From NCBI GenBank assembly GCA_016926475.1, contig JAFGON010000023.1:5910-69909 (forward strand): a stretch of 64,000 nucleotides of DNA, read 5' to 3'. The stretch comes from a candidate division WOR-3 bacterium. Its GTDB lineage: Bacteria; SDB-A. Shown piece by piece: positions 1 to 64,000 of the stretch. The notes under the pieces were generated by a model. That model saw only the letters and a program-made list of their open reading frames with translations, did not search any database and was not told where the DNA came from. How positions within the stretch are numbered: the first letter of the stretch is position 1; every line of letters begins with the position of its first letter. A program made the translations under genes and the position numbers.

Positions 1-564
1 ATGAACCACAAAAAGTCCATGCGCCACCCTGTCTCCGTCCGGGTCGAGAGAGTTCAAGTCAAAACCTGTAGCCTCGGCTCTGTAAACAGCGTCTCTTACA
101 GCCATGTAGACGCCTATGCTCGTGTTTTGCGTATAGGGGTCAAATATCCACTCTATTCCGTAGTAGTGAATCGCGTATGCCATCTTCGGATAATAACTGC
201 GCACCCAGTCGACAATGACGCCGTTTACCGAAAACTGACCGTAGCTTACTTCTCTGTAATAAGAATACATACTTCCCGGATTTGAGGGTGAAAAAAGCAG
301 TTCATCATAACTTGACGCCGTGTGCGAGGGATTGTGCGTCTGATCTGAAAAGTCGAATAAGACCACCGCCGTCGATAGGGAAGGCGGAGTTTTCACTCCA
401 TAGTCAGTGCTGAATATTCTACTTTCCGGATTTTCTATCCCGAATTTCTTCCCGGGGAAAGAGATGCCTGTGTGCACCACTGTGCCGTTTTCGTCGCAGA
501 GCCCCGGAAGAGGAGGCATTAAATCGAAAACCGACACGCATATATATAAAATGAGACAGAGCAT
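1..564 (-). CDS. M6-family metalloprotease, N-terminal part (cut by window edge)
   Basis: Reading leftward from an ATG at 562-564, 188 codons stay open to the window edge. The protein starts with a short hydrophobic stretch consistent with export. It then shows the entry to an M6 (immune-inhibitor-A-like) peptidase core: a beta strand of the type VVLFDFSDQ, a YYREVSYGQFSV block, and at the edge DPDGDRVAHGLFVVH. In this family that last block lies just before the HEXXH zinc site, which falls outside the window. An in-frame stop lies just upstream of the start, and no strong ribosome site is visible. Family membership is inferred from motif order; catalytic residues cannot be checked here. It is divergent from the BNR protein gene at 672. 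Confidence 0.7.
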   Translation of the reverse strand, partial: MLCLILYICVSVFDLMPPLPGLCDENGTVVHTGISFPGKKFGIENPESRIFSTDYGVKTPPSLSTAVVLFDFSDQTHNPSHTASSYDELLFSPSNPGSMYSYYREVSYGQFSVNGVIVDWVRSYYPKMAYAIHYYGIEWIFDPYTQNTSIGVYMAVRDAVYRAEATGFDLNSLDPDGDRVAHGLFVVH

Positions 565-671
565 ACATGTATCTTAATTTCAAAATCTTAAACTGTCAAA
601 CCCGGTTTTATGCTGTTGTCAGTTCATTTATTATTTGTTAGTCTTTCAAATAAAACGTTGCAGGAGGACTC

Positions 672-1931
672 GTGAGAACTATTTTAATCAGCTCGATAGT
701 TCTTTTTTCGGCGTCGTCAACTTTCCCGACACCCATTGTCGTGTCGGGTGGAAACCAAAACGACATAATCGGAAGATTTCTGAGGATAGACAACGGCACT
801 CTTTTGGCTGTAATAGAGAGAAATCCAGATTGGAATTCGGGCGATTTTTATTCGTCATTATCTACGGACAACGGACTGACATGGGGTTCGCTTTCTCCAG
901 TCATAGTCAGCGCCGGCAACCAGTCCACGTTTTCTCTCACTAAAGGAAATTCAGACACAATTCTGCTCTTTTACGCCTCCGATGAATCCGGCGTTTACAG
1001 GATATACAGCGCGTTTTCTCTAAACGGCACGACCTGGTCGAATTCAGGTCAGGTCGATTTGGGGTGGTCCTCATCCCAGAATGTTTACGATCCATCGGTG
1101 GAAAGAGAAAACGATGGATCTCTGACCATGACATATATATCAATGGGGTTTGGCGCTTACATCGCGCATAGACCTTCAGGAGGGCAATGGGACCACGACA
1201 AAATTCTGCTCCAAACAGGAGCTTACAGGGTTCGGGTGTGTAAAAGCGCAGCAGGGACGTATATGGCCTCATACCATAGACGCACCGGAACGACCTACCA
1301 GTACGACGTGTTTGTCAGAACTTCAAGCGACAGGTTAAACTGGTCCCAGGAAACACAGTTGACAACAAATCAAAATTCCCACGATCCCTTCTGCTCCATA
1401 ACACCTGACGGATCTTTTATGGTGGACTACGCCAAAAATGTCTCCGGCGTCTACAACATCCATTCCCGAATTTCTTCTGACGGGGTCAACTGGGAACCCG
1501 AAGTTCAAATAACAAACGACATGACATTCAACACTCAACCATGTTTATTCGTCGAAAACGACACTATATACAGGATGTGGACGCACGCGATAGACTACAA
1601 CACTGACAACGATATATATTTTGAAAAGTTCATCTATACTCCTAACTCAGTTGAACAGGATACGGCCCTCGTTTTAGAATTTTTAGATTTTAACGCAGTA
1701 CAGCAAGGGAACTGTATACTCCTGGAAATCCGCTCCATAGACGAAATTTTCCTCTCTTTGAGCGTTTTCGACTTCACGGGCAGAAAAGTTCTGCATGACG
1801 CCGTACTCGCGACTCAAGGAGCATCAGAAAAAACGATTGACGCATCAAGCCTTTCTTCCGGTGTTTATTACATCGCTCTGAAAACCCGGGGATTCATACG
1901 CGCGGAAAAATTTTTTTACATCAAGATGTAG
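672..1931 (+). CDS. Secreted BNR/Asp-box (sialidase-fold) protein with C-terminal sorting tail
   Basis: The start is GTG at 672, preceded by AGGAGG. A signal peptide covers about residues 1-20. The body has at least four Asp-box-like motifs (S-x-D-x-G-x-T-W type): STDNGLTWGS near residue 75, SLNGTTWSN, SSDRLNWSQ and SSDGVNWEP. These mark a sialidase-like beta-propeller. Canonical catalytic arginines of true sialidases cannot be assigned, so substrate is unknown. The last about 75 residues form a Por/FlgD-like tail (FDFTGRKV ... SSGVYYIALKT ... KFFYI), as in other secreted proteins of this window. The final codons and TAG stop run into a 64-bp remnant of the 3' end of gmhA lying in antisense (1924-1987). 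Confidence 0.75.
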   Translation: MRTILISSIVLFSASSTFPTPIVVSGGNQNDIIGRFLRIDNGTLLAVIERNPDWNSGDFYSSLSTDNGLTWGSLSPVIVSAGNQSTFSLTKGNSDTILLFYASDESGVYRIYSAFSLNGTTWSNSGQVDLGWSSSQNVYDPSVERENDGSLTMTYISMGFGAYIAHRPSGGQWDHDKILLQTGAYRVRVCKSAAGTYMASYHRRTGTTYQYDVFVRTSSDRLNWSQETQLTTNQNSHDPFCSITPDGSFMVDYAKNVSGVYNIHSRISSDGVNWEPEVQITNDMTFNTQPCLFVENDTIYRMWTHAIDYNTDNDIYFEKFIYTPNSVEQDTALVLEFLDFNAVQQGNCILLEIRSIDEIFLSLSVFDFTGRKVLHDAVLATQGASEKTIDASSLSSGVYYIALKTRGFIRAEKFFYIKM

Positions 1932-1987
1932 TTATCCGGGAACAAGATTCTTTCAACGCCTTAGATAATTATGTGCAGTGTTGTCAT
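1924..1987 (-). pseudogene. Remnant of a gmhA 3' end
   Basis: These 64 bases match the 3' end of the intact gmhA gene (3732-3795) at 59 of 64 positions, in the same orientation. Read leftward it would encode the GmhA C-terminus, but one GAA codon has become TAA. The similarity stops abruptly at 1987, which is the last base of the TGA stop of the radical SAM gene. It begins inside the last two codons of the BNR protein. The fragment is therefore a direct repeat that brackets the radical SAM gene together with the downstream copy. Confidence 0.85.
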
Positions 1988-3492
1988 CACGCTTTTCTGT
2001 CAAGCGCAAGGTGGTTGTTTGTCACTTTCCTGAAATGTCTTCCGTATATCGCAAGAGTTACAGCAATAGGCATATTTTTAATATCTTTGAAAAAAGTTTT
2101 CAATAAAAGTTTCCAGAAATAAAGCTTTTCCGAACCGAAAACGCCGAGGAGGATAATAGACCTCAAGAATGCCGAAACGTATATGATTTTATTTTTGAAA
2201 TCGAATCTCACTCCTGTATCTGGTCTATGGTATTCATCGAGAAAAGTGTTTATTCTCCTGTAGTAAAATTTCGATGAGTAAATTTTCCTTATAACTCTTT
2301 CATATCCTTCTCTTAAATTCTTCATTTTCATAACTGGAACTATATTCGTCGAACAATCAGTGTTGTCCCCTGAAAATTTTGTCTTTATTCTGTTCGCCTT
2401 TTTCATCCTTTCATACAAGCGTGTTCCTGGCGGAGCCTGAAGCAAACCGACCATCGCGGTTGTAATGCCGCTTTTCTGAATAAAATCTATTATCTGCTGG
2501 AATATCATCGCGGTGTCGCTGTCAAAACCGACAATAAATCCTCCCTGAACAGTAAAACCCATTTTCTGCAGTTTTTTTATGTTTGATATGATATTCCTGT
2601 TGAGGTTCTGAACTTTGTTACACTCGAGAAGACTTGCGCTGTTTGGAGATTCTATACCTATAAAAAGCGTGTCAAAACCGGCTTCAAGCATCATCCGCAA
2701 AAGTTCATCGTCATCAGAAACGTTTATAGAGACTTCCGTGACCAATTGTATCCCTTTCTTCCCTTTTCTCCATTTTGAAATTGAAGGCAAGAGATCCTCT
2801 TTTAGTTTTTTCTTGTTGCCGATAAAATTGTCGTCGACAAAAAAAACTCCACCTCTCCATCCCCTTGAATATAGCTGATCGAGCTCTTCGGTTATCTTAT
2901 CGGCTTTTTTTAGCCTTGGAATTCTGCCGAACAGAGAAGTTATATTGCAGAACTCGCAGTTAAAAGGACATCCCCTTGAGTACTGAATAGGCATCATCGC
3001 ATACTTCCCCATTTTTACCAAAGACCAGAGCGGCACAGGTGTCAAATCTAGGTCTGCGTGCTTTTTTGTCTCATAAATTTTCTTTTCAGAGCCCTTCTTT
3101 AAATCGTCAAGAAATTCCGGAAGTGTGATTTCACCCTCGTTTAGAACAAAATGATCAACTTTATCGAACAATTCTCTTTCGAGGGTGAACAAAGGTCCAC
3201 CGACAACCACTTTTTTACCGGCTATTCTGCACTGATCTATCACTTCGGCAGCGGATTTTTTCTGAATAGACATGCCGCTTATTAAAACCATGTCTGCCCA
3301 TTCGAGATTTTTTACTGTAAGTTTTTCGATATTCATGTCGACGAGTTTCTTTTCCCATTCCTCGGGAAGAATTGCGGCGACAGTTAAAAGTCCAAGTGGA
3401 GGCATCATAGCTTTTTTGTGGATAAATTTTACGGCGTGTTTAAAACTCCAAAAAGTATCCGGAATTTCGGGATAGACAAGCAGGACATTCAT
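1987..3492 (-). CDS. Cobalamin-binding-type radical SAM enzyme (DUF4070-like C-terminus)
   Basis: A 501-residue protein. Residues 1-140 form a B12-binding-like Rossmann domain, without an obvious base-off DxHxxG motif. The radical SAM cluster motif CxxxCxxC is at Cys175, Cys179 and Cys182 (SRGCPFNCEFCN). A TIM-barrel follows (FFVDDNFIGNKK, TLFIGIESPN, GGFIVGFDSD). The C-terminal about 140 residues look like DUF4070, seen in hopanoid- and bacteriochlorophyll-type B12 radical SAM proteins. It probably performs a methylation or C-C bond reaction on an unknown substrate. AGGAG precedes the ATG. It sits alone between two direct repeats of the gmhA 3' end, suggesting it entered this place as a unit. 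Confidence 0.85.
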   Translation of the reverse strand: MNVLLVYPEIPDTFWSFKHAVKFIHKKAMMPPLGLLTVAAILPEEWEKKLVDMNIEKLTVKNLEWADMVLISGMSIQKKSAAEVIDQCRIAGKKVVVGGPLFTLERELFDKVDHFVLNEGEITLPEFLDDLKKGSEKKIYETKKHADLDLTPVPLWSLVKMGKYAMMPIQYSRGCPFNCEFCNITSLFGRIPRLKKADKITEELDQLYSRGWRGGVFFVDDNFIGNKKKLKEDLLPSISKWRKGKKGIQLVTEVSINVSDDDELLRMMLEAGFDTLFIGIESPNSASLLECNKVQNLNRNIISNIKKLQKMGFTVQGGFIVGFDSDTAMIFQQIIDFIQKSGITTAMVGLLQAPPGTRLYERMKKANRIKTKFSGDNTDCSTNIVPVMKMKNLREGYERVIRKIYSSKFYYRRINTFLDEYHRPDTGVRFDFKNKIIYVSAFLRSIILLGVFGSEKLYFWKLLLKTFFKDIKNMPIAVTLAIYGRHFRKVTNNHLALDRKA

Positions 3493-3653
3493 AATTTACT
3501 CCTAAAAATTGTTCTCTGAGGAAACGTTGTTAAAAAACCTGAATAGGCAGAAATCAAACCAGAAAATGAATAAAGGGAACAAAAGAGAAAAAACCAGACT
3601 GATTAAAATATTTCCTCATATAATTATTATACATCCATTTAAACCAAATAAAA

Positions 3654-3683
3654 CAGGCAAATCTTCACAAAAAATTTGCCTGC
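3654..3683 (-). terminator. Hairpin downstream of gmhA
   Basis: A perfect 9-bp inverted repeat (CAGGCAAAT / ATTTGCCTG, loop of 12) lies about 50 bases past the gmhA stop. On the minus strand it is followed by TTTTATTT, giving a modest intrinsic terminator. The surrounding 3493-3729 interval is AT-rich and has no convincing gene. Confidence 0.5.
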
Positions 3684-3729
3684 AAAACCAGATGAATTTT
3701 CTCCTTTTTGACAGATCATCACCTGTAAG

Positions 3730-4308
3730 TCAGATGTAGTTCTCAGGGAACAAAATTCTTTCAACGCCTTCGATAATTATGTGCAGTATTGTCATATGCA
3801 CTTCTTGAACCCGGTCTGATGTGTTCGCCTCGACAACGAATTCATGATGAGCCCTACCTGCAAGCTCGCCTCCTCCTTTGCCGAGAAGAAGAACCGTTTT
3901 CATGCCCTTTTTTTCAGCTTCTTCGAAACCCCTGATCACGTTTGGAGAGTTTCCGCTCGTAGAAAGCCCTACAAAGACATCTCCTGCCCTTCCGTATGCC
4001 TGCACACCGCGTGAGAAAATCTCGTCAAAACCGTAATCGTTTCCGACGCAGGTGATATGAGACGCGTCAGTCAGGGATATGACTGGCAATGCTTCACGGT
4101 TTTTTCTGTATTTTCCGGTAAATTCCTCGGCAAAATGCATTGCGTCACAGGCACTGCCTCCGTTTCCGCAGATCAAAATTTTACCGCCTTTCTCAAAACA
4201 CTCTGCGATAACTTTCGAAACAGTCTCGGTACCGGCGATATTCTCATGATTTTCGGAAAATTCGCTTATCGCGCTTACAGCCTCTTCAAAAGATTTTTTT
4301 AGATCCAT
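3730..4308 (-). CDS. gmhA: Sedoheptulose-7-phosphate isomerase (SIS domain)
   Basis: A 192-residue single SIS-domain protein, normal length for GmhA. It converts sedoheptulose 7-phosphate to D-glycero-D-manno-heptose 7-phosphate, the first step of heptose synthesis for LPS core or glycans. Family motifs are present: GNGGSACDAMHFAEE near residue 49 with the active-site Glu, the phosphate-binding STSGNS, and the C-terminal catalytic His in VQEVHMTILH. AGGAGCAGG precedes the ATG. No other heptose-pathway gene (hldE, gmhB) is nearby. The 3' 64 bases recur at 1924-1987. Confidence 0.9.
   Translation of the reverse strand: MDLKKSFEEAVSAISEFSENHENIAGTETVSKVIAECFEKGGKILICGNGGSACDAMHFAEEFTGKYRKNREALPVISLTDASHITCVGNDYGFDEIFSRGVQAYGRAGDVFVGLSTSGNSPNVIRGFEEAEKKGMKTVLLLGKGGGELAGRAHHEFVVEANTSDRVQEVHMTILHIIIEGVERILFPENYI
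3732..3795 (-). repeat. Direct repeat, intact copy (gmhA 3' end)
   Basis: This is the functional copy of the 64-bp sequence duplicated at 1924-1987. The two copies are in direct orientation and 1808 bases apart, so recombination between them would remove the radical SAM gene and restore gmhA convergent with the BNR protein gene. Confidence 0.85.
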
Positions 4309-4392
4309 TACCTGCTCCTGTTTTGAATATCTATTTTATCATATCACAAGTGTTTCGTGAATTATTCAGTATCTTGTCTTTTTATTCATTGG

Positions 4393-4421
4393 TTGACACG
4401 GGATTTACCAAGAAATAAAAT
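4393..4421 (+). promoter_or_regulatory. Sigma-70-type promoter for the ACT/SGNH gene pair
   Basis: TTGACA (4393-4398), a 17-base spacer and TAAAAT (4416-4421). The predicted transcript start near 4428 lies just upstream of an AAAGGATG ribosome site. This fixes the ACT protein start at the ATG at 4444 rather than an in-frame ATG upstream of the promoter. Confidence 0.75.
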
Positions 4422-4443
4422 AGTCAATTTCAAAGGATGTGAA

Positions 4444-4851
4444 ATGAATTCAAAGACAGCGATACAATACACGATTTTTCTGGAACACAAAGCCGGCGCT
4501 ATGGAGAAAATTGTCAGTAAACTTAAATCCGAAGGCATACAGATTATGGCTCTTTCCGGCAGCGGGTCTGTTGACGGAGGCCTTTTAAAAATAGTCATCG
4601 AAAAGGACACCGACCGCGTGAACGCGATATTCAAAACCATGAACGTTTTCCCCATGTCCGTACCTGTTATCGTGCTCAGAATAGACAAAAAATCCCCGGT
4701 AGACATGAACTATGTACTTCAGCTTCTCGCTTCCAACGAAATAAACCTTCTGTCGATTAATTGGAGTGATTGCCCGGAAAACAGCTTTGTCTGCATGTCT
4801 GTAATACCAGACAAATTCGACATGACCATGAAGATTCTCGAAGAAATATGA
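4444..4851 (+). CDS. Tandem ACT-domain protein
   Basis: A 135-residue cytosolic protein made only of two ACT-like folds, about residues 5-70 (YTIFLEHKAGAMEKIVSKL) and 75-133. Free-standing tandem ACT proteins usually bind amino acids and act as sensors, but no ligand can be named. The ATG at 4444 is chosen because a consensus promoter and ribosome site sit directly before it. Its TGA overlaps the next gene's ATG (ATGA at 4848), indicating translational coupling with the SGNH hydrolase. Confidence 0.75.
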   Translation: MNSKTAIQYTIFLEHKAGAMEKIVSKLKSEGIQIMALSGSGSVDGGLLKIVIEKDTDRVNAIFKTMNVFPMSVPVIVLRIDKKSPVDMNYVLQLLASNEINLLSINWSDCPENSFVCMSVIPDKFDMTMKILEEI

Positions 4852-5534
4852 ATTTACTTTTTTTGACTTTCCTCCTGTTTTCAAAGGTGAACTTCATTCA
4901 GCCTGATATAACATGGCAAGACGCATTATCTCTGACAAAATCGAAAATCAAAGACAGTGTTTTTCTTCTCATAGGCGATTCCATGATAGGCGGAGCAGTC
5001 GGTTTTTTTCTGTCCGGAGATCTTAAATCCGAGGGAGCGAGTGACGTCATCGTCGATTACCATGTTTCGAGCGGACTCTCAAGACCTGATTTTTACAATT
5101 GGGATGAAAGGCTTTCTGAGCTTAACGCGATGTATGACTTCGACTACGCTTTTGTCTTTCTCGGAGCCAATGACAATCAGCCCCTTCACAGATACGGTTC
5201 AGGATGGATTGGATACCACACCGAAGAGTGGTTCAGGGAATATCACTCTCGAGTCGGGTCTATGATGGACGCTCTTCTACGAAAAGCCGAAAAAGTTTAC
5301 TGGATAGGGTTGCCGCGAATGGCGAGCTCAGAATTCGATGCCGGCACAAAAGAACTAAACGAGATCTACGAACAAGAAGCGAAAAAAAGACCGCGTGTAA
5401 TATATATCTCTTCCTATGATCTGCTTGAAGGTAAAAACCAAAGTTTTTCGGAGTTGAGAACAGAAGACGGATGCCATCTCACGAGCGAAGGCGCAAGGTT
5501 GCTCGTGGAAAAGATTATGGAGACTATAAATTAA
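4848..5534 (+). CDS. Secreted SGNH/GDSL-type hydrolase (DUF459-like)
   Basis: The start is the ATG within the ATGA overlap with the ACT gene; translation then gives a signal peptide (MNLLFLTFLLFSKVNF). SGNH blocks are clear: block I IGDSMIGG with the nucleophile Ser, block III FLGANDNQ, and block V DGCHLT supplying the Asp-x-x-His pair near the C-terminus. The order and 228-residue length fit the DUF459 group of periplasmic esterases linked to acylation or deacylation of envelope glycans. The stop codon shares the palindrome TTAA with the convergent etfA stop. Confidence 0.8.
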   Translation: MNLLFLTFLLFSKVNFIQPDITWQDALSLTKSKIKDSVFLLIGDSMIGGAVGFFLSGDLKSEGASDVIVDYHVSSGLSRPDFYNWDERLSELNAMYDFDYAFVFLGANDNQPLHRYGSGWIGYHTEEWFREYHSRVGSMMDALLRKAEKVYWIGLPRMASSEFDAGTKELNEIYEQEAKKRPRVIYISSYDLLEGKNQSFSELRTEDGCHLTSEGARLLVEKIMETIN

Positions 5535-6730
5535 CCCTTTCTTTTCTCAAGGGTTTTAACAATTTCAGGCACAATTTCAAAAAGATCGCCAATTATGGCG
5601 TAATCAGCGATTTTCATTATCGGAGCGTCTTTGTCCTTGTTTATAGCCACTATGCAGTCCGATGACTGCATTCCGACGAGATGCTGAATAGCGCCGGATA
5701 TTCCGACGGCGACGTAAAGCTTCGGAGCGACAGTTCTTCCAGTCTGCCCGACTTGATGTGAATGCGCAATCCATCCTTCATCAACAGGAGGTCTTGAAGA
5801 ACCTACGGCTCCCCCGAGGTTGTTTGCAAGTTTCTCAATTAGAGAAAAGTTTTCGGGTGCTTTTATTCCTCTTCCGCCTGAAACGATTATATCGGCATTG
5901 TCCAGCCTCAACAAAGAGGTTTCCTCTTTTATGATTCCTAAAAACTGGACAGGGTCGTTTAAGATTTGAGCGGAAACATCAAACTCGACCACGTTCGGCT
6001 TTTTCGTTGTATCTGGGGTTTTCTTTCTCATCACCCTGGGCCTGACAGTCGCCATTTGAGGGCGGGTGTTCGGCGTCATTATCGTCGCCATTATCGAGCC
6101 TCCCCAAGCTGGTCTTGTCTGCAAGAGGTGCCTGTCAGGCATTTCGACTTCAAGATGCGTGCAATCCGCGGTGAGTCCAGTCTGAAGCCTTACGGCTACT
6201 CTGGATAAAAGAGGTCTTCCCTGCGAGGTCGACCCCGCGAGGACGACTTCAGGCTTTTCGTTCTCAATAAGATCATAAAGGCTCCGGGCTCTCGGCCCTA
6301 TCACCGGCTTACGGAGAATCTCTCCTTTAATTATCACGATTTTATCTGCTCCGTAAGAAGCGAGAGCTTCAATGTCTTTGTCAGGGGCTCCACCGAAAAC
6401 TACCGCTGTGACAGGAACCTTCAGGACCCCGGCCAACTCACTGCCTTTGCTGACAAGCTCGTATGAAACTTGGGCGATTTTATCTTCTTCCTCTTCGGTA
6501 ACTACCATTACTCCCCTGTATTGATCGAAATCTTTCTGAGTTGTGCTGGTTTTGTGAACCCTGACAATGGCTCCAGTCGGGCATTTTTCGACGCAAATCC
6601 CGCATAGGGTGCACAATTCAAAATCAATTTCCGGAAGGTTGTCTTCGTTCATCTTTATTGCTTTAACAGGACAGACATTTACACACACTGAACAGGAAAC
6701 GCATCTTTTTTCGATTATTTTAAGGCTCAT
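5531..6730 (-). CDS. etfA: Electron transfer flavoprotein alpha subunit with N-terminal 2x[4Fe-4S] ferredoxin
   Basis: 399 residues. Positions 1-60 carry two ferredoxin-type cysteine clusters (CVSCSVCVNVCP and CTLCGICVEKCP). The rest is ETF alpha: domain I with the adenine-nucleotide-binding-like fold, then the FAD-binding C-terminal domain (VSGGRGIK, GSSRPPVDEGW, HQVGQTGRTV, GISGAIQH). The ferredoxin extension occurs in ETFs of anaerobes such as caffeyl-CoA reductase and other possibly bifurcating systems. The partner dehydrogenase is not in this window. It lies 11 bases after etfB. GGAGATGCC precedes the ATG. Confidence 0.93.
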   Translation of the reverse strand: MSLKIIEKRCVSCSVCVNVCPVKAIKMNEDNLPEIDFELCTLCGICVEKCPTGAIVRVHKTSTTQKDFDQYRGVMVVTEEEEDKIAQVSYELVSKGSELAGVLKVPVTAVVFGGAPDKDIEALASYGADKIVIIKGEILRKPVIGPRARSLYDLIENEKPEVVLAGSTSQGRPLLSRVAVRLQTGLTADCTHLEVEMPDRHLLQTRPAWGGSIMATIMTPNTRPQMATVRPRVMRKKTPDTTKKPNVVEFDVSAQILNDPVQFLGIIKEETSLLRLDNADIIVSGGRGIKAPENFSLIEKLANNLGGAVGSSRPPVDEGWIAHSHQVGQTGRTVAPKLYVAVGISGAIQHLVGMQSSDCIVAINKDKDAPIMKIADYAIIGDLFEIVPEIVKTLEKRKG

Positions 6731-6741
6731 GGCATCTCCAT

Positions 6742-7527
6742 TTAAATTATGTGCCGTTCAGACAAAATTTCGACGATTCTTTCAGCTTGGGATTCTGGTT
6801 CGCCTTCGATAAACAGCACTTCTCCGCCGACTTCGGGAGTGAATATTTTTACGACTTGAGTGGGACTCCCCTTCAGTCCGAGCATGCTTGTGTCGGCGTC
6901 GACATCTTCGGGAGACCAAACGGGGATTATCTCTTTTCTAGCCCTCATTTTATTCCTCAGTGAAGGCATTCTCGGTTCGCCTATGCCTTTGCCAACCGAA
7001 ATGACCGCGGGAAAATGTACGGACAATTCTATGTATCCCTCCTCGGTCATAGCTCTGACTTTCAAGCCATTTTCGTCAATTCCGTCAAAGCCGTTGACAT
7101 CCGTTATAACCGGATACTCAAGATGCTGTGCTATGCCTGGTCCCACCTGCGCGGTGTCTCCGTCTATAGCCTGTCTTCCAGTTATTATCAGGTCGACATT
7201 TCCAACCTGCTTGATTCCCTTTGAAAGAGCGTAAGACGTCGCCAGAGTGTCAGAGCCGGCAAAATCTTTGGAACTGAGCAAAACAGCGTTGTCGACACCC
7301 ATGGAAATAACTTCTCTCAAAGCATCTTCTGCTTGAGGGGGACCCATCGATATTGCTGTCACCGAAGCTTCTATTTTGTCTTTAATTTTCAACGCCGCTT
7401 CGACAGCGTAAAGGTCAAAAGGGTTTACAACGGCGTCCACACCGGTCCTCACTATTGTGTAGGTCTCCGGGTCTACTTTTGATTGAGATATGTCCGGAAC
7501 TTGCTTGACGCAGACAACAATTTTCAA
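6742..7527 (-). CDS. etfB: Electron transfer flavoprotein beta subunit
   Basis: A 261-residue ETF beta subunit. Typical features are the N-terminal MKIVVCVKQVPD, the VNPFDLYAVEAAL segment, the nucleotide loop around GRQAIDGDTAQVGP, and a C-terminal arm. With EtfA it would form the heterodimer that passes electrons between a flavin dehydrogenase and a quinone or ferredoxin partner. It lies 121 bases downstream of fabF on the same strand, so it may be read through from the fatty-acid operon or have its own promoter in the gap; I see no clear promoter there. Confidence 0.93.
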   Translation of the reverse strand: MKIVVCVKQVPDISQSKVDPETYTIVRTGVDAVVNPFDLYAVEAALKIKDKIEASVTAISMGPPQAEDALREVISMGVDNAVLLSSKDFAGSDTLATSYALSKGIKQVGNVDLIITGRQAIDGDTAQVGPGIAQHLEYPVITDVNGFDGIDENGLKVRAMTEEGYIELSVHFPAVISVGKGIGEPRMPSLRNKMRARKEIIPVWSPEDVDADTSMLGLKGSPTQVVKIFTPEVGGEVLFIEGEPESQAERIVEILSERHII

Positions 7528-7648
7528 AGAACCTCCATTCCAACCAAGATCATGAAGTAAACTCTCTCATCACTTCGGATATCCCTGTCTCTATCCCGAA
7601 CTTATAATTCTTGATGGCTTATTGTCTGTTTAAATAGACTTAAACCTT

Positions 7649-8890
7649 TTACTTTCCTTCATATTTTTTGAAAAGAATAGAGACATTATGCCCCCCAAAA
7701 CCGAATGAATTTGAAAGGACATAGTTTAAATCAATTTTTCTGTTTCCTTCCGGAGCGTAGTCGAGGTCACATTCAGGGTCTGGATTCGTGAGATTTAACG
7801 TTCTGTGAATTATCCCTTCTTTTATGGATTGCGCTACGACAGCCGCTTCCATGGCAGATGCCGCTCCGAGGAGGTGTCCGGTCATAGATTTTGTCGAGAT
7901 AATCGGGATTTCCTGAGATCTTTTGCCAAGGGCAATTTTTATGGCTTTTGTCTCTATTTTGTCGTTGTAAGGAGTGCTAGTGCCGTGGGCGTTTACATGG
8001 TCTATTTGTTCTGGTTTTATTCCTGCGTCTTTCAAAGCGAATTTCATCGCCATAGCGGGTCCTTCTCCTGTCTCATCTGGAGCTGTCATGTGAAATGCGT
8101 CGTCTGTTTGACCCGCCCCAACAATTTCGCAGTAGATATTCGCGCCTCTCGCTTTAGCTCTCTCGTATTCCTCGAGTACGAGAAGCGTCGAGCCTTCTGA
8201 CATAATGAATCCGTCTCGTTCTTTGTCGAATGGCCTGCTTGCTGTTTGCGGATCGTCGTTTCTCGTAGAAAGAGCTTTCATTATTGAAAAACCCGCGACC
8301 GAAAGTGGTGTTACGGAGCTCTCGGATCCACCTGTTACCATTATTTCCGCTTCACCTCTCTGCACTATTCTGTAAGCTGAGACCAAAGCGTGGCCGGAAG
8401 AAGCGCAGGCGCTTGAAACAGAGTAATTTGGCCCTTTGAGGCCAAACCTTATCGCCACCATTCCCGACGCCATATTGATTATCATCATCGGAATAAAAAA
8501 CGGGGAGACCTTGTCAGGTCCTTTGTTTAAAAGGTTTTTATGCTGTTCTTCCCACGTTTTATTCCCCCCTATGCCGGATGATATAATCGATCCAACCATG
8601 AAACTGTCGACGCTGGAAAGGTCTATGCCCGAATCGGTTATTGCTTCGTTTGCAGCATATATCGCGAATTGAATATACGGATCCATTCTTCGGACATCTT
8701 TCTTGTCAAGAACCGAGGAAGGGTCAAAGTCTTTTACTTCTCCGGCAATTTTCACAGACAAACCGCTTGTGTCAAATTTCTGTATGGCCGTAACTCCTGA
8801 GGTTCCTTCGAGAAGCTTTTGCCAAGTGGTTTTGAAATCGTTCGCCAGAGGATTGACCGTTCCCAAACCTGTTATTACAACTCGTTTCAT
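7649..8890 (-). CDS. fabF: 3-oxoacyl-[ACP] synthase II
   Basis: 413 residues, normal length for FabF, which elongates acyl-ACP with malonyl-ACP in type II fatty-acid synthesis. The Cys-His-His triad is visible: nucleophile Cys in SSACASSGHAL, His in NAHGTSTPYND, and His in TKSMTGHLLGAAS. The GFGGHN glycine-rich motif is near the C-terminus. It is the last gene of the yceD-rpmF-plsX-fabD-fabG-acpP-fabF run and lies 30 bases after acpP. Confidence 0.96.
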   Translation of the reverse strand: MKRVVITGLGTVNPLANDFKTTWQKLLEGTSGVTAIQKFDTSGLSVKIAGEVKDFDPSSVLDKKDVRRMDPYIQFAIYAANEAITDSGIDLSSVDSFMVGSIISSGIGGNKTWEEQHKNLLNKGPDKVSPFFIPMMIINMASGMVAIRFGLKGPNYSVSSACASSGHALVSAYRIVQRGEAEIMVTGGSESSVTPLSVAGFSIMKALSTRNDDPQTASRPFDKERDGFIMSEGSTLLVLEEYERAKARGANIYCEIVGAGQTDDAFHMTAPDETGEGPAMAMKFALKDAGIKPEQIDHVNAHGTSTPYNDKIETKAIKIALGKRSQEIPIISTKSMTGHLLGAASAMEAAVVAQSIKEGIIHRTLNLTNPDPECDLDYAPEGNRKIDLNYVLSNSFGFGGHNVSILFKKYEGK

Positions 8891-8920
8891 CTATACTGCC
8901 TTTTTTTCAAATATGAAATA

Positions 8921-9211
8921 TTACTCTTCTTCTTCTCCGTCTTTTGCAGGTTTGTCTCCTTTTTCAGCGAGAGCCTTTTCGAGATAATCAATCGAATCGC
9001 CTACTGTTTCAAGTTTTTCCGCGTCTTCATCGGGAATATCAATGTCAAATTTTTCTTCAAAAGCCATAATTAGCTCCACCAGGTCAAGTGAATCCGCTCC
9101 GAGATCCTTTACATACTTAGAATCCAACGTCACCTGGGCGTCGTCTACACCGAGTCTTTCGACTATTATTTTTTTCACTTCTTTCTCTAAGCTTGTTCTG
9201 TCGAGTGCCAT
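8921..9211 (-). CDS. acpP: Acyl carrier protein
   Basis: A 96-residue acidic protein with the phosphopantetheine attachment Ser41 in [10 protein letters not shown]. Helices match AcpP up to about residue 82. An extra lysine/glutamate-rich tail (about 14 residues ending in EEEE) makes it longer than the usual 77-80 residues. GAGGT precedes the ATG. It is placed between fabG and fabF as in most bacteria. Confidence 0.96.
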
Positions 9212-9231
9212 AATAACCTCCTCTAAATAAT

Positions 9232-9972
9232 TTACATCGCCAGGCCGCCGTCTATTCTTATCGTCTCTCCAGTCACATATGAAGATTCATCACTCACGAG
9301 AAAAGAGACGACGTCGGCGACATCTTTAGGCGCGCCGAATTTTCGCGCCGGTATATTTTCCATATATGTTTTTTTTACTTCTTCTGGAAGCTTCATCGTC
9401 ATTTCTGACTCTATGAAACCCGGGCAGACTGCGTTTACAGTTATACCTTTTGAAGCTACCTCCTTTGCTGTCGATTTTGTCAAGCCTATAAGCCCTGCTT
9501 TTGAAGAGGCGTAGTTCGCCTGTCCGGCATTGCCAAAAAGCCCTATCACAGAAGAAATATTGACTATTCTGCCGTATTTATTTCTTATCATCTGCCTGAT
9601 GACCGCCTTGGTGCACACGAAAGCGCCCAACAGATTTACTTCCAATACTTTTTTGAAATCATCCGCCGACATTTTCATGATGAGATTGTCCCTGGTTATA
9701 CCGGCGTTGTTGACGAGAATTGCGACGTTTTCCCCTCTGTCGCCAATGATTTTCACGGCTTCTTCACAGGACTTTTCATCCGTTATATCGACTTTTGTGA
9801 AATCGCACATCGCCGGCAAGGCTTTCATGTCTTCCGCGGTTTTTTTGCCTTCCTCCTCCAAAACATCCCATATATATACTTTATGTCCTTTCAGACAAAG
9901 ATTTTTTACTATCTCTTTTCCTATCCCTCTCGCTCCGCCTGTGACTACCGCCACTAATTTTTTTTCATCCAT
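9232..9972 (-). CDS. fabG: 3-oxoacyl-[ACP] reductase
   Basis: A 246-residue short-chain dehydrogenase. The NADP-binding motif is [10 protein letters not shown], then NNAG, a catalytic Ser in NISSVIG and Tyr-x-x-x-Lys in YASSKAG. I choose the ATG at 9972 (start [12 protein letters not shown]) with GGGGG as ribosome site rather than the TTG four codons upstream, because it gives the standard FabG length. It overlaps or abuts the end of fabD. Confidence 0.95.
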
Positions 9973-9973
9973 T

Positions 9974-10903
9974 TCAGCCCCCAAATTCTTTTATAAATTC
10001 TTTTACGCTGTTAGTGTCTGAAATGCAAATTGTTTGGATGTCTTTTTCTGTTTTTTTAACAAGAGACGACAAAACGGGTTTTGTCGAAAATTCCAAAGTC
10101 TCCGTAACATCCTTCTCTTTGAAAAATTTAACGGTCTGCATCCATTTGACAGGTCCGGTCATTTGCCCTTTCATCGCTTCTCGAATTTCTTGCGGTGAAG
10201 AAATCGGTTTTGCGCTGATGTTTGCGATTACAGGTTTTTCTGCTTTTTCAATTTGTGCTTCCGAAACGACGTCCGAAAACACTTTTGCCGCATCTTCCAT
10301 CAAAGGAGAATGAAAAGCCGCTGAGACCTCGAGGAAAACGCATCTTTTGGCGCCTTTTTCCTTGCATTTACCGACAGCTTTTTCGACAGCATCGCTCTCC
10401 CCGCTTATCACCACCTGAGAAAGGCTGTTGTAGTTCGCTGGCACGACAATTCCCTGGATTTCTGCGCAGATGTCTTCGATTTCCTTATCACTGAGCCCGA
10501 CAATCGCCGCCATCTTTCCGGGGCGTCTGCCCCCGGCTTCACTCATCAATTCGCCGCGCTTTCTGACTATTTTAAGTGCAGTGTCGAAACTTATTGCTCC
10601 TGAAGCGGCGTAAGCAGTGTATTCTCCGAGGCTGTGACCTGCCAGAAACTCATATTCTTTCATAAAATCTTTGACGAGGCTGTAAAGGCAAAATGAATGT
10701 AGGAATAGAGCGGGTTGAGTGTTTTTAGATTCGGTTAATAAGTCTGGGGGACCCTCAAACATAATTTTCGAAAGGTCGAAACCGAGTATTTCGTTCGAAA
10801 GTTCGAAAAGTTCACGGGCTTTCTGAAAATCTGCGAACAGGTCTTTTCCCATTCCGACTTGTTGTGCGCCTTGTCCGACAAATATCAAAGCGGTATTGCT
10901 CAT
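9974..10903 (-). CDS. fabD: Malonyl-CoA:ACP transacylase
   Basis: 309 residues. The nucleophilic Ser is in GHSLGEYTA, the catalytic His in SAAFHSPLM, and the N-terminal FVGQGAQQVGMGKDL is characteristic. It loads malonyl groups on ACP. Its ATG overlaps the plsX stop by 4 bases (ATGA). In the common bacterial order fabH would lie between plsX and fabD; here it is missing. Confidence 0.96.
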   Translation of the reverse strand: MSNTALIFVGQGAQQVGMGKDLFADFQKARELFELSNEILGFDLSKIMFEGPPDLLTESKNTQPALFLHSFCLYSLVKDFMKEYEFLAGHSLGEYTAYAASGAISFDTALKIVRKRGELMSEAGGRRPGKMAAIVGLSDKEIEDICAEIQGIVVPANYNSLSQVVISGESDAVEKAVGKCKEKGAKRCVFLEVSAAFHSPLMEDAAKVFSDVVSEAQIEKAEKPVIANISAKPISSPQEIREAMKGQMTGPVKWMQTVKFFKEKDVTETLEFSTKPVLSSLVKKTEKDIQTICISDTNSVKEFIKEFGG

Positions 10904-11850
10904 TGTCCTTCTTTTCTAAACTTGCTTTCCAAAACTTCTTTTATCTTTTGAGAATAGGTTTTTTTCACTGTTTCAAGTCCGTTTTTGACTCCCAGCGGCG
11001 AGGTCTTGCCGTGGCCTATAAAAACAATCCCGTTGACGCCTATCAGAGGAGCCGCACCGTATTCCTCGGAAGTCAGCTTTCTTGCCATTTCAGACGGAAT
11101 CTGGACAGTCTTGCCGAAAAAAGAGTTTAAAAACTCTATCATGCTCTCTGCGAATTTCAGAATAATGTTTCCGACAAAACCGTCGACGACGACTACATCG
11201 GCTTTGCCCTTAAAAATATCCCCTCCTTCGATGTTTCCGATGAAATTCAAATCGCTTTTTTCGAAAAGCTTGTACGCTTGAAGAGTCTGTTCGTTTCCTT
11301 TGGAAGGCTCTTCCCCTATTGACAAAAGTGCCACTTTGGGGGTCTTGACATCGTAGAGTTTTGAATAATAGACAGACCCCATCTGTCCAAACTGCCTCAA
11401 CAAAGGGGGTTTGCAGTCGACATTCGCCCCGCTGTCGATAATCAGGGTGGGCTTTGACATGGTAGGGAAAAAACATGCCAGAGCCGGTCTCAAGATGTGT
11501 TTTATCCGGCCTAGGTTGACAAGTGCAAAAGCCATCACCACTCCTGTGTTTCCCACGGAGAAGAAAGCGTCCGCTTTTCCTTTTTTATGAAGGTTTAAAC
11601 CGACGCTTATGGACGAGTTTGTTTTAGTTTTCAGGGCTTCGGAAGGAATGATGTTCATGTCGACGGAATCCTTTGACTCGATGAATTGAAGCCTTTTATC
11701 TTTAAGTATCCAAGAATTCGCGTCCAGAACTTCTTTCTCGCCGACTAGAATTACTTGGTCGTCTTGAGTTGAATCAACAAACAATTTAACGCCTTCGACG
11801 ATAGGAGCGAATCCTTCGTCTCCTCCCATTGCGTCTATGGCAATTATCAT
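10900..11850 (-). CDS. plsX: Phosphate acyltransferase PlsX
   Basis: 316 residues from the ATG that overlaps the rpmF stop (ATGA at 11847-11850). The start MIIAIDAMGGDEGF is the family hallmark. PlsX converts acyl-ACP to acyl phosphate for membrane phospholipid synthesis and is a peripheral membrane protein. Other conserved blocks are FFSVGNTGVVMAF and DGFVGNIILKF. A longer frame upstream overlaps rpmF and is rejected. Confidence 0.95.
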   Translation of the reverse strand: MIIAIDAMGGDEGFAPIVEGVKLFVDSTQDDQVILVGEKEVLDANSWILKDKRLQFIESKDSVDMNIIPSEALKTKTNSSISVGLNLHKKGKADAFFSVGNTGVVMAFALVNLGRIKHILRPALACFFPTMSKPTLIIDSGANVDCKPPLLRQFGQMGSVYYSKLYDVKTPKVALLSIGEEPSKGNEQTLQAYKLFEKSDLNFIGNIEGGDIFKGKADVVVVDGFVGNIILKFAESMIEFLNSFFGKTVQIPSEMARKLTSEEYGAAPLIGVNGIVFIGHGKTSPLGVKNGLETVKKTYSQKIKEVLESKFRKEGQ

Positions 11851-12038
11851 CCCTTGTTTTCCTCTTTTATTTTTATGATTTCTTTGTTGTCGTAATATCC
11901 GCAATTTCTACAAACACTGTGCGGGAGATTTAAACTACCGCATTTCCTGCATTTTGTCAAAGCAGGCAACTGAGCCTTCCAGTGTGTTCTTCTCTTTTTC
12001 CCTCTTGTCGAAGACTGCCTTTTTTTAGGGAGAGCCAT
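11847..12038 (-). CDS. rpmF: 50S ribosomal protein L32
   Basis: 63 residues from MALPKKRQSS, the classic L32 start. GGAGG lies directly before this ATG, which excludes the in-frame ATG four codons earlier. A four-cysteine zinc site is present (CRKCG ... CRNCG). Coupled to plsX by ATGA. Confidence 0.95.
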   Translation of the reverse strand: MALPKKRQSSTRGKKRRTHWKAQLPALTKCRKCGSLNLPHSVCRNCGYYDNKEIIKIKEENKG

Positions 12039-12078
12039 TTTTTCCTCCAATCAAACTTTTCAGCGCTTAGGTTTAGAT

Positions 12079-12558
12079 TTACTTTGCGTTGACCTCGCAA
12101 GAGCAGGGTCCTCTGTTTAAATTTTCACCACACACCGGACAGAGCCCTTTGCAGTCTTCGCTGCAAAGGTATCTCATCCCCTCGTCCAGAATAATCATAT
12201 CTCTTATCACGTTGGTCAAGTCTATAATTTTATCTTTTATCGGTATCACGCCTTCGTCTTCTACGAACCTTTCACTATCCGAAACAACAGCTTCTGCTTT
12301 CTCAGCCAACTCGGTCTTTTTTAAGAACCGATCCAGGCATCTTGCACAAGTCATCTCTCTTTCGTAAGAAACCTTGAGAGTGACCTGGGCGCTGTTTCTG
12401 CCGGGTAAAATTTTCACGTAGAACAAGGCTTTTTTCAAGCCTTCTATCGAAAAATCCGCAACCGGTAAGTCGCCCTCTCTTTCGAAAGGTTTGTCGTCGG
12501 TTAAATCTATTTTAAACCTGAGAATCCTTTCTTTGGATTCATCTTTGCTTTTTTTCAT
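12079..12558 (-). CDS. yceD: DUF177/YceD family protein (23S rRNA accumulation factor)
   Basis: 159 residues. The family pattern is complete: a CARCLD cysteine pair in the middle, an EGMRYLCSEDCKGLCPVCG segment near the C-terminus, and the position immediately before rpmF that is conserved across bacteria and plants. It is linked to 23S rRNA processing or stability. Its ATG overlaps the arcC stop by 4 bases. Confidence 0.9.
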   Translation of the reverse strand: MKKSKDESKERILRFKIDLTDDKPFEREGDLPVADFSIEGLKKALFYVKILPGRNSAQVTLKVSYEREMTCARCLDRFLKKTELAEKAEAVVSDSERFVEDEGVIPIKDKIIDLTNVIRDMIILDEGMRYLCSEDCKGLCPVCGENLNRGPCSCEVNAK

Positions 12559-13499
12559 TTTTCCAGTATTGTCCCTGTTTTTCCGTTGAAAGCTTCCCTC
12601 GCTTTGTCCAGATCGGTTATTATAACTTTCTTCCCTCCTTTTTCAAGGAAATCTATGGCGGCTTCAATTTTTGGACCCATGCTTCCCGGAGGGAACTGCC
12701 CTTCAAAGAGGTATTTTTTCGCTGTCCCAATATCCAGCCTGTCGAGGAATTTTTCTCCCTGTTTCCTGAAATTTATTGCGACCTTTTCGACACCTGTTAA
12801 AATGACGAGAAGTTCAGCTCCAATTTCCGCGCCGAGAACAGCTGAAGCCCTGTCTTTGTCGATAACCGCGTCCATCCCTTCAAGGGCTCCGTTTTCAAGA
12901 TAATAGACGGGTATCCCTCCGCCGCCGGCTGCGATGACTATTCCTCCCTTGTTTATTATCGACAATATGGCGTCCTTCTCAACAACCGAGAGCGGCTTGG
13001 GTGAAGGGACAACTCTTCTGTATCCCCTGCCGGAGTCTTCTTTCACAACCCATCCTCTCGCTTCAAGAGATGGAACATCTTCTTTCCGGTAAAAAACACC
13101 TACCGGTTTTGTCGGGTTTTTTATGGAAGGGTCGTCCGGCGAGACAATGATTTGCGTGACAATGGGAGTCACGGTCTTTTTTATGTTTTCTTTCAGCAGC
13201 CTGTTGTAGAGAGACTGCGCTATCATGTATCCTATCCATCCCTGCGTCGAAGCGTCGATGACACCCAGAGGCTGAGGGGGTATTTCATCGGCGCACCTTT
13301 CGTTTCTCAAAAGCTCATGCCCCGCTTGAGGACCGTTTCCGTGGGTGATCACTGGGCTGTATCCGTTTTCAATCAAATGAATTATTCCGGAAAGGCTTGC
13401 TCTAGTGTTCGCGAATTGCTCATAAATCGTGCCTTTTTGCCCTTCCCTTATCAGAGCGTTTCCGCCGAGGGCGACTATCGCTATCGGTTTATCCGTCAT
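12555..13499 (-). CDS. arcC: Carbamate kinase
   Basis: 314 residues, usual length. Amino-acid-kinase-fold motifs are present: the N-terminal IVALGGNALI, THGNGPQAG, TQIIVSPDDP, AAGGGGIPV and the C-terminal GSMGPKIEAA. It makes ATP from carbamoyl phosphate and ADP, or runs in reverse. No arginine deiminase or ornithine carbamoyltransferase gene is nearby. It overlaps its neighbours on both sides by ATGA and so is tightly co-translated with the cPGS-like GTPase and yceD. Confidence 0.94.
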   Translation of the reverse strand: MTDKPIAIVALGGNALIREGQKGTIYEQFANTRASLSGIIHLIENGYSPVITHGNGPQAGHELLRNERCADEIPPQPLGVIDASTQGWIGYMIAQSLYNRLLKENIKKTVTPIVTQIIVSPDDPSIKNPTKPVGVFYRKEDVPSLEARGWVVKEDSGRGYRRVVPSPKPLSVVEKDAILSIINKGGIVIAAGGGGIPVYYLENGALEGMDAVIDKDRASAVLGAEIGAELLVILTGVEKVAINFRKQGEKFLDRLDIGTAKKYLFEGQFPPGSMGPKIEAAIDFLEKGGKKVIITDLDKAREAFNGKTGTILEK

Positions 13500-14809
13500 T
13501 TCACCTTCTCGAGAACTTCGGAAATATCTGGTTTTCCGATTTCTTGGAGGTCATACTTGACCCTGACCCAGGGTATGTTTATTTTGCAGACCCTTGAAAG
13601 GTCTATAGGCGTGGCAATCACGACAATTTCTACGTCCATCGAATTTATGGTCTTTTCCAGGTCGGAAATCTGTTTTTCTCCGTAACCCATAGCCGGAAGT
13701 ATCGATCCGGTTCCCGGGTACTTTTCGAAAGTATCCCTTATAGTCCCCACCGCCCATTTTCTGGGGTCTACTATTTCTTTCGCACCGAATTTTTTAGCGG
13801 CGACAACACCCGCGCCGTAGGTCATAGATCCATGGGTGAGTGTTGGTCCGTCTTCGATAACAAGCGCCTTTTTCCCTTTGATTTTCGAACTGTCTGCCAC
13901 CGTTATTGGCGATGCCGCGTCGATTATCGTAGCGTCTGGGTTGAAGGATTCGATGTTCTTTCTGACCTCTTCGACGTCAGAGGGGACAGCGTCACCAATT
14001 TTGTTGATGACAACGACGTCAGCCATCCTGAGGTTGGTTTCTCCTGGGTGATATTTGATTTCGTGTCCAGGCCTCAGAGGATCGACAACGACTATGTGCA
14101 CATCCGGCTTGAAAAAAGGCAAATCGTTGTTGCCTCCGTCCCAGAGTATGACATCGGCTTCCTTTTCCGCCTCTCTCAGTATTCTCTCGTAATCAACTCC
14201 GGCAAAGACAGTTACACCGTTTTCAATATGAGGCTCGTATTCTTCCATTTCCTCTATGGTACAGTTGTATTTTTTTAAATCATCTTTCGTGGCAAAGCGC
14301 TGTACAGCCTGCTTTACCAAATCTCCGTAAGGCATGGGGTGTCTGACGGCCACTACCTTTTTTCCGGCTTTTAAAAGTTCAGAAGCTACTTTTCTCGTCG
14401 TCTGGCTCTTTCCGCAACCGGTCCTCACCGCACAAACGGCGACCACAGGTTTCGTGCTTTTGAGCATTGTCTTTTTTGGGCTCAAAAGCCAGAAAGAAGC
14501 TCCGCTCGCGTTGACCCTGCTGGCTATGTGCATAACGTATTCGTGGGATACGTCGGAATACGAAAAGACGCACACGTCTATGTTCTTTTCTTTTATCAGG
14601 TCTTCGAGCCGGTTTTCAGATTCGATTGGAATGCCTTGTGGATAAAGTTCGCCAGCGAGTTCTTTGGGATATTTTCTGTCATCGATATCTGGAATTTGAG
14701 TCGCGGTGAAACATTGAACTTTGTAATCTTTGTTGCCTCTGAAGAACATGTTGAAGTTGTGAAAATCTCTTCCCGCCGCTCCAAGAAGTAAAACATTTTT
14801 CGCTTCCAC
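13496..14809 (-). CDS. Cyclic 2,3-diphosphoglycerate-synthetase-like P-loop GTPase
   Basis: 437 residues from the GTG at 14809, which follows GGAGGA at good spacing. An in-frame extension to 15073 runs through the predicted promoter and is rejected. After an N-terminal Rossmann-like domain (NVLLLGAAGRDFHNFN) comes a P-loop, VRTGCGKSQTTRK, near residue 145, then switch-like DGGNNDLPF, INKIGDA and EDGPTLTHG. Annotated relatives are called cyclic 2,3-diphosphoglycerate synthetase, but in most bacteria the activity is untested. Being co-translated with arcC hints at a role in carbamoyl-phosphate or nucleotide metabolism; that is inference. Confidence 0.8.
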   Translation of the reverse strand: MEAKNVLLLGAAGRDFHNFNMFFRGNKDYKVQCFTATQIPDIDDRKYPKELAGELYPQGIPIESENRLEDLIKEKNIDVCVFSYSDVSHEYVMHIASRVNASGASFWLLSPKKTMLKSTKPVVAVCAVRTGCGKSQTTRKVASELLKAGKKVVAVRHPMPYGDLVKQAVQRFATKDDLKKYNCTIEEMEEYEPHIENGVTVFAGVDYERILREAEKEADVILWDGGNNDLPFFKPDVHIVVVDPLRPGHEIKYHPGETNLRMADVVVINKIGDAVPSDVEEVRKNIESFNPDATIIDAASPITVADSSKIKGKKALVIEDGPTLTHGSMTYGAGVVAAKKFGAKEIVDPRKWAVGTIRDTFEKYPGTGSILPAMGYGEKQISDLEKTINSMDVEIVVIATPIDLSRVCKINIPWVRVKYDLQEIGKPDISEVLEKVK

Positions 14810-14912
14810 GATTTCCTCCTGCTTAACATTCAAATTGAAAAACGCAAAACGGGGAGCTTTTTCAGAAAGCTTCAAAACCCGAAAATCATATGAGATGCCA
14901 AAAGAAGTCCAT

Positions 14913-14941
14913 ATTCTCCATAAAACAACATTCTTTGTCAA
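14913..14941 (-). promoter_or_regulatory. Sigma-70-type promoter for the cPGS-arcC-fab operon
   Basis: On the minus strand: TTGACA (14941-14936), 17-base spacer, GAGAAT (14918-14913). It gives a leader of about 97 bases before the GTG start. The -10 matches the consensus at 4 of 6 positions. Confidence 0.6.
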
Positions 14942-14955
14942 GTTTTTTTTAAAGT

Positions 14956-16101
14956 CTAAATGCCGAGAACTATTCTGAAACCGAGAGTGTTGGTCTTGAT
15001 CAGAACATCGGAGAAAGACGGATCCGAAGGTCCTCTTTTCGCGCACCTTATGTTTTCCTCGTCGTCTTCCCACGACCCTCCTCTTATCACTTTGTAGGAT
15101 CCGCTTCCTGGTCCTTTTGGGTCCTGGGAGGGAGAATTTGAATAGTACTCGCTACCGTAATAATCGTTGCACCATTCCCAGACGTTTCCCGACATGTTGT
15201 AGAGGCCATAGCCGTTCGGTTCAAAAGACACAACAGGAGAAGTGTATGGGTATAAAGCATCACCCGACCAATTGCACATGCTTTGAGGCTGTTCGTCTCC
15301 CCATGGATAATAATTCCGTGCCAAACCTCCCCTTGCGGAGTATTCCCATTCGGCTTCCGTAGGAAGTCTGTACCCTCCTGTGAACCTGCATTCCCATGTC
15401 ACCGTGTCGTATTGAGGGTCAAAACCTTCAACCGAAGAAAGCCAGTTGCAGTACCTCGCCGCGTCATACCAGGATATCATCAAAACCGGGTAGTCGGGGA
15501 AACTGTCAAAATAGTTGGCCATGCCGGAAAACCCCGGATCGTAGGGGTACTGGTACGAGTTCAAGTCGCAGAATTGTCTGTATTCGACGTTCCTGACTTC
15601 TTTTTTCGATATGTAAAACGTCGAAAGGCTCACGCTGTGGACAGGTTCCTCGTCCTGGCAATGACCCGGTTCGGTAGAGTCGCTGCCCATGAGAAAACTG
15701 CTGTCGCAGATAAGCAAAACCAGGTCGGGGTGGAGCACCGAATCAATGATGAAATATCCCTGGTTTGTGTCGAAAACCGAACTGTCATCCGACGCTGAAA
15801 TTTTTATCTTGGCTTTTGCCGTCCTGACCTTTGGGACAGTCCAAAGAGCTGACAGTCCTTCGACTGCCGTGTCGATTACAATCCACGGAGAATCGTCTGA
15901 GACCCTGTAAAACAGGTCAACGCTCTGTATGTCTCCCTCTTTAAACCAAGATATGGTATACGAACTGTCAGGTGATAAAAAATCACCTGCATCAGGATGA
16001 GTGACGGTAATTCTTTTTTCCGGTTGCGGTTCGGGTTCGGTACCTGATTTTTTTGTGCATGACAAAACAAGGATTGGCAGCAAAAACAGTATCTTACGCA
16101 T
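14956..16101 (-). CDS. SUMF1/FGE-fold lipoprotein
   Basis: 381 residues with a lipoprotein signal (LPILVLSC, lipidated Cys15). Residues about 30-120 form an Ig-like domain. Residues about 130-381 form a formylglycine-generating-enzyme fold: SFLMGSDS, EEPVHSVSL, YRLPTEAEWEYSARGG, YPWGDE, GNVWEWCNDYY, VIRGGSW, LGFRIV. The copper-binding cysteine pair that follows RGGSF in true FGE is absent here (RGGSWEDDEENIRC), so it is probably not a sulfatase activator. Such domains often act as binding or structural modules. GGAGG precedes the ATG; TATAAT is present at about 16130. Confidence 0.8.
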   Translation of the reverse strand: MRKILFLLPILVLSCTKKSGTEPEPQPEKRITVTHPDAGDFLSPDSSYTISWFKEGDIQSVDLFYRVSDDSPWIVIDTAVEGLSALWTVPKVRTAKAKIKISASDDSSVFDTNQGYFIIDSVLHPDLVLLICDSSFLMGSDSTEPGHCQDEEPVHSVSLSTFYISKKEVRNVEYRQFCDLNSYQYPYDPGFSGMANYFDSFPDYPVLMISWYDAARYCNWLSSVEGFDPQYDTVTWECRFTGGYRLPTEAEWEYSARGGLARNYYPWGDEQPQSMCNWSGDALYPYTSPVVSFEPNGYGLYNMSGNVWEWCNDYYGSEYYSNSPSQDPKGPGSGSYKVIRGGSWEDDEENIRCAKRGPSDPSFSDVLIKTNTLGFRIVLGI

Positions 16102-16142
16102 CTTTCCTCCGATGCTTGTCTTTTGAAAATATTATAATGTAA

Positions 16143-16170
16143 AAAAAGGGGGGTGGAAACCCCCCTTTTT
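16143..16170 (-). terminator. Strong intrinsic terminator after the pilus/adhesin operon
   Basis: An 11-bp perfect stem (AAAAAGGGGGG / CCCCCCTTTTT, loop of 6) lies 5 bases past the stop of the giant protein. On the minus strand it runs into seven T residues. It separates this operon from the SUMF1-like gene. Confidence 0.9.
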
Positions 16171-16175
16171 ACTTT

Positions 16176-19100
16176 TTACCTGACGTGCAGGAATTTCCCG
16201 TTTTCTGAGCCAAAATCAGTCCTGAGCATCCAGAAATACGTTCCAGCTGAAAGGCTTGTCCCTCTGTCGTCTTTTCCGTCCCAACTGACAATGTGAGTGC
16301 CTGCCGGCAGGAAAGTCTCGATTTCTCTGACCTGTCTTCCTGAAATGTCATAGACCAGCCATCTAACCGAGGAATTCCCGGGGAGAGACAGCCTGATAGA
16401 TACCTCGTCCATAAACACGTTGGAAGAGGCAAGTCTGACCGAAAATACTTCGCTGGGTCCGATTGCTTCTGAAGAAGACTCCATGCCCATCGTTTTTTTG
16501 GTCTTAAGCACGAGCCTGTAAGCATCCGACAAAGCGCCAGAGGAGTTTCTGCCCCCGACAAGGAAGAAATCCCGTACTTCCACGGTGTCTGAAGAACCTT
16601 CCGCTTCCCTTGCGGTTATCGAGGCGCTTGAAAGGGGAGAAGGAAGATTGTCTATTTGATACCAACCATAACCGTTTTCATAGAGGTACGAATTTGCCGA
16701 AAACACACCCGAACTCTGACCTCCCGCAAAGACCATGTATGAACCAGATGAACCCGCGGAAATTTTACCGGTGTTTCTAAGAGGTGTTCTGTAGTCCGTG
16801 CTCCAGTTTATCACGACGGGAGAGGCCGCGCTCACCCTTCCGAAATAGACGTTGCCCCCGTAGATATCCCCTCCGGCCAGCGCAATGCCTTCCCTTGAAC
16901 TTACGGAAAGACCTCCTTCAAAACCTCCGGGAAGAGGAGAAGCCAACATGAACTCTTCTGAATTTTCGTCAAAGAAATAACATGAAGGCTTTTCTGTCAA
17001 ATTGCTCTCGATCACGTAGATGTAATCGCCTCCGATGCCTTCAAAAAACGCCAGCACCGGCGAGTTGACGGTGTTGGGTAAGTCCTGGGTCTGGAAGCTT
17101 CCAGTTAACTTGTCAAAGATAATTAGTTTTCCGGCGAGAGAAGAGTCGGAACTCAGCATATAAACTTTGTCCGTGGCGCTGACTCCCTGAGCGTCGGTTA
17201 TTTTGTAAGGAATGGAAGAAACAACCGACCAGACGTTGCCAGTGGCGTCGTATTTCATGTGAAGCGTGTCTCCGAATACATTGACATCCCCCGCGTCGTC
17301 TATCCAAGAAACAGGACCGGCGACGGCTATAGGCATGTCGGCTATCGGCTCCCATGACGGCGTGACGCATCTTACAGAGTAAATTGAGGTGTCGTTATGG
17401 GGATTCGCGTCTCCGGGGTATTCGATTATTATTTTCTTTATGTAGTGGTGGTCTTCGACAAGGTCCACGTCTCCAAAATCGACTATGACGCTGTCCAGAT
17501 AAGAAAGCCCCGTGACGTCGCGGGTTTCATTCATCAGGACTGATCCGCTGTTTATGTCGGTCACGACGGCTCTTACAGAGAAGTTCGCCGTCTGAGTCCC
17601 GTTGTTTTTGACAACTTCTCTTATACTGCTAGACCCCGCGGGTTGGAAGACACCCTGTATGTTCGGGTCTCCCCCTCCGACAAAAGCGTCTTTGTCCACC
17701 GAGGAGCTCAGGTAGATGTTGTCTATTACGCACGCGCCGTAGTTCTGGGTGGCATAGTAGGCAAAAGCCACTTCAATTTTAGAAGCGTTCGCGAACGAAT
17801 CGCTTACGTCGGCTGAGTCAAGCGCCCTGAAGCTCGGAGTCGTCGCCCTGTAGTATGTCTTTATCTCCTGCCAAGCGGTCCAGGAGCCTTCTTTCAATCC
17901 GCACATCAAGACTTTTATCGAGTCGTAGGCGTTGTTGAAGCCTATCCCCCAGACAAAATACTGAAGGTCTACAGGGTTCCATTCCGCAGGCGATTTTATC
18001 GTGTCCACCAGAGGAGTGCTGTGGGATGAAGTATTGCCTATCCAAGCGCTGTAGTTTCCGGCGTTGTCGAGTTCGAGAGAACTCACTGTCCCTTCGTCTC
18101 TTATGTTCCAGCCGTTGGGCCAGTTTACGCTTACTGTGTGCGTCCAGTCCCATTTCGCCTGATCCTCGAAGTTCCAGACAACTTCCTCGAGGTATGGTCT
18201 GTTTAGAAGCCAGACATTGTCTATGCCGAAGAACCTATCGTAAGAGGGACCTTCCCTGTGTGTGTATATCACACCGACCTGGACGCTGTCCGCGCCAAAA
18301 AGCTGGAGTATCTCCTGGTAAAACCAGTTGGGGTTTGTGTTTGTGGTGTAGAAATAAACCGCCTCCCAGTCTCCCCAGACCGTGTTTCTGAAAGTCCTCA
18401 ACATGACTATGGCGGTATCGCCTTGAACGCTTGTGCTCTTTCTGAGGCAGCCTGTCCAGCATAGATACTGATAATCCACAGACACGGGGGCTGAGGGTGA
18501 AAATGTCGTGTCGCATACGTAGTTTTTCCCGGTTCCTATAGCCCACATGCTCCAATTGTCCCCACTCGTCATCTCCCATCCAGAGTACCATGAGGAGGAT
18601 TTTCTCTCCCAATTCGAGGATATCTTCCACCCTTGGTTGCCGGGTTCGAACGTCCAAGGAGGGTCGAAATAACCGGAAGCGCCTACCTCGATATAGTGCG
18701 GTGGAGACCATTGGCCTATGAGCGTTGTGTCTGACTGGATTCTAGCTCTCGTCCTTATCCCGTAAAGACCTTCGGCTGACCATTGGTGTATGGCGTTTCT
18801 GTCGGTGCTCCAACTGGAATAAGCGCTGTCGCCCCAGCTGAACTGGTATTCGAGAGTCCCCATTCCTGTAATAGCAGAATCGGAGAGGAAAGCGTAGTTT
18901 GTCGACACGTATCCCCACGTTGGTCCGAAGGGAGGGTGTAGAGGTCCTATCAACGGACGCATAAAAGTGTCCACCCTTATATCGTCAATGTAGAATCCTG
19001 GTCCGTTTCCTGTCGTCCCGTTGTTATCGGAGAGCCTCCAGAGAATCTGCAGATCCGTGTAGTTTTTTATACCGGTCAAATTGACGCTGTAGAGGGTCCA

Positions 19101-21218
19101 GTTGGACGAAGACCCCGTCCAGCCGGGCAAAGTCGCTCCCATCCAAGATACGTTGAATGTTCCCGTGTAAATCGGATTTACATTTTCGCTCGGGATCGTG
19201 TCCCAATTTCTTCCGTTGCTGTTCCATCCGCTCGGCATTGAAGCGGAGCCGTAAAACAAATCAACGCCGTCTTCGTTGTAAGCGCTTTCGTACCACATCC
19301 AGAAGAAAAGAACCGCTGAATCGGCAAAAGACGTGTTGATATCCGGAGTTCTGAACCAACTCGCATTTTGATCGTATATTCCGTCGAGGTCTGTCGCGGT
19401 GACGTTCACGCCCGACCTGGCCGACAAGGGGCCAACTACGGGTATTCCCCTCTGCCAGTCACCGGAAAAATAGTATCCGGCGGTGTCCATCTCGAACTCA
19501 AACCCGCTGTAATAAACAGTCCTGGCGTGAAGGGCGACGGTCAAATGTTCAGGAGACCACCCGGAAAGCCTTGTAGTGTCGCCGGAATCTCTGACCCTCG
19601 ATCTGACGAAATACGTCCCTACCTCGTCGTAAGTTTTCTGTGCTAAGGGGTAGATATTCCATCCGGAATAGGTCCCGTCTCCCCAGTCGAATTGGTATTC
19701 GACCGCTCCAGCGACAACTTCAGAAGTGAAGTTGTATGAATTATAAGTTATACAGGTATCCGGACCTGTCGGCGCGGTAGTGGGTCCCGGTATCAGCATA
19801 ACTGTGTCGAGTCTTATATCGTCTATGTAAAAACCTGCTCTGTTTCCGGTTGTTCCGTCGTTGTCCCCGAGCCTCCAAAGAAGTCTTAAATCCGTGGCGT
19901 ATTTGTACGGGGTCAGGTCCACCTGGTAGAGCGTCCAAATAGGATTCGAACCTGTCCAGCCGGGCATGGTCGTGCTTGTCCACGTGACGTTGTAGCTGCC
20001 TGTGTATGCGGGGACTATGCTCGCGCTCGGCACGGTGTCCCAGTAATAACCCGCGTTGTTCAGCCCCCACGTGAAGGAAGCGCTTCCTACCCAGAGGTTG
20101 ACTCCGTCGTAATCCTGGCGGGAGTCATACCACATCCAGAAATCGAGGATGACCGAATCGCACATTGAAAGGTTTACCTCGGGCGTGTTCAGCCAGCTCG
20201 CGTTCGTGTAGTAATTTTCGTTTAACCTGGTCGCCCAAACATTTCCCCCGCTTCGGGCTCTAAACGGACCTGAAAGCGGAATACCCCACTGCCAGTCCCC
20301 GAGCTGGTGCAGGCCGACGAAACCTCCGTCGTCGACTTCAAAACCCCAATAATAAGCGGTTTTCGGAGTCACCATGACGGCGAGAAGAGGTGGGGACCAG
20401 TTTGAAACCAGCGAACTGTCGTTGGCGTCACGGATCCTGGTCTGGACGAAATACGTTCCGGGGGTGGTCCAGGAGCGGGAAGACGAGGTTGAAATATCCC
20501 ACGCCGAATAGCCACCGTCCCCCCACGAGAACTGGTATTCGTAATCTCCTGGTACGACTTCCGAAGTATAGACGTAATTTGTCTCTACGAGTCCGCTGTC
20601 AGTCCCTAAAGGTGCCGTCGTTGGACCCGGGATGTTTCCCCCCTGAAACGTCATTATTGAGATGTTGTCCAGACCCAGGTAAAAGTCGGGCCTGAGAGGG
20701 GAACCTCCCCCTCCCCTGTAGGCAAAACCTAACTGAATGGTGTCATAACCCATTGCGTAAGATGAGATGTCGACGGAATCCCATATCGAAAGATCTGTGC
20801 CGTAATAATATTTCAACTGCTGCCAGTTCGTCCAAGCACCCGCGGCACAGCTCCGTATAAGAATTGAAGCGGTGTCGCGGTCTCTGCCAGCCCTGTAATT
20901 GTAACCTATGGAATACTTCAGCCATTGAGTGTAGAAAAGAGAGTCCGAAATCTTGGGCGAATAGAGAGTGTCCCTGAGGACATAGTTGCCGGCTCTGTTG
21001 CTGCATATCCACATGCTCATCGTCAATGGGTCAAGAGGCCTTATGGCTTCCTGGTCGTAAACCCTCCACTGCCACCTGCGGGGCCAGTTTTGACCCTGTA
21101 TTCTCTTGGCGGAGTTCCATCCGTCGGCCCAGGGATCTGTCTCAAAATCCCAGAAATGATAAGCCGACAGAGTGTAAGCTGTAATCAGCAAACTCAAAAA
21201 AATTACTATTTTTTTCAT
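16176..21218 (-). CDS. Giant secreted multidomain protein (PKD-like, MAM/ConA-like, Kelch-like, FlgD-like tail)
   Basis: 1680 residues starting at the ATG at 21218, which has GGAGGGG before it; an ATG four codons upstream overlaps the previous stop. After a signal peptide there are alternating modules: PKD-like Ig repeats with the signature EYQFSWGDGxYSxW (at least four), and about 190-residue lectin/MAM-like domains. Two of these are clear copies (ARSGxNVxAT ... DFWMWYxS ... LPGWTGS ... GFYIDDIRxDT). A Kelch-like propeller covers about residues 1300-1560. The end is a FlgD-like tail (VYDISGRQVREIE ... SAGTYFWMLRT). No catalytic motif is seen. Its place directly after a PilY1-like gene suggests a surface adhesin exported or displayed with the pilus; this is inference. 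Confidence 0.8.
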   Translation of the reverse strand: MKKIVIFLSLLITAYTLSAYHFWDFETDPWADGWNSAKRIQGQNWPRRWQWRVYDQEAIRPLDPLTMSMWICSNRAGNYVLRDTLYSPKISDSLFYTQWLKYSIGYNYRAGRDRDTASILIRSCAAGAWTNWQQLKYYYGTDLSIWDSVDISSYAMGYDTIQLGFAYRGGGGSPLRPDFYLGLDNISIMTFQGGNIPGPTTAPLGTDSGLVETNYVYTSEVVPGDYEYQFSWGDGGYSAWDISTSSSRSWTTPGTYFVQTRIRDANDSSLVSNWSPPLLAVMVTPKTAYYWGFEVDDGGFVGLHQLGDWQWGIPLSGPFRARSGGNVWATRLNENYYTNASWLNTPEVNLSMCDSVILDFWMWYDSRQDYDGVNLWVGSASFTWGLNNAGYYWDTVPSASIVPAYTGSYNVTWTSTTMPGWTGSNPIWTLYQVDLTPYKYATDLRLLWRLGDNDGTTGNRAGFYIDDIRLDTVMLIPGPTTAPTGPDTCITYNSYNFTSEVVAGAVEYQFDWGDGTYSGWNIYPLAQKTYDEVGTYFVRSRVRDSGDTTRLSGWSPEHLTVALHARTVYYSGFEFEMDTAGYYFSGDWQRGIPVVGPLSARSGVNVTATDLDGIYDQNASWFRTPDINTSFADSAVLFFWMWYESAYNEDGVDLFYGSASMPSGWNSNGRNWDTIPSENVNPIYTGTFNVSWMGATLPGWTGSSSNWTLYSVNLTGIKNYTDLQILWRLSDNNGTTGNGPGFYIDDIRVDTFMRPLIGPLHPPFGPTWGYVSTNYAFLSDSAITGMGTLEYQFSWGDSAYSSWSTDRNAIHQWSAEGLYGIRTRARIQSDTTLIGQWSPPHYIEVGASGYFDPPWTFEPGNQGWKISSNWERKSSSWYSGWEMTSGDNWSMWAIGTGKNYVCDTTFSPSAPVSVDYQYLCWTGCLRKSTSVQGDTAIVMLRTFRNTVWGDWEAVYFYTTNTNPNWFYQEILQLFGADSVQVGVIYTHREGPSYDRFFGIDNVWLLNRPYLEEVVWNFEDQAKWDWTHTVSVNWPNGWNIRDEGTVSSLELDNAGNYSAWIGNTSSHSTPLVDTIKSPAEWNPVDLQYFVWGIGFNNAYDSIKVLMCGLKEGSWTAWQEIKTYYRATTPSFRALDSADVSDSFANASKIEVAFAYYATQNYGACVIDNIYLSSSVDKDAFVGGGDPNIQGVFQPAGSSSIREVVKNNGTQTANFSVRAVVTDINSGSVLMNETRDVTGLSYLDSVIVDFGDVDLVEDHHYIKKIIIEYPGDANPHNDTSIYSVRCVTPSWEPIADMPIAVAGPVSWIDDAGDVNVFGDTLHMKYDATGNVWSVVSSIPYKITDAQGVSATDKVYMLSSDSSLAGKLIIFDKLTGSFQTQDLPNTVNSPVLAFFEGIGGDYIYVIESNLTEKPSCYFFDENSEEFMLASPLPGGFEGGLSVSSREGIALAGGDIYGGNVYFGRVSAASPVVINWSTDYRTPLRNTGKISAGSSGSYMVFAGGQSSGVFSANSYLYENGYGWYQIDNLPSPLSSASITAREAEGSSDTVEVRDFFLVGGRNSSGALSDAYRLVLKTKKTMGMESSSEAIGPSEVFSVRLASSNVFMDEVSIRLSLPGNSSVRWLVYDISGRQVREIETFLPAGTHIVSWDGKDDRGTSLSAGTYFWMLRTDFGSENGKFLHVR

Positions 21219-21229
21219 CTTCCCCTCCA

Positions 21230-23986
21230 TCAGTAAACTTCGTTCCAGTAGACGTATTTCTTTTTAAATCCTGGACCTGTTATCTCTCTGATTATAGGTC
21301 CGGAACTGGTCATCACAATGACCACAGGTCCGTCAGGACCGACAGTGACCTGCGGAGAGGAAGGGACTCCAATGTGTCCGAGGTCTATAGCCTCCAAGAG
21401 TCTGCCTTCGAGCAGCGACGCGACATACATTCTCGCGTAACCCGCTCCAATGTCGCAGGGGCCTGCTTCTGCTGTGTCGGGGGCGAATGTCGTCCAATAT
21501 ACGTTGTTGCTGTAAATGAGAGGAAGAGACGTGACTTTCTCTCCGGGGTGGGTGTGCCTGTAGTAATACCCGTAATCACCAGGAGGGGTCGCTGCTGTCG
21601 TCAACTCGGCCATGTCGGATATTGTCGCCGCCGCGCCGGATGCCGGAGGCGATTTGAGCATTAGGAAGTAACCGACTTTCGTTGTGTCCATTGGGTTGTC
21701 CCTGTTTCCGGAACCCCAGCAATACCAGTGTTCTCCGCTGAAATCTTGAGCTACAGCGACGGGGAAAAAGCAAGTCATGTCGGCGTCGGCCGGGACTCCC
21801 GCGCTCCCGCTGAAAGCTGTATAAACCGACCAATTTGAAGGATTTGTATCTGATTCTGTGTCCATTATCAGGAGGTTTCCGCCCAGATCCGGAGCAACCA
21901 CCATGTCGACGAAGCCGTTTACGTTCATATCCGTCATCGCCAGAGAAGCCGGCACTCCGTTTCCGTTGGGGTTTTCCCATCCTTTTGCCCATGCGGTGTT
22001 TCCGGTCAAAGCGTAAAAAGCGAAGAAATCTCCCGTGTCCGCTACGAAAGATCCTGAAGTGTCGGGGACGTATCCCCCACCCATGAAAAATCCCCACATG
22101 GGAATTGCCGTGTCGTTGCTGACGGGGTCCACATCCACTTTGAACTGACCCGCTGTGGGCTGGGACCAGGTGTCTCCAAACCTTTTATAAAGGCCTCCGA
22201 TGAGAGTTCCGGATATTTCGGTGATCAACTTGGGATAAGAAGAAGTGTCTGTCGGCGCCGGCACCTCGGTTATATCGAGAATTATGTAGTTGTTGCCGCC
22301 TTCTCTCTGCCCCACAATCAAAATTGTTCGCCAGTCGGTCGGGTCTTTCACACCGTCTCCGTCCAAGTCGGCCCACAAATCGGCGGCGGTGACCGGTCCG
22401 TCTAAAATATAGGTGTGCTGGTTGTCGAGCGCCCAAACCCTGAGTTTGTTCATCGCGAATTTCGGCACCCAAGCCCAGACTTCATGCCCGGTAGAGGCGT
22501 CTATACAGTGAAGCGTACCCGTGTTTGTACCGACGTACACCCTTTTTCTGCTGTCTCTGTAAGCGTGGTTTTTTCTGTAAACCACGTATGACGGGTCGCC
22601 TGTGTAAAATGGGCTCGGGGCGCCTATCATCAGAGGAGCGCTGTGAAATATGTCTCCCATCTTCCATCCAGGAGACGCGTTGCTGTAACCCTCTCTCGTC
22701 CTCTGGACGATGAGGTCTTTTTCCCAGGCGGTGCCGACGTTGACTTCCGAGGGCAGGACATTCAGAAAACTGAAGTCGGATTTGAGTCCAAGCTGATTCG
22801 TGTAGAAAATTTTTCTGCTCGCGGAAGGGGTCTGCTGAAGAGATTCTCCCGCGGTCCAGATTTCAGAACCCAAAAATGTGTCGCCCGTGAAAACGACAGC
22901 TCTGAGCTGACCATCCCAAAACCCTCCTCCCTGAGGACGGAAAGTCGCGTAAACTATCGCCGTGTCGCTTATCATAGTCCTGACAACAGGGACACTCGCC
23001 GGTGAGAACGAAAAGTTGTTCTCGAGAATCGACTGGAAAATATCATGCAGGGATTGAGCGAGCTCATCGGCGGTCTGAGCTATATAGGCGTAACCCTCGC
23101 AGTAATGAAAAGAAGGAGGCAGGGCTTGATAGCCCGTCGAGTAGGCGGATTTTGGGTTGTACCATCCGTTTGATGACCCCCAACCGCTTCCAATGGGTTG
23201 TGGCCATGTCCACGGATTGTGAACGTGTGTGTGGGGGGGGTTGTACATCATGTCTGAATAGTTGTATTTATCGAGATTGTCGGTCCCTCCCCAGTATGCC
23301 GCCCAGTTCAGTTCGTTTCTTCCTTTTTGTGTTATTCCTGTGCCGAAACCGACCATGAAAGCCGGAATATCTCTGTCTTGGTTGCTCACCGAGGCTTCTC
23401 GGACAAGCGACCAGCTTCCGAGCCAGTCGTTTGATTCGGTTATCTGGGTGTAAGACGCGTTTGTTCCATAGCCGTTTGATTCCCCGTCAGTTATATGTAT
23501 CAGGTAATAACTCCTGCAGTCGAGGTCTGGATGGGTTGAGTCGTATTCGTGTATCCATTTTGAAGAAAAGTAAATCGCAGGGCCGTTAGGAGTCCAACCT
23601 CCATTTGTGGTGTAGTTGATGTGGGACCATATCGTCGAATAGGGCGTCCCGAAAGTGTCCGCTCTCAAAGAACCCGTCGCCTCCCCGGGCAGATAGATAT
23701 ACGGACCGGGGTTGTACGTTCCCGAAGGGGTGTTATAAAAAAATCCAGTTGCCAGATCGACGCCGAGAATATCCCTGTCGGAGTCTTCCACCACTCCGTC
23801 TTTGTCTGCGTCGAGAAGGCTTTTTATGACCTGCAGAGCCTGGGTTATTCTCGATCCGGCCATGCTGCCCGACCTGTCGAGAAAAATCATGGCCGCAGGT
23901 TCAGCCGCGACGCGGAACAGGACTTCATCGTTGGCGAGCAGCAAAGCGGGAAAGACAAGCAAGATAAATAAATTTTTCCACTTCAT
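21230..23986 (-). CDS. PilY1/PilC-like type IV pilus tip protein with VWA domain
   Basis: 918 residues with a signal peptide. Residues about 30-330 form a von Willebrand A domain with the MIDAS motif DRSGSMAGS at 37-45 and an adjacent calcium-loop-like DADKDGVVEDSD. The C-terminal half is a PilY1-type beta-propeller: RVYVGTNTGTLHCIDASTG, then a second calcium-loop-like DLDGDGVKDPTD and repeated blades. PilY1 proteins sit at the pilus tip with minor pilins and mediate adhesion or mechanosensing. Its place after four minor-pilin genes supports this. The stop overlaps an in-frame ATG of the next gene. Confidence 0.88.
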   Translation of the reverse strand: MKWKNLFILLVFPALLLANDEVLFRVAAEPAAMIFLDRSGSMAGSRITQALQVIKSLLDADKDGVVEDSDRDILGVDLATGFFYNTPSGTYNPGPYIYLPGEATGSLRADTFGTPYSTIWSHINYTTNGGWTPNGPAIYFSSKWIHEYDSTHPDLDCRSYYLIHITDGESNGYGTNASYTQITESNDWLGSWSLVREASVSNQDRDIPAFMVGFGTGITQKGRNELNWAAYWGGTDNLDKYNYSDMMYNPPHTHVHNPWTWPQPIGSGWGSSNGWYNPKSAYSTGYQALPPSFHYCEGYAYIAQTADELAQSLHDIFQSILENNFSFSPASVPVVRTMISDTAIVYATFRPQGGGFWDGQLRAVVFTGDTFLGSEIWTAGESLQQTPSASRKIFYTNQLGLKSDFSFLNVLPSEVNVGTAWEKDLIVQRTREGYSNASPGWKMGDIFHSAPLMIGAPSPFYTGDPSYVVYRKNHAYRDSRKRVYVGTNTGTLHCIDASTGHEVWAWVPKFAMNKLRVWALDNQHTYILDGPVTAADLWADLDGDGVKDPTDWRTILIVGQREGGNNYIILDITEVPAPTDTSSYPKLITEISGTLIGGLYKRFGDTWSQPTAGQFKVDVDPVSNDTAIPMWGFFMGGGYVPDTSGSFVADTGDFFAFYALTGNTAWAKGWENPNGNGVPASLAMTDMNVNGFVDMVVAPDLGGNLLIMDTESDTNPSNWSVYTAFSGSAGVPADADMTCFFPVAVAQDFSGEHWYCWGSGNRDNPMDTTKVGYFLMLKSPPASGAAATISDMAELTTAATPPGDYGYYYRHTHPGEKVTSLPLIYSNNVYWTTFAPDTAEAGPCDIGAGYARMYVASLLEGRLLEAIDLGHIGVPSSPQVTVGPDGPVVIVMTSSGPIIREITGPGFKKKYVYWNEVY

Positions 23987-23995
23987 GTTTCCCCC

Positions 23996-24526
23996 TTACC
24001 TTGTCCCTTGAATTCCGGACGGATCCACGACGACGGCTACTGGAAGACAAGCTCTTCCAGAACCGAGTTGTATCTCCATCACCGTGTAGAAAATTCCTTG
24101 GTTCGTGAAAATTTCACCGTCGATTTCGACAGCGTAATGCCACGCTTCTCTCGACAAAATCTTACCCATAAATATTACTTTGACTCCTTCGGGCGATCTT
24201 ATGGGAAACCCTGGGTCGTAACCCTTGAGCCTTTCTATATCAAAGCCGTATTCGTCCGAGCCGTGGTAAAAAATTACCACTGGGTCGTAGACAAAAAAAC
24301 CGGTCGGGAGAGAGGGGTCGTCTTTCAGCTCGTAGTCTTCAAGGATTTCTTTCTTTATATCGTCTGTTTCAAGGGCGGTAGAAGAGACGGATAGATCAGA
24401 CCTCAAAGCGAACCATTTGACAGCCTCTCTCTCCTGAGGAGGGTTTAAATCCATGTCTTGTTCAAAAGCTGAAACGTTTTGGGAAAGAAAAAACGTCAGC
24501 ATAATAAATATCGATATTTTGACCAT
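23996..24526 (-). CDS. Secreted protein of unknown function in the pilus operon
   Basis: 176 residues from the ATG at 24526, preceded by AGGAGGT; the reading frame stays open upstream into the previous gene but that part is rejected. A signal peptide (MVKISIFIMLTFFLSQNVSA) is followed by an acidic, mostly beta-predicted protein with no motif I recognise. Its position between the PilX-like and PilY1-like genes, 9-11 bases from each, suggests a role in assembling or presenting the tip complex (inference). Confidence 0.75.
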   Translation of the reverse strand: MVKISIFIMLTFFLSQNVSAFEQDMDLNPPQEREAVKWFALRSDLSVSSTALETDDIKKEILEDYELKDDPSLPTGFFVYDPVVIFYHGSDEYGFDIERLKGYDPGFPIRSPEGVKVIFMGKILSREAWHYAVEIDGEIFTNQGIFYTVMEIQLGSGRACLPVAVVVDPSGIQGTR

Positions 24527-24537
24527 CTGACCTCCTT

Positions 24538-24981
24538 CTACGGATAGCCCGTAGTCCCGCCGGGGACCGGCGCCGCTGTTGTTCCGACGAGGATTTGAGA
24601 ACGTCCTTTTCTCGGGGACGTTATCTGCTCTTCGCCGGTTATCTTGTATGAATAATTCAGAGCGACAAGAGCTCTTTCGTTTGCCGTCCAGGAAGAAGTG
24701 TAACCCGGTAAAATTTTTGTTGTCTTGGTCATTGTGTCTACGTCGCATTTGACGTTTCCTATCGTGAAAGTGTCTCCATGGTCGGGTTGGTAAACAGTTC
24801 CCAGTGTCGCCGTCACTCTTTCGGCTCCGGCTTCAGTGCCTCTGAAGGCCTGCGTTTTATGCTTTATGACGTCTGTGATTCTGAGATCAGACGTCGCGAG
24901 CATAAAAGCTGCGCCGACAAGAATAGCTCCCGCGACAAGTATGCTCAAAGCCAAGATGAGCGCTATTCCTTTTCTTTTCAT
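24538..24981 (-). CDS. PilX-like minor prepilin
   Basis: 147 residues. The N-terminus has a class III leader ending in a glycine (MKRKG) followed by a hydrophobic helix (IALILALSILVAGAILVG). The usual Glu at mature position 5 is absent, as in PilX/GspK-type tip pilins, and the segment then matches the PilX N-terminal pattern (AFRGTEAGAERV). It would be processed by a prepilin peptidase not encoded here. AAGGGGGG precedes the start. Confidence 0.8.
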   Translation of the reverse strand: MKRKGIALILALSILVAGAILVGAAFMLATSDLRITDVIKHKTQAFRGTEAGAERVTATLGTVYQPDHGDTFTIGNVKCDVDTMTKTTKILPGYTSSWTANERALVALNYSYKITGEEQITSPRKGRSQILVGTTAAPVPGGTTGYP

Positions 24982-24990
24982 CTGCCCCCC

Positions 24991-25596
24991 TTACATCCTG
25001 CTTCTTATTGTTACGACCCGGCTGAAAGTTATCGTGTCCGCCGAAGTCGGATTTTTCACGGCTCTCTGGTTGTAGGTCGTCACCCTCAGTTCTACGTGGG
25101 TGACCGCGAGGTTGTTCGCCGTCACAGCTCCGGTGACGTCGTACGGTATTATGTCAAAACTCTCAACGCCGGGAATCAAAAGGTTATAGACCAGAGCACC
25201 CGCGCTGTATCGGACGTTGTAAACGTTCTTTGAAGCTGCGTCGTAGACGATTCCGAAGGTTTCATAGACTGTGTCGAGCGATCCGTTGCCAAAAGTGGCT
25301 TCAGGGTAAACGTCTGCGAAATAGCAAAACGAATCGTTTCCTGAAGCATTGTAGTGGAGTTTAAAAATCTTGAAAATGGTCGTGTCCTGAAATTCCCTTG
25401 TGTTTCCGGGTATTGCCCTCATCTCTCTCGAAGCTATCCTCAAAATAGCTTCTGCAGACTGTATCGCTTCGGACCTGCCTTCGATAATAGATTGGTGGTT
25501 TCTCTCCTGAGTGTAATAATACACGAGGACGCCCACGAGAGCCAAACCCATGGTCAGGGCGCCCAAAAGTTCGACCAAAGAAAATCCTTTTTTCAT
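24991..25596 (-). CDS. PilW-like minor prepilin
   Basis: 201 residues from the ATG at 25596; the longer in-frame extension overlaps the pilV-type gene and lacks a ribosome site. A type IV prepilin motif KKGFSLVELLGAL with Gly(-1), Phe(+1) and Glu(+5) opens a hydrophobic helix. The rest is a PilW-like globular domain (AEAILRIASREMRAI ... VRYSAGALVYNLL ... FDIIPYDVTG). It starts 5 bases after the preceding pilV-type stop. Confidence 0.82.
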   Translation of the reverse strand: MKKGFSLVELLGALTMGLALVGVLVYYYTQERNHQSIIEGRSEAIQSAEAILRIASREMRAIPGNTREFQDTTIFKIFKLHYNASGNDSFCYFADVYPEATFGNGSLDTVYETFGIVYDAASKNVYNVRYSAGALVYNLLIPGVESFDIIPYDVTGAVTANNLAVTHVELRVTTYNQRAVKNPTSADTITFSRVVTIRSRM

Positions 25597-25601
25597 AATT
25601 C

Positions 25602-25952
25602 TCACCTCTCCGCCACATAGGTGTGAATTGTATCGATGATCTGCTGACCTTGCCTGCTCCTCCAAGAGTATTCGACAGTCATGCTCTTTGCCCTCAGGCC
25701 TGACGTGTCGGGATAGACAGTCCATGTAATATGTGTCGTCCCGAAAATGGAGTCGCCACTCGCTATCGTCTCGTAGTCGATGCTCTTTATCCATTCAAGA
25801 AAATCCTCTAAGTCGTTTATCGCTTGTTTCTCGATTCGGACGCTCAATTCAGCCTCCATGGTCCTGACCCTCGCCGCTCCGAGGGCGACAATACCAATTG
25901 CAAAGAGGACGACGACCACAAGAACTTCGAGATATGAAAATCCTTTTTTCAT
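25602..25952 (-). CDS. PilV-like minor prepilin
   Basis: 116 residues. The prepilin motif KKGFSYLEVLVVVVLFAIG includes Gly(-1) and Glu(+5). The helix is followed by a short globular domain, as in PilV/GspI proteins. It is shorter than most PilV. Spaced 11 bases from the upstream gene and 5 bases from the downstream gene. Confidence 0.8.
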   Translation of the reverse strand: MKKGFSYLEVLVVVVLFAIGIVALGAARVRTMEAELSVRIEKQAINDLEDFLEWIKSIDYETIASGDSIFGTTHITWTVYPDTSGLRAKSMTVEYSWRSRQGQQIIDTIHTYVAER

Positions 25953-25963
25953 AAAAATCTCCC

Positions 25964-26425
25964 TCAGTATTTGATGATTCTGGCAATGCCGGTAGCGGGA
26001 ATTACTTTTATGGAAAGCCTTCTCGTGCCGCTCTCAATCATGACAGAATCTCTCGGAGACGAACCGAGAGAAAGAGAAAGAGATCCGGTTGGAAGAAAAA
26101 AAATCTCCGAATACTGGCCGGAATTGAGAGTGACGTTGCTCGGAATATCCCCTTTGATGTCGAGACTCGTCGCCGATCCTCCGACACCTCCCTGCCATTT
26201 GCAGACTTCATAACGCCCCGCAGTCGTGTTGAATCTTACGAGAGTCGTATCTGCTTTTGTTATAGCGAGCTCTCTCGCCTCCTTGACGGCCCCGACGACC
26301 TGCCTTGTCGCCCTGTCGACTTTGTCGTTTAAAACTCTGACAAAAGGAATCGATATTGAGACTATCAGCCCCATCAGCACGACCACGACCATCAATTCTA
26401 TTATCGAAAAACCCTTTTTAGACAT
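25964..26425 (-). CDS. FimT/GspH-type minor prepilin
   Basis: 153 residues and the first gene of the pilus operon. The prepilin motif KKGFSIIELMVVVVLMGL is followed by a GspH/FimT-like domain (VVGAVKEARELAITKADTTLVRF, then an Ig-like sheet ending in ATGIARIIKY). GGGAGGG lies before the ATG. A sigma-54-type promoter sits 37 bases upstream. Confidence 0.85.
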   Translation of the reverse strand: MSKKGFSIIELMVVVVLMGLIVSISIPFVRVLNDKVDRATRQVVGAVKEARELAITKADTTLVRFNTTAGRYEVCKWQGGVGGSATSLDIKGDIPSNVTLNSGQYSEIFFLPTGSLSLSLGSSPRDSVMIESGTRRLSIKVIPATGIARIIKY

Positions 26426-26461
26426 TTATCCCTCCCATTATCTGTAAACATTTATAGGTAT

Positions 26462-26477
26462 AGCAAAACCTTTGCCA
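26462..26477 (-). promoter_or_regulatory. Sigma-54 (-24/-12) promoter of the pilus operon
   Basis: On the minus strand TGGCAAAGGTTTTGCT matches the RpoN consensus (TGGCA, six bases, TTGCW), with exactly ten bases between the invariant GG and GC. The predicted transcript start near 26451 leaves a leader of about 26 bases with a GGGAGGG ribosome site before the FimT-like ATG. Pilin genes are classic sigma-54 targets. Confidence 0.85.
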
Positions 26478-26551
26478 TAAAACTTGATTTTTATAAACCA
26501 CAAAATAATGTGGCATATCATAAAAAGGTTTTTTTTTGTGTATAAATATTG

Positions 26552-26585
26552 TGAAAATATTTTCAAGTTGTGAAAATATTTTCAC
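26552..26585. promoter_or_regulatory. Tandem palindromes, probable enhancer-binding-protein sites
   Basis: Two copies of the 14-bp perfect palindrome TGAAAATATTTTCA (26552-26565 and 26571-26584), centres 19 bp apart; the second extends to GTGAAAATATTTTCAC (26570-26585). They lie about 105-130 bases upstream of the predicted sigma-54 start, the usual place for NtrC/PilR-type activators. No such activator is encoded in this window. Confidence 0.7.
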
Positions 26586-26592
26586 ATTGCAG

Positions 26593-26633
26593 AAAAAAAA
26601 CAAAGGAGAGTCCTGCTGTATAGTAGGACTCTC
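26593..26633 (-). terminator. Intrinsic terminator of the RND efflux operon
   Basis: A 12-bp stem with one G-T pair (GAGAGTCCTGCT / AGTAGGACTCTC, loop GTAT, 26606-26633) is followed on the minus strand by a run of eight T residues (26600-26593). It lies 25 bases past the RND gene stop. Confidence 0.85.
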
Positions 26634-26657
26634 TAAAAATTTCCTAAATTGCTTTAC

Positions 26658-29600
26658 TCAATCGCTTTCTGTTATGTCTACCGGTTCCAAATCATGGGGC
26701 ATTTTACCTGCCTTGTTGATAAAAGAATAGACAACCGGAATTACTAACAGGGTCAAAAGGGTTGCAAAGAGAAGACCGAAAATTATCGGCCATACCATCG
26801 GTCCCCAGAATTTATATTTCATACCAATTCCGAGGGCGAGCGGAAGCATTCCTCCCATCGTCGTCACGGAAGTCATTAGAATTGGCCTTAATCTGACAGG
26901 GCCTGCTTTTCTTAGAGCTTGGTATATCGGCATGCCGTCTTTCCTCAGCTTGTTTGTGTATGTGACAAACACAATAGCGTCGTTTACAACTATTCCTACC
27001 AGCGCGATAGTCCCAATGAAAGGCATCACTCCGAAGTGGTTTCTCGTTATCAAAAGACTGAGAAGAACCCCGATTATGGAAAATGGAACCGTGAACATAA
27101 TTACAAATGGATGTGAAAGAGATTGAAACTGGATGACCATGATTAGATAAATCAGCGCCACACCGATTAAAAGAGCAATTCCAAGACCGCCGAAGTCTTC
27201 CTCCATCTGCTGTTTGTCACCGGTTATGTTTATCGTGTAACCTGGCGTCTGCAGAGAATCGATGAAAGGTTCGAGTTTTTTTATTACATCGAACGCGAGA
27301 ACGCCGTATACATCCGAACTCACCGTGACCTGCCTCATTCCATCGACCCTGTTTATCTGAGAAAACCCCGACGTCACGTTTATGTCGGCGACTTGCTCGA
27401 GCGGAACTGTTGAACCCGACGCCGTGGGCACTGGAAAAGACCTTAGGACATCAAGCGTTTTGTCGCTTTCCTCAAGTTCTACCCTGACTTTGACCTTGTC
27501 GTCTCCGATGTTCATTTCCGTAGCGTCTGTTCCGTTGAAGGAAACAGAAACGGGCTGAACAATGTCCGCAGGGGTGACCCCGTAATAAGCGGCTTCTCTT
27601 CTTTTGATTATGACTTCGACCTCTGGAGAGCCCGATCCGAAATCGTCTTTCACGTTGCGAGTTCCTTCCTGCTGACGGAGAAACTGCTTTATTTTGTAGG
27701 CTATGTCCATCAAAACGTCTATGTTGTCACCTTTGATTTCAACCGTGATCGGCGCACCTGAAGGCGGCCCCATGGATTCGCCTCTCATTTCGACTCTTGC
27801 CTCCGCAATTTCGTGCTTTATCGAATCGATTTTTGCAAGCAAAATTTCTCTGACTTCTATGTCTTTTTTGCCGGAGTTCTCAAACAATCGGACTTCTATC
27901 TGAGCGGTATTCCCGCTGACGTTTGAAGTGTACTTTTCGACCTCGGGTATCTGAGCGATCAGGGCTTCAATCTTCTTTGAAATTTCGTCGATGTCCTCGG
28001 TGGGCGTGCCGGTTGGAACAGAGACGTTGACCGTGAACTGATCAAAACCGCTTGAAGGCCAAAGCTCGAAACCAACAACCGGAAGAAGAGCAAGAGACAG
28101 GATAAAAGCGGTCCCGGCGAATATAAGCGTTTTCACCCTGTGGTCGAGCGCCCAGTCGAGTATTTTCCTGTAGGTTCTCATTACTCTGGAGTTCACCCAC
28201 CTGTCTCTTCTCTTGGCTGCTTTACTGTGATATATGAGGAATTTTGAAGCCACTGCAGGAATAACTAAATGGTCGACGAGAATAGACGAGGACAGGGCTA
28301 TAATCACCGTTATCGGGATCAATTTCATGAATTCGCCGGTCACTCCCCTTATCATGAACATTGGGAAAAATGCGGCCATCGTTGTAAGGGCAGACGCGAG
28401 AATTGCGCCTCCCGTTTCGTCAATGCCTTTTCTGGCGGCGGTCATTTTATCGTATCCGTATTCCAGATACCTGTATGTGCTCTCTATGACAATAATGGCC
28501 CCGTCCACTATCATGCCGACCAGAAGTATCATCGAGAAGAGAGACATGTTGTTCAATGAGTAACCCAGCAAAAACAAAGCTGCAAAAGATGTGCTTATTA
28601 TCAGCGGAATGGAGATCATCACGAGCACGGCGTTTCTCCACCCTACACCTAAAACCAATATCAAAATTACAAGAATGGATCCGAATATCGCGTTTTGCTT
28701 GAGCTGGTTAAGGTTTTCGTTTATGTAATCTGACTGGTCAAAGGTTATGTCGAAGGAGATTCCCAGGGGAAGATTTTCCCGGATTATCTCGAGCTCTTCC
28801 CTGATTCTTTTGGAAATTCCGATTGTGTTGCCGTTTGTTTTCTTGTATATGGCGAGCGTCACCGAAGGGTGGCTGTTGAAACGTGAATATGACGTCGCCT
28901 TCTCTAGTGTGTCGAGAACCGTAGAAATATCGGACAAATAGACCGGACCGTTAGCAGTAACCGTTATCACGGTGTTTTCAATATCCTCCTTGGAACGATA
29001 GGCGCCGAGGACTCTGAGGGTGTAGTCTTTCTCTCCGAGATTGATGCTGCCTGCCGGAAGATCTATGTTCGAACTGTTTATCCTTCCTATGATGAGTGGA
29101 ATCGTCAGCCCGTATTCCCTGAGCTTGTCCTCTCTGAGCAGGACCATGAACTGCCTTTCTCTTCCGCCGAATACGTCGACCCTCGAAACACCGCTGATGC
29201 CTTCGAAAATGGGGGCGATGTCGTCCGCGTATCTTTTCAGGTTTTCATATGAGGTCTTATCCCCATTCTCGCTTTTGAGAGTCAGGAAAATCACGGGCAT
29301 TTCGCTGAGTTTTATATCCCGAATTATAGGATCCATTGCGTCTTCAGGAAACTCGTGCTTTACTCTGTTGATTATCTCTTCTATGTCTCTCTTTGCATCG
29401 TCGTTATCGACTCCTATGTCAAATTCATACCAGATCTGAGCTCCGCTATTTGAAGAGTATGAATAGACATGTTTGAGGTCTTCAATTCCTCTGGAGTCCT
29501 CTTCTACGATTTTTGAAATCTGCTTTTCAACCTCTTCCGGGGCGGCTCCAGGGTAGGGAATCGTCACCGAAATCCAAGGGATGTTGACATCGGGGACGAG

Positions 29601-29705
29601 TTCAACAGGTATTGAAAAATAAGCGTAAACACCGAAGAGAGCAGCTGCTATCGCGACGATAAAAACAGTCAAACTCGAAGAAATTGCCAGCTGGGATATC
29701 TTCAT
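26658..29705 (-). CDS. RND efflux pump inner-membrane transporter (HAE1/AcrB-like)
   Basis: 1015 residues with the AcrB layout: TM1, a large porter/docking loop, TM2-6, a second loop, TM7-12. In TM4 the proton-relay region reads GMIVDGAIIVIEST, so only the first of the two Asp residues of AcrB is kept. Other family blocks are YPGAAPEEVEKQ, DITFDQSDYI and a C-terminal GIVVNDAIVF. It should extrude lipophilic or toxic compounds through the TolC-like channel. Its ATG overlaps the adaptor stop (ATGA). Confidence 0.93.
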   Translation of the reverse strand: MKISQLAISSSLTVFIVAIAAALFGVYAYFSIPVELVPDVNIPWISVTIPYPGAAPEEVEKQISKIVEEDSRGIEDLKHVYSYSSNSGAQIWYEFDIGVDNDDAKRDIEEIINRVKHEFPEDAMDPIIRDIKLSEMPVIFLTLKSENGDKTSYENLKRYADDIAPIFEGISGVSRVDVFGGRERQFMVLLREDKLREYGLTIPLIIGRINSSNIDLPAGSINLGEKDYTLRVLGAYRSKEDIENTVITVTANGPVYLSDISTVLDTLEKATSYSRFNSHPSVTLAIYKKTNGNTIGISKRIREELEIIRENLPLGISFDITFDQSDYINENLNQLKQNAIFGSILVILILVLGVGWRNAVLVMISIPLIISTSFAALFLLGYSLNNMSLFSMILLVGMIVDGAIIVIESTYRYLEYGYDKMTAARKGIDETGGAILASALTTMAAFFPMFMIRGVTGEFMKLIPITVIIALSSSILVDHLVIPAVASKFLIYHSKAAKRRDRWVNSRVMRTYRKILDWALDHRVKTLIFAGTAFILSLALLPVVGFELWPSSGFDQFTVNVSVPTGTPTEDIDEISKKIEALIAQIPEVEKYTSNVSGNTAQIEVRLFENSGKKDIEVREILLAKIDSIKHEIAEARVEMRGESMGPPSGAPITVEIKGDNIDVLMDIAYKIKQFLRQQEGTRNVKDDFGSGSPEVEVIIKRREAAYYGVTPADIVQPVSVSFNGTDATEMNIGDDKVKVRVELEESDKTLDVLRSFPVPTASGSTVPLEQVADINVTSGFSQINRVDGMRQVTVSSDVYGVLAFDVIKKLEPFIDSLQTPGYTINITGDKQQMEEDFGGLGIALLIGVALIYLIMVIQFQSLSHPFVIMFTVPFSIIGVLLSLLITRNHFGVMPFIGTIALVGIVVNDAIVFVTYTNKLRKDGMPIYQALRKAGPVRLRPILMTSVTTMGGMLPLALGIGMKYKFWGPMVWPIIFGLLFATLLTLLVIPVVYSFINKAGKMPHDLEPVDITESD

Positions 29706-30769
29706 TTTTCAACTCCGGGCATATATTCGGGACACATCAGGCAGTTTATAGGCGAACCGTCTTCTATGTAGTCCTGTCCCGCCACTATGACAGTGTCGCT
29801 GACACTTAGTCCTTCGAGAACGATACCGAAAGAATCGTTTATCTGTTCGATGGATATCACGGTTCTAAGAGCTATTCCCCCGGAAGCCTTGAATACAACA
29901 GTCTCTCCTTCCTGCATCAAGACCGACTTCAGAGGGACTATAATCGCTTCTTCGAATCTTCCTATTTCTATCTGAGCAATGCCGATCATGCCTGGAAGTA
30001 GCGTTTTATCTAGATTTGAACATATCACTTCGACAGTAAACTTGCCTGTCTGCCTGTCCGCAGCCGGATAAATTCTGTTCACTGTCCCACCAAATATCCT
30101 GTCCGGGAAGGCGTCCACGCATATTTCCACTGGAGACCCTTCTTGGATTTTAGTGACATTTTCAGAGCTGACGCTCAGTTTGATTTTTACAGTGTCCATG
30201 TCGGCTATTCCGAAATACGGCATGCCAGGACTTGCCATCTCCTGAGGGTCAATTCCCCTCGATGTTATGGTGCCGTCAAAAGGAGCTTTTATCACTGACC
30301 CCGACATCGCGGACTGGGCGAGCATGAGGCCGGACTGGGCGCTCTGAAAAGCAGTCTGCGCTGCTTGAAATTGAGACTGAGACACAAGCCCTGAATTGAA
30401 AAGTTCTTCTGTCCGACTGAAGTCGTCCTGAGCTTTTTGAAAAGAAGCCTGGGCTTGTATATAGTTCGCGTAAAAGTCCGTCCCTTCGAGTGACGCAATA
30501 ACGTCGTTTTTCTTCACATAGTCGCCAATTTCGACCGAGACGGAGAGCACTCTTCCCCCCGATTTAAACGATAGATCAACTTCCATCTGTCCTTCGATTC
30601 TTCCTGAGGACCGTATTTTGTCAACAAACAAACCTTTCTCTATCTGTATTGTTCTCACTGTCGAACTGAACGGATTTCTGTTGTTTTTCGGCTTTTTCGA
30701 GCAGCTCATTAAAAGAACAAGAACCGTTATTGAAACCAACACAAGGGCTTTAGAAGTATTACTTCTCAT
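29702..30769 (-). CDS. RND efflux membrane-fusion (adaptor) lipoprotein
   Basis: 355 residues with a lipoprotein signal (VLVLLMSCSKK). The split lipoyl domain is visible (GGRVLSVSVEIGDYVKKND and FDGTITSRGIDP), separated by an alpha hairpin of the type LFNSGLVSQSQFQAAQ, followed by beta-barrel and membrane-proximal domains. It bridges the RND pump to the TolC-like protein. The start lies inside the end of the tolC-type gene (11-base overlap) with GGGAGGAC as ribosome site. Confidence 0.92.
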   Translation of the reverse strand: MRSNTSKALVLVSITVLVLLMSCSKKPKNNRNPFSSTVRTIQIEKGLFVDKIRSSGRIEGQMEVDLSFKSGGRVLSVSVEIGDYVKKNDVIASLEGTDFYANYIQAQASFQKAQDDFSRTEELFNSGLVSQSQFQAAQTAFQSAQSGLMLAQSAMSGSVIKAPFDGTITSRGIDPQEMASPGMPYFGIADMDTVKIKLSVSSENVTKIQEGSPVEICVDAFPDRIFGGTVNRIYPAADRQTGKFTVEVICSNLDKTLLPGMIGIAQIEIGRFEEAIIVPLKSVLMQEGETVVFKASGGIALRTVISIEQINDSFGIVLEGLSVSDTVIVAGQDYIEDGSPINCLMCPEYMPGVEK

Positions 30770-32048
30770 ATAGTCCTCCCTCGGAGATAAAACTCGTCAA
30801 TACTCCCATAGAAGAGAGTAGTTTTGCGTAAGAAATATATATGCCGTAATAAGATGCTATTTCTGCGAGTTTCGCGCTTTCAAGCGTATTCATGGCTTCG
30901 AACAGCTCAAGAGAAGTCGCCAGTCCATTTTTGTACATTTTGTCTGTCAGTTCGTAAGCTTCCTGTGACGCCCGGACTGTTTTCAACGCGCTTTCGTATT
31001 GAAGCATTGCCCCTTTGACTTCTCTGTAGCTCTGTTCCGTGGAACTCAGGGTCTGCGCATGAGTGTCGAGAAGAGCCAATTCCGCCCCCCTGACTTGGGA
31101 GGAAGCGCTTGAGTAATCCTGTATTCTCGCCGTCCCCTGAAAGAGAGTCCAGCTCAGCTGAACTCCTCCGTAGTAATTTGGTTCGCCGAACTCCCAATTG
31201 TTTCCGGACCAATTGTAACCTGCAAACGCGCTTAAAGTCGGAGAGAACGAAGACATCACATTCGTTTTTCCCGCCTTTGCTGAAGAAAGCGACGCATACG
31301 CGATTTCCATGCTGGGTGAGGCTAGAGCTATTTTTAAGCAGCTGTCGAGTTCTGGAAGTTGGACATCCATAAAAACAGGTTCCACGACATTTATGCTGGT
31401 CTTTTCTATTTGCAGAATATCGCAAAGGGAATTGACCGCGTTTTCCAAATCGTTCTCGGCTTTTATAAGATTCGCCTCTTCTTGAGCTACCTGGACCTCC
31501 GACCTGGCGACGTCAAGGTTGGTCGCCATACCCACCCTCAGCATTTCCTGGGTCAAGTTTAGGTTGTCGTTAGCCATCTGAAGGGATTCTCTTGAAATTT
31601 TCAAGGATTTAGAAGCCTGAATAAGGCCCAAATATGAAGTCAGGATCCCCAGCGCTATTTGGTTTTGAGCAATTTCTCTGCCCTCCTGGGCTATTCTGAC
31701 AACAGACGAATTCAGGGCGACGTTTGCCAGTCTAGACCCTCCCGTGAAAAGAGGCAACGAAAGAGAAAATCCGGTCTGATGGGTTCCCTTTGCTCTTATC
31801 ACTACAGGATTTCCGTCTATTCCCGGCTGGGTTATTTCATCCGGATACCTTGTGTACGAAGAAGAAAACGACACCGTCGGCAGGAAATAAGAAAGCGACT
31901 TCCTGTAACCTGCTTTGGCTTGAAAAATTTCCTCGTCGGCTTCTCTTATGCTTACATTGTTTTCAAGAGCTATTGACATCGCCTCATCAAGGCTCAAAGT
32001 CAGGCCCGACTGAGAGGCTATCGCTAGTAGCAGCGCAATATATAACAC
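30759..32048 (-). CDS. TolC-family outer-membrane efflux protein
   Basis: 429 residues with a signal peptide and two OEP repeats of long helices (LSLDEAMSIALENNVSIREA start; ARSEVQVAQEEANLIKAEN; DKMYKNGLATSLELFEAMN). It forms the trimeric outer-membrane channel of the tripartite pump. It starts 10 bases after the TetR stop and overlaps the adaptor gene by 11 bases. Confidence 0.9.
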   Translation of the reverse strand: MLYIALLLAIASQSGLTLSLDEAMSIALENNVSIREADEEIFQAKAGYRKSLSYFLPTVSFSSSYTRYPDEITQPGIDGNPVVIRAKGTHQTGFSLSLPLFTGGSRLANVALNSSVVRIAQEGREIAQNQIALGILTSYLGLIQASKSLKISRESLQMANDNLNLTQEMLRVGMATNLDVARSEVQVAQEEANLIKAENDLENAVNSLCDILQIEKTSINVVEPVFMDVQLPELDSCLKIALASPSMEIAYASLSSAKAGKTNVMSSFSPTLSAFAGYNWSGNNWEFGEPNYYGGVQLSWTLFQGTARIQDYSSASSQVRGAELALLDTHAQTLSSTEQSYREVKGAMLQYESALKTVRASQEAYELTDKMYKNGLATSLELFEAMNTLESAKLAEIASYYGIYISYAKLLSSMGVLTSFISEGGLYEK

Positions 32049-32058
32049 TCCGCCTCCT

Positions 32059-32661
32059 TTATTCTTTTCTAAGTAAAACTCCGTTTTTAAAAATATTCAT
32101 TGCGTTATAAACTGATCCTTGACTAGAAATTTTTTTCTCCCGTTTAAGCCCCGGAGAAATAGATCTGAAAATCAAATCGAAAAACAAACTCATAAAAAAG
32201 AACGCTATTTCTTCCGTTTTTAAATCCTTTCGTACTTCTGTTGATTTTTTACCTTTTTCGACCAAATCGACGAGAAACTCATACAATTCCGTCTTCTTCA
32301 AATGGATTTCTTCGAAAAATCTCTGCCTGTTCTTGACTATGTTTGGATTGTGAAGTATGAAAATAATCCCCGCGTATTCTGGGTTTTTCTTGAAAAGCCA
32401 GACTGAAGATTTGATGATTTTTTCGCATGAAGTAAAAAAACCGTCCTTTTCATCGTAGTTTTTTTCAACACTGCCCTTCATGCAGTCTATGACAAACAAC
32501 ACGCTCTGAAGGAAAAGTTCTTCTTTGTCTTTGAAATAAAGATAAAGGGTTCCCTTGGCAAGTTCTGCTTCTTCGGCGATTTCGTCGAGGGTGACTTCTC
32601 CAAAGTATTTTTTTGAAATGACTTTTAATACAGCTCTGATAATTCTCGTTTTTTTGTCCAT
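32059..32661 (-). CDS. TetR/AcrR-family repressor of the efflux operon
   Basis: 200 residues. Residues 1-50 form the helix-turn-helix domain (FGEVTLDEIAEEAELAKGTLYLYFKDKEEL split over the usual positions). The C-terminal ligand domain has no assignable ligand. It is the first gene of the operon tetR-tolC-MFP-RND, and a perfect inverted-repeat operator lies between its promoter and its ATG, so it very likely represses itself and the pump. Confidence 0.9.
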   Translation of the reverse strand: MDKKTRIIRAVLKVISKKYFGEVTLDEIAEEAELAKGTLYLYFKDKEELFLQSVLFVIDCMKGSVEKNYDEKDGFFTSCEKIIKSSVWLFKKNPEYAGIIFILHNPNIVKNRQRFFEEIHLKKTELYEFLVDLVEKGKKSTEVRKDLKTEEIAFFFMSLFFDLIFRSISPGLKREKKISSQGSVYNAMNIFKNGVLLRKE

Positions 32662-32674
32662 TAATCCCTCTTTC

Positions 32675-32692
32675 TGACTGACCGTTCAGTCA
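32675..32692. promoter_or_regulatory. TetR operator (perfect inverted repeat)
   Basis: TGACTGA-CCGT-TCAGTCA, a perfect 7+7 inverted repeat, lies just downstream of the -10 box and 14 bases before the TetR ATG. The sequence closely resembles known AcrR/TetR-class operators of the TGACTGAC type. Confidence 0.85.
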
Positions 32693-32703
32693 AATTGAAA
32701 AGA

Positions 32704-32732
32704 AGAATAAATAAACATCGTGCCTTTGTCAA
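32704..32732 (-). promoter_or_regulatory. Sigma-70-type promoter of the tetR-efflux operon
   Basis: Minus strand: TTGACA (32732-32727), 17-base spacer, TATTCT (32709-32704). The TetR operator begins about 12 bases further on, where repressor binding would block transcription. Confidence 0.8.
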
Positions 32733-32752
32733 GAAAATTAGATAAAAATCGT

Positions 32753-32781
32753 TTGACTATTTTTGACTCCTGTTTTATCTT
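32753..32781 (+). promoter_or_regulatory. Promoter giving a leaderless methyltransferase mRNA
   Basis: TTGACT (32753-32758), 17-base spacer, TATCTT (32776-32781), then only six bases to the ATG at 32788. The transcript is expected to start at or within a base or two of the ATG, and no ribosome site is present. Confidence 0.65.
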
Positions 32782-32787
32782 ACATCT

Positions 32788-33435
32788 ATGAATTTCAGAG
32801 ACGAATCTTTCAGGCGTCTGATCCAGGACAAAGAAGCCCTTAAATACGAACTTCAAAACCAGCCGAAAAGCGAATTTCTCGCCCTTTTCATAAACGAGAT
32901 GGAAATATTCAAAGAGCGGAGGATTCTCGATTTTTTATGCGGAACCGGAATGTACTCGGTTTTTTTAGCTCAGATAAACAACCGGGTCATTGTCACAGAG
33001 ACATGTCCAGAAGCCATTCAAATTACGACTTTAAGGGCAAAACAGAACGAAATATCGCTTGAGTTCGCTCAAATCTCAGAATCTTTTGAGGTCAGCCTTC
33101 CCAAGAATGTCTTCAATGGAGCCACAATGATAGACTCCATCAACTATTTCAACGACTCTGAAGTGACGGCGATAATAAAAGAGTTGAACAGATTGTTGAT
33201 CAAAAACGGCTTTTTGTTTATAAACTTTCTTCCTGAAGAGCCAATCCCGACAAAATTCAAGTTCGAATTCAAAAGCGACGGAACTTTTATACTTCATGAG
33301 GGTCCTGACGAGGGAAAAGTTTTATATTTGAGGGACAGCAAAAAAATCGAGGCTTTCTTCAAAGAAGGCTTTGCTCTGGTAGACATTGAAGAGACAAAAA
33401 GCGGCATGAAAAAAGTTTTGGCGAAAAAAATATAA
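32788..33435 (+). CDS. Class I SAM-dependent methyltransferase, substrate unknown
   Basis: 215 residues. SAM-binding motif I is RILDFLCGTGMYSVF near residue 50; the acidic loop is VTETCPEA, and a motif-IV-like MIDSINYF follows. The rest fits a Methyltransf_25/11 type fold ending in an antiparallel strand (GFALVDIEETKSGMKKVLAKK). Substrate cannot be inferred from sequence or neighbours. It appears to be transcribed as a leaderless mRNA, divergent from the efflux operon. Confidence 0.8.
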   Translation: MNFRDESFRRLIQDKEALKYELQNQPKSEFLALFINEMEIFKERRILDFLCGTGMYSVFLAQINNRVIVTETCPEAIQITTLRAKQNEISLEFAQISESFEVSLPKNVFNGATMIDSINYFNDSEVTAIIKELNRLLIKNGFLFINFLPEEPIPTKFKFEFKSDGTFILHEGPDEGKVLYLRDSKKIEAFFKEGFALVDIEETKSGMKKVLAKKI

Positions 33436-33483
33436 TCTTTACAGAATCCGGTAGATTTCATACACTGAAGAAAGGCATAAGTT

Positions 33484-34638
33484 TTGAGGACAATATACCT
33501 GGACAACAGCGCGACGACGAAAACAGACCCCCTCGTCTTGTCGGAAATGTTACCGTATCTTGAAGAACTTTATCAGAATCCTTCCTCGGCTTACGAATCT
33601 GCATACAAAATAAGGGAAAGTATCGCGGTATCAAGACAAAAAATCGCTGATTTCATGGGTTGCGAACCAGACGAGATATTTTTCACTTCTGGCGGAACCG
33701 AGTCCATCAACCATTCTATTATTGGAACGGCGTCGCGTTTCGGACTCAAAGGAGGACATATATTGACATCCTCCATAGAGCACAGCGCCGTTTTTAACAC
33801 TTGCAAATACCTTGAAAATTTCGGCTTTGAGGTCACATACCTGCCGGTCGACGCGAATTGCGTCGTATCAGCAGAAGACTTCGAAAAGTCGCTGAGACAA
33901 GACACCGTCATAGCATCCATTATGGCGGCGAACAATGAAACGGGCGCGATTCAACCCATTGAAGAATTGGCCTTAATCGCCAGGAAAAAAGGCGTGATTT
34001 TCCACACTGATGCAGTTCAGGCTTTCGGTAAAGTTTTCTTTGACCTAAAAAAAACCCCCATTTCTCTTCTGTCATTTTCCGGGCACAAGATATACGCTCC
34101 GAAAGGAATAGGTGTTTTGTATAAAAGAAAAAACGTCACGATAGACCCTCTTCTGCACGGAGGACCTCACGAAAACAAGATGAGAGCAGGAACCGAAAAT
34201 GTCCCCGGAATTATCGGCATAGCAAAAGCGGTGGAACTGCTAAAAAGCGAAGATGCAGAAGAAAGAATCCGCGCCATGCGAGACGCCTTGTTCTTTAGGA
34301 TAAAAGAGGAAATCCCGGACATAAAAATCAACACTGCTGTTGGAAATTCAATTTACAACACCTTGAACGTATCCTTCAAATTCATCGAAGGCGAGAGCCT
34401 ATCGACTTTGCTGCAGCTCGACGGGATTGAAGTTTCAACGGGCTCTGCTTGCTCTTCGTCTTCTCTCGAACCTTCCCGCGTTCTTCTCGCGATGGGCTTG
34501 AGTCATGTCGACGCTCATGGCAGCGTCCGGTTCAGCTTTGGAAGATACAATTCTTTTGATGAAATTGACCCCACCGTTCAATCCCTTAAAGCGGCTGTCT
34601 CAAAACTCAGGCTGATCTCTCCATTAAAGAAGGATTGA
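33484..34638 (+). CDS. Cysteine desulfurase (NifS/IscS type)
   Basis: 384 residues from a TTG start (RTIYLDNSATTKTDP). PLP-binding features: the Lys in SFSGHKIYAPKGIGVLY, and FHTDAVQAFGK. The catalytic Cys is in VSTGSACSSSSLEPS. It supplies sulfur for Fe-S clusters (and possibly tRNA thiolation), and pairs with the scaffold gene 22 bases downstream. Which subgroup (IscS or NifS) cannot be settled by eye. Confidence 0.93.
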   Translation: MRTIYLDNSATTKTDPLVLSEMLPYLEELYQNPSSAYESAYKIRESIAVSRQKIADFMGCEPDEIFFTSGGTESINHSIIGTASRFGLKGGHILTSSIEHSAVFNTCKYLENFGFEVTYLPVDANCVVSAEDFEKSLRQDTVIASIMAANNETGAIQPIEELALIARKKGVIFHTDAVQAFGKVFFDLKKTPISLLSFSGHKIYAPKGIGVLYKRKNVTIDPLLHGGPHENKMRAGTENVPGIIGIAKAVELLKSEDAEERIRAMRDALFFRIKEEIPDIKINTAVGNSIYNTLNVSFKFIEGESLSTLLQLDGIEVSTGSACSSSSLEPSRVLLAMGLSHVDAHGSVRFSFGRYNSFDEIDPTVQSLKAAVSKLRLISPLKKD

Positions 34639-34660
34639 CCGGTAAAAAAGGAGACTTTTT

Positions 34661-35077
34661 TTGTCGCAGTACAGTGAAAAGGTTATAGACCATTTCAGAA
34701 ACCCTAGAAACATGGGCTCTATCCCCGACGCTGACGGTGTAGGAAAAGTCGGCAACCCCGTCTGCGGAGACATGATGACCATTTACTTAAAAATCAAAAA
34801 TGGGATAATTACCGATTGCCGGTTTGAAACTTTCGGATGCGTAGCGGCGATTGCATCTTCATCCATGGCGACAGAACTGATAAAAAATAAAACGATAGAA
34901 GAAGCTTTGAAACTTACCAACAAATCTGTCGTGTCGGAACTCGAAGGGCTTCCTCCGGTGAAAGTACACTGCTCGGTTTTAGCTGAACAGGCTATAAAAG
35001 CGGCAATAGAAGATTACAAGTCAAAGATTCAATCAACCCATGGCGGCAACGGCGAAGATATAAGCTCCGAGGGCTGA
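34661..35077 (+). CDS. iscU: Fe-S cluster scaffold protein IscU/NifU-N
   Basis: 138 residues from a TTG with AAGGAG before it. Cluster ligands are present: GNPVCGD, FGCVAAIASSS and KVHCSVLAEQAI, with the conserved Asp. The last about 15 residues (from ST onward) are an unusual tail, encoded in the 45 bases that overlap the 3' end of the convergent ROK gene. With the desulfurase it forms a minimal ISC pair; iscA, hscBA and fdx are not here. Confidence 0.92.
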   Translation: MSQYSEKVIDHFRNPRNMGSIPDADGVGKVGNPVCGDMMTIYLKIKNGIITDCRFETFGCVAAIASSSMATELIKNKTIEEALKLTNKSVVSELEGLPPVKVHCSVLAEQAIKAAIEDYKSKIQSTHGGNGEDISSEG

Positions 35078-36151
35078 AGCCTTTTCGGTCCCAAGTTTTG
35101 ATATTCCTACTCCATTGCTTCTTATGTATTCATAGTTTAAAAACTTTTTTGATCCCGGGATTTGAAGTTTGATGGTTTCACTCGTGAAATATTCTTCAAA
35201 TTCATCCGGGTCTTCGAGGTTGAATACTCGCGTTTCGGTTCTCGGAATTTTTCCTCCGTGAACGCTTTCGTACGGCTTGTTCATTTCCCGTACGAGTTTT
35301 TTCAAAAAAACATCATGAGAGCCGGAAATTCCTCCTCCAATTACGACGAGTCCGTCAAAAAGGCTCACGGCGTCTGCAAGGGAGTCAGCCAGAGCAAGCG
35401 CGAACTTCTCGAAAGCTTTTTTGGCACTGAGATGATACCTTCCGTTTTTGTTCTGTGCAAAAAAAGCAATTTCCTCCACTGCCGGCGACTTTTCAAAATC
35501 AATTTCCGCTTCTTCGGCAAAGTATTTTCTTATACCTCTCGACGACACAGAGTCTTCTGCGCAGGAATTAGCGAAATATTTATTTCTCAACCTGTTTATT
35601 TCCCCCTGAGCGCAATTGTCTCCAAGGAATAGGTTTCCCTGCGTTATCGCCCCCCCTCCAAATCCTGTCCCGAGGGTTACCCCTAAAAGGTTTTGAGTCC
35701 TTTTTTTCACGCCTCTCTTCTCAAATTCCAAATTAACGTTTTTTGTCAACCCGTAGACGAATTCTCCAAGAGTGAAGAGGTCTGCGTCGTTGTTCATGAA
35801 AACCGGAACTTTAAAATTTTCTTCCAAAAAAGCTTTTAGAGGAAAAGGGTCTTTGAAAGCCGGCAAGTTGACGAGTTCAAACACGACTCCTTCCTTATAA
35901 TCCGCCGGTCCCGGAAAACCCAGGCTGATCGCAGATGGCTTCTGCTCCAGTTCTGAACCGATCTTTTCGATTCCGTTTTTAATCGTCCCAAGACAAAGCG
36001 ACAGATCGTGTCCTTTAGAAGGCATGACAGAAGTAGAGACTGCGAAACCACCTTTTTTGACAGCGGAGAAAGAAAAATTCGTGCCTCCGGCGTCGAGAGT
36101 TATGACAACTCTTTTGTCTTCTTTATATTTATCGACATCGAGAAAGTTCAC
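35033..36151 (-). CDS. ROK-family protein (sugar kinase-like)
   Basis: 372 residues. ATP-binding phosphate-1 motif DAGGTNFSFSAV is near residue 20, and the sugar-site Asn-Asp pair is in FMNNDADLFTLGE. LGVTLGTGFGGGAI follows. The ROK zinc motif CxCGxxGCxE is not conserved (NSCAEDSVSSRGI instead). Possible substrates are glucose, N-acetyl-sugars or fructose. The 3' end overlaps iscU by 45 bases on the opposite strand. Confidence 0.85.
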   Translation of the reverse strand: MNFLDVDKYKEDKRVVITLDAGGTNFSFSAVKKGGFAVSTSVMPSKGHDLSLCLGTIKNGIEKIGSELEQKPSAISLGFPGPADYKEGVVFELVNLPAFKDPFPLKAFLEENFKVPVFMNNDADLFTLGEFVYGLTKNVNLEFEKRGVKKRTQNLLGVTLGTGFGGGAITQGNLFLGDNCAQGEINRLRNKYFANSCAEDSVSSRGIRKYFAEEAEIDFEKSPAVEEIAFFAQNKNGRYHLSAKKAFEKFALALADSLADAVSLFDGLVVIGGGISGSHDVFLKKLVREMNKPYESVHGGKIPRTETRVFNLEDPDEFEEYFTSETIKLQIPGSKKFLNYEYIRSNGVGISKLGTEKASALGAYIFAVAAMG

Positions 36152-36208
36152 AGCTAAAATTATATAGTTTTGGGGCTAAATCGGCAAATGCACTTTTTTA
36201 AATCATTC

Positions 36209-36237
36209 TTGTCCGGCAAGCTGATATCGTATAGAAT
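36209..36237 (+). promoter_or_regulatory. Promoter of the small barrel protein gene
   Basis: TTGTCC (36209-36214), 17-base spacer, TAGAAT (36232-36237), followed by AAAGGAGC and a TTG start at 36268. Confidence 0.6.
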
Positions 36238-36267
36238 GTTTTTTTAACGCAAAAAAAGGAGCTCGAA

Positions 36268-36732
36268 TTGAAAAAAATCGCGCTTATCATTTTAACAGCG
36301 GTAATTTTGCCCGTCTCTGTTTTCAGCCAGACAAAAAGATTCGGCCTTGGTATCGTGGTAGGAGAACCCACGGGTTTCACTGCGAAGTATTGGCTATCTC
36401 CGGTGAATTCTCTTAACGGCGCGGTCGCATGGTCGGTTTTCGATGACAATTCGTTTGAAGCTCTCTACCTTCATATTGACCACGTATTCTATTATTATGA
36501 CCTGTTCAGAGTCCAGACTGGAAAAGCCCCTGTGTTTATTGGAGTCGGAGGAAGATTTTATTTCCCCAAGCACGATGACACAAAAATCGGATTTAGAATT
36601 CCAATGGGTCTTGCCTACATGTTCGATCAGGTCCCAATTGAGATTTACGGAGAAATCGCCCCCGTAATAAACATTGTCCCCGAGACAGACGTCGATCTTG
36701 ACGGCGGCGTAGGTTTCAGATATTTCTTCTGA
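36268..36732 (+). CDS. Small outer-membrane beta-barrel-like protein
   Basis: 154 residues from a TTG start with AAAGGAGC upstream. A signal peptide ends near VFSQ. The mature part alternates polar and hydrophobic residues with many Gly, Tyr and Phe (FGLGIVVGEPTGFTAKYW, IGVGGRFYFP) and ends in an aromatic residue (GFRYFF), the hallmark of Bam-inserted barrels. Function unknown. Confidence 0.7.
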   Translation: MKKIALIILTAVILPVSVFSQTKRFGLGIVVGEPTGFTAKYWLSPVNSLNGAVAWSVFDDNSFEALYLHIDHVFYYYDLFRVQTGKAPVFIGVGGRFYFPKHDDTKIGFRIPMGLAYMFDQVPIEIYGEIAPVINIVPETDVDLDGGVGFRYFF

Positions 36733-36895
36733 AGGTTTGAAATAAACAGAAGCAAAGGCGCATATTGCCTGTTTAATCTGGCCTGAAGGCAGTGTTGTAA
36801 GAAACGGTTTTTGGAATTCAGCCTCTTTTTACCAATTCATCCGGTTTTTGAACAACCGGCAGAAATAAACAAGCAAATCTAACGGAGGTTTAATA

Positions 36896-39406
36896 ATGCC
36901 TTTTATGCCGTTCTTAATGGTTCTGTTGGGAAATCCCTCAGGTATTCCGGTAACACGTTGGGTGGGACCTGGAAACCCAACTTCTTATGCCGAATGGTCT
37001 TCGTCTTTTCAGACCGAAAATCAAGTTTCACCCGCAAACATAGATCGTCGGCTTTCCCCGGGAGCTGACCTCGTTGAAATTATCGTCGAGTCCGGGCTTT
37101 ATCCTTTCATAGCCTCGGAAATTTCATTGCTATCGGCCGATATAGCCGCGGAAGGATTTTCCGTTTCTGTCGACACAGTTCAGGGCGTTCAGTCAATCAA
37201 CGCCTGTTTCACACTAAGAAATTTCCTTATTTCAAAAATATCTCAGGACCTTGTCGGAGCTTACTTCATCGGAGACGTCCCTATCTCATGGTATCAGATG
37301 ATCGACGACTGGGGCTCGGGTCCAGAAGGATACGAAGAGTTCCCGTGCGATTTGTTCTACATGGATCTGGACGGGACTTGGGAAGACGATTCCACATGGA
37401 CATCCCCCAACAACTATTTGTCTCCCGGTCAGGACGGAATTTTTGATGTTCACGAAGGAAACACCTCTCCCGAAATCTGGGTCGGACGCCTTTTCCTTTC
37501 CTCTTTGGGCGATGAAGATTCGCTTGGTAAGATTTACTTGCGAAGATCCCATCTCTACAGGACGGATTCTTTTCAATCCGTCAGCAGAGGTTTGAGCTAT
37601 GTTGACGACGACTGGGCTTACTGGGCGCAGGAGTACAAGGCGAACATGCAGGAAGCTTATTCAGACGTCACTTCCGTGTCGCAAATTGACACGACCAATC
37701 CTGTAAACTACAAAGAACACCTTTCTTCGACATATGAATGGGTCGGAATATTCTGCCATTCCTCACCGAGCCTGCATTCTTTCAAAGTTTCAGGGGGAAC
37801 TTCATGGTCTGATATGTACGCGTCAGAAATACCTGTTCTGAAACCTTACGGTCTTTTTTACAACCTTTTCGCCTGCTCAAACGCAAGGTATATTGAACAC
37901 AATTTTATGGGTGGCATGTATATTCTCAAAACCCCTTCAGGGCTTGGTTCAATTGGGACCACAAAGACCGGCAGCATGCTGAATTTTTACCATTTTTATT
38001 CACCTCTCGGCTTAGGGCAGACAACCGGAGAAGCTTTTCTTTCATGGTTTCAATTTATCGCCACAAACGGATTCACAATAGAAGAAAAATCATGGCACTA
38101 CGGCATGACTTTGATAGGAGACCCGACTCTAAAACTGAAACCGGCGGGTCCTTTTTTGAAAATCGCGTTGATCTCGGCAAACGATTCATCGGGAAACGGA
38201 GACGGCCGAATCGACCAGGGAGAAGAAGCGGTTCTGAGCTTTTCTGTCTACAACCATTTATTCTCCCAAAACGCGACAAACATACAGGCAGCGCTTGTTT
38301 CTCTTGACTCTTTCCTTACCGTCACAGCTTCATCTTCCTCTTGTCCTGTCATCAACCCAGGCGACACAATCGAAAACGCCTTTTCCTTCTCCGTCGAAGG
38401 GGCGGCTTCATTTACGCCCCATAATGCAGATATTGTCCTCTACATGAACGACGGTTTTTCAGGTAGGGTGACGGCGGAAACGTCTCAAATTTTCATTGGA
38501 AGACAACCTATTCTCGTGATCGATGACGATGGAGGAATGACTAGCGAAGAAGCGCTCACCCAGAGCTTGAATTCTTTAGGACGGGGTTTCGAGATAATTG
38601 AGCGCGAAAATTACCCCTCTTTGACGGATATTATTAACTCGTACAGCATGGTAATCTGGCTGACGGGTTCTTCATCAACGGGTACTTTGACCGCACAGGA
38701 CCAGAACGACGTAATTGACTATTTTAACCTTTCAGGAAAGTTGTTTCTTTACGGCCAGGGAATAGCCGAAGAACTCAACGGTTCAGCTTTTTTGTCCTCT
38801 TTTCTGGAGGTCTCCTGGCAGGGAAACACTTCCGTTCATTTTCAGACAGGAACGTCAAACGACCCTATTGGCGACAGCCTCTCAATCGCCACTTCAAACC
38901 AGACATCGCAGGACATGCTGACTTCAACCGGTAATTCATCCGTAAGCTTCAGTTATCAGACCACCCCGCAGGGAGCCTCCATGATAAGGAAAGAAGGCGC
39001 CGGAAAAATCGTCTTTGCCGGTTTTGGTTTTGAGGGCGTCGTGTCAAATGTCCCTGGATACGCTCACAGAGATACCTTGCTCGCAAGAATCATCGACTAC
39101 ATGGATTTGACGGTCGAAGTCGAAGAAGAAAAACCCAGTTCTGAAGATTTCGAGTTTTTTATGACCCAGGAAGCGGATAGGATTTACTTCAATTTACCTA
39201 AAGAGTTCGAAGGAAATATAACTGTAAAAATCTTCGACGTCTTGGGAAGAAACATCATCACAGTAAACCCCGGGTCGGCTTCAGATCAAAGAATTTTCTG
39301 GAATTTCAGAGATTTCAAAGGGCAGAGAGTTAGGGCTGGGTCTTATTTTGCGGTTATTTTGACAGATTCAGGATTGTTTTCAGCAAAATTTTCAATCTTG
39401 CATTGA
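36896..39406 (+). CDS. C25 (gingipain)-like secreted cysteine peptidase with FlgD-like tail
   Basis: 836 residues; GGAGG precedes the ATG. Residues about 60-400 resemble peptidase C25: VGAYFIGDVP, FPCDLFYMDLDGTWEDD, SPEIWVGRLF, then a His in WVGIFCHSSPSLHSF (where gingipains have GHG) and the probable nucleophile Cys in FYNLFACSNARY. Middle domains are Ig-like and a type-1 glutamine-amidotransferase-like fold (ILVIDDDGGM ... VIWLTGSS). The tail is FlgD/Por-like (IFDVLGRNI ... RAGSYFAVILT). The N-terminus is hydrophobic but has no basic residue, so the signal peptide is atypical. Confidence 0.78.
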   Translation: MPFMPFLMVLLGNPSGIPVTRWVGPGNPTSYAEWSSSFQTENQVSPANIDRRLSPGADLVEIIVESGLYPFIASEISLLSADIAAEGFSVSVDTVQGVQSINACFTLRNFLISKISQDLVGAYFIGDVPISWYQMIDDWGSGPEGYEEFPCDLFYMDLDGTWEDDSTWTSPNNYLSPGQDGIFDVHEGNTSPEIWVGRLFLSSLGDEDSLGKIYLRRSHLYRTDSFQSVSRGLSYVDDDWAYWAQEYKANMQEAYSDVTSVSQIDTTNPVNYKEHLSSTYEWVGIFCHSSPSLHSFKVSGGTSWSDMYASEIPVLKPYGLFYNLFACSNARYIEHNFMGGMYILKTPSGLGSIGTTKTGSMLNFYHFYSPLGLGQTTGEAFLSWFQFIATNGFTIEEKSWHYGMTLIGDPTLKLKPAGPFLKIALISANDSSGNGDGRIDQGEEAVLSFSVYNHLFSQNATNIQAALVSLDSFLTVTASSSSCPVINPGDTIENAFSFSVEGAASFTPHNADIVLYMNDGFSGRVTAETSQIFIGRQPILVIDDDGGMTSEEALTQSLNSLGRGFEIIERENYPSLTDIINSYSMVIWLTGSSSTGTLTAQDQNDVIDYFNLSGKLFLYGQGIAEELNGSAFLSSFLEVSWQGNTSVHFQTGTSNDPIGDSLSIATSNQTSQDMLTSTGNSSVSFSYQTTPQGASMIRKEGAGKIVFAGFGFEGVVSNVPGYAHRDTLLARIIDYMDLTVEVEEEKPSSEDFEFFMTQEADRIYFNLPKEFEGNITVKIFDVLGRNIITVNPGSASDQRIFWNFRDFKGQRVRAGSYFAVILTDSGLFSAKFSILH

Positions 39407-39477
39407 TGTCAAAGAAACAGATTTAAATTTTTTTTTTTCAGGTTTAGTAAATGTTTTGCGGTGCTGAGTCTGCTATT

Positions 39478-42400
39478 TTATTTTCCGCCGGAATATTTTG
39501 CCAAAAGTTCGCTGAGTTCTGAAATGTCGTAGGGTTTTGTCAAGTATCCAGAAAAGCCGTGCGTTTTGTAGTTGGTTATCACCGGATCGTCAGAGTACCC
39601 GCTGGAGACGAAAACAACTGCGAAAGGGTCTATTTCGAGGATTTTCGGAACAGTCTCTTTTCCGCCCATGCCTCCGCCTTGTATTGTCAAGTCCATTATG
39701 ACGGCAGAATAGGGTTTTTTTTCACGAACGGAAGCCTCGAATTTTAAAAGAGCGTCCTCGCCGTTTGACGCAGATTCCGATTCATACCCAAGGTAGCTGA
39801 GCATTTGGGACAAAACACCGACGACAGACCTCTCGTCGTCCATGATTAAAACTCTCCCTTTTCCTTTTTCCACTTTTGGATTTTTATCAATTTTTTCAAC
39901 AGGTTTGGAAGTAGAGGGAAGGTATATCTGAAAAGTTGATCCTCTGTATTTTTCAGATTCTACCAAGATTGTTCCTCCGTGATTTTTGACTATCGAATAG
40001 GCCGTTGTAAGACCAAGCCCGCTCCCTGAATCTTTTGTGGTGAAAAAAGGGTCGAATTTTTTTGCCAATTTCTCCTCATCTATGCCATAACCCTGGTCCG
40101 TAATCGAAACCAAGACATAATCGCCGCTTTTCAAAGGAGGTGAAGAAAGTGTGCCGACGTGAGTGTTATGCGCCTTTATTTTTATTATGCCTCCCCGTGG
40201 CATCGACTGAACCGCGTTAATTATTATGTTATTGAAAACTTGAGCTATTTGATCTTCGTCTACTTCCACAAAAAATAGTTCCTTTTGAAAGTCAAAGTCT
40301 ATTTTGCATTTTGAACCTCTTGTTGAAAATACACATGCTTCGGAAAGCAATTCGTTGATCCTCATTGCTTTTTTCACGGGTTGTCCGCCTTTTGAAAAAG
40401 TCAGCAGCTGCTTTGTCAAATTTTTCGCTCTTATAGAGGCTTTTTCGGCTTCTTCCAACAGTTTATAAACTTCACTTTTGCCATTTAAAAATTCTTTTGA
40501 AAGAGATATATTGCCGAGTATCCCCATGAGAATGTTGTTGAAATCGTGTGCGATTCCTCCTGCCAAAACTCCGACGGATTTCAGCTTTTCAATCTTGCCC
40601 AGTTCTTCTTCCATCTTTATCTGGTTGGTGATATCGCTTATGACGCTGTTTGCCCTAATGACTTCTCCGTTTTCGAATTCCATTCTCACCGTGGCTCTCA
40701 TCCATATTGTGTCTCCGTCTTTTTTTTCAGCCCTAAAACGGAATTCGACAGAATCTTCCTTTTCGCTGTGCGTCTGTTTTTGGGAGAATATCTCGTTGAT
40801 TTTTTCTTTATCTTCTTGGTGAATTATTGAGGAGAAAAAATTTATCGGATTATTTTCGATTTCCTCGACCTTATAACCGAGTATCTTTTCAACGGATGGA
40901 GAGAGCAATTCGCATTTATTTTCTTTTATCTGGACTCTGAAAAGTATGTCCGGGGCGAGTTCCATGAAGCTTCTAAATCTCGCTTCGGCATCCTTTAAGG
41001 CGTTTATATACTTTGTTTTTTCTGTGAAATCCCTCACGATTGCCTGCAGGTAGACTTTTCCTCCTGCTGTGAATCTGTTCAGAGAGACTTCTGCGTTGAA
41101 AAGACTTCCGTCTCCCCTTTTATGCACCCAGTCGAAACGTTGGGATTTTCCCGACATAGCGTTGTTCATGCGGTCTATTGCTTTTACGGCGGAGGAAATA
41201 CCGTCGGGCTGAAATTCAGGCGAAGTCTCAAAAGGTTTTTTTCCCAAAAGCAAATTTTTTTCCAGACAAAACATTTCACTCGCTTTATGATTGCAATCTA
41301 TAAAAAGATAGTCCTTCATCAAAAAAATGGCGTCGTCGGCACTTTCGTACAACAGCCTGTATCTTTCTTTTGTCTCCTCTAAGTCTTTTTGGGCTTTTTT
41401 CCGCAGGGTGATGTCTTCTATTGAACCGTCGATAAATGCCACCTCTCCTGTTTTGGAAAGCTCATGCTTCTCGTTGCAAAGGCATACAATCTTGTCGCCG
41501 TTCTTTTTTTTCATCTCTATTTCGTAGCTCCTGACTTCTTCCTGTTTTTCGTGCAACCGGAGAAGTTTTAACCTGTCCCTCTCTTTGACGTATAAATCGA
41601 CAACGGAGACCATTTTTATCTCCTCAATACTCTTGTATCCGAAAATATTGACAAAAGCCGGATTCGCTGAAATTATTTTTCCATTTACGTCTGTTCTGAA
41701 AATCCCTATTGGAATATTCTCCTGAATTGACCTTAGGTTTTTTTCGCTTTCCGCCAATTTTTCCTGTGAAAATTTTCTTTTTAGAATTTCTGAAAATATT
41801 ATTGCGGTGTTTTCAAAAAAAATTCTGTCCTTTTCGGAAAATCCTTTTTTATGGTTGCCAATCAGGTGAAAGACTCCATAGACCTCGCCTAAATCGTCAA
41901 TCAGGGGCCAGGAAAATAAAGACTTTATCTTTTTTATCCTTCTGCTGAATATTTCTTTCAGGAAGTGATTTTCAGTGTCTGGTGCGAAAATCGGTTTTTT
42001 GGTCGCCGCGACGTATGTAGTTATGTGCTTTTTTTCTCTTAAAAAACGAGGTTTTTCCTGATCTTTTTTTTCTTCTTCTGAAAAGCCAATAGCCGCGAAG
42101 AGATCAAGCTTTTTTCCGCTCTTGTCTAAAAGCCTCACAGATCCTTTGTCGAGGTCGAAAATATCTATGAAATGTTTCAAAAAATCTTCGCACAACTCCT
42201 TTATATCCGAAGCTTTGGTCGAGGATTCAACGAGGTAATGGTACGCGTCTCTCTCTCTTTGGAGTTCTCTTTCCGCTCTTTTCTTTTCCGTCCAGTCTTC
42301 AATGACAAGAAAATACAATTTCCGTGCTTTTTGGACCGAAAACAAAACGTTTCTGTCGTTGAAAACAATTTCACCTCTGTACTCTCTTTTGTTTTCAATA

Positions 42401-42600
42401 GATTTGGAGCATTGATTTAATATCTCTTTCTGGCAAAAACCAGGGATCAAATCTTTCAAGTCGTGATTTTGAATTTCACTTTCAGCCCTGTTCGTAAATT
42501 CCCGAAAAGATACGTTGAAAGCTTTGACCTTACAATCTCCGTCAAAAAACACGACCGGATTTTTCAGGCTATTGAATAAAACTTCAAAGCATTTTTCCAT
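39478..42600 (-). CDS. Hybrid histidine kinase with PAS and GAF sensors and receiver domain
   Basis: 1040 residues with no transmembrane helix, so cytosolic. Order: PAS (1-105), GAF (about 120-275), three PAS domains (about 285-405, 410-525, 530-660), HisKA with the phospho-His in GGIAHDFNNILMG, HATPase_c (NNIIINAVQSMP; DQGYGIDEE; GSGLGLTTAYSIV), and a C-terminal receiver (VLIMDDERSV; phospho-Asp in VIMDLTIQGG; Lys in LTKPYD). No output regulator is adjacent, so the partner and signal are unknown. Convergent with the C25 gene. Confidence 0.9.
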   Translation of the reverse strand: MEKCFEVLFNSLKNPVVFFDGDCKVKAFNVSFREFTNRAESEIQNHDLKDLIPGFCQKEILNQCSKSIENKREYRGEIVFNDRNVLFSVQKARKLYFLVIEDWTEKKRAERELQRERDAYHYLVESSTKASDIKELCEDFLKHFIDIFDLDKGSVRLLDKSGKKLDLFAAIGFSEEEKKDQEKPRFLREKKHITTYVAATKKPIFAPDTENHFLKEIFSRRIKKIKSLFSWPLIDDLGEVYGVFHLIGNHKKGFSEKDRIFFENTAIIFSEILKRKFSQEKLAESEKNLRSIQENIPIGIFRTDVNGKIISANPAFVNIFGYKSIEEIKMVSVVDLYVKERDRLKLLRLHEKQEEVRSYEIEMKKKNGDKIVCLCNEKHELSKTGEVAFIDGSIEDITLRKKAQKDLEETKERYRLLYESADDAIFLMKDYLFIDCNHKASEMFCLEKNLLLGKKPFETSPEFQPDGISSAVKAIDRMNNAMSGKSQRFDWVHKRGDGSLFNAEVSLNRFTAGGKVYLQAIVRDFTEKTKYINALKDAEARFRSFMELAPDILFRVQIKENKCELLSPSVEKILGYKVEEIENNPINFFSSIIHQEDKEKINEIFSQKQTHSEKEDSVEFRFRAEKKDGDTIWMRATVRMEFENGEVIRANSVISDITNQIKMEEELGKIEKLKSVGVLAGGIAHDFNNILMGILGNISLSKEFLNGKSEVYKLLEEAEKASIRAKNLTKQLLTFSKGGQPVKKAMRINELLSEACVFSTRGSKCKIDFDFQKELFFVEVDEDQIAQVFNNIIINAVQSMPRGGIIKIKAHNTHVGTLSSPPLKSGDYVLVSITDQGYGIDEEKLAKKFDPFFTTKDSGSGLGLTTAYSIVKNHGGTILVESEKYRGSTFQIYLPSTSKPVEKIDKNPKVEKGKGRVLIMDDERSVVGVLSQMLSYLGYESESASNGEDALLKFEASVREKKPYSAVIMDLTIQGGGMGGKETVPKILEIDPFAVVFVSSGYSDDPVITNYKTHGFSGYLTKPYDISELSELLAKYSGGK

Positions 42601-42954
42601 CTATTAAATTCTCCAGATTTATTGTATCACTCTGCCTAAAACTTTTGTCCCGGTATATACAATCTTTTTATTATGTATGAAACGATTTTTCCCGCTTCAG
42701 ATATTTGACAATTTGGTGTTATTTTCTCCTTTATCAACACTTCCAAAGCTTTTCTTGACATGGCCGGTTTAACCTGATTTTTCCTGGCTCTTTGCCAAGA
42801 CGTTTTCGGGCAGCGTCCAAATTTAATTCTTTTCTGATGGATAATTCCTGGAAAGCCTTTATCTTTTTTATCAACCATATTGACAAAATAAATTCTCTTA
42901 CATAATACCACCTCTTTGATTTGAATTGTATTCTTTATTAAATTATAATCAACC
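42601..42954. other. AT-rich interval between kinase and helicase genes
   Basis: 354 bases separate the two divergent genes. It holds the promoter of the helicase (42921-42949) and one leftward frame, 42636-42878, of 80 codons (starting MVDKKDKGFPG, ending LYIPGQKF). The frame is rich in Lys, Ile and Ala and could be a real small protein, but it has no ribosome site and no family I recognise. Confidence 0.4.
42921..42949 (+). promoter_or_regulatory. Promoter for a leaderless helicase mRNA
   Basis: TTGAAT (42921-42926), 17-base spacer, TATAAT (42944-42949). Only five bases separate the -10 box from the GTG start at 42955, and there is no ribosome site. Confidence 0.65.
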
Positions 42955-44346
42955 GTGATAATTATAATTTCAAACCTAATCCAGATAGAAGAATTCAACG
43001 GGAATCAAAGTCTTGCTTCTTTCGTAAAAAAGAGTTTGACCCTGCCAAATTTCGAATATTTTCTCCGAAAGAAAATGGGAAAGAGCGTATGGGGTTTGAA
43101 AAGCAGTTTCACGTTTTATAAAATCAAAAAAGACAAAATTGTCGTCCCTCGCGGTTTTTTGGACAGACTCCTTTTATTTTTTGAAGAGCACAGCATTGAA
43201 TATAAAATCGAAGATAAAAGAAGCAGACATCAAAAGGTCATCTTTTCGCCTGGCATAGAGCTTTTTGAATCACAGAAAACAGCTCTTCGCGATGTATTAA
43301 AGAAAGACGGCGGGATTTTAGTAGCCCCTCCTGGGTCTGGAAAAACGGTTGTCGCTTTAAAAATAATTGAACAAAAATCTTTGCCTTCTCTTGTTTTGGT
43401 TCATAGAAGACAGCTCATGGACCAGTGGGCGGACAGAATAGAATCTTTTTTAAAGATCCCAAAAAGGGAAATAGGTTCGCTTTCTACAAAAAAAATAAAA
43501 AAAGGCGAAAAAATTACTCTCGCAACGCTTCAAACTCTTTCAAAAATGCATTCCGTTGATATCACAGATCTTTTTGGCACCGTAATTGTCGATGAATGCC
43601 ACCACATTCCTGCAAAAATGTTTCGAAAGGCAATCGTAAAACTCAATCCAAGATATATCTATGGACTGACAGCTACTCCAGTCAGAAAAAACCGAGATGA
43701 AAAGGCGATTTTCATTTTTATCGGAGATAAACTTCACGATTTGACTCAAAAAACAATCACAAATACAGGTGGAGATATCTGCATAAAAATCGTCGGGACG
43801 GGCTTTTTTGTACCTTTCAACATCAAAACGGGTGAAATTGAAATTTTAAACAAAATGCTGATTTTCGACACCCACAGAAACAGAATTATAACTGAAATGG
43901 TAATGGGGGAAATATCTAAAAACAGAAAAACGGTTCTTCTAACCGAGCGCAAAGAACACATAGAGGCATTAAAATACTTTTTTTCAGGAAATTCAGACTT
44001 CGTCACAATGACAGGAGATGACTCCAAAAAAGAAAGAGCTTATAAAAGAGATAAAATTAATACCGGAGATTACCAGCTAATTATGGCCACCGGCCAATAT
44101 TTCGGTGAAGGCACGGATTTTATTTCTCTGGATTGCCTTTTCCTTGCTTTTCCAGTTTCCTTTGAAGGGAAACTCTTGCAATACGTGGGCAGAATTCTCC
44201 GGGGTGACAGCAAAAAGGTAATTTACGATTTCAGGGACGACAGAGTTGAATACTTTGAAAAACAGTATAAAAAAAGGGAACTTTTTTACAAAACATCGCT
44301 TTCGAACGTAAACAGGCCCGTAAGTATCGAGTTTTTACGGGCCTGA
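42955..44346 (+). CDS. SF2 DEAD/DEAH helicase of the type found in TOTE conflict systems
   Basis: 463 residues from a GTG. The N-terminal about 90 residues (FEYFLRKKMGKSVWG ... VVPRGFLDRLLLF) match the accessory domain that precedes the helicase in TOTE-type proteins. Helicase motifs: Walker A APPGSGKT with Lys130, motif Ib-like LVHRRQLMDQW, DECHH at 213-217, GLTATP at 237-242, motif V-like GEGTDF, and motif VI QYVGRILRG. TOTE helicases are normally fused to an archaeo-eukaryotic primase; here only the helicase exists. Base composition is more AT-rich than neighbouring genes, compatible with transfer. Target substrate unknown. Confidence 0.82.
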   Translation: MIIIISNLIQIEEFNGNQSLASFVKKSLTLPNFEYFLRKKMGKSVWGLKSSFTFYKIKKDKIVVPRGFLDRLLLFFEEHSIEYKIEDKRSRHQKVIFSPGIELFESQKTALRDVLKKDGGILVAPPGSGKTVVALKIIEQKSLPSLVLVHRRQLMDQWADRIESFLKIPKREIGSLSTKKIKKGEKITLATLQTLSKMHSVDITDLFGTVIVDECHHIPAKMFRKAIVKLNPRYIYGLTATPVRKNRDEKAIFIFIGDKLHDLTQKTITNTGGDICIKIVGTGFFVPFNIKTGEIEILNKMLIFDTHRNRIITEMVMGEISKNRKTVLLTERKEHIEALKYFFSGNSDFVTMTGDDSKKERAYKRDKINTGDYQLIMATGQYFGEGTDFISLDCLFLAFPVSFEGKLLQYVGRILRGDSKKVIYDFRDDRVEYFEKQYKKRELFYKTSLSNVNRPVSIEFLRA

Positions 44347-44357
44347 AGTTTTGTTTA
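44313..44357 (+). terminator. Terminator overlapping the helicase stop
   Basis: A perfect inverted repeat AGGCCCGTAA / TTACGGGCCT (44314-44323 / 44335-44344, one more pair outside) is followed by AAGTTTTGTTT. The stem lies in the last coding codons and the stop lies just after it. Confidence 0.75.
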
Positions 44358-45104
44358 TTCCGAAACTGTAAAAGTAATGCTCGTAATTTCTTCGCCTTCA
44401 CTGTCGCTGCTGAATAGTCTTAGATCATAAGAGCCGGGTTCATCCGGAGCGTAATACGTGAGGGTACCCTCGAGTTCTCCGTCGAGATAATTCCAGTCTA
44501 AATCGTATTGGTCAGCTTCTTCTTCATCGCCGTGGGCTACATCTGAAGGGATCAATCCTATCCAAGCGGAAGACTCAAGCCTTTGGGAAACGGTGAATTT
44601 GACTTCGATTTCTTCTCCCGGTTCAAAAACGTCTTTTTCGAGTTCTATCGTGGCGGTGACATCTTGCCTTTCCCCTGATACGGTGAAAGAGGCGTAGGTG
44701 ACTTCTTCGCCTTCGAAATCGCTGTCAAACATCCTTATGTCGTATTCTCCCGGTTCTACAGGAGCATCAAAAGTCACTTCGCCTTCGAGCTCTGTTCCAA
44801 TAAGATGATACTGGACGTCATATTCGTCGTTTTCCTCTTCGTCTCCGTGAGCGACTTCCGAAGGGATCAATCCAATCCATGCGTTGTCGTCAAATTCTTC
44901 AAGTGCAAGGTATTGGACAACAATTATTTCCTCGGGTGAATACACTTCTTTGTCGAGCTTGACAAAAGCTTCTTCTTGTACCGCGACAGTTGTGTCGGTT
45001 TTTGTGGTGTCTGTTGTCGGTTCTTCGGGTTTCTTGCTGCAGTCGGCAAAAAACATAGCGACGGCCATAAGAGCAGTCAAAATCAGGACCAGGGACCTTC
45101 TCAT
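44355..45104 (-). CDS. Lipoprotein with two tandem WIGLIP-type domains
   Basis: 249 residues; lipoprotein signal ending FFADCSKK with a Thr/Asp-rich linker. Two copies of an about 95-residue beta domain follow (residues about 48-143 and 150-248). Each reads F/VxLDKEVYxPxE ... AWIGLIPSxVAHGDEEExDxYD ... LEGxxTxxAPxEPGxYDxRxFxSDxEGEE. The paired acidic loop HGDEEE suggests metal binding (inference). The WIGLIP core resembles SKICH-like or CBM-like Ig domains. DNA of the two copies is also similar, indicating a recent internal duplication. Function unknown. Confidence 0.75.
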   Translation of the reverse strand: MRRSLVLILTALMAVAMFFADCSKKPEEPTTDTTKTDTTVAVQEEAFVKLDKEVYSPEEIIVVQYLALEEFDDNAWIGLIPSEVAHGDEEENDEYDVQYHLIGTELEGEVTFDAPVEPGEYDIRMFDSDFEGEEVTYASFTVSGERQDVTATIELEKDVFEPGEEIEVKFTVSQRLESSAWIGLIPSDVAHGDEEEADQYDLDWNYLDGELEGTLTYYAPDEPGSYDLRLFSSDSEGEEITSITFTVSE

Positions 45105-45169
45105 CTTTTTTCTCCTTTCAATGGCATGACTATCTACAATTTTATTATAAATTAGATATTATTCAAGAG

Positions 45170-45787
45170 TTATTTGTCAGGTGTTTCTTTGAAAATGTCG
45201 AAAAGTTCTTTTATATCCGACATGTAAATTTTTACAACTTCATCTTTATCCTTCTTGAACCTGTTCTCGGAAAATCCAATGAAGTAGCTGTGAAAAATCG
45301 ACCTTATAACAACGTTCAGAAGATCTGCCCTCTTTTTGGGAATCCCGCAAAATTCTGCCGCCTTTTGAAAAGCCTGGCTTTCCAATCGAGTTGTTTTCGA
45401 TTCCATCAGCTTGGAAATGACATTAGGGGTGTTTTTTCCGAAATATGTAAAATTTATGAGCCTGAAAGCGTCTTTGTGTTCGAAAGCGTAATAAGCGATC
45501 GCCTTCCTAATCTGTTGAAACCGATCAAGCGGGGTTTCAAATACTACATCTTTTGTAAATCTTGCTATATATTCGAAAATATCATCCATGAACTTAAGGG
45601 CAACGTAGTATTTTAATTCGTGTATGTCTTTGAAATACGAATACAATGTCGCGTAATGGTATCCTGCAATATCAGCTACTTTTCTGACGCTTAAATACTG
45701 AATGCCTTCTTTTTCTATTACCTGACAAGCGGCATCTACAAAGTAACCTAATGTTCTCTTTTTTCTGATCTCCCTTTTTGACTCCAT
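45170..45787 (-). CDS. TetR-family regulator
   Basis: 205 residues. The N-terminal helix-turn-helix is clear (YLSVRKVADIAGYHYATLYSYF). The C-terminal domain is of unknown ligand specificity. It is transcribed divergently from the mini-gene transcript at 45910, and the palindrome AAACAATGTTT overlaps the -10 of that promoter, so it probably controls the mini-genes and possibly the amidohydrolase beyond. Confidence 0.85.
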   Translation of the reverse strand: MESKREIRKKRTLGYFVDAACQVIEKEGIQYLSVRKVADIAGYHYATLYSYFKDIHELKYYVALKFMDDIFEYIARFTKDVVFETPLDRFQQIRKAIAYYAFEHKDAFRLINFTYFGKNTPNVISKLMESKTTRLESQAFQKAAEFCGIPKKRADLLNVVIRSIFHSYFIGFSENRFKKDKDEVVKIYMSDIKELFDIFKETPDK

Positions 45788-45835
45788 GTATATATATTAT
45801 AAAAAAAAATCTTTTTGGTAAAGAAAAAAAACCCT

Positions 45836-45863
45836 TGACAAATAATCAAACAATGTTTAATAT
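45836..45863 (+). promoter_or_regulatory. Near-consensus sigma-70 promoter of the mini-gene transcript
   Basis: TTGACA (45836-45841), 16-base spacer, TAATAT (45858-45863). The palindrome AAACAATGTTT (45848-45858) touches the -10 and a second inverted repeat (GTTGT ... ACAAC) follows; both are candidate TetR sites. Confidence 0.75.
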
Positions 45864-45909
45864 TTAATTGTTGTTTTAATTACAACCGTCGTTTAAAAGG
45901 AGGAAGAAA

Positions 45910-46029
45910 ATGAAAGTTTTAAAGAAAAAGAAAATTAACGGCAAAAAAATCCTGAAAAAGAAAATCAAAGGACAAAAACCAATGACAGAAAGGTTTTACC
46001 TGTCGTGGAACCCTTTGTTTTTGTGGTGA
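45910..46029 (+). CDS. Lysine-rich 39-residue peptide, unknown function
   Basis: A 39-codon gene with an ideal AAGGAGGA ribosome site 7 bases before the ATG and a near-consensus promoter about 70 bases upstream. Residues 1-23 are extremely basic (KKKK, KKILKKKIKG) and the C-terminal 13 residues are aromatic and hydrophobic (ERFYLSWNPLFLW). Such a layout could be a cationic membrane-active or ribosome-binding peptide, a leader peptide, or a peptide precursor. I cannot assign a family. The next mini-gene begins 4 bases after the stop. Confidence 0.6.
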   Translation: MKVLKKKKINGKKILKKKIKGQKPMTERFYLSWNPLFLW

Positions 46030-46033
46030 AAAA

Positions 46034-46141
46034 ATGGATGAGAGAAAACTCGGTTCTTTGTCTTCGGTGGTAAAGTCCGTCGTTTCTTTTGACGAATCGA
46101 AGATAAAAGTGTTTGAAGATTTTTATATTCAAAGAATCTAA
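46034..46141 (+). CDS. 35-residue peptide, unknown function
   Basis: Begins at the ATG 4 bases after the previous stop; only a weak GGTG ribosome site, so translation is probably coupled. Composition is mixed and amphipathic (LSSVVKSVVSFDE; KVFEDFYIQRI). The stop lies 20 bases before a strong terminator hairpin. No family recognised. Confidence 0.5.
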   Translation: MDERKLGSLSSVVKSVVSFDESKIKVFEDFYIQRI

Positions 46142-46161
46142 AAAAGCGTATTTATTTTTCG

Positions 46162-46197
46162 CCGGCGAATTTATATAATAATTCGCCGGTTTTTTTT
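46162..46197 (+). terminator. Strong intrinsic terminator directly upstream of the amidohydrolase
   Basis: A 10-bp perfect stem (CCGGCGAATT / AATTCGCCGG, loop of 8) followed by eight T residues. It ends 16 bases before the amidohydrolase start, leaving no room for a separate promoter between them. It therefore either ends the mini-gene transcript or works as an attenuator. Confidence 0.9.
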
Positions 46198-46213
46198 CAA
46201 AATTGGAGAATTT

Positions 46214-47575
46214 TTGTTAGCGTTGAAAAATTGCATGTCAATAGCGACTTTCGACGGCGAAGAAAGAGAGCTGTCAAACCATGATATAATAGTTGAAGGC
46301 AACAAGATTAAAAAAATCTCCAAATCCCCTTCAATAAGTCAAGATTTTGATGGAGAGATCCTCGACTGCAGCAGCCACCTCGTCCTGCCAGGCTTTACAA
46401 ACACCCACCACCACATGTTCCAATCCCTCACAAGGAATTTAAAACAGGTACAAAACGCCAAGTTGTTCGATTGGCTGAAATTCCTATACGACAAATGGGT
46501 TAACATTGACGAGGACTGTGTCTATTATTCCACTCTTTTATGCTGCTCCGAACTGATGCTTACCGGATGTTCGGCTTCTTCAGACCACATGTACTTGTAC
46601 CCGCCGCAAATTTCAAAGAGTATACTCGGGGTTCAGTTTGAGGCGGCAAAAAAAGCGGGGATCAGGTTTTCCCCTTCCCGGGGAGCGATGACAAGAGGAA
46701 AAAGCGACGGCGGGCTCCCCCCCGATAAAATAGTCCAAAAATGGGATGTTGTTTTGAAGGACATGGACGATTCAATCTCAAAGTTTCATGATCCTTCTCC
46801 TTTCTCGATGAGCAGGGTGATATTGGCGCCGTGCAGTCCATTTACCGTCGAAGAAAACCTCATGAAAGAAACCGCCTCTCTCGCCAGGACCAAAGAAGTC
46901 ATAATGCACACTCATTTGGCTGAAACAAAAGACGAGGAAGAATACTGCATGGAAATCTACGGTAAAAGACCTCTCGGTCTTATGTCGGATCTTGGATGGC
47001 TTGGCAAGGATGTTTATTTCGCCCATGGAATATACTTCACAGAAGATGAATTGGATTTGCTCGCAGAAACAAACACAGGAGTCTCCCACTGTCCGACTTC
47101 AAATATGCGCTTAGGCTCTGGAGCTGCGAAAATCCAAAAGATGAAAGATCTAGGAGTCAGAATTTCACTCGGTGTCGACGGTTCTTCTTCAAACGATACC
47201 TCTGACATGCTCGCGGAAGCTCGAAACGCTTTGCTTCTCGCCCGAGTATTTGGAGGACCGGATGCTCTGACGGCAAGAGAAGTTTTACGTTTTGCCGCAA
47301 AGGGCGGCGCGCAGATGCTCGGTTTTGAAAACTCCGGTACTTTAGAAGAAGGTAAAGCTGCCGATATCGCAGTCTTTGATCTCGGCGGCATAGACAGGGC
47401 TGGATCTCTGTCTGATCCTGTCGCCTCTATTATCTTTACCGGTTTTTCACATAAAACCGCATACACAATTATTGACGGTAAAATCGTCGTGAGAAACGGT
47501 CAACTCGTATCAATAGACGAAAGACAGATATCGGAAAAGGTTAACTCTCTTTCAAAAAAACTCATCGAAAAATAG
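46214..47575 (+). CDS. Amidohydrolase, 8-oxoguanine deaminase/SsnA-like
   Basis: 453 residues from a TTG (a second in-frame TTG lies three codons on); TTGGAGAA precedes it. The metal-dependent amidohydrolase pattern is complete: HxH in GFTNTHHHMFQSLTRNL, His in MHTHLAETKDEEEY, His in FAHGIYF, and Asp in LGVDGSSSND. The sequence around TGCSASSDHMYLYP is typical of the 8-oxoguanine/isocytosine deaminase branch. It should deaminate a guanine-like base; exact substrate is inferred only. It follows the mini-gene terminator and converges on umuC. Confidence 0.85.
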   Translation: MLALKNCMSIATFDGEERELSNHDIIVEGNKIKKISKSPSISQDFDGEILDCSSHLVLPGFTNTHHHMFQSLTRNLKQVQNAKLFDWLKFLYDKWVNIDEDCVYYSTLLCCSELMLTGCSASSDHMYLYPPQISKSILGVQFEAAKKAGIRFSPSRGAMTRGKSDGGLPPDKIVQKWDVVLKDMDDSISKFHDPSPFSMSRVILAPCSPFTVEENLMKETASLARTKEVIMHTHLAETKDEEEYCMEIYGKRPLGLMSDLGWLGKDVYFAHGIYFTEDELDLLAETNTGVSHCPTSNMRLGSGAAKIQKMKDLGVRISLGVDGSSSNDTSDMLAEARNALLLARVFGGPDALTAREVLRFAAKGGAQMLGFENSGTLEEGKAADIAVFDLGGIDRAGSLSDPVASIIFTGFSHKTAYTIIDGKIVVRNGQLVSIDERQISEKVNSLSKKLIEK

Positions 47576-47588
47576 CATTAGCAAAATC

Positions 47589-48869
47589 TCAATCGCAGTA
47601 CACTACAGGCAGTTCATTCCAATTCGTCGTGTACCTCTTTGACAATTTTTTTCTTTTCATTTTCCAGGAATTATCAAATCCTGAAGAGGCGAAGCCCACG
47701 GTTTCTCTTCCCATTTTTCGGTTTATTTCGTCTATGGTTTTTATTATTTTATTTTTGGATTGGTCTTCTTCTTCGAAAATCGACTTGCTGATCTCATCCT
47801 TTTTGATGATTCCGGTAAAAACAACCCCTGCTTTTTTATATTTGTACCCACTCCTGAATATGTTCTCCAAAGCTTTATGAGAATGTTTTATTAGTGAGGG
47901 GGTATAGTTCGTCGGGTTTTTAATCCTTACATCTGACCAGTTCGCGTATTGTTCTTCGTCCTCGTTGAACCTGTCGGTAGTTATGTAAACAGTCATCGAC
48001 AACGGGACCGCGTTTTGGCTTCTCAGCTTGACAGCAGCCAAAGTAACGTATTGTGAAAGGGCGTTTTTCAACTCTTCAATTTTCTCTACAGTTCTGCCGA
48101 AAGATCTTGAACAGGCCATGCCCTTTTTGTCCGATGGCATGTTTTCAATGTCAATGCATGGCTCTCCGTTCAGTTCGAGTAAGGTTTTCAATCCAACTAC
48201 CGTTAAATTTTTCAAAATCCATTCTCTGTCAGCATTTTTTAAATCCAAAGCTGTAAAAACACCTTTTGAAGCCAGCTTTAAAGATTGCTTTGCTCCGATT
48301 CCCCAGACATCTTCGGTTCCAAGGTTTTGGAGAATTTTGTCGATTTTCTCAAATTTATATATGTCGACAGCACCAGAACCGTTTTTTTTTGCTTCTTTTG
48401 TAGCTATTTTCGACAACGTCTTTGTCTCGGCTATTCCAACTGAAACAGGTATTCCTGTCCATTTCAAAACAGTCTTCTTTATTTTTAATCCCAGGTCTAA
48501 AAGCCTTTTTTCTTCAAATCCTTCAAGGAGGACAAAGGCCTCATCTATCGAATATACTTCAACATCAGATGAAAATTGCCTCAGGGTCTGCATTACCCTT
48601 ATAGACATGTCTTGGTAAAGTTCGTAGTTGGATGAAAACACTTTCACTGAGTTCTGTTCTATGAAGTTTTTTATCTTGAAAACCGGAACTCCCATTTTGA
48701 TTCCCAGCGCTTTTGCCTCTTCAGACCTTGAGACCACACAGCCGTCGTTGTTTGAGAGGACGACAACTGGCACGCCTTTCAAAGATGGAGCGAAAACCCT
48801 CTCGCAGGAGACGTAAAAATTATTGCAGTCCACGAGGGCTATGGGAGGATGATACAAAGGGCTTTTCAT
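47589..48869 (-). CDS. umuC: DNA polymerase V catalytic subunit (Y family)
   Basis: 426 residues, typical UmuC length. Palm motifs are intact: [16 protein letters not shown] at the N-terminus and the catalytic [12 protein letters not shown]. The helix-hairpin-helix ([16 protein letters not shown]) and a C-terminal little-finger region follow. It performs error-prone lesion bypass with processed UmuD. It begins immediately after the umuD stop. Confidence 0.95.
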
Positions 48870-49310
48870 TCAAGCCAATGGATGAATCACGTAAGTCACA
48901 ACGCCCCAGACCTCAAAATTCATTTCAGGTTTTACTTCAATGGGCTTGTATTCAGCGTTTTCAGGGACAAGATATATTTTTTCTTTCTTTTTGTGTATCC
49001 TCTTGACTGTAAATTCCCCGTCGATTACAGCGATTACAACCCTGTTGTTGCCTGGTTTTTCAGCCCTGTCGACGATGAGGATGTCCCCTGAATTGATACC
49101 CGCGCCTACCATGGAATCGCCCGAGACTTTGATAAAAAAAGTCGCCGATGGGTGTTTTATCAGAAATTCGTTTAGGTCGAGTTTGTTTTCGGCGTAATCT
49201 TCAGCCGGAGAAGGAAATCCAGCGGATATTTTGACTTCGAAACATGGAATTTTTATTTCTGCTTTTTTTTCGAATGAAAACATTTCTGTGACTTTGATCT
49301 CTTTTCTCAT
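48870..49310 (-). CDS. umuD: UmuD-like S24 autoprotease subunit of DNA polymerase V
   Basis: 146 residues from the ATG at 49310 (MRKEIKVTEMF). The Ala-Gly self-cleavage site is in VKISAGFPSPAEDY, the catalytic Ser in VSGDSMVGAG and the Lys in GEFTVKRI. The start is chosen because a promoter-like TTGCTT/TAGAAT pair ends 7 bases before it; an upstream in-frame ATG lies inside the promoter. No recognised LexA box is visible, so SOS control is unproven. Confidence 0.93.
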   Translation of the reverse strand: MRKEIKVTEMFSFEKKAEIKIPCFEVKISAGFPSPAEDYAENKLDLNEFLIKHPSATFFIKVSGDSMVGAGINSGDILIVDRAEKPGNNRVVIAVIDGEFTVKRIHKKKEKIYLVPENAEYKPIEVKPEMNFEVWGVVTYVIHPLA

Positions 49311-49317
49311 TGGATTA

Positions 49318-49346
49318 ATTCTATTTGTTTGAGGGTCTAAAAGCAA
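49318..49346 (-). promoter_or_regulatory. Promoter giving a near-leaderless umuDC mRNA
   Basis: Minus strand: TTGCTT (49346-49341), 17-base spacer, TAGAAT (49323-49318), then seven bases to the ATG. There is no ribosome site. Confidence 0.5.
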
Positions 49347-49379
49347 TTGAAGGTTGAAAATCTTTTGTCTTAACCCCCT

Positions 49380-50576
49380 CTACATTGTGATTTTGTCGAT
49401 TATTTTTTCTTTTATTTCTTCAAATGCCATAAATTTTGAAAACTCTTCTCTGTTTTTGTAAATTTCGGCAAAAGGATAAATTCTTCTTTTAAATAAGGAA
49501 ATCACCCTGGAGACATAGGCAATAAAAACGTCAGGAAAAGGGGCTTCAATTTTCTCCATCTCGATTATGTGCTTTGGGGTTGGAAACAGACTAAAATAAA
49601 GAGAGACAAGGTTTCTCAAGAAACCGGATTTTTTTTTGAATCTGCTGAAAGATGTGTGTACCGTCTGCTGTTTTTTAAGAGAAAAAATCAACGCGTCTTC
49701 GAGAGTATTTTCATCAATAGACGCCTTTTGTACAATTTCTGATAACTCTTCGGGAAGTTCGACTCCAAATAACGCATTGACAGCTTTTGCAACAAGTCCA
49801 ACTGCCTTTATGGCTTTTGTTTCATGCGCTATTTCTGAAAACTTTTGCCACTGGATTTCTTCTTTTTTTAAAAAAAGACCAATATCCAAAAAATGCAGAA
49901 GCTTGACTTGGAAAACATGAAGGAAAGCAATATGAAGACACAAATACAGCAGTAAATGTTCTTTCGACAAAACCTTGCATTTTACGTTTCCGATTTGAAC
50001 ATTTGTTGCGTCTGCCCAGACCTCTTCCATATCCAGCAAAAATGGATTATCAGGAGGCAAAAGGTTCCAATGAACTTCGATTTTCAATGGTTTCACGCCG
50101 CTGTAGATCTTTTCTGATACAGTATATCCATAGTGATAATGGTACTTTTCAATCCAGGTAATGTTCCAATTTTCTGGAACCGAGATTTTCTTCATGCTTT
50201 TATGAGCCTTTTCAACATGGGCTTTTTTGACCAATATGTCCAAATCTGACATGGGCCTCTGTTTGAAAGAGCGGTATATCTCCTGGGCAACATGCGGGCC
50301 TTTCAAAACAATGAGGTCTATTCCATCTACGGAAAAAAGTTTTTCAACCTTTTCCAAAATCGCCAAATAAGCCAGCGAATCCCTCCACGCAGGTGCGTAG
50401 CCAGAGGAAAGCGATTCAAAGATTTGGGGGGGGACATCCGCTTTTTCTGATTTTAAAACTTCCGAAAGGTACCCCGAAAGAGAGTGGTATTGTGCCTCTT
50501 TGGCAACTCTTTTCCACCCCTTTTCATCAATACCAGACGGAAATTTTTTTTCCTTTGCAAGTGAAAGGATATCCAA
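49380..50576 (-). CDS. Nucleotidyltransferase-fold protein (PF14907-like)
   Basis: 398 residues. The nucleotidyltransferase active-site region reads LIVLKGPHVAQEIY and RPMSDLDILVKK, with the two-Asp D-x-D, followed by EVHWNLLPPDNPF and a helical C-terminus. This family (often called putative nucleotidyltransferase) frequently accompanies peptide natural-product clusters and surface-glycan loci; the acceptor is unknown. It follows an ABC exporter by 22 bases, so the two likely act together. Confidence 0.75.
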   Translation of the reverse strand: MDILSLAKEKKFPSGIDEKGWKRVAKEAQYHSLSGYLSEVLKSEKADVPPQIFESLSSGYAPAWRDSLAYLAILEKVEKLFSVDGIDLIVLKGPHVAQEIYRSFKQRPMSDLDILVKKAHVEKAHKSMKKISVPENWNITWIEKYHYHYGYTVSEKIYSGVKPLKIEVHWNLLPPDNPFLLDMEEVWADATNVQIGNVKCKVLSKEHLLLYLCLHIAFLHVFQVKLLHFLDIGLFLKKEEIQWQKFSEIAHETKAIKAVGLVAKAVNALFGVELPEELSEIVQKASIDENTLEDALIFSLKKQQTVHTSFSRFKKKSGFLRNLVSLYFSLFPTPKHIIEMEKIEAPFPDVFIAYVSRVISLFKRRIYPFAEIYKNREEFSKFMAFEEIKEKIIDKITM

Positions 50577-50598
50577 AAACAGGTCTATTGTCTTTCTT

Positions 50599-52392
50599 TT
50601 ATTTTGCCTGTTCTTGCAGACTTTTTGCGTAAAGCTCGGCGTAAAACCCTTCTCTTTTTATAAGGTTTTCATGAGAATCCATCTCAACAACAGTGCCTTT
50701 GTCGAGAACGTATATGATGTCGGCATGCTTGACGTTTGAAAACTTATGGCTGATCAGCGCGACTACAGCTTTTTTTGATAGGGCTTTGACCTTTTGTAAA
50801 AACAGACGTTCCGTCTCCGGGTCGAGATGGGAAGTCGGCTCGTCAAAAATATAGACAGGCGCCCTTTTAAAAAGGCACCTGGCCAAAGCCAGCTTCTGCC
50901 ATTCGCCAAAACTCAGCTCTTCTCCTCCCTTGAACCATTTCCCCAGCTTTGTGTTTATGCCTTCGGTCAACTTATCCAAAATATTAACAGCTCCCGCGTC
51001 TCTTAGAGACTCTACCACAGACTCGTTTTCCATTAACCTTTCAACGTCTCCTATGCTTACGTTTTCAGCAAGGGTGAGCTGGTATTTCTGGAAGTCTTGA
51101 AACACCAAAGAGACCGAATCGTACCACTTCATGGGTTCAATTCTCTTCAAATCAATACTGTCGACAAATACGCTGCCCCCGTCCGGGTCGTATAGACGGC
51201 ACAATATTTTCGCGATTGTCGATTTTCCGGATCCGTTGCTCCCGACAATAGCCGTAAATCTGCCCTTTTCAAGCGTCAAGTTCAGGTCATCGAGAGCTTT
51301 CAGTTTCGAACCGGGATAGGAAAACACTACTTTTCTTAGAGAGATCTTTTCAACATTTTCAAATTTCGATTCAACACCAGGGGGCGACGTAATAATTTTT
51401 GTTTTTAAACCCAAAAATTCAGCGAAATAAGACAGGAAAAGGCTGTTTTCATAAAGTCCGACAAACCCTCCAAGCAACCCCTTGAGACTCCCTTGCCCTC
51501 TTTGGAAAGCCTGTAAAAACATGACCAGGTTTCCGAGAGAGATCTCCCCTCTATAGGTTTTAAAAGTCATAAAAACCATGAGCAAAGCTAGGATGGAAGA
51601 CGAAAATACTTGTGAAGAAAAATCCGCGGCGGATTTTTTTATCTTAATTGATATTAGTTTTCTTCTGATAGTGTTTCTAATGCTTTGAAATCTATCTCTG
51701 AACAACTGGAATGTGCTGAAAATCTTCACTTCTTTCGAGGAACTTTCCGAAGTCAAAAGATAATTGTAATACCAAGTCTCTCTTTCTTTTTCTGTTATTC
51801 TTTTCTGCCACGAGTATATTTTTTTAACGAAATAAAGCTGGACAAAAGTACCGGGAATTACGGCGGCAAAAAGAATCAATCCTACTAAACTGTTTACGGA
51901 AAATATCAGCACCGCTACCCCTGAAAACGTTAAGAGGTTTTGGAAAATCGAAAAAAACTGGTTGAGGGTGTTGACTGGTCTGTAGGGGGATTCTCTTTGA
52001 GCCCTGTGTAGGGTGTCGTAATAAACAGGATTGTCGTAGTATGCTATGTCGATTTCAGAGGATTTTTTATGCATAATTTCATAGACTTTGTCGGATGTTT
52101 TAAGCGAAAAGTATTCCGAGACAATATCGTTCAAGGAATCCGCTAAAAAACTGACGAAGTAGGCGGCTCCCGCCGCGGCGATCAGAGCAATAGACTTTAA
52201 CATTCCTTGTTCTGGATTAGTCGAAGAAAGACTTGTAGCAACTGAATCTACAAAAAGTTTCACGATATACAAAAGCAAAACTGGTATCGCGGAGCGTATC
52301 ACAGTCAGAATAATTCTGGCGAAAAAAAGTTTTTTTGAAGCGTAAAAAACGACCGCTATAGCGTTTTTAAGTCTAGAAAAACTATTTTTCAA
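50599..52392 (-). CDS. ABC exporter with fused permease and ATPase
   Basis: 597 residues: N-terminal ABC transmembrane domain (about 1-320, six helices) and ATPase. Walker A is VGSNGSGKSTIAK, the signature is the variant LSFGEWQKLALAR (usual LSGGQ), Walker B is VYIFDEPTSHLD and the H-loop is ALISHKF. This half-transporter type exports peptides or lipids. It lacks a C39 peptidase domain. Its ATG overlaps the preceding lipoprotein stop (ATGA). Confidence 0.88.
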   Translation of the reverse strand: MKNSFSRLKNAIAVVFYASKKLFFARIILTVIRSAIPVLLLYIVKLFVDSVATSLSSTNPEQGMLKSIALIAAAGAAYFVSFLADSLNDIVSEYFSLKTSDKVYEIMHKKSSEIDIAYYDNPVYYDTLHRAQRESPYRPVNTLNQFFSIFQNLLTFSGVAVLIFSVNSLVGLILFAAVIPGTFVQLYFVKKIYSWQKRITEKERETWYYNYLLTSESSSKEVKIFSTFQLFRDRFQSIRNTIRRKLISIKIKKSAADFSSQVFSSSILALLMVFMTFKTYRGEISLGNLVMFLQAFQRGQGSLKGLLGGFVGLYENSLFLSYFAEFLGLKTKIITSPPGVESKFENVEKISLRKVVFSYPGSKLKALDDLNLTLEKGRFTAIVGSNGSGKSTIAKILCRLYDPDGGSVFVDSIDLKRIEPMKWYDSVSLVFQDFQKYQLTLAENVSIGDVERLMENESVVESLRDAGAVNILDKLTEGINTKLGKWFKGGEELSFGEWQKLALARCLFKRAPVYIFDEPTSHLDPETERLFLQKVKALSKKAVVALISHKFSNVKHADIIYVLDKGTVVEMDSHENLIKREGFYAELYAKSLQEQAK

Positions 52393-53183
52393 AAATCGCT
52401 CTCTCTGTAACTCGAACCCCCCAAAGCTTCCCTTTCAAACCACTCTCCGTCATATAATTTCATCAGTTTTGTCAATCCCTCCCAGAGATACACGTCTGTT
52501 CCGTCCAAGTTACGCCTTAACCAAAAACCTATTGCCATGCCAACTGTCCACTCGCTATAACCGTCTCTTACCTGGTATTCTTCGAGAACGCCTTTATACC
52601 TGTCTTCGAGAAACAAAAGAGCGTCAACGCGTCCTAAAACGACTTTTTCGCGATAAAGTTCAGCTTCTTGTTCGACATTCCTCTCTCTTTCGAGGTACAA
52701 AAAGGATTCTGTCATCATCCTGAAAAACCTTTGGAAAACCCTGTGGTAGACCTCTCTGTAAGTTTGGTCTAAAAACTCGTCTTCCGGAAGAGGGATCAAA
52801 TTTTGATAGCCCCAGATTATGATTTCCGGGTTGTAATAACCGAAATCTTCACTTTTTAAAAGTATTTGTATGCCTGAAATCCTTTCTATTGCACCGATAT
52901 CCTGATAATGTTTCAGCGTGTACCCGTCCTCCAGTAAAAAAGTAAAGGCCTCAGCGAGAGATCCGTAATAAAGAATCCCGTTTACTCCGGCGAGAAACAT
53001 TTGATTTTTATCGCAACCATCAAACATATATTCATACGGCCATGAAAACCATTCTTCGTACAACAATTCTAAATTTTCTCTTGAAAGTGAGTTTCCCAGA
53101 CAGGTAACGGTTGCATTGTCTTTGACGAGCAAACCGCAGGAAAGGATTGACAGCGAGACAACCAAAAACACCGACCTTTTCAA
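52389..53183 (-). CDS. Lipoprotein of unknown function, first gene of the ABC/NTase operon
   Basis: 264 residues from a TTG with AGGAGGCAAA before it. A lipoprotein signal (VVSLSILSCG) is followed by a mostly helical, acidic and aromatic-rich domain (LLYEEWFSWPYEYMFDG; YREVYHRVFQRFFRMM). I do not recognise the family. Translational coupling to the exporter suggests a periplasmic or outer-membrane partner for it (inference). Confidence 0.7.
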   Translation of the reverse strand: MKRSVFLVVSLSILSCGLLVKDNATVTCLGNSLSRENLELLYEEWFSWPYEYMFDGCDKNQMFLAGVNGILYYGSLAEAFTFLLEDGYTLKHYQDIGAIERISGIQILLKSEDFGYYNPEIIIWGYQNLIPLPEDEFLDQTYREVYHRVFQRFFRMMTESFLYLERERNVEQEAELYREKVVLGRVDALLFLEDRYKGVLEEYQVRDGYSEWTVGMAIGFWLRRNLDGTDVYLWEGLTKLMKLYDGEWFEREALGGSSYRESDF

Positions 53184-53252
53184 TTTGCCTCCTTTTGTGG
53201 ACTTGAATGATTATTTTGTATATCATTATTCCAACAATGGCAAGGAGAGACG

Positions 53253-53897
53253 ATGAAAAAAGAGATGTTTTTATTGGCTTTGGTTTGTTTTTTTTTCAAC
53301 GGATGCACCAAAAATACAGACGAGATTGTCACGGCTGCAAAACAAAAACCATCCGACAACTACACGTGCTTTGTTCTTTCTTTACCCGACAGCTGCAACT
53401 GTCTTAAAAACGGAAAATATATCATGCCCTTGGATCATTCGGAAGTGACGGAAGGAGCTTACTCCAGTTTATCTCTTAATTTCAATTCTGTTTTGGAATC
53501 AGATCAAACGGTTTATTTCGATTTAATGCTTCCAGCCACCGAGAAATTTTCTGTTTTTGTCGGAATGTGCACTCCCCTGGGGTGTATCCTGGACTGTGAA
53601 AAGCCAGAAAGTTCGTTTTCAATCTCTGAAGACGAATACACGAACCTGAAAACTTTATACGGCGATCCATTATCTCCTTCTATGACAGTCACCATCGTTA
53701 AAGGAGTGGATACGTTGGAAAAGGTTGTTTTCGACAAATTCAGAATTGCAATAGACTCCTTCTCCGTCGAAAGCACGCTGGTAACTCTCCGTTCCAGCCA
53801 TGTCGAGCTTTCAAGCTCTTCGGACCCGGAATTGCGTTTGGAGGGCGAGATCTACATCTCCGGACAGGAACCCGCACAGACAATGGTAGAGCAGTGA
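53253..53897 (+). CDS. Lipoprotein of unknown function, paired with chagasin-like inhibitor
   Basis: 214 residues; AAGGAGAG precedes the ATG. The lipoprotein signal ends in FFNGCTK. The mature part has several cysteines (DSCNCL, MCTPLGCILDC) that may form disulfides, and a beta-rich second half. Its TGA overlaps the next gene's GTG start. Confidence 0.7.
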   Translation: MKKEMFLLALVCFFFNGCTKNTDEIVTAAKQKPSDNYTCFVLSLPDSCNCLKNGKYIMPLDHSEVTEGAYSSLSLNFNSVLESDQTVYFDLMLPATEKFSVFVGMCTPLGCILDCEKPESSFSISEDEYTNLKTLYGDPLSPSMTVTIVKGVDTLEKVVFDKFRIAIDSFSVESTLVTLRSSHVELSSSSDPELRLEGEIYISGQEPAQTMVEQ

Positions 53898-54280
53898 ACA
53901 TGCGGTTAATGCGTTTTCTGCTTCTGCTTTTGACTTTTAGCTGTTCGGTAAAAAACAGCACGGTCTTTGACCAGTCTTTTAACCGAGACACTGTTTCCCT
54001 GTGTTTCAGACAAAAATTTTCTATCGTTCTTCCATCAAACCCTACAACGGGATACAAATGGGGGATAGACTCCTCAAAAAGCGGATTTTTTTCACTGGAA
54101 AGCGCACTCTTCGTGCAGAATAACAGTGGTGTTCTAGGTTCAGGGGGCAGAGAAATTTTCTTTTTCCAGGCGCCGGAAGAAAATTTATCCAGGCTATCAA
54201 TGGTTTACAAGCGCGACTGGGAGGAAAAACCGGGGATTGACTCTTTTGTGCTTTTCTTTAAACTGCAAACGGTTTTTTAG
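53894..54280 (+). CDS. Chagasin-like (I42) cysteine-protease inhibitor lipoprotein
   Basis: 128 residues (or 126 if the ATG at 53900 is used). A lipoprotein signal (LLLLLTFSCSVK) precedes the I42 pattern: loop 1 NPTTGYKWG, loop 2 region GVLGSGGREIFFF, and loop 3 near YKRDWEEKPG. Family members block papain-like proteases with these three loops. Here a C25-type, not C1-type, protease is in the window, so any target is speculative. Confidence 0.78.
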   Translation: MNMRLMRFLLLLLTFSCSVKNSTVFDQSFNRDTVSLCFRQKFSIVLPSNPTTGYKWGIDSSKSGFFSLESALFVQNNSGVLGSGGREIFFFQAPEENLSRLSMVYKRDWEEKPGIDSFVLFFKLQTVF

Positions 54281-54286
54281 AGAAAA

Positions 54287-54934
54287 TCAAAGGTTGTGCT
54301 TGATAATTTTCCCCTGAAAAATGAAAACCACTTCTTCGGAAATGTTTGTTGAGAGGTCGGCTATTCTTTCGAGATCGTGCGTTATGTTAATCATTTTCAG
54401 GGCTCTTTCTATGCTCGCTGGATCCGACAGCATTATATCTATTAGTTCTTTAATTATTTTATCTTTTCTATCGTCAACTTCGTCGTCTTTCGCGCAGACC
54501 TCCCTCGCGAGAGAGATGTCTTCTCTTATAAAGGCTTTGATGCTGTTTTTGAACATGAAAAGGACGTCTTCTTTCATCTTTTCCAAATCGTCGTAGTCTT
54601 TTAGCTTTGGTTTATCCACCAAAAAAAGCGCGTGCTGGGCAATGTTGACAGCGTGATCCCCTATTCTCTCGAGATCGCTGTTCATTTCCATTATCATCAA
54701 AACTTTTCTCAGGTCAGATGCTTTTGGGCTGAACTGGGCTATTGTTTGAGCGCCAAACTCTTCGATTTCTACGTCTTTGAGATTCGCTTGTTTCTCGAGG
54801 TTTTCTATGACTTCTTTCAAAATCGCGGTGTTGATGCTCGTGAGACCAGAAAAGCTCTTCACTATCATCAGTTCTATTAGAGAAGAAAACGAAATAATTT
54901 TCTCGTGAAGCGTTTCAATTTTTTCATGTAACAT
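54287..54934 (-). CDS. phoU: Phosphate-transport regulator PhoU
   Basis: 215 residues, two three-helix PhoU repeats. Typical motifs are present in each half: SDLERIGDHAVNIAQHAL and THDLERIADLSTNISEEVV. It links the Pst transporter to PhoR signalling. Directly downstream of pstB. Confidence 0.95.
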   Translation of the reverse strand: MLHEKIETLHEKIISFSSLIELMIVKSFSGLTSINTAILKEVIENLEKQANLKDVEIEEFGAQTIAQFSPKASDLRKVLMIMEMNSDLERIGDHAVNIAQHALFLVDKPKLKDYDDLEKMKEDVLFMFKNSIKAFIREDISLAREVCAKDDEVDDRKDKIIKELIDIMLSDPASIERALKMINITHDLERIADLSTNISEEVVFIFQGKIIKHNL

Positions 54935-54943
54935 TTAATCTCC

Positions 54944-55702
54944 TCAACTGAATTTCCCCGTCAAATATTCTTCCGTTATTTTATTGTCGGGAGAAGTGAA
55001 CATTTTCTCTGTGTTTCCGAATTCAACCAATTCTCCCACGTAGAAAAAAGCAGTGTAGTCTGAAACCCTCGCCGCTTGAGACATGTTATGGGTGACAAGT
55101 ATAAGAGTGACATATTCTTTCAATTCTACTATGAGTTCTTCAATTTTTGAAGTCGCTTTTGGATCCAGGGCGGACGTCGGCTCGTCCAGCAATAATATTT
55201 CGGGTTTCAGCGCCAAAGATCTCGCTATACATAGCCTTTGCTGTTGACCTCCAGAGAGAAAAGTCCCCCTTTTGTGGAATTTATCCTTTACTTCGTCCCA
55301 AAGAGCCGCCTTTCTCAGAGAATCTTCTACTATCGAATCTCTGTCGGATCTTGAAAGTTTTATTCCTCCCAGTTTATACCCGGCAATGACATTGTCATAT
55401 ATATTCATTGTGGGAAAGGGGTTGGGTTTTTGAAAGACCATTCCGATTTTTCTGCGAAGCCCTATCGGGTCCAGAGAGTGGATTTCCTGTCCTCTCAAAA
55501 ATATCTCACCCTCCCATCTTATCTCCCTGTCCAGCTCATGCATTCTGTTTATAGCCCTTAAAAACGTGGTTTTGCCGCATCCCGAAGGACCCATGATCGC
55601 AGTCACTTTATTCGGGGGTATTTCGACATTGATTTTGTTTAGAGCTTTTGCTTCTCCGTAGTAAAGCGAAAAGTCAACGCTTTTTAAAACTGAACTTTCC
55701 AT
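54944..55702 (-). CDS. pstB: Phosphate ABC transporter ATPase PstB
   Basis: 252 residues from the ATG at 55702 ([21 protein letters not shown]); an in-frame ATG 24 codons earlier lies inside pstA. Walker A is [19 protein letters not shown], the signature is [16 protein letters not shown], Walker B is [14 protein letters not shown]. The start overlaps the end of pstA by 19 bases. Confidence 0.95.
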
Positions 55703-56535
55703 TTTTTCGATATTCCTGTCGCGATAAAGTTGACCAGCAATACAAACACAATTAAAAACAAAGAAGCTCCCCACGCTATATCATGCCAATCTTTGTACGG
55801 ACTTGTCGCGTACCTGTATATCAGCAACGGAAGAGCGTTCACCGGTTTAAAAATATTGTAGTTCATGAATTGGTTGCCAAAAGCCGTGAAAAGAAGAGGG
55901 GCTGTCTCCCCTGCTATTCTCGACACACCCAAGAGAATTCCCGTCATTATGCCGCTGAGGCTTATTGGCAGAACAACTCCGAGAATGGTCCTGTAATAAG
56001 GGACCCCAAGAGACATGGAAGCTTCTTTTAACGTAGGATTGACCATTCCGACGGTTTCTTCAGTTGCTTTGATGACCAGGGGCAGCATCATAATGGAAAG
56101 GGCAACCGACCCCGCAAAAGCGGAAAACATGCCTTTGAGCGGTTTGACTACCCAGATGTAGGCGATTATACCCATTATTATCGATGGAACTCCTTGAAGG
56201 ACTTCAACCCAGGACCTGATCCAGAAAGCCAGATGTTTTCCCTTGTTTTCAGCGAGAAATACACCGCACAAAATTCCCACGGGGACCGATAGGATCAAAG
56301 TCAGCCCAATCAAAAGCAGAGTCCCGATTATGGCGTTAGAAATACCTCCCCCTTCTTGTCCCACCGGAGCCGGAAGAGAAAGTAAAAAATCGATATTGAT
56401 TACCGACAATCCTTTTTTGACGACGAAAAATATTATCAGTAAAAGAGGAACTACCGTAGCCAGAGAAAACACTATTACGCTTGTCTTGAAAAAAATGTTT
56501 TCAGCTTTTCTGAATGAAAAGGATTTTTGCTTCAT
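55684..56535 (-). CDS. pstA: Phosphate ABC transporter permease PstA
   Basis: 283 residues with six predicted membrane helices and the permease loop [20 protein letters not shown]. Overlaps pstC by ATGA. Confidence 0.94.
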
Positions 56536-57449
56536 CTGGAATTCGACCTGTCTGTTTTTTTAATTATGAATCTCCCCGCAAAATTAATAATTGTGGTGAG
56601 CAGAATAAGCAAAAGCCCCATCTCGATTAGCGCGGATTGATGTATGCCGCTTGACTCGTTGAATTCAAGGGCAATAATGCTCGACATTGTATTTCCAGGT
56701 GAAAACAATGTTTTATGTATTTGAAAAATTGACCCGAGAGTTTTAGGAAGAGAATTCAGGTTTCCGATGACAAGCGTAACCGCCATGGTCTCTCCCAGCG
56801 CTCTTCCGAGAGCGAGCAGCAGCCCCGCGACAATTCCGGATCTAGCGTAGGGAAAAACAATATTCTTAATAACTTCAAATCGAGTCGCTCCGAGAGAATA
56901 ACCAGCTTCCTTTAATTCCTTAGGAACCAGGTGCAGTATTTCCCTTATCAACGAAGCAGAGTAGGGAATAATCATTATCGCCAAGACCAAAGACGCGGCC
57001 ATTATGCCCACTCCATAAGGGGGTATTCCAATCTTCAATTCAATGTTTCTTATGATTGGGACTATCAGGTTAAAACCCCAAAACCCGTATATGACTGATG
57101 GAATGCCAGAAAGCAGTTCAACTGTGCTTTTTAAAAAAGCCGGAATAAAACCGTTTCTGTAGTATTCCCCCAGCAAAAGCGCGGTTGAAAACGAGAAAGG
57201 AATTGACAATGCCAAAGACAAAAAAGAAGTCACGATCGTGCCAAATAAAAATGGAATCGCGCCAAGCTCAATTGCACTGCCGTTCCAAACTGTTTGAGGG
57301 TTCCAGTTTGATCTCGTCAAAAAGGAAAATCCCAGAGACTTGATTGAGGGAAAAGCGCCGATAGACAAAGTCAGGAAAATTCCGCCAATAAGAAAAAAAA
57401 TCAGCAGTCCTGAAACAAAGAGAATGCCCCTGAAAATTTTATCGTTCAT
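56532..57449 (-). CDS. pstC: Phosphate ABC transporter permease PstC
   Basis: 305 residues with six predicted membrane helices and the loop EAGYSLGATRFEVIKNIVFP. It lies 37 bases after pstS. Confidence 0.94.
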   Translation of the reverse strand: MNDKIFRGILFVSGLLIFFLIGGIFLTLSIGAFPSIKSLGFSFLTRSNWNPQTVWNGSAIELGAIPFLFGTIVTSFLSLALSIPFSFSTALLLGEYYRNGFIPAFLKSTVELLSGIPSVIYGFWGFNLIVPIIRNIELKIGIPPYGVGIMAASLVLAIMIIPYSASLIREILHLVPKELKEAGYSLGATRFEVIKNIVFPYARSGIVAGLLLALGRALGETMAVTLVIGNLNSLPKTLGSIFQIHKTLFSPGNTMSSIIALEFNESSGIHQSALIEMGLLLILLTTIINFAGRFIIKKTDRSNSR

Positions 57450-57486
57450 TTTTTAGTCAAGTCTCCGGGGTTTTCCCTTAATACAG

Positions 57487-58569
57487 TTACATCAAGGGTT
57501 TTCCGCCGTAATTGATGGATTTAATTAGTGTCTCAATGTCCCCTATGGCGTCTTGCGGCAGTGGAGCGTAATGAAGCTCTTCACAGTAAACCTGTCCTTC
57601 GTGGGTCATCCACCATATCAAATTCACAATCTCTTTAGCCAATTCTTCGCTTCTTCCGCCGTAATTCTGGTCTTTGTAGAGAATGAGCCATGTTAAACCG
57701 CTGATTGGGTATCCTTCCGGTGCATCAGTGTCGGTCAGGGAAACTATCATGTCAGCCGGTAAATCTATCGCGGCGGCGGAACTGACGGAGGCGATTGAAG
57801 GCGTAATGAAATTTCCGCTTTTGTTCCTGACAGATGCGACTGGCATAGAATTGCTCAGAGCGTATATCAACTCTGTGTAACCGACGGCTCCCGGGGTAGA
57901 ACTTATCTGTCCTGCGACGCCAGGGTTCCCGTTCGCGCCGATTCCTACAGGCCATTCCAGGGATTTTCCTGCCCCCACTTTATCCGCCCACTCAGGGCTG
58001 ACTTTTGTCAAGTAATCACTGAAAATATGTGTCGTTCCGCTTCCATCTGATCTATGGACGACGATTATTTCCATATCAGGCAGAGATATTTCCGGATTTA
58101 TTTCGGTGATTTTCGGGTCGTTCCACTTTACAATATTTCCGAGAAATATATCCGCTATAACTTGGTCAGTCAGTTTCAACGGAGGATTGTCCGGAAGGTT
58201 GTAAGAGACAACTACCGCTCCGAGCACCGTGGGAATATGTACGATTTCTGCGCCTGCCTTTTCAAAATCATCCGCTTTCATCGGCGCATCTGTTCCGCCG
58301 AAATCCACGGTCTTTTCTATTAGCTGGTTTATTCCGCCTCCAGAACCGATCGCGTTGTAGTTTACTTTAGGCCCTCTAATTTTCGCGTATTCATCAAACA
58401 TTTTTGAATAAAGAGGGAAAGGGAAAGTAGCCCCTGCCGCCATGATGTCCATCTCGACAAGCTCAACTTGGGAAGAATCGTCTGTGGTCTGCTGCTGGGG
58501 TTTTTGGCTGCAGCCGATCAAAAGCGCCGCGAAAATCATGACAATGGCAAGAATTTTCTTGTTTTTCAT
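57487..58569 (-). CDS. pstS: Phosphate-binding lipoprotein PstS
   Basis: 360 residues. The lipoprotein signal is ALLIGCSQKPQ. Phosphate-binding family segments include GAGATFPFPLY-like MAAGATFPFPLYSKMF, YNAIGSGGGINQLI, and HRSDGSGTTHIFSDYL. It binds phosphate outside the inner membrane and delivers it to PstCA. AGGAG precedes the ATG; a hairpin lies upstream. Confidence 0.95.
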   Translation of the reverse strand: MKNKKILAIVMIFAALLIGCSQKPQQQTTDDSSQVELVEMDIMAAGATFPFPLYSKMFDEYAKIRGPKVNYNAIGSGGGINQLIEKTVDFGGTDAPMKADDFEKAGAEIVHIPTVLGAVVVSYNLPDNPPLKLTDQVIADIFLGNIVKWNDPKITEINPEISLPDMEIIVVHRSDGSGTTHIFSDYLTKVSPEWADKVGAGKSLEWPVGIGANGNPGVAGQISSTPGAVGYTELIYALSNSMPVASVRNKSGNFITPSIASVSSAAAIDLPADMIVSLTDTDAPEGYPISGLTWLILYKDQNYGGRSEELAKEIVNLIWWMTHEGQVYCEELHYAPLPQDAIGDIETLIKSINYGGKPLM

Positions 58570-58596
58570 ACTTTTTCTCCTTATTAAAAAAGTTTA

Positions 58597-58618
58597 AGGG
58601 GGAAGATTCCCTCCCCCT
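58597..58618 (-). terminator. GC-rich hairpin between porin and pstS
   Basis: A 7-bp stem (AGGGGGA / TCCCCCT, loop of 8) followed on the minus strand by TTAAACTTTTTT. It may partially end porin transcripts and set the porin to pstS ratio. Confidence 0.55.
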
Positions 58619-58645
58619 GTTTCCAGACCTGTGCTTTAAACCTCT

Positions 58646-59698
58646 TTATGACGAAACTTTTGTGTCAAAAGCCCATTTTATTTGGAAGAGAAACTTGTTT
58701 GTTGAAGTGTAGTCTTCCATTTCGTAGCTTTCTATCATAAACTCAGCGCCTACGTCAACTTTGTTCTTGCTGTCTTTGAAGGCTGTCCAGTTTATACCGC
58801 CGAATATTCTGTTCCATCCGTCATCATCGGTGTCGGTGTTCGGATCAAACTGATCGTATCTGGCGTAGATGTCAATGGCGTTTTTTGTCATGGGTTTGAG
58901 GTGCAAAACAGGATATACCGCAAATCCCATTGAATTGACTGCATCATCTGCACCCGCGGCCGTGTAACTTCTGCCGTAGTAAACAGCTCCGAGACCGAAA
59001 TAAGGATGGTTGAAATTCAAAGCTGCATGGTAGAGGTTTTCTTTATCGTATTCGTCGTCCGCGTTGGGATCACCGGGGTTATCCATGACAAAAGACCCGC
59101 CGAAGTTGACCATCGGGATGGGTTTCACGTTAGCGGCTACGCCGAACATCATCTTTGTGTTCAGATCGCTTCCTGTCTTTTTATACCCTTCTCCATTTAT
59201 CGCCGTAACAGCCCAGTCAAAATATTGAAGGTTTCCTATAGTGGCGAAACCATAATCGGCAGAAGCATGCAATCCTTCCAAATCGAACAATCTCGGTGAA
59301 ATCGTCGGGCATCCTGCTTTAGCCACTCCTTCTTCGCCGAAGACATTCGATATAAGACCGAATTGCATCTTATGATAGTCGATAAGGTTTGAAAGCTGAA
59401 CGTATCCTTTTTTCAACCTCACCGTGGCTCCCTCGGCGTATTTTTTGCTGCTGAAAAAATCGAGTGTAAAAGCTCCTGAGAGATAGTCGTTATATTTGGC
59501 CGAGAGAATAACGTACCCTCTTTCGATGCTGAAATACATGTCTGTGATTTCAGCGTCGCCTGTGTCGTCTGGCGCCGACTGCACAAGAGTAAACCTATCT
59601 CTTACTTCCATACCGAGGTTAAGACCAAACCCCTGAAGAGCTGAAAAGAGACCAAGCATTGCTACAAGACCGATAAAAACAGTTTTTTTCGAGTTCAC
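58646..59698 (-). CDS. Outer-membrane porin, probably phosphate-related
   Basis: 350 residues from a GTG with GGAGGATCT before it. A signal peptide is followed by a beta-barrel pattern of alternating hydrophobic and polar residues with many Tyr, Gly and Asp (GAVYYGRSYTAAG, DIYARYDQF, FLFQIKWAF). Lying between phoR and pstS and behind a candidate Pho-box array, it is probably a phosphate- or anion-uptake porin of the OprP/OprO kind; this role is inferred from context. Confidence 0.75.
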   Translation of the reverse strand: MNSKKTVFIGLVAMLGLFSALQGFGLNLGMEVRDRFTLVQSAPDDTGDAEITDMYFSIERGYVILSAKYNDYLSGAFTLDFFSSKKYAEGATVRLKKGYVQLSNLIDYHKMQFGLISNVFGEEGVAKAGCPTISPRLFDLEGLHASADYGFATIGNLQYFDWAVTAINGEGYKKTGSDLNTKMMFGVAANVKPIPMVNFGGSFVMDNPGDPNADDEYDKENLYHAALNFNHPYFGLGAVYYGRSYTAAGADDAVNSMGFAVYPVLHLKPMTKNAIDIYARYDQFDPNTDTDDDGWNRIFGGINWTAFKDSKNKVDVGAEFMIESYEMEDYTSTNKFLFQIKWAFDTKVSS

Positions 59699-59764
59699 AG
59701 ATCCTCCTTTTCGTTAATTATGTTTTGTTTCTCGTCAAAAACGATAGAACTTTATGGCCGGAGA

Positions 59765-59803
59765 GTTAATTTAGAATAATTGAAATGTTAATATTAGGTT
59801 AAT
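59765..59803 (-). promoter_or_regulatory. Candidate Pho-box array upstream of the porin-pst operon
   Basis: Read leftward, TTAAC recurs with an 11-bp period: starting at 59802, 59791 and 59769, with a degenerate copy between the last two. This matches the direct-repeat logic of PhoB/PhoP boxes (TTAACA-like, 11-bp pitch). A CATAAA -10-like element (59756-59751) follows 9 bases on. It overlaps the last codons of phoR. Confidence 0.6.
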
Positions 59804-61496
59804 TTTTTAGCTCTGGAAAACTGACAAAAAAAGTCGTACCTTCTCCCTTTTCGCTTTCAAAGTTGACGTATGCGCTGTGCCTATCCGCAATATTTTTCAC
59901 AATGGAAAGTCCAAGACCTGTCCCACCCGCTTCTCTTGATCTCGACTTATCTATTGTGAAAAATCTTGAAAATATCTCTTTTGAATATTTTTCGGGTATT
60001 CCTATTCCTGTGTCTTTTACCGCGAGAACGACAAGACCATTTCTCTTTTCAATAGAAATCGTGACTTCTCCGCCGTTTTTGTTGTATTTAACAGCGTTGT
60101 CGACAAGGTTCATAATCATTTGCCCGAGAAGAAAATTGTCTCCAAAAACAAACGCTTCATCTTCAGGAAATGAAGTCTTAAATTCGATTTGCTTGCTTTT
60201 GGCTTTTTGCTCAAAAGCTGCGACCATTTCTTGAGCAATAAATTTCAGGTCGGTTTTTCCAAAATCATAGAGAAAACCGGGATCGTCCGTTTTGGTCAAA
60301 AGCAGAAGGTCGCTGACAAGATTGTTCAACCTGACAAGGTTATTTTTAATTATTGAGAAAAATTTCTTTTTGTTTTCCTCCGATTCGCCTTCGAGAATCT
60401 CAAAAAACCCGTTTATTATAGAAAGAGGTGTTTTAAGTTCGTGCGCCGTGCTGACGATAAATCTGTTTTGTCTTTCCTTTGTCTTTATTCTCTCTGATAT
60501 GTCATGAGCGATCAATAAAAACAGCTTCATTCCGTCAAACGAAACTTTATCAACAGTCGTATCGCAGTATAATCCGTTGATTTCCATTTCGGCGTTCAAA
60601 GAAGAATCTGTTTTATCCGCCTGCGATATCATGTTGAAAAGTTCTTCCTTTCCAAAAACTTCTCTGTAATAGGTTCCTGTTATTTTTTCTGACGGGTCTT
60701 TAGAAAAAAATTTTTCCGCGGCGCTGTTGCAAAGAACAATCTTTCCGGAAGTGTCTATGGCCATGGCATAGGAAGGAAGAATCTCAATAATTTTTCCTAA
60801 AACCTCGATATAATCTTTTTTCTCATTTCTCCTTCCTGAGAGCAAATCCGAGATTTTTAAACGCTCCTCTCCTAAAAGAGCGATCTCCTTTTCGCTGAGA
60901 ATTATTCCCCTTTCATTTTCAGCCGCTCTTTCAATCAGCCGTTTTATAGAATCGAAAGTTTTCAAGATATCCGAATTGCTCCCTGCAATAGAGAATAGAG
61001 AAAAAAACATTAGAACAGCTAAAAAAATAAGGATTATGTATTTTGTATTTTCTAATTTTTGAGTTTCAACCGAACCTTCGACAACCATAACTCCTAAAAG
61101 ATTTCCACTTAAAATAATCGGCAAGGACAAAGAGGAAGAGTATTCTTTTTCGATATAACCGAATTTTTTGTCCTCTTTATCGGAAGCGGCTATCAAACCT
61201 TGAAAAAAAACGCTTTCGCTTGTTCTGCCGGGAAAACTGTCTTTTTGAACTTTTGAATCGGCGAGAAGTTCCCCGTCCGGGCCGTAAAGAGAATACCTGA
61301 AATCCTGTCCGCCGAAGATTCCTTTGAACAGGCTGTCCTCATCTGATAAAGGCTTCTCGCTTAAGATTTTTGTCGACAATAACTGGGCGTCTTCCGCTGC
61401 TTTTAGAAGTGTTTGAATTCTCTCTTCTCTCTGAACATCGTTGAAAACCTTTATCGTCATGACAGCGCAAAACAAAAAAACAAAAGTCACCAACAA
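59799..61496 (-). CDS. phoR: Phosphate-regulon sensor histidine kinase PhoR
   Basis: 565 residues. TM1 at the very N-terminus, an extracytoplasmic domain (about 25-145), TM2, PAS (about 225-330), HisKA with VSTAHELKTPLSIING, and HATPase_c (NLVDNAVKYNKNGG; DTGIGIPEKY; GTGLGLSIVKNI). The first usable start is a TTG at 61496, which leaves TM1 without basic residues. The same frame upstream encodes VKRIFRFSFYPAL, which looks like the true N-terminus but has no ATG, GTG or TTG. It lies 31 bases after phoB. Confidence 0.9.
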   Translation of the reverse strand: MLVTFVFLFCAVMTIKVFNDVQREERIQTLLKAAEDAQLLSTKILSEKPLSDEDSLFKGIFGGQDFRYSLYGPDGELLADSKVQKDSFPGRTSESVFFQGLIAASDKEDKKFGYIEKEYSSSLSLPIILSGNLLGVMVVEGSVETQKLENTKYIILIFLAVLMFFSLFSIAGSNSDILKTFDSIKRLIERAAENERGIILSEKEIALLGEERLKISDLLSGRRNEKKDYIEVLGKIIEILPSYAMAIDTSGKIVLCNSAAEKFFSKDPSEKITGTYYREVFGKEELFNMISQADKTDSSLNAEMEINGLYCDTTVDKVSFDGMKLFLLIAHDISERIKTKERQNRFIVSTAHELKTPLSIINGFFEILEGESEENKKKFFSIIKNNLVRLNNLVSDLLLLTKTDDPGFLYDFGKTDLKFIAQEMVAAFEQKAKSKQIEFKTSFPEDEAFVFGDNFLLGQMIMNLVDNAVKYNKNGGEVTISIEKRNGLVVLAVKDTGIGIPEKYSKEIFSRFFTIDKSRSREAGGTGLGLSIVKNIADRHSAYVNFESEKGEGTTFFVSFPELKN

Positions 61497-61504
61497 CGCG
61501 GGAT

Positions 61505-61528
61505 AAAAAGAGAATCTGAAGATTCTCT
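61505..61528 (-). terminator. Hairpin between phoB and phoR
   Basis: AGAGAATC-TTCA-GATTCTCT followed on the minus strand by TTTTT, immediately after the phoB stop. It may attenuate phoR, but it also sits where the true phoR N-terminus seems to be encoded. Confidence 0.5.
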
Positions 61529-62223
61529 TAACTTGTTTCGAATTTATACCCTATTCCTCTCACTGCTTTGATGTTTTTACCGTATTTTCCAATCTTTTCT
61601 CTGATCTTGACTATGTGAACATCTATGGTTCTGTCAATTACAATCTTTTCAGAGCCCCATAATTTCTCAAGAATTGAATCCCTGCTGAAAACCCTGTCCG
61701 GTTTTGACGCGAGTATTTCAAGAATCCTGAACTCTGTGACCGTCAGGTCAACATTTTTTCCATCTACTTGAACGGTGAATTTTTCCCTGTCAATTACCAA
61801 GCCTCTGTAATCAATTGTCTTTTTTTCTTCTTCGCTTTCTCTTTCATAAGTCCTTCTCATAACAGATTTTACTCTTGAAATGAGCTCTTTGACGCTGAAA
61901 GGTTTGACGACATAATCATCTGCTCCGAGCTCCAGTCCCAAAACCTTGTCTGTTTCTGTGTCTTTCGCGGTGAGTATAATTATGGGTAAATTTTTTGTCT
62001 GGGGATTTGATCTTACCTTTTTGCATATCTCTATGCCGCTCAACCCTGGGAGCATAATGTCGAGAATTACGAGGTCCGGTCGATTTTTCGACAGATAATT
62101 CATAAAGGAAATCCCGTCCGTAAAACTTTCTGTCGAAAAATTGTCTTTTTTTAAACTGTACGTGATCAATTCAACTATGTCAGGTTCATCGTCAACGACG
62201 GCTACCAATTTTTGATTTGGCAT
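61528..62223 (-). CDS. phoB: Phosphate-regulon response regulator PhoB/PhoP
   Basis: 231 residues, OmpR class. Receiver: acidic pocket VVDDEPD, phospho-Asp in LVILDIMLPGLSG, Thr in ILTAKD, Lys in YVVKPFS. The C-terminal winged helix ends in TVDVHIVKIREKIG-like IDVHIVKIREK and VRGIGYKFE. It should bind the TTAAC array upstream of the porin-pst operon. GGAGGTG precedes the ATG. Confidence 0.94.
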   Translation of the reverse strand: MPNQKLVAVVDDEPDIVELITYSLKKDNFSTESFTDGISFMNYLSKNRPDLVILDIMLPGLSGIEICKKVRSNPQTKNLPIIILTAKDTETDKVLGLELGADDYVVKPFSVKELISRVKSVMRRTYERESEEEKKTIDYRGLVIDREKFTVQVDGKNVDLTVTEFRILEILASKPDRVFSRDSILEKLWGSEKIVIDRTIDVHIVKIREKIGKYGKNIKAVRGIGYKFETS

Positions 62224-62314
62224 TTCACCTCCAAATAAAAATGATCTTTATGATTGATTCATTTTAGTATACATTATATAGAGTACTCGAATAAGTAAAA
62301 TTTTAGGAGGACCC

Positions 62315-62755
62315 ATGTGGTTAACCTGGATATGGTTTTTATCAGCGGCTGCGTTCTTTGTTGGGGAAATTTTCACAGCGGGTTTCTTTTTGAGTTGTTT
62401 TGGTATTGGAGCGACGGCAGCTGGAATAGTGACCTTGTTCAACTTTCATCCTATCTGGCAATGGGTGGCTTTTGTGGTCTTCTCGGCTATTTCATTCGCT
62501 TTTGCAAGGAAATTCTCCGAAAAAGTGACAAAAAAACAGCCCAAAGGAATAGGCGCGGACAGGTTGATAGGGGTTAAAGGCATTGTAATTGAAAAAATCG
62601 ACAATCTCGAAGGTAAAGGTCTGACAAAAGTTGAAAATGAAGTTTGGAAAGCCGTGTCGAAAAACGATGAGGTTATTGAAGAAGGAACAGAAATAGAAGT
62701 AGTCGATAAACAGGGTGTAAGCTTATTGGTAAAACCGTTTAAAAAAGGAGAATGA
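62315..62755 (+). CDS. NfeD-family membrane protein
   Basis: 146 residues; AGGAGG precedes the ATG. Two or three membrane helices (residues 1-68) precede a cytosolic OB-fold domain (IGVKGIVIEKIDN ... VEVVDKQGVSLLVKPF-like). NfeD proteins work with SPFH proteins in membrane microdomains; the SPFH gene follows at once. Confidence 0.88.
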   Translation: MWLTWIWFLSAAAFFVGEIFTAGFFLSCFGIGATAAGIVTLFNFHPIWQWVAFVVFSAISFAFARKFSEKVTKKQPKGIGADRLIGVKGIVIEKIDNLEGKGLTKVENEVWKAVSKNDEVIEEGTEIEVVDKQGVSLLVKPFKKGE

Positions 62756-62756
62756 T

Positions 62757-63623
62757 ATGAACATGCTTCCTCTAATAATTTTCGCGGCAATTATTATCTT
62801 CTTTTTCGCCGCGACATCTCTTAAAATTGTCAGACCCTGGGAAAAAGGGCTTGTGGAGAGATTTGGAAGATATCAGAGAACAGTCAGCAGCGGACTCAAC
62901 TTTGTATTTCCGTTCATAGAAAAGCTGAGAAGGATAGACCTCAGAGAACAAGTTGTAGATGTTCCTCCTCAATCTGTAATTACAAAAGACAATGTAGTTG
63001 TTGAAGTTGATGCTGTGGTCTACTATGAAGTGACAGATCCCGTTAAGGTCGCTTACAACGTGGCAAATTTTTATTTAGCTGCCACAAAATTAGCCCAGAC
63101 AAACCTAAGAAATCTAATCGGTGATCTCGCCCTGGACGAGTCCCTGACTTCAAGAGAAGTCATCAACACAAAATTGAGGTTGATTCTTGACGAGGCCACA
63201 GACAAATGGGGGACAAAAGTAACAAGAGTAGAATTGCAGAGAATCGAACCGCCTTCAGAAGTAGTTGATTCGATGCACCGCCAGATGAAAGCCGAAAGAG
63301 AGAGAAGGGCGATGATTCTTGAAGCCGAAGGCCATAAACAGTCTGTAATACTCAAAGCCGAGGGAGACGCTGAATCAATTAAAAAAGTCGCCGACGCCCA
63401 AAAATATCAAAAGATCACAGTAGCTCAGGGAGAAGCCGAATCAATTTTCATAGTTTTTGACTCAATCCATAAGGGAAACCCGACAAACGACCTTCTCGCT
63501 TTTAAATACCTCGAAGCACTTGCGACGATTTCAAACGGAACCGCTACAAAAATTTTCATGCCATACGACTCTTCCGCTTTTCTCGGGTCTATAGCTTCTG
63601 TAGGGGAGTTGTTTAAAAAATAG
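62757..63623 (+). CDS. SPFH-domain (stomatin/slipin-like) membrane protein
   Basis: 288 residues. An N-terminal membrane helix is followed by the SPFH/band-7 domain (IVRPWEKGLVERFGRYQRT, VDVPPQSVITKDNVVVEVDAV, split over residues 25-190) and an Ala/Glu-rich coiled coil (AEGHKQSVILKAEGDAES). It should form oligomers in the inner membrane with NfeD. The start lies two bases after the NfeD stop, with GGAG shared. Confidence 0.92.
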   Translation: MNMLPLIIFAAIIIFFFAATSLKIVRPWEKGLVERFGRYQRTVSSGLNFVFPFIEKLRRIDLREQVVDVPPQSVITKDNVVVEVDAVVYYEVTDPVKVAYNVANFYLAATKLAQTNLRNLIGDLALDESLTSREVINTKLRLILDEATDKWGTKVTRVELQRIEPPSEVVDSMHRQMKAERERRAMILEAEGHKQSVILKAEGDAESIKKVADAQKYQKITVAQGEAESIFIVFDSIHKGNPTNDLLAFKYLEALATISNGTATKIFMPYDSSAFLGSIASVGELFKK

Positions 63624-63848
63624 TTTTTACTGTTTTTGCATTTTCCATGTTCTCTTTGTGCGGGGGCGAAGCTCCTCTTCGAGGTTGCTTTTTTTGTAAC
63701 TTTGGGATTCTTTTTTGAGAAATGAATTTACACCTCGAAGAAAGAGTAAATTACTTTAATGACTTCTTCTTTATCTTAGCATTTCAGGACCAGAGCTTTA
63801 TTCCTCTTCTCGGCAGAAATTACTGCCTTTATCATATAGCAATCGTTT

Positions 63849-63887
63849 AAGTAAAAAACTCCCTTTTTACTTTTGGTCTTTTTTTAA
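63849..63887 (+). terminator. Intrinsic terminator region after the NfeD-SPFH operon
   Basis: A perfect 9-bp stem (AAGTAAAAA / TTTTTACTT, loop of 6, 63849-63872) followed by TTGGTCTTTTTTT. The 63624-63964 interval otherwise holds no gene; a weaker CGAAG/CTTCG hairpin with T-run lies near 63670. Confidence 0.55.
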
Positions 63888-63913
63888 GAAATTATTCTTG
63901 GAAAAATCCAGGC

Positions 63914-63938
63914 GAAGCTCGCTCAGAGAGCGAGCTTC
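63914..63938 (-). terminator. Hairpin after the last gene
   Basis: A perfect 10-bp stem GAAGCTCGCT / AGCGAGCTTC (loop of 5) lies 26 bases past the stop of the leftward gene at the window edge. On the minus strand it is followed by GCCTGGATTTTT, so the T-run is displaced. Confidence 0.6.
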
Positions 63939-63964
63939 ATCCCTTACAAATCTGAAAGTATTCT

Positions 63965-64000
63965 TTACCTTACAACAACTATCTTGTTGGCGTCGGTGAA
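63965..64000 (-). CDS. C-terminus of a secreted protein with Por/FlgD-like sorting tail (cut)
   Basis: Only the last 11 codons and stop are inside the window, reading FTDANKIVVVR and TAA. The KIVVVR ending is the usual last strand of type IX-like C-terminal sorting domains. Nothing else of the protein can be seen. Confidence 0.55.
   Translation of the reverse strand, partial: FTDANKIVVVR

Follow-up and report, generated by a model that had tools for sequence, protein, structure and literature searches.

Three species of one genus have a locus in common in which a TetR-family repressor gene, a promoter palindrome, two mini-genes, an intrinsic terminator and a gene for a predicted 8-oxoguanine deaminase occur in the same order. 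We tentatively favor, with slightly less than even confidence, a reading of this locus as a TetR-repressed small-protein operon whose terminator would pass part of the transcripts into the deaminase gene. The window analyzed here is a 64 kb stretch of contig C23 from a 2.15 Mb genome in 106 contigs (G000). The phylum is represented in the genome collection by four genomes: G000, its congeners G001 and G002, and G003, which belongs to another genus of the same family. The mini-genes were compared among G000, G001 and G002, and all of the comparative evidence rests on these three; in G001 the locus is split by a contig break, and the two contig ends have about 20 nt in common. Each of the three species available for the genus keeps both mini-genes before the same deaminase gene. 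The case for the locus is made by this conservation and not by consensus scans. Within the window, such scans alone were barely above shuffles, both for promoters (8 found, 6.6 expected) and for terminators (6 found, 4.2 expected), and the background statistics for promoter and terminator scores were drawn from the window only.

The first mini-gene, ORF1 (45910-46029, forward strand), was originally predicted as a 39-codon, lysine-rich gene behind a perfect ribosome site, and it was confirmed with 39 codons in all three species. Its Shine-Dalgarno sequence, AAGGAGGA (45897-45904, forward strand), retains GGAGG in both congeners. The encoded protein has a lysine-rich N-terminus and ends in LSWNPLFLW before a TGA stop codon. 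The proteins of the two congeners are 49% and 41% identical to that of the window, and the three align without indels. Residues common to all three are M1, K2, K8, K12, K13, K17, S32, W33, N34, P35, L36, F37 and W39, with isoleucine or leucine at position 38 and TGA following, so that a tail of the form [LF]SWNPLF[IL]W-stop is near-invariant behind a variable, lysine-rich N-terminus. Over codons 32-40 the variable columns are distributed 2/0/6 by codon position, the C-terminal changes being almost all synonymous, and this pattern shows that the ORF1 protein is under selection. The proportion of synonymous differences (pS) is about 0.7-0.9 over the whole ORF, which is near saturation. The nonsynonymous proportion (pN) is 0.39-0.52 for the N-terminal part but 0-0.13 across the final eight codons. 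The low pN of the tail beside a saturated pS identifies ORF1 as coding. Because the tail value is below the pN of 0.16-0.22 for the N-terminal 200 codons of the deaminase, the constraint on the tail is no weaker than that on the enzyme. Each species has 12-13 lysine or arginine residues among the first 30, and the alignment indicates that the N-terminus is constrained mainly in charge. A structure model built on two sequences (mean pLDDT 73, pTM 0.34) consists of a single helix over residues 2-33, with pLDDT 83-86 over residues 1-20.

Conservation right to the stop codon at a fixed length is like that of leader peptides, and it counts against the operon model. ORF1 could instead be a regulatory leader whose nascent chain would halt translation at UGA by means of its SWNPLF(I/L)W tail, with the lysine-rich part in the exit tunnel. 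Such a stall would answer translation stress or a small molecule, possibly a purine or a similar base, and would alter ORF2 translation and terminator read-through, hence deaminase expression. We regard this as the main rival to the operon model, possible but doubtful. The invariant tail at the stop behind a variable N-terminus agrees with it, as does the fixed length of ORF1 without indels while ORF2 has them. The shared TGA stop (3/3) carries no information in this respect and was discarded as a signal, as TGA closes 47% of the window's long ORFs.

ORF2 (46034-46141, forward strand), which the original prediction described as a coupled 35-codon gene, starts 4 nt past the ORF1 stop and ends in TAA; it has 35 codons in the window and 38 and 37 in G001 and G002, respectively. 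The core FDESKI..F is kept in the three species as [FY]DES[KR]I..F, with indels elsewhere, and the core codons are 56% invariant compared with 20-24% in the rest of ORF2. This core sits mid-protein and not at the end, which, together with the coding signal of ORF1, argues for the operon model. At the nucleotide level, GAYGAATCGARGATA is nearly unchanged at the core (46091-46105 and congener equivalents) despite near-saturated synonymous sites elsewhere, and a 5-bp hairpin, TCGAA..TTCGA, is retained there in the three species. This stretch inside ORF2 may serve as a signal at the level of RNA or DNA.

The terminated transcript of about 330 nt could itself be a regulatory small RNA, possibly with a dual function, which we consider very unlikely. 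A discrete promoter and terminator are present, the G000 leader folds somewhat better than shuffles (z -2.4), and the third positions of GAA, TCG and ATA in the ORF2 core are unchanged despite near-saturated synonymous sites. Against a small RNA, the 5'UTR is just 33% invariant across the three species, and changes in ORF1 track the protein and not the RNA. The structured RNA that the original prediction had considered for the leader was not found either: the window has no Rfam match, and the consensus structure of the whole leader in the three genomes has no convincing covariation outside the terminator.

Searches for further copies delimited the range of the mini-genes. An ORF1 profile run against 386 whole genomes matched the three genus genomes only (E 1e-21 to 5e-23); among the 383 genomes outside the genus nothing credible was found, two weak fragment matches containing in-frame stops. 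The exact pattern WNPLFxW-stop was recovered from about 85,000 species genomes in G002 and in three chance matches in the frames of other genes; this pattern misses relatives with an altered tail, and the restriction to the genus concerns this motif. No mini-genes were found in viral contigs or, by blastn, in plasmids. Their occurrence in three genomes only weighs against the operon model. Neither peptide had been assigned to a described family, and searches of Pfam, NCBIfam, PHROGs and PADLOC likewise returned no family match. The best chance match, IMP2_N in Pfam (E 0.05), was under the cut-off and was rejected, as were the PDB profile matches of ORF1, which were weak and composition-driven.

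The mini-genes are preceded by a sigma-70-type promoter (45835-45863, forward strand) with a conserved A-tract upstream, read from the sequence as TTGACA (45835-45840), a 17 nt spacer and TAATAT (45858-45863). This is the near-consensus promoter of the original prediction, with its start one base before the claimed 45836. Its score of 11.9 compares with a 99th percentile of 11.4 for 230-nt segments of the window, and the block of A-tract and promoter is 71% invariant across the three species. Next to it, in the opposite direction, lies the gene for a 205 aa TetR-family repressor (45170-45787, reverse strand). Its divergent placement beside the mini-genes, noted earlier for the window, holds in all three congeneric genomes, and domain and fold agree on the family: the TetR_N domain (PF00440) scores 29.8 bits against a cut-off of 24, the AlphaFold model is all-helical (pLDDT 85.4), and the best PDB matches found with this model by Foldseek are all of the TetR family (probability 1.00). 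Homologues are 72% (G001), 64% (G002) and 42% (G003) identical, and in a search of 98 genomes matches were limited to the four genomes of the phylum.

A palindrome, AAACAATGTTT (45848-45858), had been reported to overlap the -10 element; it does so by one base only and lies mostly in the -35/-10 spacer. A wider reading makes it a near-palindrome of 17 bp (45845-45861, without strand) and gives a candidate TetR operator, ATCAAACA-A-TGTTTAAT with core AAACNNNGTTT, within the spacer and the -10. The palindrome, of the form AAACxxxGTTT, is found at the mini-gene promoter in all three genus genomes. In G003 (contig C111) the TetR homologue is divergent from an imidazolonepropionase-like amidohydrolase (amidohydrolase-2), with a shared promoter region and no mini-genes, and there the palindrome is present as CAAACTATGTTTA. 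The core CAAACNRTGTTTA has nine copies in the four genomes. One copy per genome is at the promoter adjoining the TetR gene; the other five comprise four within coding ORFs and one intergenic copy (G003, contig C7), with no recognised promoter there. Promoter-located copies therefore occur only beside a TetR gene, G003 included, and from this distribution we infer that TetR binds the AAACxxxGTTT site. Because the palindrome marks the mini-gene promoter in 3/3 genomes of the genus and the promoter of a different amidohydrolase in the sister genus, the mini-genes are very probably under the control of the divergent TetR. Amidohydrolase-2 was considered as a second regulon member in the genus and rejected: its orthologues in G000 and G001 have another gene, and no TetR gene, directly upstream and no operator match. 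Divergence from the target, a promoter palindrome and the TetR fold are features in common with other divergent TetR repressors, whereas the first targets in this locus are orphan mini-genes.

The gene downstream (46214-47575, forward strand, TTG start) encodes a 453 aa amidohydrolase, which by its score is a predicted member of the 8-oxoguanine deaminase family NF006055 (NCBIfam). Against a cut-off of 532 bits, the proteins of G000, G001, G002 and G003 score 557.9, 549.4, 547.2 and 586.8, respectively. It matches the PDB structures 3hpa (E 1e-126) and 7ww2 (E 1e-119), and alignment with both places the amidohydrolase metal and catalytic motifs NTHHH, HTHLAE, AHG/AHC and GVDGS. Relatives of 8-oxoguanine deaminase also take isocytosine and guanine (PMC6186785). 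The enzyme is not unusual for its family (NF006055; PDB 7ww2); what differs is the control region. Tail to tail with the deaminase gene are genes for UmuC (with DUF4113) and an S24 UmuD-like protein (47589-49346, reverse strand). The arrangement is the same in G003, and the oxidised-base enzyme and the translesion polymerase pair thus remain neighbors.

In G003 the order is lipoprotein, PLP-dependent gene, deaminase, UmuC and UmuD, with the PLP gene overlapping the deaminase start. The order in the genus matches, except that the TetR gene and the mini-genes replace the PLP gene, which is absent from the genus genomes. This replacement suggests that the deaminase of the genus is probably without its older promoter and relies on that of the mini-genes. 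With one outgroup for comparison, either arrangement may be the older. The PLP-dependent, cysteine-synthase-like protein of G003 (contig C73, 949-2409) has 486 aa and scores 91.5 bits with TIGR01139, far under the cut-off of 351. The lipoprotein of the window (44355-45104, reverse strand) contains two tandem MG2-like domain repeats (about 'SAWIGLIPSDVAHGDEEE'), and its G003 orthologue contains one.

The intrinsic terminator (46162-46197, forward strand) was confirmed as the predicted 10-bp GC-rich stem with eight T residues. The hairpin (46162-46189) has a calculated energy of -15.7 kcal/mol, and the T-run (46190-46197) ends 16 nt before the TTG start at 46214. Counterparts in G001 and G002 have stems of -20.6 and -17.7 kcal/mol with a T-rich tract, and two pairs of the stem have two-sided changes. 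In all three genomes the terminator begins 17-20 nt past the ORF2 stop, the spacer itself being 17% invariant. Classical attenuation calls for pairing between part of the leader and the 5' arm of the terminator. Here, such antiterminator pairing was not above shuffles that preserved base composition only and not dinucleotides (51, 66 and 37% of the shuffled leaders paired as well), and the position of the best pairing differed from genome to genome. A reading of the terminator as a classical attenuator is therefore not supported; its position is that of an ordinary operon terminator behind ORF2, and its original description as attenuator-like was an over-reading. The operon model is favored by this constant position in 3/3 genomes, the lack of an antiterminator and the lack of a conserved internal promoter. 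A strong terminator without a conserved promoter ahead of the deaminase gene also agrees with a regulatory leader, against which stand the missing antiterminator pairing and the distance: the terminator lies 132-143 nt past the ORF1 stop in the three genomes, with the conserved ORF2 in between. Lack of pairing and distance lower the probability of a classical attenuator, but translation of ORF1 may act indirectly, and a direct effect of its nascent peptide is also possible. The original prediction had left a choice between a regulatory leader and a peptide system under TetR control; conserved coding mini-genes and very probable TetR control stand, and classical attenuation is not supported.

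In all three genomes, the stretch from the end of ORF1 to the deaminase gene lacks a conserved or strong promoter. The best scores there are 7.6, 7.0 and 8.1, where segments have a median of 6.1 and a 90th percentile of 8.6. The earlier claim that no promoter fits between terminator and amidohydrolase is thus upheld at the level of consensus, but a weak TTTATT-17-TATAAT is possible in the window genome, where the -35 is poor and the loop of the terminator contains the -10. The original prediction had the amidohydrolase depend on read-through; such dependence is likely, since no internal promoter is conserved and since the genus lacks the gene that precedes the deaminase in the sister genus. 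The weak promoter over the loop could drive the deaminase in the window genome, which counts against the operon model. The locus might then consist of two separate units: mini-genes under TetR control that end at their terminator, and a deaminase gene served by a weak or unconventional promoter of its own over the terminator or ORF2. Strong terminators in 3/3 genomes, the internal scores and a TATAAT within the loop in both G000 and G001 are in favor of two units. However, these scores are ordinary, the candidate positions differ per genome, the loop of G002 is without TATAAT, and the 16 nt from T-run to start in G000 leave no room downstream, and we judge two units to be unlikely. Both this arrangement and the small RNA are less likely than the operon or the leader.

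Precedents for a regulatory leader are TnaC and SpeFL (PMC8429421), MsrDL (PMC10314930), BmrB (PMC4191407) and CruR (PMC9426467). TnaC and SpeFL arrest at termination, and as in the present locus a short ORF with conserved residues stands ahead of a catabolic gene, making arrest at the stop codon a possible parallel. Here, in contrast, the leader is separated from the enzyme by ORF2, itself conserved, and by an intrinsic terminator, and no common motif was seen; TnaC also uses Rho and a rut site (PMC8429421), while arrest by ORF1 is putative. MsrDL and BmrB resemble the locus in that the regulated gene is preceded by a small translated ORF together with an intrinsic terminator. MsrDL stalls at its stop and by-passes the terminator, which its ribosome directly obstructs (PMC10314930), and BmrB acts through alternative structures (PMC4191407), whereas the present locus has neither that proximity nor alternative pairing. 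CruR (DUF2946), a copper-responsive uORF, is likewise the first gene of its operon and has a conserved C-terminal arrest motif with fixed spacing within the peptide, but its CXXC sensor, RAPP arrest motif and Rho route are its own, and the motifs are absent here (PMC9426467). A novel type of arrest peptide, in which the ORF1 tail would stall the ribosome at the stop codon in answer to a purine-type base and gate read-through into the deaminase gene via ORF2, as a translation-level sensor atop a TetR switch, seems improbable.

Under the favored operon model, TetR would bind the AAACxxxGTTT site and block the single strong promoter until released by a ligand, which may be a heterocyclic base or a compound derived from it. 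The de-repressed promoter would yield an abundant mRNA of about 330 nt. Its strong ribosome site would drive translation of ORF1, to which that of ORF2 would be coupled. One product would be a cationic and probably helical peptide of 39 residues that carries the fixed SWNPLF(I/L)W tail, the other a companion of about 35 residues, both acting in trans as small proteins. Most transcripts would end at the terminator behind ORF2, and a read-through fraction would give a lower level of deaminase mRNA. The terminator would then be no switch but a constant step down in expression from plentiful mini-proteins to a scarce enzyme. TetR binding, read-through, the roles of the peptides and the inducing signal are thus putative steps.

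Two mini-proteins without a family, far under the usual gene-calling limits, nevertheless occupy the same place in three species. If ORF1 is a nascent-chain sensor, a base-type ligand would join the short list of signals read in the ribosome tunnel. If both act in trans, they would be two new small proteins linked to the metabolism of oxidised or unusual bases in a poorly known phylum.
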